NCBI GenBank assembly: GCA_030295235.1
Contig: AP026155.1
Span: 124,001 to 188,000 of the forward strand
From: Fistulifera solaris
Lineage: Eukaryota; Bacillariophyta; Bacillariophyceae; Naviculales; Stauroneidaceae
Length of the DNA stretch: 64,000 nt
Reading direction: 5' to 3'
Shown: piece by piece, positions 1 to 64,000 of the stretch
How the letters are laid out: each line of letters opens with the position of its first letter
Position numbering within the stretch: position 1 is the stretch's first letter
Notes under the pieces: generated by a model
Told to the model about the DNA's origin: nothing
Databases searched by the model: none
What the model saw: only the letters and a program-made list of their open reading frames with translations
Position numbers and translations under genes: made by a program

Positions 1-65
1 AACGAAACGCTGGAAACGTTCGATCGCTTGGATACAAAAAAAAGAAGAAAGGGAAAAACAACACA

Positions 66-3058
66 ATGTGGAGAATCACATGGCTTTTATTAGCGCCTGT
101 TTTACTAGGCTACCAAGCCGAAGCACGTGCGATTTTGGGAATTGATTTGGGTAGTGTCTATATGAAAGTTGCCTTGGTGCAATCGGGAAGTCCGCTCGAA
201 ATTGTTACCAATCTACATTCGAAGCGAAAAACGGAACAAATGATTCTCTTTGATGGAAAAGATCAGCAACGATTTTATGGAGCCGATGCCGATGCCTTGT
301 TAGCGCGGAAAGCCGCAAGTACACCCACCAGTATGAGTGTCATGTTGGGACGGGAAGAACAACATCCGGCCGTCAAAGTATGTTTCATTCAACTATTTCA
401 TAGTTTTGGTTGCGTCCAATTCTTCCCGTTCTTACGTTCTTTCTCATAACCTTCCTCCTTCTTTTCTTCCGTTAGGTCCTCGCGGAACGATATTTCCCCG
501 TCACTCCCTATTACAACGAAACGCGTTGGGGTTTGTCCGTACAACTCGGCAAGAAAGAGACGGATCCGATCTACACACCCGAAGAATTAGTGGCCATGGT
601 ATTGCAACATGCGGTAGACATTAGTACCGCGTACGCGGCCGAACAGGGTCACGCCAGTATGTTGCCTCCGAAAGATATTGTCATTACCGTTCCATCCTTT
701 GCCACGCAACGAGAGCGTATGGCATTGTTGGATGCCGCGGCGTTGGTGGATTTGAATGTCTTACTCTTAATTGATGACAATACGGCGGCCGCACTGCAGT
801 ACAGTATGGACAAGACGTTCGCGGATGCGACCAATGAGCATTCGGAAGATCAGTGGATTCTGTTTTATAATGTTGGAGCGACTTCGGTGCAAGCCACACT
901 GGTGCACTTTTACTCGTATTTGCAGCCACAAAAGTACGGAAAGCCAAAACGTGTACCCACCGCCGAAGTAGTCGCCAAAGCGTGGGATGCCACCGCCGGT
1001 GGCTTGGCCTTGGATCATGTATTGGTAGAACATTTGGCAAACGCCTTTGAACAACAAAATCCGCAAATGAAGGGTTTGCGTGAGAATGTCCGGGCCATGA
1101 CCAAGTTGCGCATTCAAGCCAATAAGATCAAGCACGTATTGAGCGCCAATGCGGATATTCCCATCACTTTGGACGCCTTGCACAATGATGCCCCGTTGCA
1201 GCAACACATGACGCGTGCTGAATTGGAAAATCTTGCGGCTCCTTTGATTCAGCGAGCTGTGCAGCCAGCATTGGACTGTCTCCAGCGAGCCAATAAGACA
1301 ATTGCTGATTTGACGGCGGTGGAATTGATCGGTGGAGGTATGCGTGTTCCGGCCATCCAGAGTGGTTTGCAGGCGGCGTTAGGCTTGGAGGAACTTGGTT
1401 TGCATATGAACTCGGACGAAAGCATGGCCTTGGGAGCGGCGTTTGCGGGTGCTAATCATAGCACAGCGTTCCGTGTACGACACATTGGTTTGGTCGACGT
1501 GTGTCCCTTTGCTTATCAAGTTACTCTCAAGGATCTGAATCCTGATAAGAAGAGCGACGAGTGGAAGAAGCAGACCACTATGTTCAAGTCGTTTGGGAAA
1601 TTGGGCATCAAAAGACGATCACCTTCACACACGAGGCGGATTGCCTGTGCCAATTAGACTATTCCGAGGATGCGGAGCATGTTGGGTTGCTACCGGAAGG
1701 AACGGAGCGTTCGTTAGTCGAATACTCTATTACGGGCATTGCTGACTTTGCGACGAAAATGAAAGACAAGGGAGCTCCCAAGATTTCGCTGCAGTTTGAG
1801 CTGACCGCGTCGGGTATCGCGCACCTCGTCAAGGCGGAGGCGTCTGTGGAGGAAACGTACATGGCACAAGAAGAAATTGAAGTGGACGATGAAGAGGCTA
1901 CAACGGAAGAGGAAGCTGCCGAACCGGCCAAAGACAAGGCTGAAGACGATGCAGCAGATAAAGATGAAGCTTCGGCAAGTACTTCTGAGAATAAAGATGC
2001 TGACAGAGCGGACGAGACTGACAAGAAAACTGACGAAGAAAAGAGCAAAGAAAAGTCTAAGGACAAGAAACCCAAAGCAAAACCTAAGAAACGCATCACA
2101 GTAGAGAAGGTACGTTTTTATCATGGCAAAACTATCTACTCGCTGTGCTCACTGATTTGACTCACTCACTCAGTTGTTCGGTACCTTACACAAACCACCC
2201 GCCTTTGTTTCTAAGGAAAAAACGCGCATCATTAAAGAAACTCTGACCGTGACAGCGCGAAACAAGGGCAAAGTCCAGCCACTTTCTCCGGAACTTTTGG
2301 AAGCGTCGCGCGCCAAACTCGCGGCTCTGGCCGAAAAAGACAAGCTTCGCATTCTCCGAGAAGAAACTCGCAACAAATTAGAATCGTACATTTACAAAAT
2401 CAAAAACACCATTCAAGATGTGGAGGGGATCAAAGAGGTTGCAACAGAAGACCAACTGCAGGAGTGCATGGATTTGGCCTTGGCCGCACAAGAATGGATG
2501 GATGACGACGGATACGGTGCGGACATTGCTACGATGGAGAAAAAGTACACGACTCTTTCGGACCCATTCGAAAAAATCATGTTCCGATACAAAGAGAAAG
2601 AAGCTAGACCCGCGGCCGTGGCCGCCTTGCAAAAGCAGCTAACGGATATCGAGAAGCTTATGGAAAACTGGTCGACCAGCAAGCCACAGGTAACGGAGGC
2701 TGAACGGGCGGAAATCTTGGAAGAGGTAGAATTGGTCAAAAAGTGGTTGACAGAGAAGGAATCGGAACAAGCCGCCAGACAACCTCACGACGAGCCTGCC
2801 TTCACGAGCACGGATGTTCCCAAAATGATTCGAACGGCCGAAAAGAAGATTTTACTGCTCAGCAAGAAACCGAAACCGAAGCCACCAAAGAAAGAAAAGA
2901 ATGAAACGAAAGCGGAAAATGAAACCGCCACGGAAGGAGAAAGCTCCGAATCATCAGCCGATGGTTCGTCCGAACAACCGGCGGACGAGAAACCCTCGGA
3001 CGATGCTAATGAGGCGAAGGCTGACTCGACCGAGACAGATCCCAGTGATGAACTATAA
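66..3058 (+). CDS. HYOU1: ER-lumenal Hsp70-family chaperone, HYOU1/GRP170-like (3 exons, one frameshift)
   Basis: This is a large Hsp70-type chaperone of the ER lumen; the family (HYOU1/GRP170/Lhs1) acts as nucleotide exchange factor for BiP and as a holdase. Residues 1-22 look like a signal peptide. The ATPase motifs follow in order: IDLGSVYMKVAL near residue 25, IDDNTAAALQY near 200, and ELIGGGMRVPAI near 386 followed by NSDESMALGAAF. A Glu/Lys-rich acidic segment (about residues 575-645) and a GRP170-like C-terminal domain follow. The protein ends in SDEL, an ER-retrieval signal. GT-AG introns lie at 378-475 and 2110-2173, both phase 0. The frame breaks at the A run 1610-1613; one extra A restores FGKLGIKKTITF. 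About 943 residues once repaired, close to the family length. The intron junctions and motif order are seen; the chaperone role is family knowledge. Confidence 0.9.
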
Positions 3059-4399
3059 TCAATAAATAATGCTTTTCAAGATTTTACATCTAATACGCCT
3101 TGTGGATGGAGTGGGAACGATTGTTTGAGACGTGTAGTAACCGACCAGTACCGGGCCGGTTAAGTCTTGTTTACAGGCCGCTGTGGTTAGTATCGGTTGG
3201 GAAGTTCGCGGGTCTCTATCATTGGGAAAGAAAAAACAGTCTCCGTTCCGTTATCGTAATACGAGATACTCCAAGGATGTTGTTCTGTACATATTTAGAG
3301 TATTCACTGTGACGTAGTGTCGCTATGACTATACCAGTAGGATTTACAAGACACAGAGTTTTCGTTGTACGTTGCAGTCTTTGTTTGTTCCGTTGAAAAA
3401 CAATATAGAAAATTCCCGAGAGCGTTACGTACCAAGTACCAAACCCGATTCCAACCAATCGGCCAAAGCAAAAATACCAACCACATCGAGAAACACTTTC
3501 CAATTTCTGTTGCAAGACGGCGTTTGCCATAAATTCATTCTTCTTTTCAACGTGTAAGTCAAGTTGAACAAATAAATCCATATCGAATGACAATCTGCCT
3601 CGGGATAGTGCTGCAACGATGTTATAAAAGTCACCTCATGCCATGGACGGCGGAGAGTTTTCTTGGTTTTCTGGGTGAGCCGTTGTGAATACCGTATAAA
3701 ATTTCGACACTATGGGATATACTGATACAGTGCTCCCATTCGTCTAAATGGAAAACGTCGCAACCGATGGAACCCTCCTATTTTGAATCGACCATGGTGG
3801 AAAGAATGGCTTTTGACCACACAATCCGGCCTTTTCATCCCATTGAATCAATCAAAAATATGCGTGATGAAAAGAGATGAATGCTGGACGCTTTTATTAT
3901 CGCAGTTTGTCATGTTTATGTCATGCTTTTGTCTTTTCTGTACCCGTGACTTACATCGATCCTATTTTCCTTTTTCTTGTCTATTCAATTACTTTCCTTC
4001 CGTTTGCCTCTCTCTTCTGTTTGAAATATATGTGACATGCTATTTTACAAAATTGGTGGCTTATTCTGTTTCCATGGATCCTGTTATCCCACTTTCCATC
4101 ATGTGTGAATGTTTTCACGCCGGCGCCGTGGGTGCGGTTTTGAATTTCTACGTGACGGCTGGTACATTTTCTACAACACAACAATGCTCGGATGATTTTT
4201 GGACGTGAAATTATTTTTCGCAACCGATACTCCTTTGCTCGAAAACATTATCACAATTCCCCATCTTTCGTTTTCCTTCAATTCATTTCCATCCATAACC
4301 ATCGATCGATATCCATCAATCACATTACAACCAAACGATCCCTGCCCATTTCTCTCCCATAATCTCGGAAAACGCTGCTGGCAATCTTTCAAACAAAAC
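3059..4399. other. Intergenic stretch between the chaperone gene and the next plus-strand gene
   Basis: About 1.3 kb with only short, unconvincing open frames on both strands and no recognisable domain, RNA gene or repeat. The last 200 bases are rich in CCATC/TTTC and probably form the 5' leader of the downstream gene. Confidence 0.5.
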
Positions 4400-6590
4400 A
4401 TGCAGACAAATAAGCAATCTACCACCACTTGTCGTCCTCCGAGCTTTTCACTAGCTGCTCCACCCGGATTCGTCACATCCATGGTTCCTCCTTGTTTACC
4501 AACAGATCCTCTACAATCGATAGAGGCCTCTAATCGGACGGCGCGCGGGTCACCGGAAAAACCCATAAGAAATCTCAGTGAGGCCTTTGAGGCATTGTAT
4601 AGTGACGACTCGACGGCGGCTTCCAAGAGTATGGTTTCTCCGACCGGAGTCACCGATTTGGAGCAGACTGCTGTAACTGAAAAAGACACGCCTTTCATGT
4701 TTCGGCTTCATCCCGATTTACAGCGTGAATTGACGGAACATCATTTACAGAGAGTCTCTATTTACAGTCTGGTGCACGATATCAATAAGGAAGCCGCCGC
4801 GATGTATGCGCAGGATCCTTTGTATAGCAAAAGAATCCTTCGTCCTCAGAAGACGCACGAGGTGTTGATTCTCCTCTTATACAATTCGTCAACGGCAACA
4901 CATTGGAAGGAAAAAATGATCGAGATACCCATAATCCTAGAATTGCCATTATTGACGAAGAGCAATGGCTGCTTTCCGCAATATCACAACGTTCTCCCGA
5001 GGAAATAGCCACCTTAAGTGTCTCACAGTACCCTCCTACCTTTTTACAAGCCATGGGGGAGAGAGAATACGAAAATTCCCTTCCAGCTACCCGAACACAA
5101 CTTTGGAAACCGAGTCGGTCTTGGTGGGAAGCCAAATCGGGCAAAAATCCTTGGATTGAACCCATTAGTCACAACAAGAGGTGGCGGTACGTTACAGCAG
5201 TTGTGTTTGAGCAACAACGTCGACTCTTTTTCTCACTATTTACCGCAGATATTTATGGCCGCTGATTCATTACCACAAATTTCTGGCCAAGTGCATCAAA
5301 AAGCTGAGGCGAAACGGTATTGATGTAAGACAGGCAACATCTCCGGTGGCGGTCTTTTTACGGGAGGAAGTCTGCGCCATTTCGGATCACCTGGCAGCGG
5401 TTTCTTTGTTTGGTTCCGAAGAATGGATGGCCTGTCTCGTTCATTTCACGGGCTGGATTAATACATCGGAAGAGGTGGAATACCAATATCGAGAACTAGT
5501 CTCGAAGATGCAACTTCGTTCGATCGAGGAACCAGGGGACATCAAAAGTCCACTGCTTCGCAGCCAAATTGAGGATCATTTTTGCGAGCCATCATTGCGC
5601 ATAGAGAGCAAATACGTGAGTCTTCTTTTGTACCGGAGAAGCCGACGAATGGCACGGAAAGCGCGATCGAGCAAACAGTAGGGGACTCGGCAGTGCCCCC
5701 ATCGCTACCTCGGGGATCGAGCGGCTCCATTCCTACACATATTCATGGCGTCCGACGTCCCCGCTATTACACGTGGTGGAATGGGAGCAAATGGGAGCAG
5801 ACGCAAACCATGCCAACACCCGACAACTCGTCGGTCCACTCGGCGTTGTCGAGTGATAGTTTCGTGCACAATGGCAATTCAACGCAAATGTACGGAATCT
5901 ATCCCACGCACCCTTACGCCTACTGTCCTCCACCACACGGGTCGGAGTCGCAATGGTCCGATGGAACGGACCCGATGGCGTATCCACCGCCCATTGAGGG
6001 CTATTATCCTGTTTACGGACCTGGCTACTATCATCCACACTATTTAGCCGCCGCACCCCTGACGGAGGAGCCTCCCCATTCGCCGGATCAGAGCGATTCC
6101 GCGTCTACACCAGAAGAAACAGTGCTGTATGCTTCGCCCTATTGGGCGCACCTGGATCAAGCCACGCTTTCTATGGGACTGGCGACTCCAGGAAAAGCAT
6201 CTCCTGCGACACCGCGGCGCAAGAATGAAAGTTTCGAAAAACGAGCTGTCCCAGTCCAAGGACCACTCATCCGACAGCACTATTATGCTTATGCACCAGT
6301 AAGTTATCGTCATGACGATTTTCATTTCATTCTGCCAAGCCTTAACTAACAGTGTCGCTTCTTTCCAGTATGCTCCACCCAACGCCTACGGACCGCCCTC
6401 TCCTGCCACCCAGTTCATGATGACGCCACAAGCGAGCTTTGCTTATAAATATGGTTATGGTACGCCACACCGGCTTCGCTCCACGCCTCGTCGTAAGGGA
6501 AAATCAAACACGTCACCGAGAGTTGCGTCTCCCTCTGCGGTTCCCACTCCAGAGAACGTAAAGGCTGGGTCTGAATCGGAAACTATATGA
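4400..6590 (+). CDS. Unknown protein with a Tyr/Pro-rich low-complexity C-terminus (3 exons, two frameshifts)
   Basis: I do not recognise the family. The N-terminal half is well ordered, with a helical stretch SLVHDINKEAAAMYAQDPLY. A central alpha-helical segment contains KFLAKCIKKLRRNGIDV and WMACLVHFTGWINTSEEVEY. The C-terminal third is rich in Tyr, Pro, Gly and Ser (repeated YAP, YGP and PYW patches), suggesting a disordered RNA- or polymer-binding region. Introns are inferred at 5187-5248 (62 bp, restoring RWRYLWPLIHYH) and 6299-6368. Frame breaks lie between about 4830 and 4858 and in the T run 5579-5583 (one more T gives EDHFLRAIIAHREQ). The start at 4400 was chosen for its A-rich context, but the frame is open upstream to 4199, so the true start is uncertain. 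Confidence 0.6.
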
Positions 6591-6687
6591 TGATTTCCGA
6601 ATAGAATAGGATTGATAGTAATTTTTGAAATAGAGTTATAATAGTATTAAAGTGAAGGCTAACAATGTATACATTTCCGGATAACGC

Positions 6688-7867
6688 TTAGATAGCGGAC
6701 GGTAAACGTGGCTTTTTGTGATGATAACAGCAGTGTTGCCAATGGTGAATCGTTTCGTTGAGAGCGGGAACCAATGTCTCGTAGATGGATTCAATTGGCA
6801 AACAGACATGTTGGGCACGTGCCTTTTGTCGTTGTTCCAAGGTATCATGCCACAGATTTTGTACTCCCGTGTCGACGGCATGATAAAGAGTCCGGCCGCC
6901 CCGGTGAGCGATCCGTAAAAGCGAGGCACAAAGTAATGTTGCGGAAATATTTCGTACACGTGCGCACATTGGGGTAAAAGGGGATACTGACCAGCTGTGC
7001 ACCATGAGGACTGATCAATACATCGGTTTGTTGCATGGTCTGTACTTGCTGTTCGAACGACGCTCCATCGAAGGAATCGACCACTTGCACACGCGCGTGT
7101 AATTGCGATGCCAGTATTTCTTTCAAGGCCACGGCGTTGTACAAGTGCCGACCACTGGAAACTTCTCGATTTAAGATGGTTATGCGCGGTTGTGGCAATT
7201 TCGACAAGTGGCCGTGCGGGCCTTGACAACCAGCCATGGCGGGCCATTCGGGATGACGTTCGCGGATGGTCTGTTGCAGGTAGGCGAAATCACCCGGACT
7301 ACGAACCTGATAGCCACCGGTATAGTCTGCAGCATCGAAGGAGTAATTCACCAAAGGATATACAATCGAATGTCCCTCTCGTGTGTCAACAAACTCGACA
7401 CGAAAGACTTGTTGGAGCGTCTGCAAAAAGCCTGTGACAAATGGAGATGTATCTTTGACTGGAGGCCAGAGAAAGTAATGTTGTTTCTCAGGATTCCGTA
7501 ACCACCACGAGAAACATCGATAAATTTGTTGCATAATGTGCGGTAAATGCTTGGCATCTTTGGAATGTCGCAAAAATCGGCATGTCGCATCCGTAACATT
7601 CTCATCATGCCAGTGCTCTAGACCGGGTCCTTGTACGAAATTGGGGACGGGAGATGCTCGGGGAAAGTGAAATTCTTCTATTTGGGGTTTGCGGTTGCTT
7701 TGCTGGCAAATTGATTCTTTATCTTCGTTTTGAGAAAGGGAAACGCGTTTGTTGGGATTTTGTGGGCGGCTGAGCCAATACATGGTTATTATCACAAAAG
7801 CCACCGAAACGATGGACAGCTTCCGTTTCAGCGGCATGCTATGGAGATTGGAGTTGTTTCTTGGCAT
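6688..7867 (-). CDS. Golgi glycosyltransferase, GT61/DUF563-like (two frameshifts)
   Basis: Predicted type II membrane protein with a signal anchor near residues 19-34 (LSIVSVAFVIITMYWL) after a basic N-terminus. The C-terminal half has the GT61-type pattern: ITILNREVSSGRHLYN, then VVDSFDGASFEQQVQTM, then DVLISPHGAQLVSI, the region where family members bind the nucleotide sugar. After that the frame breaks at the G run 6980-6983 (one more base gives SIPLLPQCAHVYEIFP) and again around 6886-6900 (leading to LYHAVDTGVQNLW). The repaired protein is about 390 residues. GT61 enzymes transfer xylose, arabinose or GlcNAc to glycans; the donor and acceptor here cannot be told from sequence. An alternative in-frame ATG lies at 7837. 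Confidence 0.7.
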
Positions 7868-8304
7868 ACTCTGACCTTTTGTTGTATTTTATTTGACGCT
7901 ATCAACTTGCTTTCATCTTCCAGAGCTTGCCAAAGGATGCACTCAATGATTTGTTCGGAAAATATAGAAGTGCGCATATAGCGATCCCGATGACTTTATT
8001 GCCTGATGGGATGACCCTTTTTATATTGAGGACATGATTTCCTCAACTGAGGACATGATACCATTGCGATATAGTCGTGACTAAATGCTGATAAGTATGT
8101 GTCAAGGTGTATGCGACCTTTTTCCACGACTGCAGTTCAGTCATGAATTGCAGCATTCAACGCGATCGATATATCCGATGTCTCGCATTATATTTATTCT
8201 TTACAATGAACATGATAAAATCAGTAAGAATGCTATGAAGTATTGCTAATGATAGTATCAAAGGTCGCATGGATGAGGGCGGTTTGTGGCGATACGGACG
8301 GCTG
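7868..8304. other. Intergenic stretch upstream of the glycosyltransferase
   Basis: No gene seen. It contains a short direct repeat TGAGGACATGAT (two copies near 8029-8061) and one copy of the dispersed palindrome described separately. Confidence 0.5.
8124..8145 (-). repeat. Dispersed palindromic element, copy 1
   Basis: On the minus strand this reads TCATGACTGAACTGCAGTCG followed by TGG. Downstream on the same strand comes AAAAAGG and then TACACCTTGACA, matching the arrangement in other copies. It lies about 257 bp upstream of the glycosyltransferase start. Confidence 0.7.
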
Positions 8305-8422
8305 CACAAATTTTCTGTGGACTTGAATTTACCACTTTTTCAGATTTTCTGGGAACGTGGAAACACCAACCACCCAGATTTTCTGTATAGGTGAAAATAC
8401 CACTCACCCAGATTTTCTGGGC
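8305..8422 (-). repeat. 34-bp tandem repeat cluster A (four units)
   Basis: Four units with the core CAGATTTTCTG start at 8307, 8341, 8375 and 8409, an exact 34-bp period. On the minus strand the core reads CCAGAAAATCTGG, whose arms CCAGA and TCTGG are inverted around AAA. The same unit recurs in opposite orientation at 19289-19490. No coding potential. Confidence 0.85.
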
Positions 8423-8569
8423 ATCTCCATGACCCGACGCTATCGTATCCAATAATTCATTACAGGTACCTGCCCTACCTTATTATTTGTTACACAATAA
8501 TTCACTAATAAGAGACAGCTATCATCACGGCAAAAGACAGCAGAAAGACGTTCTTGTAAACGCGATAAC

Positions 8570-9560
8570 AGACGGCACGTGTCGCCACCCAAGAAGTAGA
8601 CTGGTGACTTGCAAACTATTTCGTGCCTTCTTTCTACACAATCCAAATAATTGCTATGCCGCGATTAGCACCGAAGGTACACACAGCAATATCGTAACGC
8701 TTTCCCGCCATAGACCTCCGGGTCATTGACATCAAGGCACCGGATTCCGAACGCGCTCTGTTAACGCTTTCAACAGATCCTGCGGCTTTTGGGCCTTTGT
8801 CATGATAACATCCACTTGCATATGAATCGATCGAGAAATGAGCACGAAACCAAGGATTTGTCGTTCCCAACGACACTGAAAATCTTCGACCGCGCACTCA
8901 AAGCTGCAGAGTTGGGGCCGGACTTGCGCGCTTCTCAGCTCTGTTGGCAAAGGATAGATAAGACCATCATTCACGCAAGGATCCGCGACGTGCATCAATG
9001 CGCCATCAACGACATTACCCATATCTGTTATACGGATCGGTGTCTTTCGCGCCGTCGCGCTTGAAAAAAGCGACAACCTCAAGACTCTGTCCTTCTTTTC
9101 CTTCCCAGGCAATTTGTTGGCAAAGGCGATTCGGACCTCCCGACTTCAAACCCAATCACTCCAAGTAAAGAAACCTGTGCCAATGGGGATTCGATTGCGA
9201 AACTGCAAGCAAGCAATTTAGGATTGAATAGATTATTGGGCATCGATCCGACCACAATTTTCGTCTCCATATCAAAAAGTTCCGATGGTTTCCGTCGCAT
9301 CGGCTGCTACGTTGCCGACGACGTCCTCTTTGGCATGCAACTGGAATTTCCCTCTCGTTCCAAAGCAGCCGTCTCTGATCAAGGACAATATATGTTTCGC
9401 CTAGCTCGCTTCTCATCAAGAAGCTGTCCGAGTAGGTTTTTGTAGGCAAGCATTTCAAACTGCCACTTTTCCTTTCGCCCTAGTAGCTTGGAGCTAAAGT
9501 CATAGGGCTCGCTCACGTTACGAATCACTACAAAAGAATTGTTCCATTAACATCTGGAAA
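8570..9560 (-). pseudogene. Decayed tandem copy of the 3' part of the large surface-protein gene
   Basis: The stretch aligns by eye, in order and on the same strand, with about 9945-11030 of the intact surface-protein gene. Examples are 8620-8690 with 9980-10050, 8770-8900 with 10150-10280 (both containing CAACCAAGGATTTG or a near match), 9085-9380 with 10510-10850 and 9400-9540 with 10890-11045. The frame is broken by many stops and length changes, and similarity is uneven, so this is old decay and not the single-base indels seen elsewhere. It preserves the part encoding the last two surface repeats. It is most likely a partial tandem duplication that was never or is no longer functional. 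Confidence 0.7.
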
Positions 9561-9807
9561 CGAACATGGAGGCATGATGGGTAATTTGAGGAAAAACCCG
9601 CTCATCAGGCTTTCTGCATTCCACCAGACGCATGGTACGCATGTTTTTACTTATTGACGCACAAAAATATAATCTATGAATTTATTCATTGGAGATGAAA
9701 AAATACTTCTGGAAAAGTAATTCGACAGTTTAGAGTGTCTATGGCTTATTCTTTTCAATTTACGTGAATTGTAGTTTGTATCTCATTGGTTACGCTCTTT
9801 TTGTTGA

Positions 9808-12800
9808 TTAGAAATAGAATGCTAAAATCATCGCAAAACCGGCCAAGAGAGACATTCCTCGAACCGCGCAAACACCCGAGTTGGCCTGAAGAGCACGAAT
9901 TCTTCGTCCTGGGCTTGGCGCGGGGACCGAGGTCGATGCTGCATCACCCTCCAGTGGGTAAACCGGATAACCATATCCAAACATTTTCGTGCTGTCTTCA
10001 TACACCATCAATACAAATTCGTCATCGGATTCCGAGCAGCATGTGGACACAACAATATCATAAGTTTCTCCCGCTACAGACGGCCAGGTGAGTGACCTAG
10101 GGGAGTAAGATTCAGAACGTGCCCCTTCAATGCATTCGACGGATCCGCAAGCTCCTTTGACGACTGTTACGGAAACATCCACCAATTGATTCATTGTCGA
10201 CTGTGAAATGAAAGTAGAAGCAACCAAGGATTTGCCGTTTCCAACGACGCTGAACACCTTCGACCGTGCGCCAGAAACGACGTAATGTCCTTCGTACTCA
10301 CAGATGGTTTCGTTATCATCGGTTCCGTTACCAGATGTTAAATATGACCAACCGTTTAAAGATCCGACGTGCATCAGTCCGTCCTTTGTTACATTACCGA
10401 GAGCTTTCACGTCGTTGCACGGATTGCCGGAATTGGAACTTTTACTGAATCGCACAGCAAAGTCACCGACTGCATTCATGTCACAGCAACCGTGAACGAC
10501 AAGGTAGAGACTTTGTCCTTCTCTTCCTTCCCAAGTCACTTGTCGGTAGTCATGTCTTCCATGACATTCAATGCCACCCGAATCATCGGCTTGGAAAGAG
10601 ACAACTGAGCCTCGAACCCAAAACCGGACACACGAGCAGTAAAGAAGCCTGCGCCTGTGTCAAGTTTGTACACGGCAGCTGGAGAATCGATTGGAGCGTT
10701 GCAAACGGGCGATCCAGGATAGAAGAGTCCAGCTGAATTCGATCCCACCACAAGTTTCGTCTCATTGCCAACGGATTCGATCGTTTCGGTCGCGTCTGCT
10801 GTTACGTTTCCAGCAACAACTTTCTTGGCATGCAAGTTGAATGTCCCTCCGTTTCCTCCGGCACTGCAGCAGTCTCCGATTAGAATGGTGTACGTTTCAC
10901 CTGGTTCGGTTCCCACCAAGAAGCTGCCTGTATAGGCGCTCGTGGGCAAGCATTCCAAATTATCGCAACCGCCCTTAACAACAGTCGCCTGGGGGCTAAA
11001 ATTGTAAGCTTCACTCACGCTGAACATATATGCACTTCCATCACCAGTTAGAGTAAAGGTTGCGGCACGGGTTACCACAGAAGAATATCCATATTCTTGA
11101 TTACATGAAGTGGGGAGTGAAAACAAAGGAGCAGAGACTGTACTACCCTCAAACATGGCGCCCTCGTCTGGAATAGTTCCCAAGTCAACCGCGCTTTTAT
11201 TTTCGCATATCTGCGTCGTTTCTAAAGGCTTCACGTCAACTTGAAAGTCTCCAGTTGAGTACCAGTCATAGCTATTGCCAATCAGAACGTGGTAGGTGAC
11301 TCCAGTTTCGGCATTCCAGACGGAAGCGGGAATCATGGGTTCAATTTCATAGCTGCTTGCTCCAGTAAGGCAATCGCTGTTATCGCAATTTGTTAAAACC
11401 GTCACCTGAGGGTAGAAATTCGATTGATCAGGCTTGACCGTGACCATCATTGGTCCGTCAACCTCTGAAACGAACGAAAAGACACGAGCACGCGAAAAGG
11501 TCGAATAAAAATTGCAAAAGTTCAAATCTTTGTAAAACTCAGCAAATTCCATTGAAGCATTGACCGTTCGACCTGCACTCCCCACTGTTCCTAAATCAAC
11601 TGCATTTTCGCAAGGGGTTTTGCTGGAGATAGGTGTTAACTTCAAGTCGAAAGACTCCCGATTTTCTGGGTAATCGTTATAGACCGCCAAGTAATAGGTT
11701 TCACCGGCCACCGTATCAAGAGCAAGATAACTGTTGTAGTTGTCGCCCTGGACGCATTGTGGCGTCTCATCGCAGGAACTAACATTAAAAAGTGCCAACC
11801 TCACTTGTCCGATATACACATTTGGGTTCGAATGAACAGCGTAGGCTACATATGTATTTCCGTCACCCGTAATCTTGTAGATCACCGCCGGGCTATTGAT
11901 AGGGCCAGTCACCGCAATATTATAGGACGATGAGATCGATGACGTTTGTTGATCTGGCGACGAGACGGTATAGGTTTCTTCGTAATAAACCTCCGAGTGA
12001 CAGGCGAAAAGTTCCTTGTAGACTTTTCCTTTCGAAAGGTCGACGGGCGTTGAAAAGTTGCCGGAAGAGAGATCCGCCTCTGTAAAGTCTTCGCAAATAT
12101 CACCATACCTGGTAGTATTCACCGTCAACCGAAAGTCCGAAACATCGGAGGAGCAACACGAGTAGACAGAAATGAGATAGGTACTCCCGGCTTCCTCATT
12201 GTGGAAGGTAAGCACGTTGTTGCTGCTACGAGGTATGGATAAATAATCTTCTTTTGGGACTTCCGTCGGGACTTGGGTAGGATTGGGAACCATGTCGTCA
12301 TCGTCGGCTGTATTTGTAGAATCTTCCGCATACATTGGGGGATAGCCGTATCCGCCATTCATCGGAGCGGTACAGGTGTAATTGCTCTCGCAACTTCCTT
12401 GATACACCGTTACATAGGAATCGCCACCTTCCACAATTACCGAGACGGAAACGTCCGGCTCATCAACAGTGATTTTGTAGAGAACTGAAGCTGATTGCGA
12501 TTGGTAGTCACACTGCGGAAGATCCGTGACGAACACGCTGTTCTCGGGCCCGCCCAGTTTCTGCAATGAGCCTGTGGTGGAATTGACCATCCCGAGATCG
12601 ATGGGAACAACCGCGCTGTCACTGCTGCAAATCGGATTCGTCTCCACCGTTTCCAGTTGGAGAATAAAGTCGCTAGCGGACAAGCTCATGAAGGAATAGA
12701 CAACAATGGTGTACAATTGTCCCGCTTTTGAGTGCCAACGGGCGCCTTGGTAGTACTGACCGGCAACACAATTGCTGGCGATTGCAGGGTCGATGACCAC

Positions 12801-13301
12801 ACTCTTGCTGTTCCCATTGTTGTTGTTATTGTTGTTGTTATTGTTTCCGTTGCCGTTGCCATTGTTTCCATTGTTGCCGTTGCCGTTGTTACCCGAGTTA
12901 GAGGTATCACTGGCAGCGGCACCCGTTTCACCGGGGCATCCTTCAAAGACAGCCACTTCACTGGCCGATCCAAAAGGACCGGAAAGCAAGAAGACATCCA
13001 ACATAGCCCCGGTGCCTTCAATCTGGTACACCGTGGCTGGGACGGGGGATTGCTGATAGAACGAGCAATCCAAGAAGGAGAAGATCTTGGAATGAGTTCC
13101 GGCAATAATTGTGGGATTGCCATCCGTGGGAACAGTGAGTCCAGTGGTGTCTCCACAAAGAGAACCCACTTCAGTGAGAGGGATTCCCACAGAAGCAGTG
13201 AGAGGCGGTCCGGTTGGAGAGAAATCTTCGGCGGCAGTCCAAGGAAGGACACCACAGAGGATGATCATCGACGCCTTGAGCGATCGTACGTCAAAAATCA
13301 T
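9808..13301 (-). CDS. Large secreted or surface protein with PPC-like beta-sandwich repeats (one frameshift)
   Basis: The N-terminus looks like a signal peptide (residues 1-24, ending near TAAEDF). A Gly/Asn-rich linker, encoded by GTT-type repeats at 12815-12895, follows. The rest is about seven diverged repeats of 130-150 residues. Each begins with a C-x-A-V-D-L-G-T type segment and has GDGSAYM-like and GCDNLECL-like segments. Each closes with AGETYYLAVYN or PGETYTILIGDCC and then a DFxLxV strand. That closing pattern resembles bacterial pre-peptidase C-terminal (PPC) domains. A hydrophobic C-terminus (GMSLLAGFAMILAFYF) suggests a GPI or membrane anchor. The frame breaks at the A run 10595-10597; one more base restores LSLFQADDSGGIECHG. 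About 1160 residues. A role in adhesion or cell covering is inference. A degraded partial copy lies directly downstream. Confidence 0.75.
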
Positions 13302-14711
13302 GATCTTTGCTGCGAATTAAGAGATGCTGTAAAAAAGAAACAATTTATTGGGTGAGAATCTTGCTTCATGGAGCACTAATATCCAATGAAAAGAGCAACG
13401 AAGAGTTGATTCACGCTCGTCTCAAAGTTCTTCAATGTCATTCTCTCTTGCTTTTGCGTACCTCTTGGAAACTTTCGATCAAGCGAGCTTTATGTTTTTA
13501 GGTTTAGTTGTTGAGTGATTAGACAGCAACGCAGAATTATGAGATTGTGTGAAAGCAGGATAACAAGATGATCGCAAAAGCGCGTGCTTGTTAGTTTTGT
13601 TGCTTTCGAAGGCTTCACATTATTTTTTCATGAGGGCACGCCACGAGTTAAATTTCGTTGAATTTGCAAGTAACGGTCTCTCACTCAAATATCCTAATTG
13701 TAAAATGTCACGATGTCTCATTCATTTGGGTCATTTTGTGTAGGTTTCTACTGGATTTGGTACGTCATAAATCCAAACGTGCTTCGAAAAATGACTTGAA
13801 TTCCTATCGATTTCACTTCCGAGTGCCGGCTTCCGTATCGCTCATTTTTTCGCTGCCACGATTTACGTTTACGTTTAGGCTTATTCGAAGGCGTTTTGGT
13901 GTTGCTGGTTGCTGGCAACGGAAATCTCCTACCAGGTAGCTACTTGTAGCTCTCTACCTAGTAACAAGACGTTTGATCCGCGCAGAGCGCAGAGAGCAGA
14001 GTAAAGGATTACCTTTTGAACCATTTTACGGCGTCGACGGCCTAGCCTCGTGATATGTACGGGCAAATACTTGGTAATGAAAGGGGCACCCAATTCTATT
14101 CGACTGTGAGCTTCCCGGCCACTGGTTTCAATCATGAATCAATTCGCCCCCTTCTGCGAGACGCGTACCAGTACTCAGCGCACTGCCAAATGGAATTCTC
14201 GTTTTTCGTAGAATAAGGATGGGGGGGCGGTACGGAGTAGTTTCTTTCTAACTAGGGATAAGAATTTCAACATTTTCCGCTTTCATGTTTTACGCTATCT
14301 TCCCCTTTATTTCCCTTACTACTCTTTTCGCTCTATTCGACATGTTCTCCCACGGTTCGGCTTGTTCGAAAAGACCCAAACTAAAAATGGACGTCGGACA
14401 AAAAGTTCGGAAGTGCGGAAATTCCGAAAATATTAAGCACCCAGCACCACGCAGCACCCAACACCCAACACCCAGCAAACAGCAACGAGCAACTCCTAAC
14501 GTGTAATCGTACTTAAGAAAAGTGTATTTGTAGTGACTATAGTCTTTACTGTACGAGGTACGAGGTCCACCTTCCAAACAAGAGTAGGATGTGCTGTAGA
14601 ATGCTGGGCAACTCCTACTTTTTTCTCGTCGTTCAACCTGCTTTGTATTTCTTGCAAAACGCTTTTGAGAGGTCTGAGACCTCTTATTTTCAAAATGAAA
14701 CCTCTTTGCGA
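13302..14711. other. Intergenic stretch between divergent genes
   Basis: About 1.4 kb separating a minus-strand and a plus-strand start, so it holds two promoters. I see no gene. It contains a G run near 14220-14227, one TACGGAGTA motif at 14231, and a CACCCAGCA/ACACCC-type simple stretch at 14437-14478. Confidence 0.5.
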
Positions 14712-16042
14712 ATGCCTGCCATTGTTGACACGAGTTTGACAAAAGTTATGTTGTTAAGCAAGGACATGGCCAATAGCCCGGAAACAACTGGTTTAAATAA
14801 CCATAAAGTTGAAGGGAAAGATAGAAACATGTCGCAAGGTTGCGTTACCGAGAGGGAAAATCATGAAAAGTGCCCTCAAAGTCACTCGGACCTCGTCTCT
14901 CACGAATCGTCATCGTCCATCGCCAACGCTGTGGAGGTACAGAAGGAGACAACCAACGAGGAACCAGCTCTGAAACGACAGCGCTTGGAGGTAGAAACGG
15001 TCACCGAACCTGCAACTGCGCGAGCTGCCGAGACGAGCTCAAACGAAAATCTACAGCGAGGTAAGTTCTGATGGATAAACTTATCATGCGTTTTGATGCT
15101 AAGTAAGACTAACAATCCCGTTCTTTGCAACACACCTACAAAGATAATCCGACACTTGATGCACAACAGGCTCTTCTTCGTCAGTTACTGGGAAATGGAA
15201 ATCAAGCTCCATCCGCTCAAGACCTCGCCAATGCTGAGATAGCTGCGAACCTTCGCACTATCATGATGCAGCAGCAACTTTTGCTCAGCGGTGGTTACTT
15301 CCCGCCTCAATTTGGAGCGGCGCCGCCATTTCCTTCAAATGGAACGCTAAACGCTCTGGCCAGATTAGCGTCCTTGTCTGGTTTCGGGTATCCACCGGCT
15401 GCGATGGTGAACCCTCTCGCTCAATTGCAACTATTACAGCAGATGACCTCACAATTGACTGAAAATAGCGGATCAAGTGCAGCTGCAGCAGGCATTCTCG
15501 GTAGTTTGGCAGCGCCTAGTGTACCGGCATTGACGCCTCAAGTAACGGGGCGTCCGGCCGTTCCTCTCGCCATAGAAGCGGATCAAAGAACTTTGTCCGA
15601 GTTTCAGCGCCTAGTTCGTAAGCATATCGAGCTTTTTGAAGCGAAGCAGGAAGACGTCGAATCGAATGCTCAAGGAAGAAATCGTCCCATCGTACTAGGA
15701 CAAGTTGGTATTCGCTGCTGCCATTGCGCGCACTTACCTCCGAAGTTACGGTGTCGTGGTTCTACTTATTACCCTACAACGCTTCAAGGGCTTTATCAAG
15801 CCGCTCAAAACATGGCCACAGGTCATCTTTGCAAACGATGTAACCACATACCTTCGGATCTCCGTGAAGAACTCGTTCGATTAAAAGAATGCAAATCTTC
15901 CGCTGGAGGAGGAAAAACCTACTGGGGTGATGGAGTTCGTTCTCTGGGTGTGTTTGAAGCTCCTACTGGGCTTCGTTTTCTTCCCTCTGCCTTAAGTGCG
16001 CAAGGATTAGGGTGTGTTTGGTTGCAACAATTTAACACATGA
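14712..16042 (+). CDS. Protein with a diatom-type double-CxxC domain (2 exons)
   Basis: The N-terminal third is low complexity: an acidic, Ser-rich segment, a basic patch ALKRQRLEVE that could be a nuclear localisation signal, then Gln/Ala/Leu-rich stretches. The C-terminal domain (about residues 300-400) contains VGIRCCHCAHLPP, STYYPTTLQGLYQAAQNM, HLCKRCNHIPSDL and AGGGKTYWGDGVRSLG. The two Cys pairs plus His suggest a zinc site. From memory, this domain is repeated in many diatom predicted proteins without assigned function; a search would be needed to confirm. The intron 15061-15143 (83 bp, phase 1) restores LQRDNPTLDAQQ. Several in-frame ATGs (14712, about 14749 and 14767) could be the start. 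A nuclear regulatory role is only inference. Confidence 0.7.
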
Positions 16043-16380
16043 AAGAGTGAATGATAGATTTATTTACTTTGGAAGGATCGTGGTGGGTCATGCGTGGGCC
16101 GAAAAAAGCTCGGCAACAATTTTCTGAAGACGTAGCGCTGTGCTGACGTCATTTCTGCTTTTCATTACTCCGTATTACTTAATCATCTCTACAGGATCGA
16201 TTGATTACACGCGCAGGCAAAACCAGTAACAAAGTGCGGATTATTAAATTACAATCATGTTTGCATGAGAATTGAGTAATTGAATCAAAACAATGATATA
16301 TTATAGCAAAAAAAGCTAGGTCCATAGTCTAGAGATATAAACGCAACGTCTCGCTTAACCCAGGTTGAAACATTTACTTT
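16043..16380. other. Convergent 3' ends
   Basis: Between two convergent genes. AT-rich, one TACTCCGTA motif at 16166-16174, nothing else seen. Confidence 0.4.
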
Positions 16381-17542
16381 TTAACCTTCGTAAGTGCAAG
16401 CCGATTCCAGAGTGGTACCCGACACTTGAATGATTTGACGGGCCGCCCAGTGTCCGGCCTTGACGCAAGCTTCCATGTCCTTGCCTTGCACCAGTTGAGC
16501 CAAGAATCCACCAACAAAGGCATCACCCGCACCGTTGGTATCCACCAATTGTTCCTTGGGCAAAGCCTCGACCGCATATTCCGTAACGACACCGTTGTGT
16601 GCGACCAAAGTCGATTGACTGCCTTGCGTAAAGATGACCGTACGAGGACGACCATTGTCTTTTTTGGGCAAGGCCGCGACCGCCAGAGCCACTTGTTTCA
16701 AGTCCTCCCCGAGTCCATTTTTTCTTGCCGTATGCCGCCGCTTCACTTTCGTTCCCAAACAAGAAATCGGCATATTCCATGGCGGTGGCCAACTGATCTC
16801 CAAAGAAATCCACGATGAATGGCGCCGACAAATTTAAGCAAAATACTTTTTTCTCCGCCACAGCGTGTTCGGCCACCTGCACCAACGATTCGACCGAGAC
16901 GGTCAAAAGAATCCGGCACAGTAATAATATTGTGCAGCTTGCACAATGGCTTTGGCCTGTTCCGTCTCCAAATGTGTCGGTTGGAAGTTGTTCGCGGCCG
17001 CCAAGTTGGCCACCAAGGCCCGTTCGCCCCCAAAATCAAAGCGGCACAGGTTCCGGTCGGAGTATTCGCATCTTTCATGTAATGCACCGTGACACCGTCT
17101 TTGGAAGCACAGGCTTCCAACTGTTCTCCGTACGAGTCATTGCCAACACATCCCATGAACGCGACACGGTTCGGTTGTTGCGCTGCCGTTAACATCCACT
17201 GGGCGACCCGCATCGAGTTTTGCGTTGCACCTCCGGCAATGTACTGCACTTCATAGTGTTGCACCAATTCTTGATACAAGGGTTGATGTTGATCTTCCGC
17301 CAAGATGGCCGTATCGAGTTTTACTTGGTATTTGTCGAGCAAGTCTTGACCGACATTGGCGCTAATGTCGAGTAGTGGGTTTCCCATGCCCATTAAAATG
17401 ATATCTGTTGATTATATAGCAGGAGTAATTTGAAAACAGGAGGCGTTTGAGTGCAAAACGATCGTCGAGTGAGTCAAATTGTTCGATTCTTTTCGGCCTA
17501 ACGAGCGACGCGTAAACAAGGCTTACCTGAATATTGCGACAT
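16381..17542 (-). CDS. ADK: Adenosine kinase (2 exons, three frameshifts)
   Basis: PfkB-family kinase that phosphorylates adenosine to AMP, in purine salvage and the methyl cycle. Matching motifs in order are GMGNPLLDISANVG, YIAGGATQNSMRVAQWML, FMGCVGNDSYGEQL, PTGTCAALIL, LNLSAPFIVDFF, FGNESEAAAYG and, at the C-terminus, DTNGAGDAFVGGF with the catalytic Asp. The first exon appears to be only 16 nt (17527-17542, encoding MSQYS); a GTAAGC...CAG intron at 17405-17526 joins it to DIILMGMGNP. Without that exon the protein would start unusually short. Frame breaks lie at the C run 17027-17031, the A run 16915-16918 and the T run 16718-16723, each cured by one base, giving about 346 residues, the usual length. 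Probably cytosolic. Confidence 0.9.
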
Positions 17543-17843
17543 AATAACAGTAAAGTAAAGTATTCAAAAGATGAACGAAAGAAACTGAGTAGATTTAGAA
17601 TCAAATACTCCGTAAAAAAAAGATGAGAGTGAAGTAGACGTTGAAAATGACGAGCGATACGAAAAAAAGGTGGTGAAGGAGACGCATTGGCGCGACGAGA
17701 GTATACGTGGTGGCCAATGGTACGCGGATTCCACATAATAAGTCTATAGTCACGTTCATACATACGGGTTTTTTTAACTCGTCGTGATCGACCTAGCATT
17801 GTTAGCAAAAAACAATAGTAGTAGCCATCATCACCAATTCACT

Positions 17844-19199
17844 CTATCGAGCGGTTCCTCTTTGATACACATACACGCCCTTTATTTTCCAATAAGCTTC
17901 TTCCAGTGCCTCGGGCTCGGACGCCACATACGCATTGCACGTTGCCACCACATCGTCTTTGACGGCAAATTGCGCCGCCAGATCCGGACAATCCTGAACA
18001 AAACGATTGCCCGCTACCGTTCCACAAAAGGCCAAATTGAAAATAAGTCGCATATTCGAGAAATGATCCGACGAACACGAACTGTTGGCCCCAATCGCAA
18101 AGTAAGCGTACGGCGCTTGGTGCCAGTCGTTGGGATTGGGTGCCACGGGAGAATCAGATTCCGCCGACAATGTCGCTTGTTCCAAATTCGCGGGATAACC
18201 TTGGGATTGTGGAAAGACCCACGATTTAATGTATCCATGATCGGGATCCCAGTCTAGGACGTAGATACCACCTCCTTGTTCGTTGAAGCGAGCTCCTAAC
18301 GTATTGTTGTGAGAATGTGTCACAACACAACCTTGATTGCTCCATTGATGTGGCGCCAGTACCCAACAATTGTCGGCCGGAACACTGGTTTCGTGATCCA
18401 ATATGCCCGTATATGTATTCGGAATCCCCGTCGACCGATCCCATTCTCCCGTTTGAGCATACGGCGGCACTTGTGCGTACATACTGCACGACTCGGCCGT
18501 GTGGAGGGCCGTCTTGGCGTGGCTTTGATCATTGACGCCTTCCACAATATCAATTTCACCATGGTACGGCCAGTGGTCTTCGTCTGTCAACCAAAAGGCC
18601 GGCCACGTTCCGCATCCGGCCGGTATGTGATCGACGTGTAACACAAAGAGACCCCGATTGAACCGCCGCTTGCCTTCTAAACGGATCGAAAAGCGTTTGT
18701 TTCCGGCATTGGGTGCAGATTTCATGATGAGGGCACCGTCGGGATGGATCTGAAGTAATTGCAATTGATGAGCTCGTCGTCGACTCACGTACGTTTGAAA
18801 GCCTGCAGAACCGGCAGAATCGGGGCCGTCCAAGAAATCGTAATAGTTTAACAAGTTTGCTCCTTGTTGCAATTCAATTAATTGAAAGGGGCCCGTGTAG
18901 TGTGTATTGTTATTGTGTGAGTGTGATTTTGCGTTCGATGGCTGTTGTTGCTGATTCCGAGCATACCATCCGAGCAGGAATGTGACAATACCCATGAATA
19001 GAAATCCCATGGCTCGACTACTACAAAGAACCAGTGTTTGACGGTGATGATGTTGTTGCGACTTCATACTGTGTTGACCGTCGATCGAAAGGTAAATGTC
19101 ATGGTCACACGACGTCGAAGAAGAATCGGCTTCTTCTTCTTCATCATCTCCATCATCCTTATCACGAGACAGCAGTGCTGTTGATTCGTTTGGTGCCAT
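17844..19199 (-). CDS. Membrane-anchored GH16 endo-beta-glucanase-like enzyme
   Basis: Type II membrane protein of 451 residues: an acidic cytosolic tail, a single membrane segment at about 63-78 (AMGFLFMGIVTFLLGW), a Gln/Asn-rich stem, then a glycoside hydrolase family 16 domain. The catalytic signature G-E-I-D-I-V-E-G is complete, with predicted nucleophile Glu215 and acid/base Glu220. It is preceded by GCGTWPAFWL, as in fungal mixed-linkage or 1,3-beta-glucanases. Diatoms store the 1,3-beta-glucan chrysolaminarin and have callose-like wall glucans, so either could be the substrate; that is inference. The frame is intact throughout. The start was chosen as the first ATG, and the cytosolic tail contains no competing one before the membrane segment except Met45. 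Confidence 0.85.
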   Translation of the reverse strand: MAPNESTALLSRDKDDGDDEEEEADSSSTSCDHDIYLSIDGQHSMKSQQHHHRQTLVLCSSRAMGFLFMGIVTFLLGWYARNQQQQPSNAKSHSHNNNTHYTGPFQLIELQQGANLLNYYDFLDGPDSAGSAGFQTYVSRRRAHQLQLLQIHPDGALIMKSAPNAGNKRFSIRLEGKRRFNRGLFVLHVDHIPAGCGTWPAFWLTDEDHWPYHGEIDIVEGVNDQSHAKTALHTAESCSMYAQVPPYAQTGEWDRSTGIPNTYTGILDHETSVPADNCWVLAPHQWSNQGCVVTHSHNNTLGARFNEQGGGIYVLDWDPDHGYIKSWVFPQSQGYPANLEQATLSAESDSPVAPNPNDWHQAPYAYFAIGANSSCSSDHFSNMRLIFNLAFCGTVAGNRFVQDCPDLAAQFAVKDDVVATCNAYVASEPEALEEAYWKIKGVYVYQRGTAR

Positions 19200-19288
19200 T
19201 CTGTTGCTTATTGTGGTCGTTAATTGTAATGTAAATTATTGCAATTTTGAAAAGGAAGTTATGATCGTCGTCGGCACGACCCTAAAAC

Positions 19289-19490
19289 TCACGTCCCCAG
19301 AAAATCTGGGGGTGTGGGTGACTTCACATGCTGAATGATGTTTTCACGTCCACAGAAAATCTGGGGGTGCGGGTGACTTCACCTTCTAATAAGTGATGTT
19401 TTCACGTCCACAGAAAATCTGGCTCATTCAGATATTGACGTACACAGAAAGTCTGGGTGAGAGAGATATTCACGTCCACAAAGAATCAGT
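19289..19490 (+). repeat. 34-bp-type repeat cluster B (five units)
   Basis: Units with the core CACGTCCACAGAAAATCTGG start at 19290, 19345, 19403, 19437 and 19471. Spacing is 55, 58, 34 and 34 bp, so the last three keep the exact 34-bp period of cluster A and the first two contain extra sequence (GTGACTTCAC...TGATGTTTT). Orientation is opposite to cluster A at 8305-8422. Confidence 0.85.
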
Positions 19491-19827
19491 GCATGGATGG
19501 TATCATAATGGTGGTGATGGCGACAAATTTTGCTTACCAGGTACTCCATACCAAGTAAGTAGATCGAATGGTGAATTGGTAAAGTCACCGCCGGCAAATC
19601 TCTAGATGATTCATGCCTGGGGCTACCGTAATTGTAAAAGAAAACGATCCGAAAGTTTGATTGATGAAACTTATCGCTGCATGCCAATCACGTGCTCGTT
19701 ACTTGAATCGTATTGTGTAAGCACATACTAAGCATTTATCTCATCAAGGGTATAGAACGAACGGTACCGGTACCGTAGTTCGGTAGAAGTAGAAGTTTGG
19801 CTCGGAAAAATTCTGGATTTCTTACTC

Positions 19828-19850
19828 ATCATGACTGAACTGCAGTCGTG
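19828..19850 (+). repeat. Dispersed palindromic element, copy 2
   Basis: Reads TCATGACTGAACTGCAGTCG then TG. The inner part GACTGAACTGCAGTC is a near-perfect inverted repeat. It lies within the divergent spacer. Confidence 0.7.
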
Positions 19851-20042
19851 TGTTGTCTCCCCGAGAAAACCAACAAAGTGTTTTGAATGTAAAAATAAAT
19901 GAGGGATGCAATAATGCAAGTGCTCGTTCATGTTCAATATTATTGTGCCAAAAAATAACGATGTAACTCACCCAGCCAGTAGAACAGAGGCTTGGTTCGG
20001 TGGACGGCTATGATGACGACGACTCTCCTCGATGTTTTGGAC

Positions 20043-20090
20043 TCGTGAGTGAAATGTAGTCTTGGAGAAAAACGGAGTACACATTGAACG
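20043..20090 (+). repeat. Dispersed palindromic element, copy 3 (diverged)
   Basis: Reads TCGTGAGTGAAATGTAGTCT then TGG, followed by AGAAAAACGGAGTACACATT then GAAC. The downstream part closely matches copy 5 at 48732, showing that the conserved unit is longer than the palindrome. Confidence 0.6.
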
Positions 20091-20508
20091 ATAGACGATA
20101 GTCCATGGACGAAAAAGACGATCCGCAAAACTTCTCGATGTCAATTTAAGGGTGCATTACGGATGATTTTGAAGGTACTTATAATTAGTATCGCATCAGA
20201 TCCATGAGTCTGGGATACCTTCGGAAAAGACTTGGAAGGAATGAATAGTCTGTAGTGCTGGAAGTCTCGCGCGGAAAATTGTTGCTCATGACACATGACT
20301 GTATACTTTACGAGTGAGGAGTCGTCATGGACGCGCTGGGAACGACCGGGTTTTTTTGTGTGCGACAAAAGAAGAGTCATTTTCGACACGAGACTTTTTT
20401 TCGTTGTAACATCATTATCATCTTTACTCCTTCCATTTATTTGTATTGTGTTGTTACATTTGAATCAAAGCTCATAATAACAGAAGAATACTTTTGTTTG
20501 TGCAACGA

Positions 20509-22349
20509 ATGAGACGTACAATACCGACACGACGGACCGCCACACGCGGGTCCTTGCCGAGCCCCAATACACAAGTCGTTCAACTACTTGTCACGGCATC
20601 CGTCTGTTTAATTGTCATGAGTTTCTTGCCCATGATTGTATTGGAAGTATCAGAAGTCAATCACGAAGTCAGTGCCCTGTTAACGCACATGACTGGAGCG
20701 AATAATCACGAGGAACATCATGCTCCTGTAATAACGAGTGCGGGAGGAAACAGCAACTCGCAAAAAGGCAGCAAAAGTCGCACATTACCCAAACAACCAC
20801 AATCATCGGTACCACCACCACCACCCATGAAAACCACCAAAGACGGACGTCACATTTTCGATTTAACACTCGACGATTTGATTCCCGATCCACCGCAATG
20901 GGATCAAAAACCCGTCGCTCGCGGTGTCGCGGGCCGACCGTTGTCGCAAACACCGCACGTTGCTACCGCACGGCGGGCTCATTTAGATTGTGGTGACCTC
21001 GCCATGGATTCGTTGGCGTACTGGAATGTTGGTGGTGAAATACTCCAATCACCCTTTGCGACGACTCAACCCCATCAACAATACGTGACATTCAGTCCCG
21101 ATCGAGGGGGGATGGAACAATGTGCGCATGTCGTTGGAAATCATTTTTGTCATTGCGGCCGCGACGGGACGGACTTTGGTATTACCACCCAAGGAACCAC
21201 TTTATTTGATGCATCACGACAAAACGAATCGGTATCGTGGCTTTGGAGATTTCTTTCCTCTCGAACAGTTGCATCCCATCGTGCCGGTTTTGTCGTTTCA
21301 AGAATTTTTTACCAACAATCCGCACCGTCCATCCGTACCGTCGCAGATGGATGAAGCGGCCATCCACAAAGCCGCCGATCATTGTGACAAACGGGATGCT
21401 TCCGAAAATGCCTGTCGACATGTCTTTGAGTATTTGGAAGCCACGGGGTTCACCAAAATATCAGTGCCGTACACACCTGTCTCATTTTTGATGAAATGGC
21501 CTACGTGACGGGGAAGCCACCCACCAATGCCACCATACTGGAACACGTACAACAAGTCTGTGGCCCGACACGGGACCACGTGTACTTTACACAAGAAATG
21601 AATGATCCGGATATTCTCTTCTTTGCGGCAGGCAACAAAACCTTTCGTTTGTTGACACATTTCTATGGCATGATTCATTTTACCAATCCAGTCTTTGACA
21701 ACTACTTTCGAAGATTTGTACGTGATTACTTACATTATCATGAAGCTATTTATTGTGCGGCGGGGAAAATCGTCAAGGCGATTCAAAAAGAGGCGGCCTT
21801 GTTGAATGCTAACATCACGGACCCTAAATACGCGGTGAGTGCGGAAGATGGTTCTGGTGGATATTCGGCGCTGCACGTGCGGCGTGGTGATTTGCAGTAC
21901 AAGAAAGTGAAAATCCCGGCGCAGGAATGGTACGACAATACCAAAGATGTGTGGTATCCGAAGGAATTGTTGTATATCGCGACCGACGAACGGGACAAGT
22001 CATTTTTGATGATATCAGGAAACATCATGAACTGCGCTTTTTAGATGATTATTGGGAGTTGGCGGATCTGAGTTCCTTAGACCCCAACTACATGGGCATG
22101 ATAGATACCATTGTGGCCAGTCGAGGGAGGGCCTACGCGGGGACATGGTTTAGTACATTTTCGGGGTACATCAATCGGTTACGGGGATATCATGGCTTGA
22201 GTATGCAAGATTCATGGTATGGCTTCTTGCCCAAGAAAGAAGCCGTCCACGAGTGGAAATTGGTGAACGAATTCGCCTATGCCTATGAGTGGCCAGATGG
22301 TTGGATTGGAATTGATGCCGATGTATGGCCAGATAGAGATAAGTTTTAA
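20509..22349 (+). CDS. O-fucosyltransferase-like Golgi protein (three frameshifts)
   Basis: The N-terminal membrane anchor (VVQLLVTASVCLIVMSFLPMIVL, about residues 24-46) and stem are followed by a catalytic region of the GDP-fucose O-fucosyltransferase type. The start of the domain reads GGWNNVRMSLE after repair, then TGRTLVLPPKEPLYL. The nucleotide-sugar motif is SALHVRRGDLQYKK, followed by YIATDERDKSFF and a C-terminal RGRAYAGTWFSTFSGYINRLRG. The Arg in HVRRGD and the E-R pair in TDER are the conserved family positions. Frame breaks lie at the G run 21106-21111 and the T runs 21485-21489 and 22013-22017, each cured by one base. The first ATG in frame is 20509. The exact sugar transfer is not shown by sequence. 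Confidence 0.8.
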
Positions 22350-23102
22350 GCAACAAAAGCAAGTGCTCATTTGTAGACTATTCACGTAAGTATCCAAGGT
22401 GAATTCATCCAAACAGTTGATGTTTCCTCGACCAAAATTTTTTTCATAAAAACAGCGGAAACTCCACCAATTCAATTGCTTTGGTCAACAACATCAAAGC
22501 ATGTGGTTCCATTCGCTGCTACTCTCTTTGAAAGGAAGACTATGTGGAATGAGCTAATGTAACTTATGATTGAAAGTGGTTCTCACCATGTTTTTGCATT
22601 GCAATTTATCTTAAACTTCGTCGACGCTATCCGGGAGTGACATTACGTTTGAATCGTTGCAGAAAAAGAAGCCTACAATTTCAATCATTTTTCTTTGTCG
22701 CGCGATTGACGCCATACGTTGCAACAAAATCGTCAGGGTCAACAAAACCGGTAAAACTATTATGTAACGAAGTGAGATACTTGCATCGACTGGTCAAAAT
22801 ATTTCTAGACATAGTTCGGCCATTTCCAATGCGTTATTTTTCCGACAACGTTCGTTCGGGATCGAGTATCAGTCCAGCCTGCAATTCGAATCATAGTAAA
22901 AAAACTCATAACCTGTTGCGTGCAAAACCGTTCATCGGTGGTCTGCACGACGCACGGAAAGTGGTGGCAAAAAACGCGCTTTTTATTGTGCTCGATCCTT
23001 GCATTTTCCCCTAAATTACTTTCTGCTACCTGCTACTAGACTACGAACGAGCAAAGGGACCATTCCTTAGAGAATACCGGAACGAAAAGAACAACAAGTA
23101 AC
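22350..23102. other. Intergenic stretch upstream of eIF3c
   Basis: Presumed 3' end of the fucosyltransferase-like gene and the promoter and leader of eIF3c. A 125-codon open frame here has no recognisable features and is not reported as a gene. Confidence 0.5.
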
Positions 23103-26100
23103 ATGGCTTCGAAATTCTGGGCAGCAGACGGCAGCTCCGACTCGGAAAGTGACGCCTCCAGCGGATCCAGCTCGGGCTACAGCTCGGACGGACAGCGCGG
23201 AAATAATGACAACCGACTGGCTTATGTGTTCAGTGACAGCGACTCGAGTGACGATGAAGGACGCGTCGTCAAGTCGGGCAAAGAGCGTGCTCTAGAGAGC
23301 TTCCAAACCCATGGCAAAAATCTGCGTAAGCACATGAAGGATTCAGATTATTGGGAAATTCAACAAGAGTTTGATTTGTTGATGAAGACGATGATCAAAG
23401 CAAAGCAGTATCTTGCGGAGGGTGTCCCGCGGCCTTTGGTTAAGATCCTCGTTGATTTGGAAGATTATGTGACGGAAAAACTGAAAGATAAGACGGCTTT
23501 CAAAAAGTTGTCTGCTCGGCAGGGTCGTGCTTTGAATCGCATGAAATTGACGCTGAAGAAACACAACAAAGCTTACGAAGTTGTCATTCAAGCTTACCGT
23601 CAAAACCCCATGGTTTCAGACGATGAAGAGGCGGATGATGATTCCTCGAAGAGTAGTGGCAGCAGTAGTAACAGTAGCAGCAGCTCCAGTAGTAGTTCCA
23701 GCAGCTCGAGCTCCGACTCGAGCGCAAAGAAAAAGGAAGCGACAAGGACAGCGATTCGGTAAGTGCCTCGTTTCGTGCCTTCCAACTGATCCGGTTATAC
23801 CACAAGGATGCCCTTCACCTCGCTCGAGGTCGAATTCCTCGTTTCCGATGTCGCGTGGACGTTTTCTTGAGTTCGCTGTCAAAGCGATGCGAAGGATCTG
23901 TATTCACGATGAATGAGATTAATTCTGTGTAACGAACAGCTACTTTGAGTGATGATTTGCAGTCGAAAAGTCCCTCTTCTTATGTTCCTGTTGCTGACTT
24001 GTCTCTTTACTTTTCAGGACTCTGATGATGAATCGGATGATAGCGACGTGGATTGGGATGCCGATAGTTCGTCGTCCTCGTCCAGCGATGATGAAGCTGA
24101 AGGGGGTCTTTCGCAGCTTAAGGGACGAGCACTTTGGTTGAAGAAGACAGTCACTACCAAAAAGAAGGAAAATAAAGTCAAGAGTGATAAGCCGAAAGCT
24201 TCACAGGACTTGAAGAAAGCAGCGAGGTTGGCAGCGGAAGCCTTGACAGCAACCAAGTCAGTAATTCCGGCGGAAGGTTTAACTCCTAGTATTTTGGACC
24301 GCAAAGTCAAAGAGCTTGCGGCTCAACGCGGACGTCGTGGCAAAGATAATCGTCAACTGCTACGTGAACTGGAAGCGTTGTCGCGCCTTTCCCTCAAATT
24401 CGGACCACGCGTTGAGATCCCCATTCTCATGTACGTAATTTCGGCTCAGTTCGGACTCCAGCGTACTATGGAAGATTTCATGGATACGCTGACTTGGAAA
24501 GCTTGCGCTGGATATTTGCAACGTATTGCTGATGTTGTCGATGAAGGATATACTCTGAGTAATGAGGCTGTTGATGAAAGTGACTTGTTCCTTAGTTCAG
24601 GGGGTCACACGAAGATGAAGGCTGCGGCTAATGCGGCTGACGGTGCCATGGCTGCAGTAGCAGCCGACGAGAAGTTGGTCAACCCGCATACTGGTGAGGC
24701 TGAGACTCAAGATGAACGGGCTGAACGATTGCGCTTGGAAAAGAGAAGGCGATGACTGACGAAGAAAAGAAAGTCATACCTGTAGTGGGTTCTCTTGCTC
24801 TACACCTTAGCCGTTTGGAAGAGGAGTACACCAAAAGCTTGCAGAGAACATCGCATCACTCGCAAGAATATATTGCGCGCCTGCGAGACGAATCAAAACT
24901 GGTAGAACTTTTAGCGCGATTCCAGTCTTACTTTGAGAAGCAAAATATGTTCAGTGAAGCAGCTGCACTAGCTCAGCTACGAGTTGAACATCTGTACTAC
25001 CGCCACGACTCAATTGCACGCGAAGTCGACAAAGCCGCACTATTCAACGAGCGATTTGGAGACGTCGCTATGCTGCACCCATCGTGTCATGTGGTTGAGG
25101 AAGCCTTCACTGGTCCGCACGATTTCAGCAAAGTCCACCCAGGTGCCGTTCAAGGGAAGCCTTCCATTCAAAGTGAATCTGAGACCGATTTTGCCGGGCT
25201 TATTTCGGATCTTTGCAAGTATGTATACAAACATGGGACCGATCAGGCTAAAATGCGGGCTGTTATTTGCCACGTTTACCACCATGCTATCCACGACAGA
25301 TTTTTTGGATGCTAGGGACTTGTTGCTTATGTCGCATTTACAAGACAAGATTCATGACTGTGGTGATACGTCCACGATGATCATGTTCAACAGAATGATG
25401 GTGAACATTGGTATGTGTGCGTTCCGCCTGGGTCGCATCTACGACGCACATCAGTGTCTTGCCGACATCTGCTCTGTCCGTGTTCGCGAATTGTTGGCTC
25501 AGGGGGGTGACTATGGGCAGGTTCAACGAAAAGAGTGCGGAACAAGAAAAAAGCAGAGAAGCGTCGTCAGGTCCCTTATCATCAGCATATCAATCTTGAT
25601 TTGCTAGAGGCATGCCACTTGATCAGTGCAATGCTGTTGGAAGTTCCTAACATGGCTGGCGAGGTCTCCAATCGCCGTGGACGCGTTGTGTCGCGAACCT
25701 TCCGTAAATACCACGATCAATACAACCACCAAGTCTTTACTGGTCCTCCGGAGCAGACACGCGATTTCGTGATGTGCGCCGCAAAGCATCTCATGAAGGG
25801 CGAATGGCAAACATGTGCTGAGCTTGTGTCCAATCTCGACGTGTGGCAGCTCGTTCCAGGGGAAGATGCGGCCAAGAAGATTGGAAAGATGCTAACCGAG
25901 AAGGTAAAGCTGGAAGGTCTCCGCACGTATTTGTTCGCCTTCTCTACCCAATACGATTCCATGTCGCTTGCCCAGCTCTGTGCCATGTTTGAAATGACGA
26001 AGAATGAAGTGCATAGTGTTGTGTCGAAAATGATGATTAATCGCGAACTTTACGCTAGTTGGGATCAGCCTACGGAGACGATTGTTTTGCAGCGTGTGGA

Positions 26101-26440
26101 GCCTACGGCACTGCAGGTCATGGCTCTCCAATTTGCGGAGAAAGCAGGCGTTCTTATGGAAACCAACGAGAGACTGCTAGACGCTCAGACGGGAGGACAT
26201 GGATTTAAAGATGATCATTGGAAAAATAGCGATGGCGATGACCGTTGGCAAGGACGTGGAGGAAATCAACGGGGTCATCAGCGTGGAGGCCGAGGTGGAC
26301 GTGGAGGTGGAAACCAACGCGGTGGTAACCAACGAGGAGGAGGCTTCCAACGTGGCAAAGATCGTAACCAGGGACGCCGCACAGGTGGTGGTCGCGGTGG
26401 CGGCCGTGGTGGGGACAAGAATCGAGATCGCCGTAATTAA
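23103..26440 (+). CDS. EIF3C: Translation initiation factor eIF3 subunit c (2 exons, five frameshifts)
   Basis: Core subunit of the eIF3 complex, which helps load mRNA and tRNA on the 40S ribosome. It begins MASKFWAADGSSDSESD, an acidic Ser-rich N-terminus. Then comes the conserved SDYWEIQQEFDLLMKTMIKA helix, a poly-Ser tract (23650-23720) and acidic stretches. The typical core reads RHDSIAREVDKAALFNE, HVYHHAIHDRF and RRQVPYHQHINLDLLEA, with a PCI domain at about 25800-26100. The C-terminus is an RGG-rich tail (26250-26430). The intron is 23759-24017. Breaks occur near 23733-23741 and in the A run 24739-24742, T run 25301-25306, G run 25502-25507 and A run 25547-25552. All are one-base homopolymer changes, which is implausible as biology in an essential single-copy-type gene. 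About 1025 residues after repair. Confidence 0.92.
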
Positions 26441-27361
26441 ATGTCACTGGTGCTCACGCATCAATTGCATTTAATCATTCTTGACACGTTAATTTAAGTG
26501 CGTGATAGATTCCACATGACTGTAAACACGATTCAATGTGCTTATGCGCCTGTATTTTATTTTCAATGAGCTCACGGAACAATAATCGACAAGTCGTCTA
26601 ATACAAGGAAGACACAACCCTTGGTCTAAAAGTGATATAATTATTTACTCTGGCTGCATGAGAACGCTCCGGCCTTTATCCCATTCAATGAAGACTTTTC
26701 CTTTCTGTTGCTTTCGTTCGAGACATATCAAATCGTTTATCATACTTGATGGTCGCGTCTAAGTTCGTGTTGCTCCACCGGAACCCAATCGCGTCCAATC
26801 GCTGTTTTCTATCGTCTGTCATACGAGACTAGGACGGTGCACGATGAATGATCCAATCGTGCGAACAAATAGAATATATTTCGGAACTATCCATGGTCCC
26901 GGGTATTAAAACATTTTGACTCCTCCTCGGTCCTCGGTCCTCGGGTAAGGTTCGGTGTATTGGCATCGCGTGCCCTTGTATGGAACGATCTTGGACTCGA
27001 TTTACATGTTGGTCGACGAACAAAATTTCTGCTCCATTAAATCCACAATATTTTGAAAATGTATTTAGGGAATCAATCTCGGAACGGACAAAACTTGGCA
27101 CGTTTTAAATTGTTTCCTAGCCCATGATCTTTAATTCCAAATACACTTATCTGAGTAGTATACACGAAACTGTAATCGGGAGAAGGCGCTTCTCTTTATG
27201 CTTATGCGGCCTCTCGGCGGGTCTTTTTGCATATGTCGACAGGGTGCAAGGGCGCTCGAGTGCAAGTGTACAAAGTATATCATTCCTTGACTATTCATTC
27301 TTTCTTCTCTTTTTATTATTTTTTGTTCTTTCTCGCGCACCGAGAAATAAGCAATAACAAG
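26441..27361. other. Intergenic stretch upstream of the LRR protein
   Basis: About 0.9 kb without convincing coding potential. It contains three near-tandem copies of CCTCGGT at 26927-26943. A short pyrimidine-rich leader (27296-27340) precedes the next start codon. Confidence 0.5.
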
Positions 27362-30081
27362 ATGATAGTTCGAGCGATTTATACCGTCTCTCTGCTAGCG
27401 CTGGCATCCGGTACGGACGTAAGACGAAGACGGCGCGTCTCATTTTTGGATGTCGATCCGCATGTGGGTGAAGTCCTTCACCACCAACAGGATATGTTTC
27501 TCGTAATCGAAGAAAGACAACAATTTTTAGAACTGTTTCAGTCGAATTCGTTGGGTAGTTTTTCCATGCCCACCGTCACGAAAGCACCAGCTGTAATTGC
27601 ACCGACTCCTCCCATCGTTGTACCGGTACCGGTACCCACCGTCCCTTCTTCTCCTACTCCTACCCCGTTGACTCCTTCCGTAATTGCGCCATCCGTTCCT
27701 TCTCCGGTAACCGAGCCGGCAGCTCCGACGATCATGGCGCCCTCGGTGCCTTCCGTGCCGACTCCGGATACTACGCCTACCGTCCCTACTACTCCGGTAG
27801 CAATCCCTACCGTTCCGTCCGTTATCATCACTCCAGCGGCTCCTTCGGTGATTGCACCGACAACACCTTCCGTGCCGACGCCAGATATTACGCCTACCGT
27901 TCCTTCGGTGGTACTCCCAACACCGGTAGCCGCACCCACAGTTCCTTCTCCCGTTATAACACCGACAACTATAGCGCCTTCGGTAATTGCACCAACAACT
28001 CTAGCGCCTTCGGTAATTGCACCAACAACTCTAGCGCCTTCGGTAGTTGCACCAACAACGCCCTTAGCTCCTTCGGTAGTTGCACCAACAACGCCTTCGG
28101 TAATTGCACCGACAGCTCCTTCGGGTGTGATGCCCACCGTTCCTACTTCTCCTGCCATACCGACTATTGTCGTTCCGGTGACCGGATCGCCGGTGGTTTC
28201 ACGCACAGCTGCGCCCAGCGCCGTTCATTCCGATATCCATTCGCTAGTACCCAGTGGAAGTGGTAGTTCCGACGTACCCAATGCCAGCATCGAAACTCCG
28301 GTACCCAGTACCAGCACTGGATCGCTCGTACCGGGTACCTCCGATGCTCCCGTTCAAGAACGCACCGAAGAACCCGTGGCGTGCCCTACTTCCCGTCAAG
28401 AAGCCTTGTTACAGACACTCAATGGAACTACCAGCACGGTGTTACTGCTCAACGCATCCTCACCCCAAGGACAAGCCTTTGCGTGGTTGTTGAACAATGA
28501 TACCACCTACAGTCCCTGCGCGGAAAATATTCCGCAACGGTACGCACTGGCCGTGTTGAATTATGGATGGCAAAACTTTGCGACCAAAAACAATACGGGG
28601 TGGTTGTCGGCGTCTTCGGAATGTGAATGGCAGTTTGTCGAGTGTGATCCCAGTTCGCGGGTTGTGGTGGAATTGGTATTCAGTAAGTCCCACTGCGATG
28701 ACATTTCCGTGCAAATGATCATGAAACGAAGGCACGGAACTGAATTGAACTGACCTGAACTAACCTTGTTGCTTTTTTTCTTCTTCATTTGCAGATAACT
28801 TGGGCGTATCGGGAACGATTCCTCCAGAAATCACCGTGTTATCCAGTTTGCGTACACTGTATCTGTTTGGTAACAATCTCATTGGCGCTTTCCCATCGGA
28901 ATTCGGTACGATGCGGGAGCTCACGGAACTCGATGTGGAAGAAAACTCGTTACAGGGCAATCCATGGGCTGTACTGAATCCATTGACCAATTTGCGACGT
29001 TTGCGATTGAGTTCAAACATGTTCACCGGTACCCTTCCGAACACGATTGGTGATATGGTGGAGTTGCGTGAACTGTGGGTCGCCGACAATATGTTTATGG
29101 GAACGCTGCCGACGCAACTGGCTCTCTTGTCTTCTCTTCGTAAGTGTATAAAGTGTGGCACTCACTTCGAATTCCATCATTCAAAGACTCACAAGAGTCA
29201 TCTTTACCCATTTGTTTCTTTCATTGCAGAGTCGCTCATTGTATTTGAAAATAGCTTTACTGGAACATTACCGAAGGAGCTGGCCAGCTTAGATCTTCTT
29301 GAACTCCGTGCTAACCAAAACCAGCTCACTGGAACTATACCGGCGGAAATAACGCAGAACAGCACGATGCAATTCTTGAGACTGGATAGTAATCAGTTTA
29401 CTGGTACCATCCCCTCAACAATCGGCGATATGACGGGATTAGTGGATCTTCGTCTGAATAACAATACCCTGACGGGTCCCATTCCTTTCACATTTTACGG
29501 TCTCAACCAACTGCGTAAGTCCCCGGTTTTACGTTTGCAGTCATCAAAGATGTATTCTGTTGATACTCACAAGCCATACAATCACAGTTGTGGTGGACCT
29601 CAGTTTTAATGCTCTGACTGGTTCTATTCGTGACTCTTTCAGCTTGTTTGAACAGCTCACACACTTTGACGTGTCAAACAATCAATTAACTGGTGTCATT
29701 CCAGCGTCTTTGTTCGACGTCCCCACGATTCGGTTGCTGTACTTAGCCCGTAACCAGCTTTTCGGCCCCATTCCGAGCAACTACGGTTCCGCCATGTCAT
29801 TACGCGATCTGTATCTACAAGGCAATCAATTGCAAGGTAGCGTACCTCCCATTTCGGCTGGGGGTCTAGCTTCCCTAACGGAATTTTTACTGCATGACAA
29901 CAATATTGAAGGGCAAATGCCGGCTTCCATCTGTGCCTTGCTTTCAACGCGGGCATTAGAAGATTTATGGGCCGATTGCGATGTGGGGGGTCTCATTGAG
30001 TGTTCTTGTTGCACTCAATGCAGCAATTTCCCCGCTGTAACTTATGAAACAGAGAGATACGGAATGCCAGGTTTAATTTGA
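27362..30081 (+). CDS. Secreted leucine-rich-repeat protein with a Pro/Thr/Val stalk (4 exons)
   Basis: A signal peptide (residues 1-18, MIVRAIYTVSLLALASGT) is followed by a long Pro/Thr/Val/Ser-rich stalk. The stalk includes near-identical ten-residue repeats of the type TLAPSVIAPT. Next is an LRR-capping region with CPTSRQEAL, YALAVLNYGWQNF and SECEWQFVECDP. Plant-type extracellular LRRs then follow the pattern LxxLxLxxNxLTGTIPxxIGxLxx, about ten of them. Introns at 28683-28794, 29140-29229 and 29515-29587 are all phase 1 and cut between LRR modules, suggesting module-wise growth of the gene. No C-terminal membrane segment is visible; the protein ends with a Cys-rich patch (ECSCCTQCSNF). 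A cell-surface recognition or matrix role is inference. No frameshift is needed. Confidence 0.85.
27961..28130 (+). repeat. 30-bp coding minisatellite in the LRR protein stalk
   Basis: Consecutive near-identical 30-bp units of the form CTAGCGCCTTCGGTAATTGC plus ACCAACAACT encode TLAPSVIAPT. Later units shorten or vary. High DNA identity, not only protein similarity, points to recent expansion or slippage. Confidence 0.8.
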
Positions 30082-30336
30082 TGTTAAAGTAGAGATTATT
30101 ATTATTACTCCTTTCGCCTCCTTCTTGTGCAACAATGTTAATCCTTAATAGTTAACCCATTGCTAAGAGGAGCTACATCGACATAATAATAGGGACCAAT
30201 GTGGGCCGTACCGATCAGCAATGAGAGCAAATCCTTGGAGAGAAAGCCAAGAACGTGGAGTATCTCAAGCTATTCTATCATCTATCATTATCGGGTAGGA
30301 AAGTCAGTGTCCCCGAACTGTTTGGTATTGTCTACG

Positions 30337-32080
30337 TCAATGATGAAATGATTCCTGATAGCTCATTGACTCTGTATCATTGAAATCGTTGCCTAGCATC
30401 ACAGCTCGGGGCACTCGGCTACTGCTTCCACTCGGAGACGTTCCGTCCGTATCACTTGTTCTGCTCCGATCACTTGCATAGCGTCGTACCGCTCGAACGG
30501 GCTCGCGGTTTCCCGGAGATGTTTGGTACGAACTGCCATGTTTTTCTAAATCCATCGAGTTTTGCATTCGCATGTTCGGTGTCCGGGTCAAAACACGTCG
30601 TTGCGCCGAAGGTGTCTGCACTTCAGGTGGAGTCTCGATATCATTGCCCATAAGAGATCTCCTGCGAACAAAGACGGGGTTTCCGGAGGGACTAGCATGA
30701 GTGTCGGACGGGTCTGCCAAACGTATGACATTTTGTTGTCTGTCGGATGGAAGGACGCGACCAACGTTTTCCTTCATCGTCGCCGTGGACGATGTACCCG
30801 GTGACAAAAATATTGGAGCAGGTGAAAGCTGACGCATCGACGAGTTGATTCCTGATCTGCTACTGGTGGCTTGTGAATGGTCATCACGAGTAATCATCAT
30901 TCTCCTTCGACTTCCATCCGACCCAGCAGAAGACAGTACCGAACCACGCGAATTGGGTAGTCCCAAAGAAGCAGACTCAGATTGTGGTGTACTTGGTTCG
31001 TATAATGACCGCGAACGAGGTGGAATCCGGAAACTGCCGCTACGCTCCGAACCATGTCGGGATAAGCCAAATCTTTCTTCGATACGAGCAATGCTCTCTA
31101 CAATGCGCTGATGCTCTTCTACTTGCCGTGAAACACCCATAATGGAGAATGCCTGTATCAATGTATTTCGCTCCATTCTCAAAGTTTTACACTCGTTTTG
31201 AAGTTTTCGTATTTCTTCGTTCATTGTGGCGTTTTCGGCGGTGAGAGTTTGAATGGTTTTCTCGTGGTGGGCTTTTTGCTTGGTATCTACATCACTGGAG
31301 TCTCGTCTCAACAGATCCAAAGCAATCTGCTGGAAATCAATCCGATGAGAGTCTAACCGCAAATCGACTTCGACCATGGGACCGAAGGCTTCAAGCAAGA
31401 CGCGCGCCGACTCGGATGAAATCGGATTGCGTTCCAAAGACACGACATCCAATACACTGATAATTTTCTCCACTAGCGCCAAATCGGCAATACAACTGGC
31501 ATCTTCAATTTGATTCCCATTCAACTCGAGCCATTCCAAGGGCGGACGAGCACTTTTCAGTGCCGCAACGACCGCTTTGACTCCATTGTCGCGCAAGCCC
31601 ACGTCCCGCAACTTGAGGGTGCGCAATTGCCCCAACTGTCGTAGCGCACCACACAAACCGTCGTCTCCCAATTCACTGACACGAATCATCGAACCATCCA
31701 GTATGAGATGACGCAGGTTCAACGACTGCGTCATTTTCAATCCGGCCCATGGCAACGTCCCCGCAGCCCACCGGAACGATAACAACTGGGTACATTTGGC
31801 AACAAAGTCACACGCTTCCATGGCCGATTCTTCTCCTGGGGAGCGCACGAACACCAAATACAAGTCTTCTAATGTATTAACGGGAACGTAGGTCGTGAAT
31901 TCCTTCATACTGCGTGTATCCATCGAAACGTGATCGAGCAACAATTTGCGGATACATTGACAATGTCCAACATAGCGCCAAATGCTCGGTTGTAACGTAT
32001 TTTGACTCAAATTGAGAACTTCCACTGGACTCGTAGTTTTGAGTAATAAGGACGAGAGCAATATTTCCAAAGACTCGGCA

Positions 32081-32111
<31 letters not shown>

Positions 32112-32409
32112 CTTCCGACGTATGAATATCCTTCAACGACAATTGCACGACGGATGCTGCAAATTGCGACAAAAACGCGGCCAAACTGAGTGCCGCATCG
32201 CGATCCCGGAAGCGTACATGGACGACCTTCAAACGATCCGGTTGAATGTCGAGTTCTTGTTCAATGAAATGCGCCGCCGCCCAATTCACACATTCGGCAT
32301 CAACGAAGCGGGGCAATCGGACGGAAATTGTGTTGTCGTGACGATCGATCGTTACGACATCGACATCGGCGCTGCCTTCAATCGCCAGAGTTACAGTTCG
32401 TGATGTCAT
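30337..32409 (-). CDS. Cytosolic LRR protein with coiled coil and Ser-rich tail
   Basis: 690 residues, frame intact. Residues about 110-350 are RNase-inhibitor/RanGAP-type leucine-rich repeats (for example LRHLILDGSMI, LRTLKLRDVGLRDNGVKAVV and LEWLELNGNQIEDAS). A Asn run (NNNNNNN, from a GTT repeat at 32085-32111) lies in a loop before them. A heptad-like coiled coil follows (KTIQTLTAENATMNEEIRKL and KTLRMERNTL, about 385-430). The C-terminal 240 residues are rich in Ser, Arg and Pro with many possible phosphorylation sites and are probably disordered. No signal peptide or membrane segment. The architecture fits a scaffold, but I do not recognise a specific orthologue. Confidence 0.75.
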
Positions 32410-32851
32410 TGCAAATAGATGATTGTGCTTGAATTTCTATTGAAATGATATATATTCGTCTGTAACGATACAAGATCTTTTCATCATTGAGAATGATCTT
32501 TGAAGAAGTAGCAACGAGCGAGGTATGCTCGTTTGCATGATGTATCCACCCCGCTTCTTGTTTTTGTGTCTTGCTTGATCTTGGCGTATCGAGTAAGAAG
32601 TAGCTTCGGACAGAAATGTCGTTTTGTACTTAATTTAACTCTTGGCAAGTGACATGATGTCGCACGAAATATCAGTTTAGAGTACAGAAGGACCATCGAT
32701 GGACATTTTGGCAACGGGCAACTGGCAACCCACGACCCCGAATGCAGTTCCCGTGAACCTACCTTTTGTTTGAGCATTCGTTCAAATGTGGTGTCATGTA
32801 TTTTAAGATCTATCTTGTTATTATTTAGCTTGCTAAAGTGCCTAACTACTT
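32410..32851. other. Intergenic stretch
   Basis: About 440 bases between two minus-strand genes. No gene or repeat seen. Confidence 0.4.
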
Positions 32852-34201
32852 CTAACAATCCTCGTCCTCCAGATCATCGTAATCGGGAACTAGCATACTG
32901 GTGGTGGGCGCTTTGTGAAAGAATTCGCGCTGAATCGCGCGCACGTCTTCCATTACCGCCAACATGGCAAATCGGGCAATGCAGTGCTTCCATCGTGCCA
33001 TGACACTTTGTGCTAAATCATCACTGGGAGCTTCCAACACCAACAGTTCGGCAGTCTCGGCCGTTCGTAGGGTCCAGCAACGACGCGGTCGGGCGTACGG
33101 GTACTGATGAGAACGCACTTGCAACGCAACAATCCGACAAATATTCAACAACCGCAAACGCCGTGGTCGACTCTCGTTCGGTTTCTTCCACATCAGCGAA
33201 GGTTCCAACATGTAGGGATCATGATGAAGGATTGTGCCTTTTTCGAGCCAGGCACGAATCACTACGGGATGCCCACCGTCGGAGGGGTGTAGCTTTAAAT
33301 CCCAAGTCATATTGAAAGATTCTTGTACAATTGCCGAAACATCCATATTGTTATGGAGGGACTGTTCGGTCGACATGCCATTTTCCATGATAACAGGTGT
33401 ATCGTTAAAAACGAACGACGCGGTGAAACACACGTCTTCGGGGTCACTATCGTACCCCAACTCAATTTTGGAAGGAGAAGCTTCTGGATTTAAAACTGAT
33501 TGTTGACGCAGCACGTTAATATCAAACGATCGTGTCTGCAAAACGGAGATGGGCGATGCACGGTGTATAATATCTCCTCGCGCTTCTCGCAAGCGCCGCA
33601 CTTTTCTAGCGCGTTGACGAAAGGTACGATGCTGTGGACGTTGCGGCCTTGCATCTTGCTGCTGGTGCGTCACAAGAGAATAACAAAAACACCCGTTCCA
33701 GAGGTATTGCAGTTCGGGAGTTGAAGGTTGCGTCACACAAGCGAGTATATCAAAGACATCGGATTGCACTTGCTCGGATAAATTATCTTCTTCCGCCGAG
33801 GATGAAGGTGATATGGAAGGAGAAAGCTGTAAATCAGGTACGTCACTTTTGTCGTGTTCCCTCGACTGTGTAAAGCAAAAGGACTCCATGAACTTCTCCG
33901 TCACTCGATCGAGCATTGAGTGTTTCGGAGTAATGGCGTTATTCGTTTTAAAGCAAGGCCGACAGAGAGGATGAGAAGGAGGAGTTGGAGGGCGTTCGTC
34001 GTTTATCACTACGACTCTGGTATTATTATGTAGGAGTTCCTCTTCTTCTTCGTCTTCTTCGTCTTCGTCAGCCATGTTGAGTAACGACGTGTGCGTGTTG
34101 ATTGTGATTCTCGATGTTTCCACGCAACCACTTTCGTCGGCGTCTTGCGTAAAAAGTATTCCTTCGCTACTCCTCATTCTCCCCACTTCTTCCTCGCTCA
34201 T
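32852..34201 (-). CDS. Unknown acidic protein with a possible PH-like C-terminal domain
   Basis: Not recognised. The N-terminal third is acidic (a run of Asp/Glu encoded at 34036-34068) and looks disordered. The middle holds CCFxS-like and Ser-rich segments and a basic patch FRQRARKVRRLREARGD. The C-terminal 150 residues look folded, with alternating strands (VIRAWLEKGTILHHDPYML, RRLRLLNICRIVALQV) and a final helix (DDLAQSVMARWKHCIARFAM). That pattern resembles a pleckstrin-homology fold, but this is inference only. The frame is intact. I chose ATG 34201 (MSEEEVGRMRSS) over the upstream in-frame 34291 because the extra 30 residues look unlike the rest. It could also start at Met73. Confidence 0.6.
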   Translation of the reverse strand: MSEEEVGRMRSSEGILFTQDADESGCVETSRITINTHTSLLNMADEDEEDEEEEELLHNNTRVVVINDERPPTPPSHPLCRPCFKTNNAITPKHSMLDRVTEKFMESFCFTQSREHDKSDVPDLQLSPSISPSSSAEEDNLSEQVQSDVFDILACVTQPSTPELQYLWNGCFCYSLVTHQQQDARPQRPQHRTFRQRARKVRRLREARGDIIHRASPISVLQTRSFDINVLRQQSVLNPEASPSKIELGYDSDPEDVCFTASFVFNDTPVIMENGMSTEQSLHNNMDVSAIVQESFNMTWDLKLHPSDGGHPVVIRAWLEKGTILHHDPYMLEPSLMWKKPNESRPRRLRLLNICRIVALQVRSHQYPYARPRRCWTLRTAETAELLVLEAPSDDLAQSVMARWKHCIARFAMLAVMEDVRAIQREFFHKAPTTSMLVPDYDDLEDEDC

Positions 34202-34798
34202 TGGAAGAATCTCCCTTCGCTCCCTTTCAAACAAACATGAATACCAGGTAGATACAATAATGAAACCCCTCGTCGTCGTCTTTCCACCCACAAACGATTG
34301 CGCGGTTCGGAATTTCCATCCACGAAACAGAGCGGCTGGCGTTCTAAATTTTCGTCCACGTTCTAACGAAAAGTGATAGGTCCCGTTTGTCTATGTGTGA
34401 CGACGTCGACTCTGTAAGTATATGGCTCACTACTATTTATTTTGTACCTTTCAAAACTGGCTGGCTCGCACAGCGCGCGCTTGACGTCAGGACTTCATGC
34501 CGAAAAATTGCTAAGGGGCAATGCTTCAATAAAGTTGGAGCCGAACGGTAATGTTGCCAGTCGGCGGGAGGAAAAGCTCTTGAATAGTCAAAAACTAGGA
34601 ATGACATGAGCAAATTTGACAAGATCTTCGTTTACCCCGCTCAATGAACTCAAATAAGAGGAGCGGAGTTCAACGGCAAGAACCCATATACTATGTAATA
34701 TAACTTTAAAAAAATACTAACTTGATCAATAGACCCACTTCTACATAGGTACTGGTCACGTAAAGGAACCTGATTTTTTGAATTCATTTTAGATAACT
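34202..34798. other. Intergenic stretch
   Basis: About 600 bases between two minus-strand genes, including a possible upstream extension of the unknown gene to 34291. No other feature seen. Confidence 0.4.
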
Positions 34799-35772
34799 TT
34801 ACGGACTTGCCGCATGGAGCGAGTTGGCTGTAACCGTCCCACTCGTGAATACGGAGGCAACCATCGATAGGATGGCTCCCAAGCGACACAGCTGAAACTG
34901 TAGATCGATATCTTTTTTCTGTACCGTAAGCTTCTTGTCAACGGACCACTTTTGCAGTGTATCCGCACACGCGAATAATGCCCATGAAATGACCGCGCCA
35001 AACAAAGGTGCTTGGCGCGCGAACGTACAAATCAGTCCCAAAACGCTAGCTAGAATAGCCGATCCGTGGCCTAGCCAGCGAAGTATTGCCACTGCCAACG
35101 CTTCATGCTCTTTCTTTTCCTAGGATTTCGAAACAAAACAGCGTAGACGCTACCATTCCAGTTGAGAAGGGATGCCGCGCACATCCAGCCAAAATGCAGG
35201 GATAGAGGTAGCCCAAATAACAAATAAGCACCAGCACTTAAAGGTCGCGATAGACTGTACGCCCTGTGGGCGCGACTCAAGGCATAAGCCGTCATAGTTA
35301 AGAAAAGTGGAGCGATAAAGGCAGTGGATGTATTTGCCATGTACTTTTTCCGAAAAGCCGCCGTCCACAGAATTTGACATATTTGAGCGACCATAAACGC
35401 AGGCCATACTTTGGACAAGGAAAGAGCCGTTCGGGATCTCGATTTCACAAAAAGTGCTCCTACTGAGGACATCAATTCACCCGCAAAGATCGGTCCCCAG
35501 ATCGCAAAGGCCCAACCGGCTGGAAACACCAAGGGTCGCACTCTGGGGTTCGGTAACTTGCTGAGATTCGTAGACTCCCCATCGAGACGACCGGTTCGAG
35601 AAGTTGCAACCAAATTGAGAAGAAAGAGTAAAGCATTGCTGGTTTTTAAAACAGACCAGGGAATGCGGCCAGACAAACAGGCCTGCTCGAATGCCGGCAA
35701 GACGGAAACAGCGGCGGCGCCGGCCGAAACGACAAGAGCCGGGTTGTTCAACACTTCTAGAGCAGCAGTCAT
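34799..35772 (-). CDS. Polytopic membrane protein, TspO/MBR-like (one frameshift)
   Basis: Several predicted membrane helices. FPAGWAFAIWGPIFAGELM is the best match to TspO/MBR-like proteins, which carry a similar F-x-x-W-x-F-x-I-W-x-x-I-[YF] segment in helix 1. Further helices are VWPAFMVAQICQILWTAAF, TAFIAPLFLTMTAYALSRA and AYLLFGLPLSLHFGWMCAA. After a frame break near 35110-35125 it continues with ALAVAILRWLGHGSAILASV and FGAVISWALFACADTL. Total about 325 residues, roughly twice the classic 160-residue TspO, so it may be a distant relative with extra helices. The start at 35772 (MTAALEVLNN) was chosen; the frame is open to 35898. TspO proteins bind tetrapyrroles or cholesterol; no such claim can be made here. 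Confidence 0.5.
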
Positions 35773-36375
35773 TGATACTAGAAAAATACACGCTTCGTTG
35801 GTTTCCTTGGTGAGGAAATAATGCAGACAACAAAATGTTGATGAGTTGATGGGGAAAAATGACGTTGTTGTTTCTTTTGTCGGCATGTGGGAGTTCACGC
35901 CAGGTTAGCGTTCGGGATACCAAAAACGAAAACCCGCAAAAAGTAGCCGCGAGAAGGATTGGAGCCTCTAGTGGGCGTGCAAAATGCAACTTATTCTGCT
36001 GAGCGCAATAGAGATCGTATCAAAGACTTCAATAACGTGCTTGCAGGACGCTCCATGGTTCGAATGATATCTGCGGCTTGGGAAAATTACCATGATTCAT
36101 GACTGAAATGCAGTCGTGGTTAAGTTGAGCCTACACTCTAGTTGATAGTGAATCCGAACGACAAATTATCCGCCGGCATGGATCGGCATGCAAAAGTTGC
36201 TGAGCGCAATCAACAGTCTAACAATGACAAAAAAGTGCTATCGTCCGATGTTCTACTCACCGTAAGTCTGAAATAATGAGTTAACGACCAAGAGCACAGC
36301 ACGGAAATACAGAGTTTTCCCCAGAGAATTGCCGAGAACTAGATTACAGTTCAGCCGAAAAGAATATATTGCCAT
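35773..36375. other. Intergenic stretch between the TspO-like gene and the retrotransposon
   Basis: No gene seen. It contains palindrome copy 4 and the word TATCAAAGACTT at 36018-36029, which also follows copy 5 at 48812-48823. The last bases before the retrotransposon are AT-rich. Confidence 0.5.
36098..36120 (+). repeat. Dispersed palindromic element, copy 4
   Basis: Reads TCATGACTGAAATGCAGTCG then TGG, followed about 15 bp later by CCTACACTCTAGTTGATAG. It lies about 330 bp upstream of the TspO-like start codon. Confidence 0.7.
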
Positions 36376-36390
36376 CTATATAAAATAAAT
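36376..36390. repeat. Left target-site duplication of the retrotransposon
   Basis: CTATATAAAATAAAT, repeated with one T/G change at 40484-40498 on the far side of the element. Confidence 0.7.
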
Positions 36391-36550
36391 TTTTTTTTTT
36401 TTTAATTCACATATATATTTTATTCCTAATTTTTTAATCGTCAGAATCTAATCTTGACATTCGACTGAATTTTCCACTTTTCATTCACATATATTTCAGT
36501 CTGACACTTCTCTGAGTAAACTTTGGTTCTAACTCCCTAGCCTTAGTGCG

Positions 36551-39500
36551 CTAGTAGAGGGCCAGTCCCGAGCCCGTTTCCCAATGAGGGGGATTCCGTT
36601 TTGGCATTCCTTCTCTTGGATTTCGCAGAAGCATACTAACTGACCTGACCAGGGAAAGACTCATGCGCGCCCGGATGAAGCCACAGATCTCGGAGTATGG
36701 CTTGTTCCACTTCCGCTGAAGTTTTCTTGCAAGCTGTCTCGATGCTGAAATAGCCTGTTGTCCCATCATTCCGTCAATGGAAAAGACCAGGGGAGTGAAG
36801 TCTCGTCTGCGTTCGTGGCAAGGGGGTCCGTACATGCTACGCTTTTCACGCTCTTGAGAAGCCAGAACCTTAATCGGGTCACGGTTTCTGTATGACGGTG
36901 CGTCGGTATCAGTAACTCGGACATCGAAAATGGTCGTTCGTCTCTCATTCCAAAAGCCATAGGCCGAAACATCTCCTCGAGGCTCTTGAACCTGTGTACT
37001 GTTGTTGCTGTTGCCAAATGTGTGAATGGTAGGCTCATCAGCGAACAGATTTGGGTCCAAAGGCTTGCGTGCAAAGAGACATGAATTCCGCTTTCAGATC
37101 GTCGTGTCTCTGGATAACAAGTCCACCGTTTTTGCATTGTTGTGCATGTTCGACTGTAAACGGTTTATTGCATCCATCACACTTCTTGGGGAGATCAAGA
37201 ATTGGGAGTCCTCAGCGAATTAAGTAGACTGTCACGGAATTCGTCTTTTGAGAGTTCGGTGTCCGTGAATGTCTGTGGGCACCGAGAGCCAAATTCCTGT
37301 CGATTTTGCTCGAAGAAGTCTTCGCCTTTCATCTGGTCTTCCAATACAGATTTCGTCAAGCGTTTGAATTTCGTTTTGAAATCGGATTTTTGCGGCACTG
37401 TTTTTCTCTACTGTGGCATGTGAAAGATGCTCTCCAACGTTTAATTCTGTGTTGCTGTATAAACTGTTTGAGATGAGTTTCGTGATGTCTTGTGAGGTAG
37501 AGAAGTTGTGTTCGCATGTCTTTACCGGGTTCCAAATGCCAATCCCCGCTGCCTTTGTGCTGAGAGAGAGAATTTCCGCAAGTCACCCGTGATCGGCTGA
37601 TCTTCGCCAAGTAGTGCCGGGAGGAATTTCTTCTGGATGCATTTCTCAAGGGGTGCAAAGAGATGAGATATTCCAGGAATGACTCGTTGGACGTATTGCC
37701 ATTCCATTTGGAGTGACCGACAAAATCCTGAATAGGGCGGCTTGGGGGTATCTTTTGGCGACTTCGGAAAGTGTCGTCAGAGTGCTTACCCATTCGTTGA
37801 TTTTTGCCGTAACCCACTTGTCGCGTTCGACTGATGAGCCAATAAATCCTCCCAAGTATCGATGTCCGCGTGTACTGAAACCCATATTTCTCGAGAATGA
37901 GCTTGCAGCTTTGTTTGTCGGATTTACGGCATACAACAATACTCTTTCGGGTTCTGGGAAGTAACCGCGATCTGGACCAAGTTGCATAAGAATTTGCATT
38001 GCCTTGTCAATACTGGACGCTTTACCTGCAAATGCTGCATCGTCGGCGTAGAAAGGTGATACAATGTCATCGACTTCGGTGCGAATGGTTTGGGTAATTG
38101 GAGCAAGAGCTAGTCCATAAAGGATCATGCTCAAGGGGTCTCCTTGAGCAACTCCTTCTCTGCTTTGGATCGTCATGGCAAATTCATTTTGTTTCCGAAT
38201 GAAGAGAGTTGAAGCATGGCGATAGCAATTGAATGCAAATCGAGATCCTTGTGGCCAAAGATGGCGGACAGTCCAGAGAAGTGAAAGTCGGCTGATTTCA
38301 TTAAATGCATTTCGTGCATCAACCAAAAGCATTAATTCAGGGTCGGATACAAATTCTTCAATTAGATCGTCATCAAGGAAATCATCATAATCATAAATCT
38401 CTTCTGTATCTTCAACTTCCATTTGAACTTCTAGTGCTGTAGGCCTTCCAAGTGAGTGATTTGTTTTTCTGCTGTTGCTTGGCGCGCCTTGATGTATTTC
38501 TGGTGCATTGCATGAACCGCCTTCCATTCCGGACGGTAACCCCACGCAAAGATTAAGATTTCCACAAACAACGGTCGCGGTGTATCCTGTGACTTTAAGA
38601 ACCGTTTTACCCATAAGTCTTCGGAAGATTTCGCCAACCGCAACAGGCCGAATTCCTGGCTTTTTGTCTAGAGCAATCAATCTAGCATTCATCAGAGCCC
38701 GAATAGCTGCATATGGTGGATTACCATTAGAAATCCATTCCGTCCATTCTGCCATTTCTTTTCTGAGAGCGTAGGATGCTTTGCCATGAGCAAGAAGCCA
38801 ATTCTTGAATGTGACAGAATCAATCCCGCTTGGTCCTCCACTTCCGTGTAGCTTGGTAGCCGTTGTTTCAATGGCATCTGATGAGATTCGGGCGGTATCA
38901 CTGGTGGGAGGTTGTCATGGTGTTCAAAAGCACTGTGCCCCCCGGGTCGATCAAGGTCAGGGACTCGCATCTCAGGGTGTTTTTCTTCTAACACGTCTAT
39001 GACTTTGCGTCCTGTTTTTTCATCGATTTCATCAGGGTCAAGTACACCGCCTTTTTGATGGGTAGTTTTGAGCTGTTGCATTGCTTCTTTTGTTCTTCCT
39101 GACTTTAATGTGAGGTCGAATTGTCGTGCCAGCTCTTCCATAGATTCTTTATGCGCTTCCGGGGAGCGCAAAGTGTCCGTAAACAGTGCTTCGAAATGTT
39201 CGTTTGCCCACATGTCCATTCGGTCATTGAGCCTGTTCGTGATGTTCCTATGTCCCTTGACTGTTGGGCATCGTTCCAGGATGACAATGCAGAAGACAAT
39301 TACTCGTTCAAAGTTGGCTGTTCTATGCACTCGGACATTCTTCATTTCTTCAACTAGGAGGTTTAGGAATCTTTTGATGTCGCACATTTAGACAGCATGT
39401 AGCTACGGGATGGGTAAGATACCAATTTGTAGTACCATTCTTGCCATTTTGCATCAATGTCCGCTGGTATTCCTCCCGTGAGATGGGTGCCGTCGTTGTT

Positions 39501-40313
39501 ATGGGGATGGTCTCCGTAGACTTCTTTGATTTTTTTTGTGTGCCTCTTCTTCAACGAAATCCGGAAGGTCCGCGCATCGGGTTCAGGGGTAAGGAAAGGT
39601 TCATAATTGTTGTGCGGTGTAAAGCTTTCTCCCCTTTCTGCCTCAGAGTCATCATCCGTGTCTTCGTTTAGTAGTCTACCATCATCAATCTCAATACGGG
39701 GCATAGTTGTTTCGCTGGTTCGGCTTCTTGTTTTAGTGCTGGTTCCCCATTATTGAATGGAAGTGCAATAGTGTCCTGGGCCTGATTGATGTTTTGAGTA
39801 TTGTCCCTTTGTCTGTTTTCGTCCGTGAGTCTAGTGCGATGGTGCCAAGGCACTTGAGCAGTTGTTGGTTGAACGACCTCGGCGACAATTTCGTCCGTTG
39901 ATGTTGTGAACGGAGGTGTCGTTGGTTTCCGTTGGTGCCGTTGGGGCAACGAAGTCTACAACAAGATCTCGTCCGTTAACGTTGTGAGTTGTGGTTGTGG
40001 TATCCGTAGCAGTTTCTTTGTTATGACAGTCAGCGCAGATACAGTTGGTACAATGGACTCCATTACGTTTACATGCGCATTTTTTCCGTTGTAGACAGTG
40101 AGAGCGCCGACTGCAGTCACAGCATCGTGATGCAGTACCGTTTGTCCCTAAGTGATTAGCGTTCTTAGTACTTTGAGATTCAGTGTGACTAGTACGAATA
40201 GCCGGTACTGTCTCTTCTTCTGTACTCGGTTCGAGACGTTCGACGTAGTGAATTTGATCTTCGCCAAACCTCACCGATCGCCGATTCCGAGGCTCTTCGG
40301 GCGTTTGGACCAT
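36551..40313 (-). CDS. Retrotransposon polyprotein: Cys-rich, reverse transcriptase, CCHC and nuclease-like regions (several frame breaks)
   Basis: From ATG 40313 (MVQTPEEPRNRRS) the order is as follows. First comes a Cys-rich module (40085-40190; CCDCSRRSHC, CACKRNGVHC, CICADCHNK) like a TSO1/CXC zinc cluster. A disordered linker follows, then a helical region (ANEHFEALFTDTL). The reverse transcriptase (about 37650-38850) has KPGIRPVAVGEIFRRLMGK, LLVDARNAFNEISR, GVAQGDPLSMILYGLA and the catalytic FYADDAAFAG. A zinc finger KCDGCNKPF...EHAQQCKNGG (37100-37160, C-x2-C...H-x4-C) comes next. The last part is a C-terminal module with GDVSAYGFWNERRTTIFDV and RVTDTDAPSYRN. The zinc finger plus the D/E-rich module resembles the restriction-like endonuclease of R2/NeSL-type elements. 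About five frame breaks interrupt it, and I cannot tell indel errors from real decay here. Confidence 0.75.
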
Positions 40314-40483
40314 GATTATCCATGCTGAAAAGCAAATGATCGGTTGATCTGATGAACTTTTGGAGTCGAAAATTGAATTCTGCGTAGTCGAATTGATCCA
40401 AACAGCTATTGTGAAGTTAACAAAGGACTCAGGAATAGTTACTTTAACCCTAACCGGTGCATGTTGGATCAAAACCTGGTCAA

Positions 40484-40498
40484 CTATAGAAAATAAAT
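40484..40498. repeat. Right target-site duplication of the retrotransposon
   Basis: CTATAGAAAATAAAT, partner of 36376-36390. Confidence 0.7.
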
Positions 40499-40705
40499 GA
40501 TATTTGGATCCAGTGTGCATTTAACAAAATTTTTTCAAACAGCTTATGCTGGCCATCACATCTGGAAAATTCTCGTTTGGTTTGGCCTGCATGTTGTATC
40601 GCGAGTAAATAATAATGTTGCTTTTCCAGTCAACAATTTTCTAACGTGGGGACGCGCTGCGTGTCAAGTCATCCTTCGGTAACCTGAGTTCGCTCTTGCC
40701 GACAT

Positions 40706-41510
40706 TCAATCAACAAATAAAAATATGTTTTCTTCCTCGGAAACGTCATCCCTCACCAAATAACGAGCGACTTCCATGACGCCCGTCACGCTTCTTCCAT
40801 AGTCGATAATTGTTCTTTTCAGCAAGTTTTCTTTCAGCCGGACTCCGTGGACAGACTTTGCCGTTTGCACAATTTCGTCAATCTCTTCGTTCGAAAGGAT
40901 TCGATTGCCGTCTTTGTCCATAGCCAACGCAACAGTGACGAGATTGTGCAGTAGCTCTGCTTTCCTATTACGAGCCATTTCCCTTAAAACTTGCTTTGAC
41001 TCTTCAAGATGCGTTCGGATCTCGTCTAGCGACGCCAACCCTAAACTTTTGACATCTTCGAGTGTTTGCTCTAGTTGTTGCAGACTAGGCATGAAAAAGG
41101 ATGAGAAGCATATTTTTACACCCTACACTGACCTTCGTATTGACTTACTGTGAAACAGAGGTACTCAATTCCTCCTCCTGGTGCTGCAATCGCGTGTTTT
41201 CAACTTGTAGTCTTCCTACCTCATCTTGCATTCGTACATTCGTCTCGGCCAAGACGCGAACTTGCACAAGCTTTCTTTGTTGAAACAGAGCGTACGGAGC
41301 TAGCAGCATTCCGAATACACCCGACCAGAAAACCGATGCTTGCGACGAAAATAGAACTAACAGCAGGTTTGTTCCGAATCCAAGCCCAGCCAATGTTGTA
41401 ACGATCTTTTCTTTGGACGTAGACCCTTCAGGTATCTCCGGAAGCGGTTCTTGCACAAGCGGGGTTCCCTCTCCGACCTCTACTCGATAAAGAACATCTA
41501 CTGATGGCAT
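40706..41510 (-). CDS. Small membrane protein with coiled coil and EF-hand-like loop (2 exons)
   Basis: Exon 1 (41149-41510) encodes two adjacent hydrophobic segments (TLAGLGFGTNLLLVLFS and VFWSGVFGMLLAPYALF) and the start of a coiled coil. The intron 41085-41148 (64 bp) splits a His codon and restores STSVSHLQQLEQTLEDV. Exon 2 (40706-41084) continues the coiled coil and contains DKDGNRILSNEE, which fits the EF-hand calcium loop D-x-D-x-N-x-x-x-x-x-x-E, with Arg in place of the usual Gly at position 6. About 246 residues. No known family recognised; calcium binding is inference. No plastid-type presequence. Confidence 0.75.
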
Positions 41511-41951
41511 TTTCTATATGTAGAGTGAAGAAGAGGTCATTGTCAAACGAAGACGCAATGGATGGGGGGAAACGATGAATGTTGACAAACAATAAATACT
41601 GAGTAATTAGCAGCTTTCGTCGCGTTGCGTTGCAGGGAACGGCGTTAAAATTCTGCCTCGTCGTAGACGCTACGTCGAATCTTGTACTGGGAGGCAGATT
41701 AACGTCCTTCCCAGGCGGGGGGGGGGGGCGAGTAACGCTTCAGTCCCGCCTAGTGTGTTAATTCATTCGCTAGCCACCTACTCGCTATCCTAGCAGCTCA
41801 CAATAAAATTACTACGGAGTATTATTACGGAGTATAATTCGCAAAACGCTATTCGCGTAGCCACTGAAGAATGGTACGGTGTAGCATGAACAAAAGCAAC
41901 ATTGCAAAAGGCGTAGCTCTTTTTATAGCATTTATCTTATCAAAATTTCAG
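41511..41951. other. Intergenic stretch with G12 run and tandem TACGGAGTA
   Basis: No gene. It holds a run of 12 G (41717-41728) and two TACGGAGTA motifs at 41813 and 41826. Confidence 0.5.
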
Positions 41952-44900
41952 CTAAATTCGAGACGTTAACGTCATAGCAACAACAATGTTCGACAATCCG
42001 TCTTCTTTCGTTTGGTATTTAACATTGAGATGGCAAGGATTTCGGTCGTCACTGTTCATTAAAACATATTCTCGGATGGATGGCTCTGTTTCAGATACTT
42101 TTTCTCGAGTATTTTGATCGTTTGCAACGGATGCAAGAATTAATTCCTGTGCTTTCTTGTCGCTTATTTCAATTTGTGATCCTGGTGACTTCGCCATGAT
42201 ACTTTCTACGAGACGAACTTGGTGTGGTAGTTTGTTTAACAAGGATCTGGCTCGTGCTACTTGGACTTCTGCTTCACCAAGTGCTAGACAGGCCCTCCCA
42301 CAAGCAGCCAAAGATTCGATACTAACGACACTCATCATATTTGTGGAATCCGCCGTCGTTCGGTCTCCATACGTGGCATCGTGGGCAAGATGGCCCAATG
42401 CAGAAACGACGTGCTCTCGAAAGCGTACCAAGCTAGATCGAACCACGCTAACTGTAACGGCCTCACCAGCCGAAACAACCAACGTGAAGTACGACATGGC
42501 CAAGTTCACTGCCATAACTTGGCAAAGTAAACTCGCCGGGTGAATTGTTTCTAAATAATCGATTGCCATCTCAACGGAAGTCGAAGCATCAAAAGTGGAG
42601 CCTGGTCGACTGCTGGGATAGATTTCGCCTCATCCCATGTTCGCGCCCAAAACTTGCGGGTGTCATCGAGCACACGATTGGCTTCTGCTGCTTTTTCTGA
42701 CCTCATACTTGGTGAGGTCGCGGATGCACTATCTAAATTGCCGGTAAAGAAGTCCTTTTGATCGAAGCCTTCGAGCGGATTATCCGGATTGCCGTACCTT
42801 CGCATATAACCTTTAGTTGCAGATCAGAAAGAACAAAAAGAACAGAGTGGTACTGACTTACCAATTTACAAAATCTTCAAAGATAGCACCAGGATTAGCT
42901 GCCTTGAAGGCTTGCATGTCACTTAAAAGCTTAGGATGTTGAAGGCGTTGGGCCACTTCGATACGGTGCTTGATTGTCGAACTTCCTTTGACGGTTTTCT
43001 GGCGAGACATCATCAACCGACGTTGTGCCACTACGTCGTCTGTTAGAGGCATTGATCTTTGGAGGTAAGGAGCGTATACCTGATCAGCTGTTCGAATCAA
43101 AGTCGACCCCATGACTGGACACCTAATGCCTTTGCGACCCCCAGCTGTCGTATCTTCGTTCGGCTCGACATAACTGCCTTCCTCTGCGTCGAAAAACATG
43201 GACATCCTTGACATGTGACTCCGATAGGTTGACTGACTACGTGCTGTACCATGGCTCCTAACTGTGGAGTCGTCAGCATCCCTCATCGAAGGGAAGTTTT
43301 TTCCAGGTAGAGAGTCTACGATGGTATCTTTCATGTAATTACCACCAAAGCTAATTGTTTGCATAAATGAATTCTCCGAAATGTCGTCATCATCGTCATC
43401 CATTCCTTCATCTAGGTCTTCTATTTCATTCATCTCTTTGTTTATCATACTTTCCACGCAAATATTGAAGACCTGGTTGCCAATACCATGGATATGTTGA
43501 GAAAACAGAGCCTGGTTTGCCAGAAGAACCAAAATACAAACACCCAACGTACCTGTAGCTTTTGTCCAATCAGGCAATGTAAATCGTCCGGATCTGGTTC
43601 AAAACTGTTTATCAACGCAGCAAGCTTCGCACCACTTCCGACCGCCGAAAAACATTTCTTTTTGTAAGACGAATCGAACGGAGGATCAAGTCCAGGCACG
43701 AAATTCATATTGGGTAAGTTCTCGCGCCTTTCCCACCGCTGCCTAAGTTCTTCAATGAATACTTTCCATACAAGGACCATTGATGGTGGAGAATGAACAT
43801 TTGCCATTCGAACAAAAGTAGAGAGACAAGTCGTCCAGGTGGAGCCGACTTTTGCAATGCAGTCCAATCTTCAGTTTGCAGCTCAAAAAGATTCCTGGTC
43901 GGAGGTGTTGGAAATGACAAGGCTATTCGACCATCTAAAACTTCCCTGACAATAGCTTCTGCCTGGTCTCGGTCAATCATACTTTCAATAGCATTCTTCC
44001 AATCCATTGCCGTAACTTTACCAATAGAAAGAAATGGAGTGAGATATTTTCTACTCCATGTTCGTGTTGTATTGCACTTACCCAAAGCTTTCGTCGAATC
44101 GTCAACGCTGGCGCGAACCGCTACAGAATGTGCGATTCGATTTCCAGCCTCAATATCCCAATTTGAAATCACTGACTCGGTTATCAAATGCGTCAATAGA
44201 GTTTCTCGTGGCAACGTAGAAGCGCGGATTAAGGCAGCGAGGACACAGCGCTGTGTGGCAGCCAACGACGCCTCTGAAGTCTCTGCGTCGTAAAATACCT
44301 TGAAATGAAACGTGGTAGGCCGGTTCTTATCTAGAACACTCTGTTCAATGGATCTCTCCATTTCTAGACGGTCTTCCTGACTCACAGTTGACCTTGTCTT
44401 CAACGGCAAAGTCACCAATGGCATGCGGTCTTGCGATACAGGAACATCCCGGCTTTTGGAACTAGAAAATGGCGCAGGACTGTTCCACGTAAAAAGTGCA
44501 TGCATTGACCCTATTGGATCATCTCTGGGTCCCCAACTTGGATTCGTTCCCGACGAACCCGAAAACCGTTCCAGCAGACGAAGGGCCGTCAATCTAGATT
44601 CATGTCTGTAGGATTCAATCGGCTCTCGGGGAAGTGAATCAGGGGGCTGCTCCCGCCATGATTGTACGTCTCGAAAGCGATCACCCAATCCTGCGAGAAA
44701 GCTCTGAGACTTTTTGGTGGCTGGTTTGTACCACGAATAAATATGCCGCGCCGCCCACAATTGCACCGTGTCATCGGCATTTTGCCGACAGTGATGGAGG
44801 AGTACAGATCCCCATGTCGTCCACCGTATATCATCGAGCCATTTCTTTTCTCTATCGAGTGATGTGCACCAAAAGGTCGCCATACAATCGTTGGATCGCA

Positions 44901-45756
44901 CTTGTCCCGATACAATCGGTGGCATTTGACGCTCGTTGCAATGCGCCGTTAGCTGTCTCCCTTTGAAAAGGTATGGCTCCACGGTCTTGCACGGCAGGGA
45001 ATGGATCCACGTCGGTGATATGGACAACACCGGAGTGGTGTGTACCACCGGTGGTAGCATGGCTTCATACGATGCTCGAGAAGGATTGTACGAGCCCCAA
45101 ACTCCAATAATAGGAAAGCAACAATGACAGAAACTAGCCGCAACATTCAACGCCGATTGCAACCAACCCGACAGAACACTCTGCAAAACATCCCGACTCG
45201 TTCTCGACTTTTCGTGTCGTTGCAATATGGACTGATATAAAAAAATCAACAAATCTTCGGGAATTTGATCTGGATTGACGGGTGCTAAAGTAATGTGTTG
45301 TCCAATTCCGAAAACATGAGAAAAATTCTCCATACTATCGAGTGGAAGATCGATTCCGGCGGCCGCGACACGTTGTAGTGAAAAAGGAAGATGATCGTGT
45401 TCATCACTGGATGGCATTGATCGTGATTTGGGTGCATCCCAGAGACACAATTCTAAATTGATTTGACACGCAATTCGTTGACCGGAGAGTAAATGAAAGG
45501 ACAAGGCCCACACAATGGAATCCGAGCGAATCAATGCCACCCGGTGTCGATCTTCTTCCGATCCGCTATTTGATGTTTTGGGATGTACGGAAACGTGTCG
45601 ATCACTGCCCTGATCGACATGCCAAGCCCGCAATCGCGTTTCGACATCACGAGCGAGGCGTTCGAGTGATGTGGAACACGAATAGTCAATGTACTCGTCA
45701 TGAGCATTCGATTGCATTTTTTGCTTGTGTTTCGAGTTGTGAAGTTTGTTTTTCAA
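41952..45756 (-). CDS. RAB3GAP1: Rab3 GTPase-activating protein catalytic subunit (3 exons, two frameshifts)
   Basis: Catalytic subunit of Rab3GAP, which acts with a non-catalytic partner on Rab GTPases (Rab3 GAP and Rab18 exchange activity in animals). The family signature is very clear: LLSDMQAFKAANPGAIFEDF then VNWYGNPDNP. It is preceded by VWKVFIEELRQRWERRENLP, and after repair there is APLFDASTSVEMAIDYLE like the animal LFDDTREAEKVLHYLE end region. Introns at 43473-43552 (joining GQKLQ to VFNICVESM) and 42798-42861 (within VNW/YGN). Frame breaks at A runs 43814-43817 and 42591-42594 (T on the coding strand) need one base each. About 1220 residues, longer than the human 981, mainly in the N-terminal half. 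Alternative start at 45717 (MQSNAHDEY). Confidence 0.85.
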
Positions 45757-46294
45757 GGAAGAGCACAGTTATTATTTCAAAATGGCTTTCGAACGCAAAA
45801 CAGGAAAGAATGCTTTTCTTTTTTTCTTATCGAGAAAAGTAGACGTCTAGATTCTTTTCTAGATCCATCGACCGCCGCAGCCCTTCCTTGATGCGACAAG
45901 TGCTTTCTTTTTATTATGAAGAGTAGTTTGTCGACGTTCTTTCTGTTTCAATGAAACAAACGAATTAGTTGAATGCAATTCATCATTCATCATCATTCGA
46001 TCCTTTTCACCCCTTCAGTGCAACTAGCTCAAGTTAGTTGCTGAAGGACCCTGTACCGGTATTTGTTTCATTATCTATGAAACCAAATGCAAGTTCTTGA
46101 TAGCGGCTTTAATACCGAACGACATGCAGTAAGTTTTGTTTCTGTAGGCTTTGCGGTTGACGGACAAACGTCCATAGCATTTTCTTTTCCTCGCGCAAAG
46201 TTTCACTATCAGCTAATTTCAACCTACGAGTAATCATTCGATTATCATCTCTTTATGCTTCCTGTTCTTCTTCACTTCATCAATTACTAAAACA
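45757..46294. other. Divergent promoter region
   Basis: About 540 bases between divergent start codons. Contains CATCATTC-type simple repeats (45980-46000). No gene seen. Confidence 0.4.
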
Positions 46295-46785
46295 ATGAAA
46301 TCCTTTTCTCAAATATTAATAATATCACTGAGTTGTTTCGGTGCAATCGCCAAGGTGCAACAACACGACAGCTGCACCGTCCTCGAATCGTGTCATCGTT
46401 GTACGGACGGAGATCGACGCGATCATCCCGAATGTCAATCTACCGGTATTATTCTAATTACCAAATGCTCTACCGAAGAAGAGGAATCTGTCATTTATCA
46501 AGTATGTCAAAGAACGAAAGCGGATGATGAATTTTTAATGATTCAACTGCAAATGTTCTGTTTGGTGTTGGGAGTGGTTTCCTTTTGTCAGTACGACGAC
46601 AACGAACGACCGCATCGAGTTTATTTGATCAACGGCAGCGCATGAAAACTCCTAGGGCTAGTGCTACAGGTACAATTGAATTGGGAACGACGAGTAAGAC
46701 GCGAAATCATGAGGGAGTTCTGTCGCGCATGAATTCGCGAGACGAAGAAAAAGTGCCTCTCACACAACCGTTAGATGTCATTTAA
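46295..46785 (+). CDS. JTB-like small single-pass membrane protein (one frameshift)
   Basis: A signal peptide (MKSFSQILIISLSCFGAIA) is followed by a short Cys-rich ectodomain: SCTVLESCHRCTDGD, PECQSTGIILITKCSTEE, YQVCQRTKADDE. A membrane segment (IQLQMFCLVLGVVSFL) and a basic cytosolic tail SVRRQRTTASSLFDQRQRMK follow. The Cys spacing, the C-x-x-TG-x-x-x-x-x-C segment and the R-x-R-x-L tail resemble the JTB (jumping translocation breakpoint) family. The frame breaks at T run 46583-46586; one more T joins the membrane segment to the tail. Without repair the protein would end in 20 unrelated residues. About 163 residues. JTB proteins have poorly known roles (cytokinesis, mitochondria). Confidence 0.6.
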
Positions 46786-46903
46786 TACGAATATGTATAC
46801 ATTTATTATAGAAACAACCAGGAGAGTACAGGAAGCTACCGGGATTTGCAAACAAAATCATGCTTTGAAGCGAAGGAAACATAAATTATTAATTCTCAAT
46901 GAG

Positions 46904-48561
46904 TTATTTAAAGCAATACGCTGCCGCTTCTTTTAGCTGTTGTAGACTTGATTCTTCATTTTCATTCAGTACAGTAAACTCAAAGACGCCACTGGAAATA
47001 CCATATTCGACTTCTTTCACGACTTCACGAATTTTATTGCGAATGGTGCTTTCCCGGGTTTCCTCTTCGTCAATTACAATGTCCCCGGAATCAATGGCGT
47101 CCCCCAAACGTTTCTCAAATTCATCCACACTGTTCAAACCGACCCACACTCCAATGATACGAAGACCCGGAATTCGTGTCAGTTTCTTGGATAAGTCGAC
47201 GCTGGCATCCACAATGACGACCGATTGGTTCTGCGCCGCGGCAGCCGCAGAAGAAAGAAGTCCTTCTTTCGTGATGCCGTACTTTCCTTCCGTCAAGAGC
47301 TCACCTCGTTGTGCCAGTCGCTCGTAGGTGGCGGGGTCGGACACCGGATCGATTTGGCGAGGTTCCACAAAACGACCTTCGCCTTCGGCTAAAAGACGCT
47401 TCACTAAATCGCTGCGACCCGTAGCTTGCGGACCCGATACCAAAAGAATGGTGGGCAAGCCAACATCGGTACCGGAGGTAGTTTCTACAGCGCCCGCGGA
47501 GGATTGCGCCAACTGAAGCGCCATTCCGACACTTCCGGGTAAAATGAGTCCTGGATCATTCTTATTGTTGGTAGTGTCCGCGAAGGCTTCCTGCAGCTGA
47601 ACAGCGAAGAGTGGTAAACGGTACGTCAAGAAACCGAGTATCGCAGCACCAAACTGTTCGGCCGTTACGTAATCAAAAGTTCCTTTCCTGCGACAGGACT
47701 CGCTTCTCCGCGACTTTGATTGTACAAGGCCACTCCGACCAACACAATCAACGGCATCGCAAATCGCAAATTCGATATGCCTTTGCCCATTTTAGCTTCG
47801 GGTGAAGCAATCGTGTCCGTCTTGATCGATAGCAAGAAGAGATACACCAAACTACTGAGCGCACCTGCACAATAAATGGCCGCATCTTCCGTGCCTCGGA
47901 CGAAATCGACGACCACGGTGCCGGCAGCACCGGTCAGGGCGACGAATTTGAATATCTTGTTTTTGATGGATCCGTACATTTCCAAATCCTGGGCCACCAC
48001 ATCGGTGTTAACATTCCGGACAGGTCCCGTATAATCGTCCAGGTCGTAGGTTTCGGCACGCACTTTGGGCATTCGATTAGGGCCCATGGGCAATTTGAAG
48101 GCATTTTCACTTTGCACAAAACTGGCCAGAATAGGACTCACGGCATCAATGTCGCGCAGTACCCGTTTTCCTCTCCGTTGTTGGGACGAGTACTCGGCAA
48201 AGTATCCGTCTCCGACGTCTTCGAGCGGTGTCACTTCAATCAACCATCCAGTTTTCCCGCCAGGTTGAATGAAGGAAATCTTTCCCACCAAGGCTTGTCC
48301 ATCGGCACGACCACCATCGAGATCGTAATAACGTACAATATCTCCAATCGCTGGATGTAATGACTTCTTAACTGTTGTTGCTTTACTGCCTTCTTCCCGC
48401 TGCGGAACGTACGCAGCGACAGTGACGCGTTGCCGTCGAAACGATTCCCAGTGAGTGGTGACGGATGTTCTTGTCAACAGTGGCGACAGGGTAAACGCCA
48501 GGCACGATGGCGCCCATAACAACAAATAATATAGGATCCAGTAGTGTCGTATAGCTGTCAT
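46904..48561 (-). CDS. Plastid-targeted membrane protein fused to a guanylate-kinase-like P-loop domain (one frameshift)
   Basis: The N-terminus MTAIRHYWILYYLLLWAPSC ending CLAF fits a diatom bipartite plastid signal, with Phe at the cleavage site. Then come an SH3-like barrel (AIGDIVRYYDLDGGRADGQA), a soluble stretch and two or three membrane segments (IFKFVALTGAAGTVVVDFV, AGALSSLVYLFLLSI, LRFAMPLIVLVGVALY). After a break at A run 47685-47688 (one base gives GKELFDYVTAEQFG) the C-terminal 230 residues follow. That part has a P-loop-like VSGPQATGRSDLVKRLL, then VEPRQIDPVSDPATYERL and a helical end, as in guanylate kinase/MAGUK folds. The Lys of a normal GxxGxGKS loop is Arg here (TGRSD), so catalysis is doubtful. 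I chose ATG 48561 over 48735 because the signal starts there. Confidence 0.65.
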
Positions 48562-48731
48562 GATTTTTCGGCAGGAGTCGCAAAGAAGTGCGCAAAATAA
48601 GAGCGGATGTTGATCAAATAAATAATAATCAATGAAATGAGTAAGAGATGTCAATGTCAACGAAACCCGAGCGGAGTAATTGAGGCGCTGTGCTGCATTA
48701 GGGTTCGATGTACAAACAATCCTGGACAAAC

Positions 48732-48790
48732 TCATGACTAAAATTCAGTCTTGGTGAAAAACGGACAACACTTTGGACCGAAGTAAACTC
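48732..48790 (+). repeat. Dispersed palindromic element, copy 5
   Basis: Reads TCATGACTAAAATTCAGTCT then TGG, followed by TGAAAAACGGACAACACTTT then GGAC. It lies about 170 bp upstream of the plastid protein start codon. Confidence 0.7.
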
Positions 48791-48945
48791 GTAGGTCCCC
48801 AATACGGAGTCTATCAAAGACTTGGACGCAGTTTAACTTGTTATTTAAATTGCAGACAAAGCTTAACATTGGATACACGATATGAAACTGTTCCTATGTG
48901 CGGCAATCACAATCTTAGGCCTTAACTACCATCCTGCCTCATTCG

Positions 48946-49657
48946 TCACGACGTTCCATCCCACCATATGGCCACATTCCTACCGTCAAATGGCAAAATT
49001 GACTGCTGAATGCGGGGATGTTTGTTCATTAAATATTGACAAAATTGTTCGTACGAACGAACGGGTACTTCCCGTTCGGTTCCCTCCCTCGTCGCGGACT
49101 CGAATGGTCCGCGTATGAAATAACGTGGGAAACACACAACACGGCACAACACAAAATGGTTTTTTGTAACGAAGAGCCGTGTCTACGATGGCTTCCGTGG
49201 CTCCATCGGCGTGCATTCCGACCAGTAATGCAGCTTTTTGAATCAAGGCTTCCACTTTAGGATGTGTTGCCGCAGTATCGTCTTGGAAATACATTTGATA
49301 TTGCTGAAACCTTTCTTGAAACGTCTTTTCCAATATTTGGGCGTCTTCTTGTTGACGTCGTTGGAATCGACACCGCCACACGGCGGGTAATTTGGGTAAA
49401 ACGGTCTTTTCAAAACACAACGGTACGTTGGATTCCCGAGGATCAATCATAACCACCCGGAGTCGTTGACAGACAATGAGCCGTGCCGCCAATTCACCTT
49501 TGCCTCCCGCAATATCAATCACCAAAGGTGTTGACTCGAGTGGCGTCTCCATAGGTTGCTGGAGCAGTGTTCCGTCGGGTTGAATGTCTTGTGATTGCGT
49601 CCGGGGAACGTGGAGTTGCGGAAACGTTTGCAGGAGCCAGTTGATAAAGTACTTCAT
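48946..49657 (-). CDS. SAM-dependent methyltransferase-like protein (one frameshift)
   Basis: The first half has VIDIAGGKGELAARLIV followed by LRVVMIDPRE, the glycine-rich SAM-binding loop and acidic strand 2 of class I methyltransferases. Further on, LVGMHADGATEAIVDTALRY and KPFCVVPCCVFP resemble the motif-IV region of tRNA/METTL25-type enzymes, where a G-x-H-x-x-G-x-x-T/L pattern occurs. A frame break near 49121-49135 must be cured to continue into RYFIRGPFESATREG and SYEQFCQYLMNKHPRIQQ, ending IWWDGTS. About 237 residues. Target unknown. It is divergent from nothing close: the upstream 0.8 kb is spacer. Confidence 0.6.
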
Positions 49658-50460
49658 TTTGTGTTGATTCTTGACCCCGCTATATGTTCGAGTCTTTATT
49701 GAGGAAGAAGCCGCGTTAGTTGCATCTGAATGCTTTTCATCTTTCGCCGTTAGATTCGCGGAAAATTCGACAACTATCTCCGGCCAAAACGGTCATGCTC
49801 TTCAACCCGGTGACTTCTCGAGGCAATTCTTGGCTGGTAGTTACCCTATCAATGATGGAAACGCAATGCGAGGGCTCGCAAGTTCACTCCAATCGCCTAT
49901 TATTATTTAATCTAATAGGATGCGAGGGGGGGGGGGGGGGGGGGGGGCGGAGAAACGCGTAGATGGATGGCTGATTTGATTATCCTCCTTTTTTGTTTAA
50001 AAAAATAGCCATTGCTGATTTCCTAGAGAGAGAGAGTCGTCGTCGGAAAGCCAATACTTGTACGTAGTACGTAGTACGATATTCGTGATTTTTCGCCGTT
50101 TTTCTCAAACTCTCCCAAATAGTTCAGTTCTCTACTTTATGCTTTGTGTTGCCATTTGCCATTGTCACTCCAGTCATTACCAGGTACTTTTGGTCTCGAA
50201 GCATCTTTGAAAGAATGGTCTTGTTTCTGGTTGTTTTTCTTAATTGATGTAGTCTACGTCAGTCGTTCCGGTCATATTATATCCAAGAACATTGAGTTCA
50301 AAGTACAAAGTAGATTTGTCGTTTCGAGATTAACTTCATTTCCCGAAATTACCCTGTTCCGTCTTCTACTGAGTATATCAGAGTAAAGTGTGTCGCGTGT
50401 CGCAGATGACACCTCAATGCCGTCGGCCTACGCGGGTCGTCGTTGAAGGAGCAGGGGTAA
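49658..50460. other. Intergenic stretch with a G22 run
   Basis: No gene. Contains 22 consecutive G at 49926-49947, a short AG repeat near 50025 and CGTAGTA triplication near 50058-50075. The Harbinger transposon begins directly after TAA at 50458-50460. Confidence 0.5.
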
Positions 50461-50501
50461 GGCTTGTTCTTATCAGTGCACATGTGCAGCATATTTGCAC
50501 A
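50461..50501 (+). repeat. Left terminal inverted repeat of the Harbinger element
   Basis: Begins GGCTTGTTCTTATCAG, then TGCACATGTGCAGC and a second TTGCACA. Pairs with 54287-54327. Confidence 0.85.
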
Positions 50502-50832
50502 TATTTTTCGAACTAACCCGGAAATGCGCGCCCGTCGGCCATTTTTTCGTGTGCACCGGCTCGATTAAAATTGCAAAACTCATCAATTATTTATAATTAT
50601 GCACATCCTTGCACATCGTTGGGAGTCTTGCACACGGATAATTTACGATCGTTCACGAATGCTTCTTAACAAAAAAACAACGCAAAATTTTTCGTCCCTA
50701 TTTCCATTTCGGCTTGCTCTCTTGTTTGCCATCCCCCGCGCGTTCTTCCGACCAACGTTTGCTCTCAGAACAACAGTAAATCGTTTGTGGTACTGCATTT
50801 ACCCTCATAATATAGCCCCATCGGTCAAGAAA

Positions 50833-52670
50833 ATGTCGGCAAGACTCAAGAAACATCCTGTGACAGGCCATCCCACGAAAGGGAATGCTAATAAGCCAGT
50901 GAAAAACAAGACAAAGACGGCCGCAACGGTGAAAACCAAAGCTCCGGCCGCAAAGGGAAAGCCGAAGAAGGCTGCCCCCTCAATGGAAGTGATGTTCACA
51001 GCACCCACTGAAGACCGGTCTGGCAAGGTCAAAAAGGTTATTGTGATCTCGGACATCCGAGATGCCAAAACCGCCACTTTGAACTTCGCAATCATTACAG
51101 GTGCGTAAAGTGTGGCTTTCAATTGCACAACAGTGAATTTGGCTGTGGGCATCCATACGACGACGCCGGGCCATGTAATTTGCCCTGATGGATTTGGTTG
51201 CGATTTGGGAAGGAAGATTCCTGCAAGAGGAAATCTTTCTTCGGATGACTCCAACGATGGCGATTCGTTTACTCCACAGGTAACCCATGTCAAACGTTCT
51301 GTGGCTCGACTTGATGACTCTTCTGATGAATCTGAATCTGAAATGGAGGACTCGGATTTGGGACGCTTGCATAGGAAGCGTCCACCGCAAACTCCAATGC
51401 TTCAGCGAACTTGTGCCCTTAAATGATGGGGAGTTTCCCATTCCGGATCCTTCTGATGATGATCAGACCACTGATGGCAAGCCAGCAGCTAAGGAGACCG
51501 GGTCGAAGAAAACATCATCCGCCAGCAAGACGAAGAAATCATCGCCCACAGACTCTGACGTTCCCGACAGTGACGGAAAACCTGTCAACTCTTTTTCCGA
51601 CTTTATTTTGACACCGACGGAAAGGTTGTGGGTTACGACAATAAGACCTGGAAAGAAATCTCTGCCCAAGCAATGCGCACTATTGTTTCACAATGCACTG
51701 GAATGGGTACGCGCAGTATGCCTAAACACGAAATGATCCAAGCCATGGAGAAGGAATATGACGAATGGGATCAAATGGGCCGCCCGCCACCCGGCAATAA
51801 TCTTGGAAGACACGGAAAACAGAAAGTTGCGCCCGATAAAGCAACTGCTAACTGCAAGATGCGTTTGTTCAATGTTGTCTTCTCAGCCGATCATGTGAGC
51901 GACTTAGAGAACTTGATGAAGAAGGGTGATGGAAGGGACAACCAAGACATTGCAATGGCAAAGCATCAACAGTGGTTCTGGAGACCCGTGCGTGAGTCTT
52001 ATGTTGATTCGATAGAAGAATATGGAATAAACAAGTACGAAGACAACGAGTACTTCAAGGATCGCCCGGTCTTGATCTTAATCACTTCTGTGAGCATCCT
52101 TGGAAGAAGTTGCGGGAGATGTGGAAAGCGTGTTGTGCGGAATACAATAGACACAAGAAGAACTACACTGCATCCGGGCAGCACTCGAATGACTTCTATC
52201 AGTTCACAAACGGTAATCTTGTCATGTATTACTTTCATTTGTGCTTGAGAGATAAACCTAACGTTATTGACGTCGTTGAGGCCGATCTTCCAGACCAAGA
52301 AGGACCTAAACGGTAATGCATAACAGTGGCAGCTGGAAACAAGCGGAAAAAGGAAACTGCTTTCACGGATATCTTGAAGGAGTTGGTCGATCGAGAACCG
52401 GAATCATCGGAAATCAAGGAACTGGTTGAGTTTCACAAGCAGTCGCATGAATTGGAGATCAAAAAGTTGCAATTTGCTCAATCAACTTACGATCTTGAAG
52501 AAGAGCGACGTCAAGAAGAGAAGAGAGCCGCATTATGGGAAGAACTCAAAGACGTAGACAATCGTCTTGAACGATTGTTTGTCATACTTGACAACGATCC
52601 TCCGCAACACCGTGTGGAGTATTACAGAAGCGATTTGACGACGTATATGAATAGGGAAAGAGGAGCTTAA
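50833..52670 (+). CDS. Harbinger accessory protein: zinc finger, trihelix/SANT-like and coiled coil (several frame breaks)
   Basis: From MSARLKKHPVTGH the protein starts with a Lys/Ala-rich basic tail. A CCHC-like zinc finger follows (NHYRCVKCGFQLHNSEFGCG then HP, around 51085-51155), then acidic linkers. A helical DNA-binding-like region comes next (HPWKKLREMWKACCAEYNRH, then SGQHSNDFYQFTNGNLVMYY, around 52090-52240), typical in spacing of trihelix/SANT proteins. The C-terminus is a coiled coil (HELEIKKLQFAQSTYDLEEE, RLERLFVILDNDPP). Harbinger elements encode such a Myb/trihelix partner that brings the transposase to DNA. At least four frame breaks are present, near 51080, 51420, 52085 and 52320, whether errors or decay. 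Confidence 0.6.
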
Positions 52671-52764
52671 AGCTATTCTGTTTCCAAAAGCCGATAACGA
52701 TCCTACACATAAAGCGGTTTAAAGAATACCATAACCTATGTAATGACAGTTAAACTTACTCAAA

Positions 52765-53947
52765 TTAGTATCCACCATTTCTAGTCAGGTTACGGGCGGT
52801 TCGGGCTACCCCCTTTTCAATGATCTTGTCGACGATTGCTTGCCGAACAAGGTTGGAATTTCTTTGCGGGCGACCTGCGCTTACAAGTTCCAAGTTTGCA
52901 GGCTCGCTTGCTGCTGGTCGGCGCCTACCTTGTGGGCTATCAAAGTAGGTGTGGGCCATGTCCTTTTGGTCAATACAAAAGTTATGTAGCCGAGCAATAC
53001 ACTGAATAAAAGTATAAATTCGGGTTTGTTTGATCAAGACCAAGGACCGAAGTACACGCCAGCGCGTCATCATACCAAACGCACATTCGATCTTCATCCG
53101 AAGCTGACTGAGAAAGTAATTGAAGTCGCTCTTTGATCGATCAGATCTCTGTGAGCCAGTAAAAGGAGTCAAAACCTTTGTTGAACACGTACGCACTATC
53201 CGCCACTATATATTTCCAATACGGTAGGTTAGCAACCAACTTTGGCAACTGGGTGCTGTTGAAGGCTCGACTATCACTGCAACTCCCAACCCCCCAGTAT
53301 CTATAAAGAGAAAACGAGATCTTTCATCGCACACAGCTTGTATGTTGACTCCGTACGAACTGTAATGACCAGAAAAATGAGCCATGGCCGTTTTAGTTTC
53401 CGAACTATAAGGAGCTCTTGTCTCTAAATGGTATCCATCGAGGCACCCAACACATCCACTCATTATTCCATGCGAGGAAATGTTCTTGAACTTCTTAGCT
53501 GCTTCGTCTATTTCGGTCGGAGTCGGGAAAATGTAGTTTCAGGGCGTCACATCTGACTATCGCCTGCATCACTTTATGGAGCAATCGGTAAAATGACTGC
53601 ATGCTGAGACCCATTTGATCGCTCACGTCGATGTATGACCCGCCAGCAAGCCAGCGTGAGGAGCATGTGAACCTGTACCTCAACTGGGATTGGCTTAGTT
53701 CCTGCTATCCCAGAAGAATAATGAACGGAAGGTGAGGCGAAATCAAGTCGACCAACAACAAAAATGACTGGATCTGCATCCTGTTCTTTCGGGAAAACTG
53801 TTTCTCGGATTGTCTCATTAGCCGTTGAACATAGAGATCCCAGTCCATACGCTCATAGACTACCTTGGGTTCTCTTGCTTTTAAAACAATACTGGCGGCT
53901 AGCATCAATTTCCTTAGGCTTTCTTTCGGAGCAACGTATTTCAACAT
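52765..53947 (-). CDS. Harbinger DDE transposase (several frame breaks)
   Basis: Pieces in order: MLKYVAPKESLRKLMLAASI, then FYRLLHKVMQAIVRCDALKL (helix-turn-helix-like N-terminal region), then GCVGCLDGYHLETRAPYSSE with the first catalytic Asp in the D-G-x-H motif. The central part reads SSYGVNIQAVCDERSRFLFI. Next is a strand leading to YIVADSAYVFNKG with the second acidic site. The last piece is FNYFLSQLRMKIECAFGMMT then RWRVLRSL with the catalytic Glu. This is the DDE_Tnp_4 layout. Breaks near 53690, 53470 and 53200 split the frame; single-base repairs were not worked out for each. It may still be functional if those are sequencing errors. The start is taken from the first clear ATG; residues upstream to about 54050 may also belong. 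Confidence 0.75.
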
Positions 53948-54286
53948 TATGCACTCCTCCAGAGTTTTCGAGGAAACGACTGGTTTTGGTCGTTTCCAAT
54001 ACCTTCATAGGCTTCGCAGTAGAGAGCTTCATGGTGTACAAATGAGAGAACATGAAGTTAAATAAATGGTCAAGCGCAATGCTAAAAACATTAGGCAAAA
54101 ATAAAAACAAGAGCAGCAACTTGCGATGAAATGCACAACGGGGGAGAAATGAAAGCGGTATTATTATTTAAGAAATTTTATGTCTGCTATGACATAAAGA
54201 ATGGTGTGCAGTTGCACAAGAAATGTGCACTGATAAGAAGGTGAGTTTTTGGGGCTTTTGCAATCCGATGGCAGGCCGGCGCGCGG

Positions 54287-54327
54287 TGTGCAGATGTGCT
54301 GCACATGTGCAGTGATAAGAACGTACC
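54287..54327 (-). repeat. Right terminal inverted repeat of the Harbinger element
   Basis: On the minus strand begins GGTACGTTCTTATCAC, then TGCACATGTGCAGC. A partial extra copy (TGCACTGATAAGAA) lies just inside at about 54227-54240. Confidence 0.85.
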
Positions 54328-54391
54328 TAAATGATCAGGACCACTTCCTATATGATCATCTCTCCTGCATGTTGTCATCCCATTGGAGGCA

Positions 54392-57250
54392 ATGACGAAG
54401 AAAGAGGTAGTTCAAGAGAAAATGGCAGAGCAAAGAAAGGGGGAAGAAGCCTCTGCAGAAGATGAAAGCAAGGCAAATGAGAGCAGTACGAAACCTCCTC
54501 CATGGGATGTGGCGACAGTGGACGCATTATTTCCGCAAGCCGCCGCTCTTTCTGTAGCGGTGTGGTTACTTCTTGTCGTTCTTGTTACCACACAAACACC
54601 ACTCGAATATCACGAAATACTTCGAAACGAAGAACGAGTCGCTACATTTCTGTCTGCCGTCGTCATGTTTGTGACGCTTCTGGCGTTGCTGATGCCCTCT
54701 TTGCTATTCAAAAGTCCTACCCCAGCGGTATTGTGATTGCCGGTACCGCCGTCTGCTTTGTCGCCATGTGCACCAATCTACTCATGTGTCTTCGTCCCAC
54801 GGTGGTCGTTGTCGATCCGGTCACGAAAGCGCGCGTCTTTCTCCTCCGTTGGTGCGAATGGATACCACTTGGTGGTCTCATGACGTTCCTCTCCGAAGCG
54901 GTCTATGTGAGTGCCGAGACGGGAGGCATGGAGGGAGCTCTTTCTCGACTCTGTGTCAAACTCTGTCGATTGTCAATGGTATGATCTTTCCCCTCTGCAA
55001 CGATGTGGTGGTCTGGCGGTGCGTGTTTGTTTTTAGCTTCGTGACCTATACCGACATATTCCGTCGTGTATATATAAAACGAAAGGCCTATTTACAAAGC
55101 ATCCAAAAGAGTGAAGGCGTTCAGGATGAAAAACTACAAGATCAAGTCAAATTCGCGTATTTCCTTCTTTTGGCTTGCAGTATTGTGTGGTCGGTGCTGG
55201 TGGTTCTGTATTGTATCAATGTATGGATCCACACTCTGCCGGACTTGGAGACAAAATGGTATTACCGGGAGTCTCTCGCCATGATCGTAGATACGTCCTT
55301 TGACGTGCTGGCCAAGTCTGTCTACATGAAGTTAATTACCGATATTCATCAAGCGCTCTTCGACGAAACATACCAATGGAGAAAGCAGCTCACGGAAATG
55401 CGGCAACTGATCAGTGTCATGTGGGATTCGAGTTCCGATATCATTCTCATTTCAATTCGAACCAATCAAGCTTTATCGGCCATCTTATCACCGGCTTTCT
55501 TTCCGCTGGTAGGCGCCAAGCTGCCAGAATCGTTGCATAGAGGGGGCTCTGAAGTGGCGTTAATGTGTTCCGTCGACAGTTCGGGGCAAATTAAATGCGA
55601 CTATGTAGAGACAATTGATATACTCGTGGATCCACAACGCAATCATAAAATATTGCAGTGTGCCGAAAATCGAGAATCGGTATTGAAAGGGGCGAAAGAG
55701 CTTTTGAAATTGACTTGGAATTGCACAGTCGCGAAAGGAGTGTCAACTCCGTTGTTGGAGCATCCGCTTGACGGAGAAGACGGTATTATTCGACAATCGG
55801 AGATAAAAATATCATACTATTCTGAATCTGCCCGAGTAGGAGTCATTCGGGATGTTTCTGAACGGTATCTTCGGCTGGAAGCGGAACGAAAGGCGCACAT
55901 GGAAATGGTGGCGCGACAAAAAGACGCTCAAGCTGTCAATCGCTTCACCCGGCATGAAGTCAAGAATGGCTTATTAGAGGGGATTGAGCTATGTGATAGC
56001 CTTCGTTCGGCTGTGGAAGATCTTGTTGCTCAGGCCTCTATGGCTCCAACTCCGTCCAACTCAAGCCAGAGGAAAAGAAATGGCAGGGCTGGAAAAGAGT
56101 CCGATCGCGAAGTTGGTAGTCGCGCGGTCAGTGCTCTGACACGACGTTTTATCGAGGATCTTGATTACAATTTGCATAGCGTCTTGGACTGTGTTCTCGC
56201 CGAGGCAATGGCGAGAGACGTGGTCCATGGTGATTACAAGCCGAGACATGAAAGGATTGATGTAAAGGGAGTGCTTTCACATCCTGGACTTGGGATTGGA
56301 TTTACCGACAAATTCCCGATTGAAGTTTTGGGCGGGCCATTACCGTACGTAAGCTTGGATGCCCAACTGCTACGGCACATTCACCGAAATGCATTGTCAA
56401 ATGCATGCAAGTATGGCAAGGCAGGAGGGAAGGTTGTGACACAGTTATCTTTTGATTCACTTAGTAGGACGTTCACCATCAACGTGATTAACGAGCCGGG
56501 AGAGATGCATTCGAAGCTAGTAAGCATGGGAGAATCAGCAAAGGCGGCCGTCTTTCAACAAGGTGCTAGATTACACTCTCACTTGAACCTTGAAACTGGA
56601 CATATTTCTTCTGGCGATGGCGCATGGATCATGCAAAAATGTGCCAAAACACTCGACGGAGAATGCCAGATTGAATTTTTGGAAGACAAGACGGTATTTA
56701 CATTCTCTTGTCCGGCCCAGCCGCTCGTAGTAACGGATTGGAGCAAAACACAAGACTTTGAGGTTCCAACCAATACTTGGGGGTTGCGATTGATGATTCC
56801 AAAATTCAAAGACGGCTGCTGTCACGTATCTTCTTGTTCGCTGGCGTTCAGGAATCTAAAACTGTTGTTTTGGGGGAATCGTACTCGGAAGTAGCAGAAT
56901 TCAAAGAGAAGGTCCTTTCACTTGTTAAGGAATATCCCGACGATAGAATATTGATTCTGGTCGATGAAAATTTGGACTTTGGAAAAAGCAACGAAACGCC
57001 TCACGTCATGTCTGGATCGTTGTTGATGCAAGAAATCCTAAAATCAATGTCGCCAACCGAGGAGCAACATGTTCTTGCTCTAGTTCGGTCGGCAAACGAC
57101 TCGGCAGAAGAAACGGAACTATACTGCGAACGGACACATGGTTTCTTCCCCAAGGGTCCCTTACAGCGCGATCGAGTACGAGAAATTCTTGCTCCCCTGT
57201 GGGCCGATCGATTCATGAGAACCGACCTACAAGCAGCATCTTTATCGTAG
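54392..57250 (+). CDS. Candidate rhodopsin-histidine kinase-receiver protein (three frameshifts)
   Basis: After a charged N-terminus there are about eight hydrophobic segments: AAALSVAVWLLLVVLVT, VVMFVTLLALLMPSLLF, GIVIAGTAVCFVAMCTNLLM, a segment with LLRWCEWIPLGGLMTFLSEA, TLSIVNGMIFPL, VVVWRCVFVFSFVTY, LLACSIVWSVLVVLYCINVW and MIVDTSFDVLAKSVYMKLI. R153-W-C-E156-W matches helix C of type 1 rhodopsins (R-Y-x-D-W). D305-V-L-A-K309 matches helix G (D-x-x-x-K, retinal lysine). Then follow a PAS-like region, the H-box FTRHEVKNGLLEG (His522), the N-box HIHRNALSNACKYGKAGG and GDGAWIMQKCA. A receiver comes last, with AIDDSKIQRRLL and phosphoacceptor-like Asp859 in LVDENLDFG. Breaks at A run 54710-54713, T run 54941-54943 and G run 56779-56783 are each cured by one base, giving 953 residues. 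The kinase identity is firm; the opsin identity is inference from motifs. Confidence 0.75.
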
Positions 57251-57783
57251 ACTTCGGCATTGTGCGATAGGGCGTACATTCCGTGAGTGTTCGTTCGATT
57301 GCCTCCAGTGTATGAGTGAAAGCTTCTTCCCTACTCGTTTCGAGAAATCAAAAGTATTGGCAAGAATTTGTCTCCTTTCGCAATTTTTGCAATTTTCGTT
57401 CAAGTTTTCGCCGGTCGCCTAGTCAACCTTTTGTGAATGAAACACAGGCAATGCGCTCCATGGCGGGGGCTGAAACCTGGAACGGAATATATTGCTCGCA
57501 GCACTGACATATTGTGGAGCAGCACAGTAAAGCGTAATTAATAATAAAAGTAAGATTCTTGTGCTCAGTGTGTCATCGCCGATACAGGCTTGATTACTCT
57601 TCATTCAAAATCCAGATTGGCCCAAGTTGTGTCGCTCCAACAAAGCCAGATTTGGTGTTTGTAGTCAAAAGAAGGGATCTACCCCGCTCGAGAGGGTGAC
57701 CTCCATTTCGTCATTCCTTCCGAAAAAAGGTAAATTTAGACCGTATCCAAGTATCAGCAATGAAATCAATTATTTACTCCTTC
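57251..57783. other. Convergent 3' ends
   Basis: Between convergent genes. No gene or repeat recognised. Confidence 0.4.
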
Positions 57784-58065
57784 TTAGTCCTGTAAAAGCT
57801 CTTCGAGTCGCGTGACAATGGCTTCCCTCTCTCTCAACGATTCCGCTTTCCCTTGTCCTCCGTGTCGCTTCGAATGCAACACTTCACCCGTCTCAATGAC
57901 GGTCACTTCGAATTTTCCCGTCACCATGGGATCTTTCTTTCCGATCACAGCGACGCGATCAATTAGTTTGGGTTGTTTTGAAAGATAATCTTTCAAGGCC
58001 CGGAACTGTTTCCCGTAGCCTGTAATAGTTTTGATTAATGAAGCAGGACGTAAAAAGGCGGTCAT
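57784..58065 (-). CDS. Small Rdx/SelW-like or mL53-like thioredoxin-fold protein
   Basis: 93 residues: MTAFLRPASLIKTITGYGKQ, a helix (FRALKDYLSKQ), then VAVIGKKDPMVTGKFEVTVI, ETGEVLHSKRHGGQGKAES and a final helix REAIVTRLEELLQD. The strand pattern and the GKFEVTV...GEVLHSK...G core resemble the Rdx (SelW/SelT-related) fold. However, the N-terminal C-x-x-C/U redox site is absent; ITGYGK occupies that place. Loss of that site also fits mitochondrial ribosomal protein mL53, another thioredoxin-fold protein with a basic N-terminus. I cannot decide between them. The frame is intact. A palindrome copy lies about 216 bp upstream. Confidence 0.55.
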   Translation of the reverse strand: MTAFLRPASLIKTITGYGKQFRALKDYLSKQPKLIDRVAVIGKKDPMVTGKFEVTVIETGEVLHSKRHGGQGKAESLREREAIVTRLEELLQD

Positions 58066-58280
58066 GAGATTGAAAATGAATTTGGAAGGATTTTTGCAAC
58101 AAATTCATTTCCTCTTAGCCTCACCCGCCTCAATATTGCACTTGAATAGTAATAGTAGAGGTCATTGTCCAATGAACAATTGTGATATGATGCAATGTTG
58201 TTCTAAATGAATGTTTGCACAAAGATACGAAAGGGACGACGATCGCGAATCATCGCGAGCACAGAAAAATCACTTGTGAC

Positions 58281-58302
58281 TCATGACTGAAATTCAGTCC
58301 TG
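58281..58302 (+). repeat. Dispersed palindromic element, copy 6
   Basis: Reads TCATGACTGAAATTCAGTCC then TG; GACTGAAATTCAGTC is an inverted repeat with one central base. TCTACACTATGGGC follows about 20 bp downstream. Confidence 0.7.
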
Positions 58303-58460
58303 ATATAACGTTTGCCTGGTCTACACTATGGGCAATACTAAAGACGCGGATCGTTTAGGTTCCTTCATTCCCTTGTCTAGAGGTGCATTGTAGATGCACA
58401 AATGCAATAAAAACAGAACCTCTTGTTAAACTTGTGGTTGGAAACAACTTATATCAAATT

Positions 58461-58482
58461 CAAGAAGAAGAAGAAGAAGAAA
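58461..58482 (+). repeat. AAG microsatellite
   Basis: About seven AAG units in a non-coding spacer. Confidence 0.8.
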
Positions 58483-59369
58483 GCCTTACACTCTCTGTAT
58501 CACAAGAGCGAGAATGGTATGGGAGAAACTCATTCACGACTGCATTATAAACCCAGTCACGCCAAAGTTCGCTTACACCTTGGTACTATAGTCGCACGTA
58601 TGTCAGATACGGTAGTAGTAGTTTCTTTTGGCGGGGACGACGACGCGAGCACGCATGCTAATAAATACGGAGTACGGAGTAAAAAAGAGTCTTTGACTTT
58701 TTTGACCATGGCGACGACATCCGACCTACAACAATAGCAGCAATTTAAGTAGCTGTTCGATGATGATTCGACTCGGACGAACTACATTCCTCTCCTCTTT
58801 CGTGTAGCATCAGAATTTACGGCGTATAGCCGCTGCAAAGAAAGAGATCGCGCAATTCCTGCCTTTTCAATCATTTTAAATTGCTCGATCTCATCGTTTC
58901 AATTGACAAAGCCGTTACTGACTGTAGTATCATATGTGTTGCCTAACGCTGAACATGAGCCTTCCATCTGCGAATGTTGACTTTAATCATGTTACGGCAA
59001 AAATGGAGGGAGGAAAGGCAACTTTTGAGCCGTCAACAACTCCGTGAACGCAGTTGCATGCTTTTGTTTGTCACCCTCTGGGCAGCGAAGCGGAGAAGGA
59101 ACTGCCCCATGATGCCGCCGTATCACTATTTGTTCCGAATTTACCGTCAATGATGCCATAATCAGCCTGTTCCGGGCTTCTGATCCCTATTTATATTTTG
59201 AGAACCCTATCCAGGTGCCCAGAAGTCGTCGAATTCGAAAACGATTCTCGCGACGAAAGAAATAGCCTCGGAATTCCATCGACGAGAAGTCCATAGGTTG
59301 ATTCAGTTTGACTGATAAACCACAATCTCGTTCATGCATTATTCTTGCATAAAGAAATTGAAACTCATC

Positions 59370-61517
59370 ATGCCGTCCTTTGAATTGAAATGTATCAACA
59401 CCATTCGGGCTCTGTCCGCGGATCAGGCGGAAACGGCTGCGGCTGGACATCCCGGCGCACCCATGGGCTGTGCCCCCATTGCTTATCTGCTTTGGAGTGA
59501 GGTCATGAAGTATTCGTCGAAAGATCCGACTTGGATGAACCGAGATCGCTTCGTGTTGAGCAATGGTCATGCCTGTGCATTGCAATACTCGATGCTGCAT
59601 TTGACGGGTTACGATCTGTCGATTGAGGATCTGAAGCATTTTCGAAGTATCGATTCCAAGACTCCGGGACATCCCGAATCCTTTCAGACACCTGGTGAGT
59701 ATTGTGGCTGTGACCTGGCATTTGCAGTCTTGTCATCCAGTCATGTACGACACCTTACACGCTGTATTTTGTCGTTTTAATAAATATGCTAGGCGTCGAG
59801 CTTACGACTGGACCGTTGGGCCAAGGAATATCCAATGCTGTCGGTCTAGCCATCGCTGAGAGACACTTGGCCGCTCACTTTAACGAACCAGACATGCCTA
59901 TTTTTGATCATTATACCTATGTTCTCTGCGGGGACGGATGTCTACAGGAAGGAATTAGTGGAGAATCGGGATCATTGGCGGGTCACCTGGGTCTGGGAAA
60001 GTTAATTGTTTTGTACGACGACAACCAGATCACCATTGACGGAGATACAGCTCTCAGTTTCACGGAAGATGTACTGAAACGGTACGAAGCCTATGGATGG
60101 CACACACAAACAGTTATAGATATTGAAGAAACGGTTGGGAGTCTCCGAAAAGCTATTGAAACGGCGAGGAGTGTGACGGATAAGCCATCCATTATAAAAA
60201 TCAAGACGATCATTGGTTATGGAAGTCCGGGTAAGCAGGGCACGAAAGGAGTCCATGGTGCTCCGCTCGGAGAAGATGAGCTACGAAAGGCCAAGGAGTT
60301 TTATGAACTTCCTCCAGACGAGATGTTTTACATCCCGGACGATGTCCAGAAATTTTTCAAAGATGTCGCTGCGAAAGGAGAAACGAAGCGTAAAGACTGG
60401 GAGGACATGTTCGCGCAGTATTCTCACAAATTTCCTGACAAAGCCTCTGAGATTTCGCGCCGCATGGCTCGAAAGCTTCCTGAAGGTTTGTTCGATAAGC
60501 TTCCGACCTTCAAAGCTGGAGAGGATAAGGACATTGCGACTCGAAAACACAGCCACCAGATATTGGGTGCCATTGCGCCAAACATGCCAGAATTGATAGG
60601 TGGCTCAGCGGATTTGACGCCGTCCAATTTGACCGATTATGAAGATGTTATCGACTTTCAAAAGGACACCCCAGAAGGTCGCTACATTCGTTTTGGTGTA
60701 CGTGAGCACGCCATGGTGGCCATCTCGAACGGAATATTTGCACATGGTGGTCTGCGTCCGTATTGTGCGACATTCCTAAATTTTGCCGGCTATTGCGCAG
60801 GAGCTATCCGTTTGTCGGCACTTTCCAAATTCGGCGTAATTTTCGTCATGACCCACGACTCGATCGGTCTTGGCGAAGATGGACCAACACATCAACCGGT
60901 TGAAACGCTGGAAATGTTGCGTGCTACACCCAATCTGAATGTCTACCGACCGGGAGATGGGAACGAGACATCGGCAGCATATAAGAGCGCACTGGAGCAC
61001 ATTCATACCCCAACGGTGATTGCTCTATCTCGGTCGACGGTCAAGGCAATTCCAAACAGCTCAATTGAAAAAAGCTTGCAAAGGAGCTTACGTTGCCCAA
61101 GATGTCGATAACCCTTCCCTCATTATCATTGCCACCGGATCGGAGGTGGGACCATCACTTGAAGCTGCTTCTCATCTATCTGCCGAAGGTGTGCCCACGC
61201 GCGTCGTTTCGATGCCTTGTCAAGAGGTGTTTTTGGCTCAACCAGAATCCTACCAACGCGAGGTTCTTCCTGGAAATATTCCTACTCTAGCTGTTGAAGC
61301 TTCGGCCGTGCATGGTTGGCATCGCTTTTCTCATTCTTCCGTTAGTATAAGTACCTTCGGTATGAGCGGTCCAGGAGAGAAAGTCATGAAATTGTACGGT
61401 TATTCCGCAGAAAACATAGCAGAGAAAGGCAAGAAGCTCGATCATTTTTACAAGGATAATCCCGTTCCCTCTTTGCACAACCATCCAGACCCGTTCATCG
61501 TTAATGTACGCGAGTAA
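59370..61517 (+). CDS. TKT: Transketolase (2 exons, one frameshift)
   Basis: Thiamine-diphosphate enzyme moving two-carbon units between sugar phosphates in the pentose phosphate/Calvin pathways. Motifs in order: [56 protein letters not shown] (ThDP/Mg site, here G-D-G), [21 protein letters not shown], then [14 protein letters not shown] and [18 protein letters not shown] in the second half. The intron 59695-59792 (98 bp, phase 1) falls inside QTPGVELT. The A run 61068-61073 has one base too many; removing it restores [14 protein letters not shown]. About 682 residues, the usual length. No signal or transit peptide before [13 protein letters not shown], so a cytosolic isoform is likely unless an upstream exon is missed. 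Confidence 0.93.
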
Positions 61518-61772
61518 GATTTAAACATGCATTAACTGTACTAAATCTTGCTTGGAAATTTTTCGTTGCATTAATGAGAAAGCGACTATTCATACTATCT
61601 CCTTTTGATATTTCATTGCTTACTGGGAGTCTCAACATCACTGTACATTTCAACAAACTATCGGAGGACCTAAATTAGGTGAACTTAACCCTAAATCGAG
61701 GATCTTTTCTTAACATCAATGGAAAGTGCAACCGTCCAAACCATCGCCCTCCGATACGTTTAGATTGCAAAT

Positions 61773-62717
61773 CTAGATATCTACGAAGGGAAACAAAGCA
61801 CCCTTGACTTGTCCTCTCCATTGTTGATACTTTGCCTGCTTTCCATACTTTTCAGCTTGTCGCTCTTCTAGTTTCTTTGTAGCGCCTTGCATGATCGTGA
61901 AAATTCCATACAAACCAACGGAACTTGCAGCCCAGCCTGCAATAGAATCACCAAAGCAACTTGCACCTGCTAAATAAAGACCTAACCAAAACAATACCTC
62001 TCCCGTGTAATTGGGGTGACGGGTAATCTGATAGACTCCCGTGGTCGGTCCTTCGAAGATTCCCGATTTCGCTTCTCCCTGCTTTTGCTTCAATGCGTAC
62101 TTTTGGAAATCGGCAATGGCTTCCATGATCGCTCCCACCCACGCTAAAAAAGACACCAGCCTGAGACAATGGAACGAGAATCGATGTTTCGGAAAAGTTG
62201 CTCATGACGTAGAGCAGTGGTGTTGTCAAAAAAGCGTAGAAAATAGCCAGGCTAATCGCGAAAGGGAAACGTTGCAAACGATCCCCCGAGTCGTCCGGCG
62301 GTAGCTTCTTATAGCTCGTCTGGTCTCGAAGGAGAAGAAAGCTACCTAAGCGAAGTCCATAGAAGACGGTAGCATAGGCCAGAGACGTAGGAAGAGCCGA
62401 AGACGTCTCTCCATACGTACTCAGCAACGTAACTCCGATTGCCGCCACCGAGAAGCCATAGGCAACACCAATTCCGTAGAGTTTTTGATCTGCGTTAACG
62501 GGACACAAACGGCACTGGCAATACACGTCAACGAGAGAACTCCATAAGGACCTGGTTGCAAATTTTCCGTGACCATAGAACTGATCTCGGCCGGAGACAT
62601 CAAATGGAGTGATGTACCTCCACGGACGTGCAAGGCAGCTGTATTGGGTGCTTTATTGACAAAAGCACTCACCAACGGAGCGCAAAGTAGTAGCAGTAGT
62701 ATTTTCGTGGCTTGCAT
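61773..62717 (-). CDS. Plastid-targeted DUF1295/steroid-reductase-like membrane enzyme (two frameshifts)
   Basis: The N-terminus MQATKILLLLLCAPLVSAFV matches a diatom plastid presequence with the SAF cleavage motif. Several membrane helices follow (YGIGVAYGFSVAAIGVTLL, FAISLAIFYAFLTTPLLYVM, SILVPLSQAGVFFLAWVGAI). The C-terminal signature GPTTGVYQITRHPNYTGEVL then FWLGLYLAG, with RHPNY, is that of the DUF1295/ICMT/5-alpha-reductase superfamily, where it binds the cofactor. Frame breaks lie at the G run 62500-62502 and the A run 62146-62151, each cured by one base. About 315 residues. The substrate is unknown; a role in plastid lipid or pigment metabolism is inference from targeting only. Confidence 0.75.
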
Positions 62718-63094
62718 GTTATCGTTTTAAGGTTCTCTCAGGTTTTATGGCTTATTAAATGTGATGTTCGACGCCGTTTTCGCGATGTTGATGTTGATCG
62801 CATCGAACTATTTCGAAAAAACGCTTTGTTGCATGTCGGGCTTCTCATTCACCGCGTCGTTGCGGTTTTGCTATAAACCACAAATACCAAGCGAACCTAA
62901 CGTATAACTACTACGTACTTCATTGCTGCGATGGAGAAAGCCAAACATTATTATTAAATTGGAGACCACGTTAACCAAATAGAACACTCTAGTGGATCAT
63001 TATCTGATGATAAGTTCATCACATCGCATTTCAAAACTACACACCAAGCCATCAAAAGTCTTCCATCCCAGTCTGGGCTGCACATCATGCCTTC
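62718..63094. other. Spacer between two minus-strand genes
   Basis: About 380 bases, AT-rich, nothing recognised. Confidence 0.4.
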
Positions 63095-64000
63095 TTACTT
63101 GATCAACCATGGATGTTGTAGCACTAGCTGGATACTGGGACGCATATCTGGATTGGGGTTTAGCATAAATACAATCAAGTCGCGCGATTCGCGACTAGAC
63201 TTGGACGGAAAGAACCAGTGCGGCCCCAGAAAGTTCTTTTCGTCGGCATCCGTAATGTTGGGATTCAAGGCACCCATCAAAGTGCTACGGCGGCTACGGC
63301 CAGATGACTTTTGAGTTTCTTCATACCACTTATGATAGGATTGGAACCGAGGGCATCGCAATAAGTCCTCACCGAAAGGGAGCGAACGAAACAGCATGGC
63401 GTACAAAATCACTCCCGCACTCCATACATCGGCCTTTGTGCCGTCGTACCCTTTACTACTTCTCGTTTCTCTCGTTTACATTCGCTCTGCAGAATAATTT
63501 CGGGTGCGACATAATGTGGTGATCCTACAATCGAGGTCATGCGCCGCAAAGGAGAAGGTCCTCCTCCGTCCGAATCATCTATTCGCGGTCGGCACATGAT
63601 GTCTTCCACTGAACCACAGGTCAAAAACGACAAAGCATTTCCGCCCGCCACAAGGAATCGATCCATCTGCACTTTAATCGGCGAAGGACTTGGCGGGAAA
63701 CTCTCTCTTTCTTGGTCGCGGTATCTCGTGGAGTCTGGTGTGTTTAAAATAGAATTTGGTGGGCCGCCTACAAGCGATTCGACAACAGTATCATTATCGT
63801 TTTGAGCAATAGATCCAAACTCAGCAGAAAGACCAAAATCGGCAATTTTCAAAACGCAGTCTCCATTCGGGCTGTTGTGGACAAGGAGGTTCTCAGGTTT
63901 CAAATCACGGTGAGCTATGCCGTTACAGTGACAATAATGTATTCCGCTCGCCAGCTCCAAGAAAAACTTCCTCATCACCGTCTCGGACTCTGTGAAACCT
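63095..64000 (-). CDS. CAMK/SNF1-like Ser/Thr protein kinase, C-terminal part (cut by window edge, one frameshift)
   Basis: Coding continues beyond the right edge, so the ATP-binding lobe is missing. Visible: [20 protein letters not shown] (catalytic loop with Asp and Asn), [12 protein letters not shown] (DFG), an insertion of about 75 Ser/Pro/Asp-rich residues, then [16 protein letters not shown] (P+1/APE). After a break at the C run 63449-63451 come [20 protein letters not shown] and [10 protein letters not shown], ending [20 protein letters not shown]. One more base at the break joins the pieces. Group assignment is from the overall look of the catalytic core; the partner and pathway are unknown. 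The long activation-segment insert is unusual. Confidence 0.88.

Follow-up and report, generated by a model that had tools for sequence, protein, structure and literature searches.

A probable, deeply divergent histidine-kinase rhodopsin encoded in the genome of the diatom Fistulifera solaris

In the excerpted account of PMC7644710, the rhodopsin phosphodiesterase (Rh-PDE) of S. rosetta bears its retinal on K296, D292 serves as the counter-ion and E164 stands protonated alongside; its additional helix, TM0, packs on TM2 and TM3, and a helix after TM7 runs into the linker. Green-algal histidine-kinase rhodopsins, such as HKR1 of Chlamydomonas and Ot-HKR, are described as running from opsin to histidine kinase to response regulator, and light inhibits histidine-kinase rhodopsins (excerpts of PMC12558739). 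Diatoms possess a type-1 rhodopsin in FcR1, which is of the xanthorhodopsin type and works as a proton pump (excerpts of PMC10627834). Among the matches listed in the open-licence literature on diatom and stramenopile rhodopsins or kinases, themselves partial texts, we found no described diatom enzyme rhodopsin.

In this study, we compared these systems with a gene in a 64,000-nucleotide stretch of F. solaris (assembly GCA_030295235.1, contig AP026155.1, positions 124,001 to 188,000), referred to here as the window. Its product is probably an enzyme rhodopsin, deeply divergent and carrying a histidine kinase, with predicted retinal binding, and on paper its layout is that of an enzyme rhodopsin, with a TM0 and an enzyme domain in one chain. 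As in the excerpted description of Rh-PDE (PMC7644710), TM0 lies ahead of seven helices, Glu stands at the place of bacteriorhodopsin D85 (E164 in Rh-PDE) and Asp at that of D212 (D292), and four residues separate this acid from the Lys (D292-K296 there, D305-K309 here). The distance from the TM0 Trp to the helix-C Glu is 101 residues in Rh-PDE (W63-E164), against 101 in a paralog on C14 and 98 in the window copy. The helix leading from TM7 into the linker was seen in the crystal of Rh-PDE and is predicted here, and both chain ends lie inside there, as they would here from the loop charges. The two differ in their output, which is a phosphodiesterase in Rh-PDE and a kinase here, and in the Glu-to-Lys distance, which is 132 residues in Rh-PDE and longer here, at 153 (window copy) and 156 (C14 paralog) (excerpts of PMC7644710).

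By description only, the order opsin, histidine kinase, response regulator is shared with the green-algal proteins, some of which have a guanylyl cyclase, whereas none was seen here (excerpts of PMC12558739). The diatom family further differs from them in that its opsin part escapes the profile PF01036 and three paralogs end in a HALKG stretch. With FcR1 it would share the occurrence of a type-1 rhodopsin in a diatom; FcR1 is, in contrast, a proton pump (excerpts of PMC10627834).

The features of the gene are collected in Table 1. Translation from the ATG at 54392 to the stop at 57248-57250 gave 953 positions, with unknown residues at the breaks included, and the protein was read across three frames with three frame changes. 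It runs from the membrane helices through a PAS-sized linker and a histidine-kinase core to a receiver-like end.

Table 1. Features of the candidate enzyme-rhodopsin gene (window positions; residue numbers are those of the window copy; BR, bacteriorhodopsin).
Feature	Position	Strand	Basis
Whole gene: opsin-like 8-TM part, PAS-sized linker, histidine kinase core, receiver-like domain	54392..57250	+	translation, homoeolog alignment
TM0, residues 50-68, with W58	54539..54595	+	hydropathy; helix 2-20 of paralog model; W invariant in alignment A2
TM1 / helix A, residues 81-106	54632..54709	+	paralog model, hydropathy
Frame break 1, one base short relative to homoeolog	54710..54714	+	alignment with C38
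TM2 / helix B, residues 113-134	54727..54792	+	paralog model, hydropathy
B-C connection, predicted beta hairpin in C14 paralog	54793..54840	+	model strands 94-96 and 103-105, seen again in second model
TM3 / helix C, residues 151-175	54841..54915	+	paralog model, profile alignment
R153-W-C-E156-W, on BR R82-Y-A-D85-W86	54847..54861	+	sequence, hhalign
Frame break 2, one base short relative to homoeolog	54940..54947	+	alignment with C38
TM4 / helix D, G197 on BR G122	54948..54995	+	profile alignment
TM5 / helix E, residues 206-229, continuing as basic extension	55005..55076	+	paralog model, hydropathy
TM6 / helix F, residues 250-280, W267-S268	55137..55229	+	paralog model, profile alignment, hydropathy
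TM7 / helix G, residues 295-324	55272..55361	+	alignment to paralog helix; below hydropathy threshold in window copy
D305-V-L-A-K309, on BR D212...K216; candidate retinal lysine	55302..55316	+	sequence, hhalign
PAS-sized linker	55401..55859	+	position, size, predicted alpha/beta make-up of low-confidence paralog model
F-T-R-H522-E-V-K-N-G, presumed phosphoacceptor H-box	55944..55970	+	identical in 5/5 copies
HATPase_c	56358..56720	+	PF02518 E 1.3e-4, under cut-off
Frame break 3, one base short relative to homoeolog, in G run	56781..56785	+	alignment with C38
Receiver-like domain, D802-D803, D859, K922	56786..57232	+	motif in 5/5 copies, hhalign

We then aligned the window gene with its homoeolog on C38. 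Every frame change in the window copy fell where that copy lacks one base, and the homoeolog carried one extra base at another place. Across the gene's full length, 2587 of 2864 aligned bases agreed (90.3% DNA identity), and protein identity reached 93% across 581 residues from TM5 through the kinase. The dN/dS values were 0.026/0.340 in the part running from TM6 to the end of the kinase and 0.031/0.335 in TM2-3, a ratio of 0.08-0.09, indicating that the homoeolog pair is under purifying selection. Each break being a single-base indel relative to a homoeolog that is 90% identical and diverges at this ratio, we take them as probable assembly errors in a gene that works. Single-base inter-contig indels occur as well in the adjacent transketolase frame (59786-61108), at 60311 and 61022, which likewise points to assembly error.

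The translation and its numbering placed R153-W-C-E156-W, W267-S268 and D305-V-L-A-K309 exactly where the initial annotation had put them. Its count of about eight hydrophobic segments before the kinase held for seven of the eight by hydropathy: TM0, TM1, TM2, TM4, TM5 and TM6 were clear and TM3 was just at the threshold, whereas TM7 fell below it in the window copy. TM7 was also sub-threshold in the C38 homoeolog and rose above the threshold in the other three copies. Hydropathy and the paralog model agreed on the proposed extra N-terminal helix. Loop charges, read by eye, were basic between TM1 and TM2, very basic between TM5 and TM6 and acidic between TM0 and TM1, which is consistent with an N-in topology; the kinase would then lie on the cytosolic side. 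Acidic residues occupied both the 85 and the 212 places: the Glu expected at the counter-ion position was found as E156, aligned with D85 of bacteriorhodopsin, and the second acid was D305 (Glu in the C13 and C14 copies). The candidate retinal lysine lies in the middle of helix G in all five copies, with K309 aligned to K216 in a register that hinges on the helix-C motif. The distance from E156 to K309 is 153 residues against 131 for D85-K216, in line with the earlier estimate of about 20 more than in bacteriorhodopsin, and the profile alignment assigned the extra length mainly to the E-F and F-G connections, that is, to loops, as had been suggested. We rejected an ion pump: L167, eleven residues past E156 and presumably at the D96 place, offers no acid there.

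A search of the same genome identified five copies: the window copy (C39), its C38 homoeolog, a C14 copy and a tandem pair on C13. They form two subfamilies, and the membrane part of the C14 paralog was 27-28% identical to those of the window copy and the C38 homoeolog, the pair against which this figure was measured. The R, W, E and W of the helix-C motif, the helix-D G, the helix-F W and the helix-G K were kept in both subfamilies; 5/5 copies open TM3 with R-W-[AC]-E-W and retain the TM6 W and the TM7 K, and the residue four before this K was D in the C38/C39 pair and E in the C13 and C14 copies. In a six-frame translation of the window and four other stretches (191,986 residues), R[YW]x[DE]W occurred five times; four of these belonged to this family and the fifth lay in a short reading between stops, indicating that the motif is there by more than chance. 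The C14 copy and both C13 copies carried an additional C-terminal R-L-H-A-L-K-G stretch, which we take to be Hpt-like from its motif; in the C14 copy it gave no Pfam match.

No relatives were confirmed in viral or prokaryote contigs with the membrane profile, the kinase profile or the homoeolog's membrane part, in scans that start from two to six short peptides and that distant relatives can escape; PHROGs profiles gave no match to the family either. The family alignment thus consists of five copies from one genome. That the host is a diatom, as the initial annotation had it, was borne out by silicon transporters in the genome (E 3.5e-222).

To relate the membrane part to known rhodopsins, we searched it with PF01036, the Bac_rhodopsin HMM. 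The results showed no match for the membrane pieces of any of the five copies at a limit of E 10, in a search whose HMMER filters discard most matches above about 0.1; the controls in the same search, ChR2 and the actinobacterial rhodopsin L076, scored 3.5e-64 and 2.2e-51, so that the membership proposed for this profile was not borne out. No PF01036 gene was found in this genome, a weak null since 0 of 14 control genomes gave matches either. The family profile also retrieved no rhodopsin from the PDB sequences, and a custom rhodopsin HMM scored the five copies at -1.2 to 5.2 bits.

Next, four family rows (alignment A2, with C13a left out) were compared by hhalign with 38 type-1 rhodopsins, comprising five typed ones and 33 remaining from 80 fetched after removal of those more than 70% identical. 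One register joined the family to bacteriorhodopsin R82, D85, W86, G122, W182, D212 and K216, the landmarks shared with sensory rhodopsin II and channelrhodopsin-2. Hydropathy-preserving shuffles matched the score in 2/200 and 10/300 local runs and in 2/300 global runs, and the five identical anchors among 11 named were attained by 5/300 local and 0/300 global shuffles. When RWxEW was masked, 33/200 shuffles reached the score and the K register was lost, indicating that the helix-C motif carries the sequence-profile signal. Masking K267 of the profile left its column on K216 in local mode and lost the register in global mode. With the six residues F-E-V-A-S-K masked, the K column moved by four in local mode; with W226 masked, helix F moved by four and K remained on K216. 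In contrast to bacteriorhodopsin, sensory rhodopsin II and channelrhodopsin-2, the family does not conserve T89, P91 and P186, which are invariant across the five typed rhodopsins and are replaced by L, F/G and S/V, respectively; it has W for Y83, and its overall similarity to them is near background.

In the reverse direction, 462 of 953 sequences received a score from the family HMM, the best single match being ChR2 (9.5 bits, E 0.032). Rhodopsins filled ranks 1-6, unrelated background ORFs stood at ranks 7, 10, 11, 16 and 17, and the first reversed rhodopsin came at rank 28. Rhodopsins outscored their own reversed sequences (p = 7e-6), a p value that is not independent because the rhodopsins are mutually related and were fetched by the helix-C motif. 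The sequence tests mostly agree in direction, and none is decisive.

We then used AlphaFold, with 11 alignment rows, to predict the structure of the C14 paralog, which has an unbroken membrane part. The best model had a low-confidence pLDDT of 54.4 (the other four, 39.9 to 43.9) and showed TM0, seven helices and a two-strand B-C hairpin just ahead of helix C. In a Foldseek search of the PDB, the best 50 of 955 matches (E<=10) were all type-1 rhodopsins, nine matches reached E<=0.001, and ranks 1, 2, 3 and 5 were the S. rosetta rhodopsin phosphodiesterase, an 8-TM enzyme rhodopsin, at 13-15% identity in the Foldseek alignments. A second run on a longer C14 frame (pLDDT 43.7) placed type-1 rhodopsins at ranks 1-21 and in 44 of the best 50 of 857 matches; squid rhodopsin, WLS and GPCRs made up the remaining six, and no match reached E<=0.001. 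GPCRs are very common in the PDB, so the rhodopsins-first order is informative, though models of such low confidence call for care. The seven-helix opsin fold put forward by the initial annotation is thus predicted, with its TM0 and its rhodopsin matches, but for the C14 paralog only and from weak models.

The histidine-kinase core, as first annotated, was supported by the HATPase domain and by the H-box common to all copies: a C13 paralog scored 30.2 bits against PF02518, above the 26.4 cut-off, beside the weaker match of the window copy. The family was absent from a genome-wide PF02518 listing in which 38 of 76 candidates were scored. N-x-P-G-E stands at the usual place of the DxGxG box, and kinase activity is therefore not to be assumed. 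A MASE3_PAS_HK match (E 0.017) spanned just 34 residues of the kinase core. Between TM7 and the kinase, the second C14 model showed mixed helix and strand; no Pfam family, PAS included, was recognised in this region, and the linker may be called PAS-like from its position, size and predicted make-up only. For the receiver-like end, annotated earlier as a receiver, the D-D, D859 and K922 motif recurred in 5/5 copies, but no Pfam Response_reg match was obtained, and the end was absent from the 49 Response_reg matches in the genome. In hhalign against five typed receivers, 8/200 shuffles reached its score, a weak profile signal.

Taken together, we consider it fairly likely that the gene product is a divergent histidine-kinase enzyme rhodopsin, with retinal on K309, a light-controlled kinase and phosphotransfer. 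TM0, the fold of the paralog model, the conserved R/W/E/W-W-K residues and the kinase core argue for this reading, and the silence of PF01036 argues against it. Since that profile gave no match and retinal binding is a prediction, we do not class the protein as an accepted type-1 rhodopsin. A rival reading takes the protein for an 8-TM sensor histidine kinase from outside the opsins, MASE-like or not, which would respond to a chemical or to the state of the membrane, its motif likeness being convergence and its low-confidence model having drifted towards bacteriorhodopsin. We regard this as unlikely, though deserving weight: beyond the missing PF01036 match, the profile signal hangs on one five-residue motif, the models have low pLDDT, and DUF2208 matched TM0-TM1 of the C38 homoeolog at E 3e-5, with 24.2 bits against a cut-off of 24.3. 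The DUF2208 match was, however, weaker in two other searches and absent from the C14 paralog. The contrary outcome named by the initial annotation, clear homology to a MASE-type family, was looked for in Pfam/NCBIfam at a limit of E 10, and no MASE, 7TMR or other sensor family matched the membrane part; we rejected these families for want of a profile match. The mid-TM7 Lys, the D/E one turn before it and the TM3 Glu are moreover kept across both subfamilies, and type-1 rhodopsins rank above GPCRs among the matches listed in the structure searches.

The protein might instead descend from type-1 rhodopsins with the fold kept and light sensing lost or exchanged for another ligand, leaving a constitutive or chemical sensor. 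The replacement of T89, P91 and P186 and the unusually polar last helix of the window copy would suit such a history, which we nevertheless find improbable, as 5/5 copies retain the Lys, the acids at both positions and Trp in the places of W86 and W182, the homoeologs are under purifying selection, and once retinal was lost the Lys would presumably be free to change. Very improbable is a pseudogene whose function is moot. The three frame breaks of the window copy and the breaks in all four other copies speak for it; these breaks are single-base and lie at differing sites in the pair compared base by base, and we rejected a pseudogene on the dN/dS of that pair together with the indels in the transketolase frame.

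If the enzyme-rhodopsin reading is correct, K309 would carry retinal in Schiff-base linkage within TM0 plus a seven-helix type-1 rhodopsin fold, and E156 and D305 would be its acidic partners. The genome gave 13 matches to the RPE65 family, which makes a retinal supply plausible. Light would isomerise the retinal and move the last helices, TM7 and the one following; the long post-TM7 helix would relay this movement via the PAS-like linker to the kinase dimer and alter autophosphorylation of H522, the direction of the light effect being likewise presumptive. From H522 the phosphate would move to the receiver-like domain, at D859; in the paralogs the C-terminal HALKG (Hpt-like) stretch would probably receive it next. 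For the family as a whole, we incline, by a little, to a deeply divergent type-1 rhodopsin lineage missed by PF01036 and fused to an unusual histidine kinase: a diatom multigene family of light sensors with TM0, Glu at the primary counter-ion place, Asp or Glu at the second, and a phosphorelay.

These findings suggest that diatoms may own a light sensor missed by the standard rhodopsin search profile. If true, this would be a histidine-kinase rhodopsin in a lineage for which the literature searched describes no enzyme rhodopsin. Such a protein in diatoms would extend these sensors to a major marine photosynthetic lineage, give phosphorelay signalling in diatoms a membrane-bound light input, and demonstrate opsin divergence past the reach of the standard profile.

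The ATP-binding domain of the candidate enzyme rhodopsin carries N-x-P-G-E at the position where the DxGxG box is usual in such domains, and this replacement is kept in all five copies of the gene. A second subfamily of this kinase comprises two tandem copies on contig C13 and one on C14. At the position four residues N-terminal to the TM7 Lys, its members have Glu in place of Asp, and they end in HALKG at the C-terminus. In the membrane part, TM0-TM1 of the read-through protein of the homoeolog gave a DUF2208 match just below the cut-off (24.2 vs 24.3 bits), and no DUF2208 match was found in the C14 paralog.

Coordinates of the features described here
Feature	Location	Remarks
TM0-TM1 region matched by DUF2208 in the homoeolog (L002)	window 54539-54709	
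ATP-binding domain of main gene	window 56358-56720	with N-x-P-G-E
Transketolase	window 59786-61108	Transketolase_N, E 8.1e-95
Conventional histidine kinase + receiver	G000:C39:215684-216325	beyond window; strand opposite main gene
Second-subfamily kinases, tandem pair	G000:C13:926549-932716	L004, L006
Second-subfamily kinase, single	G000:C14:882168-884419	L003, L007
Additional C-terminal fragment of second-subfamily kinase	L003 3473-3766	C14, downstream of C14 copy

Approximately 34 kb downstream of the main gene lies a conventional histidine kinase with a receiver, recognised by the Pfam models for both domains and with a partner on C38. The protein encoded at window 47668-48735 (-) matched the CGL160 C-terminal domain at 34.1 bits (cut-off 34.2). 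Compared with the partner contig, the transketolase frame contained single-base indels at 60311 and 61022, and these differences provide a serviceable yardstick for assembly error.
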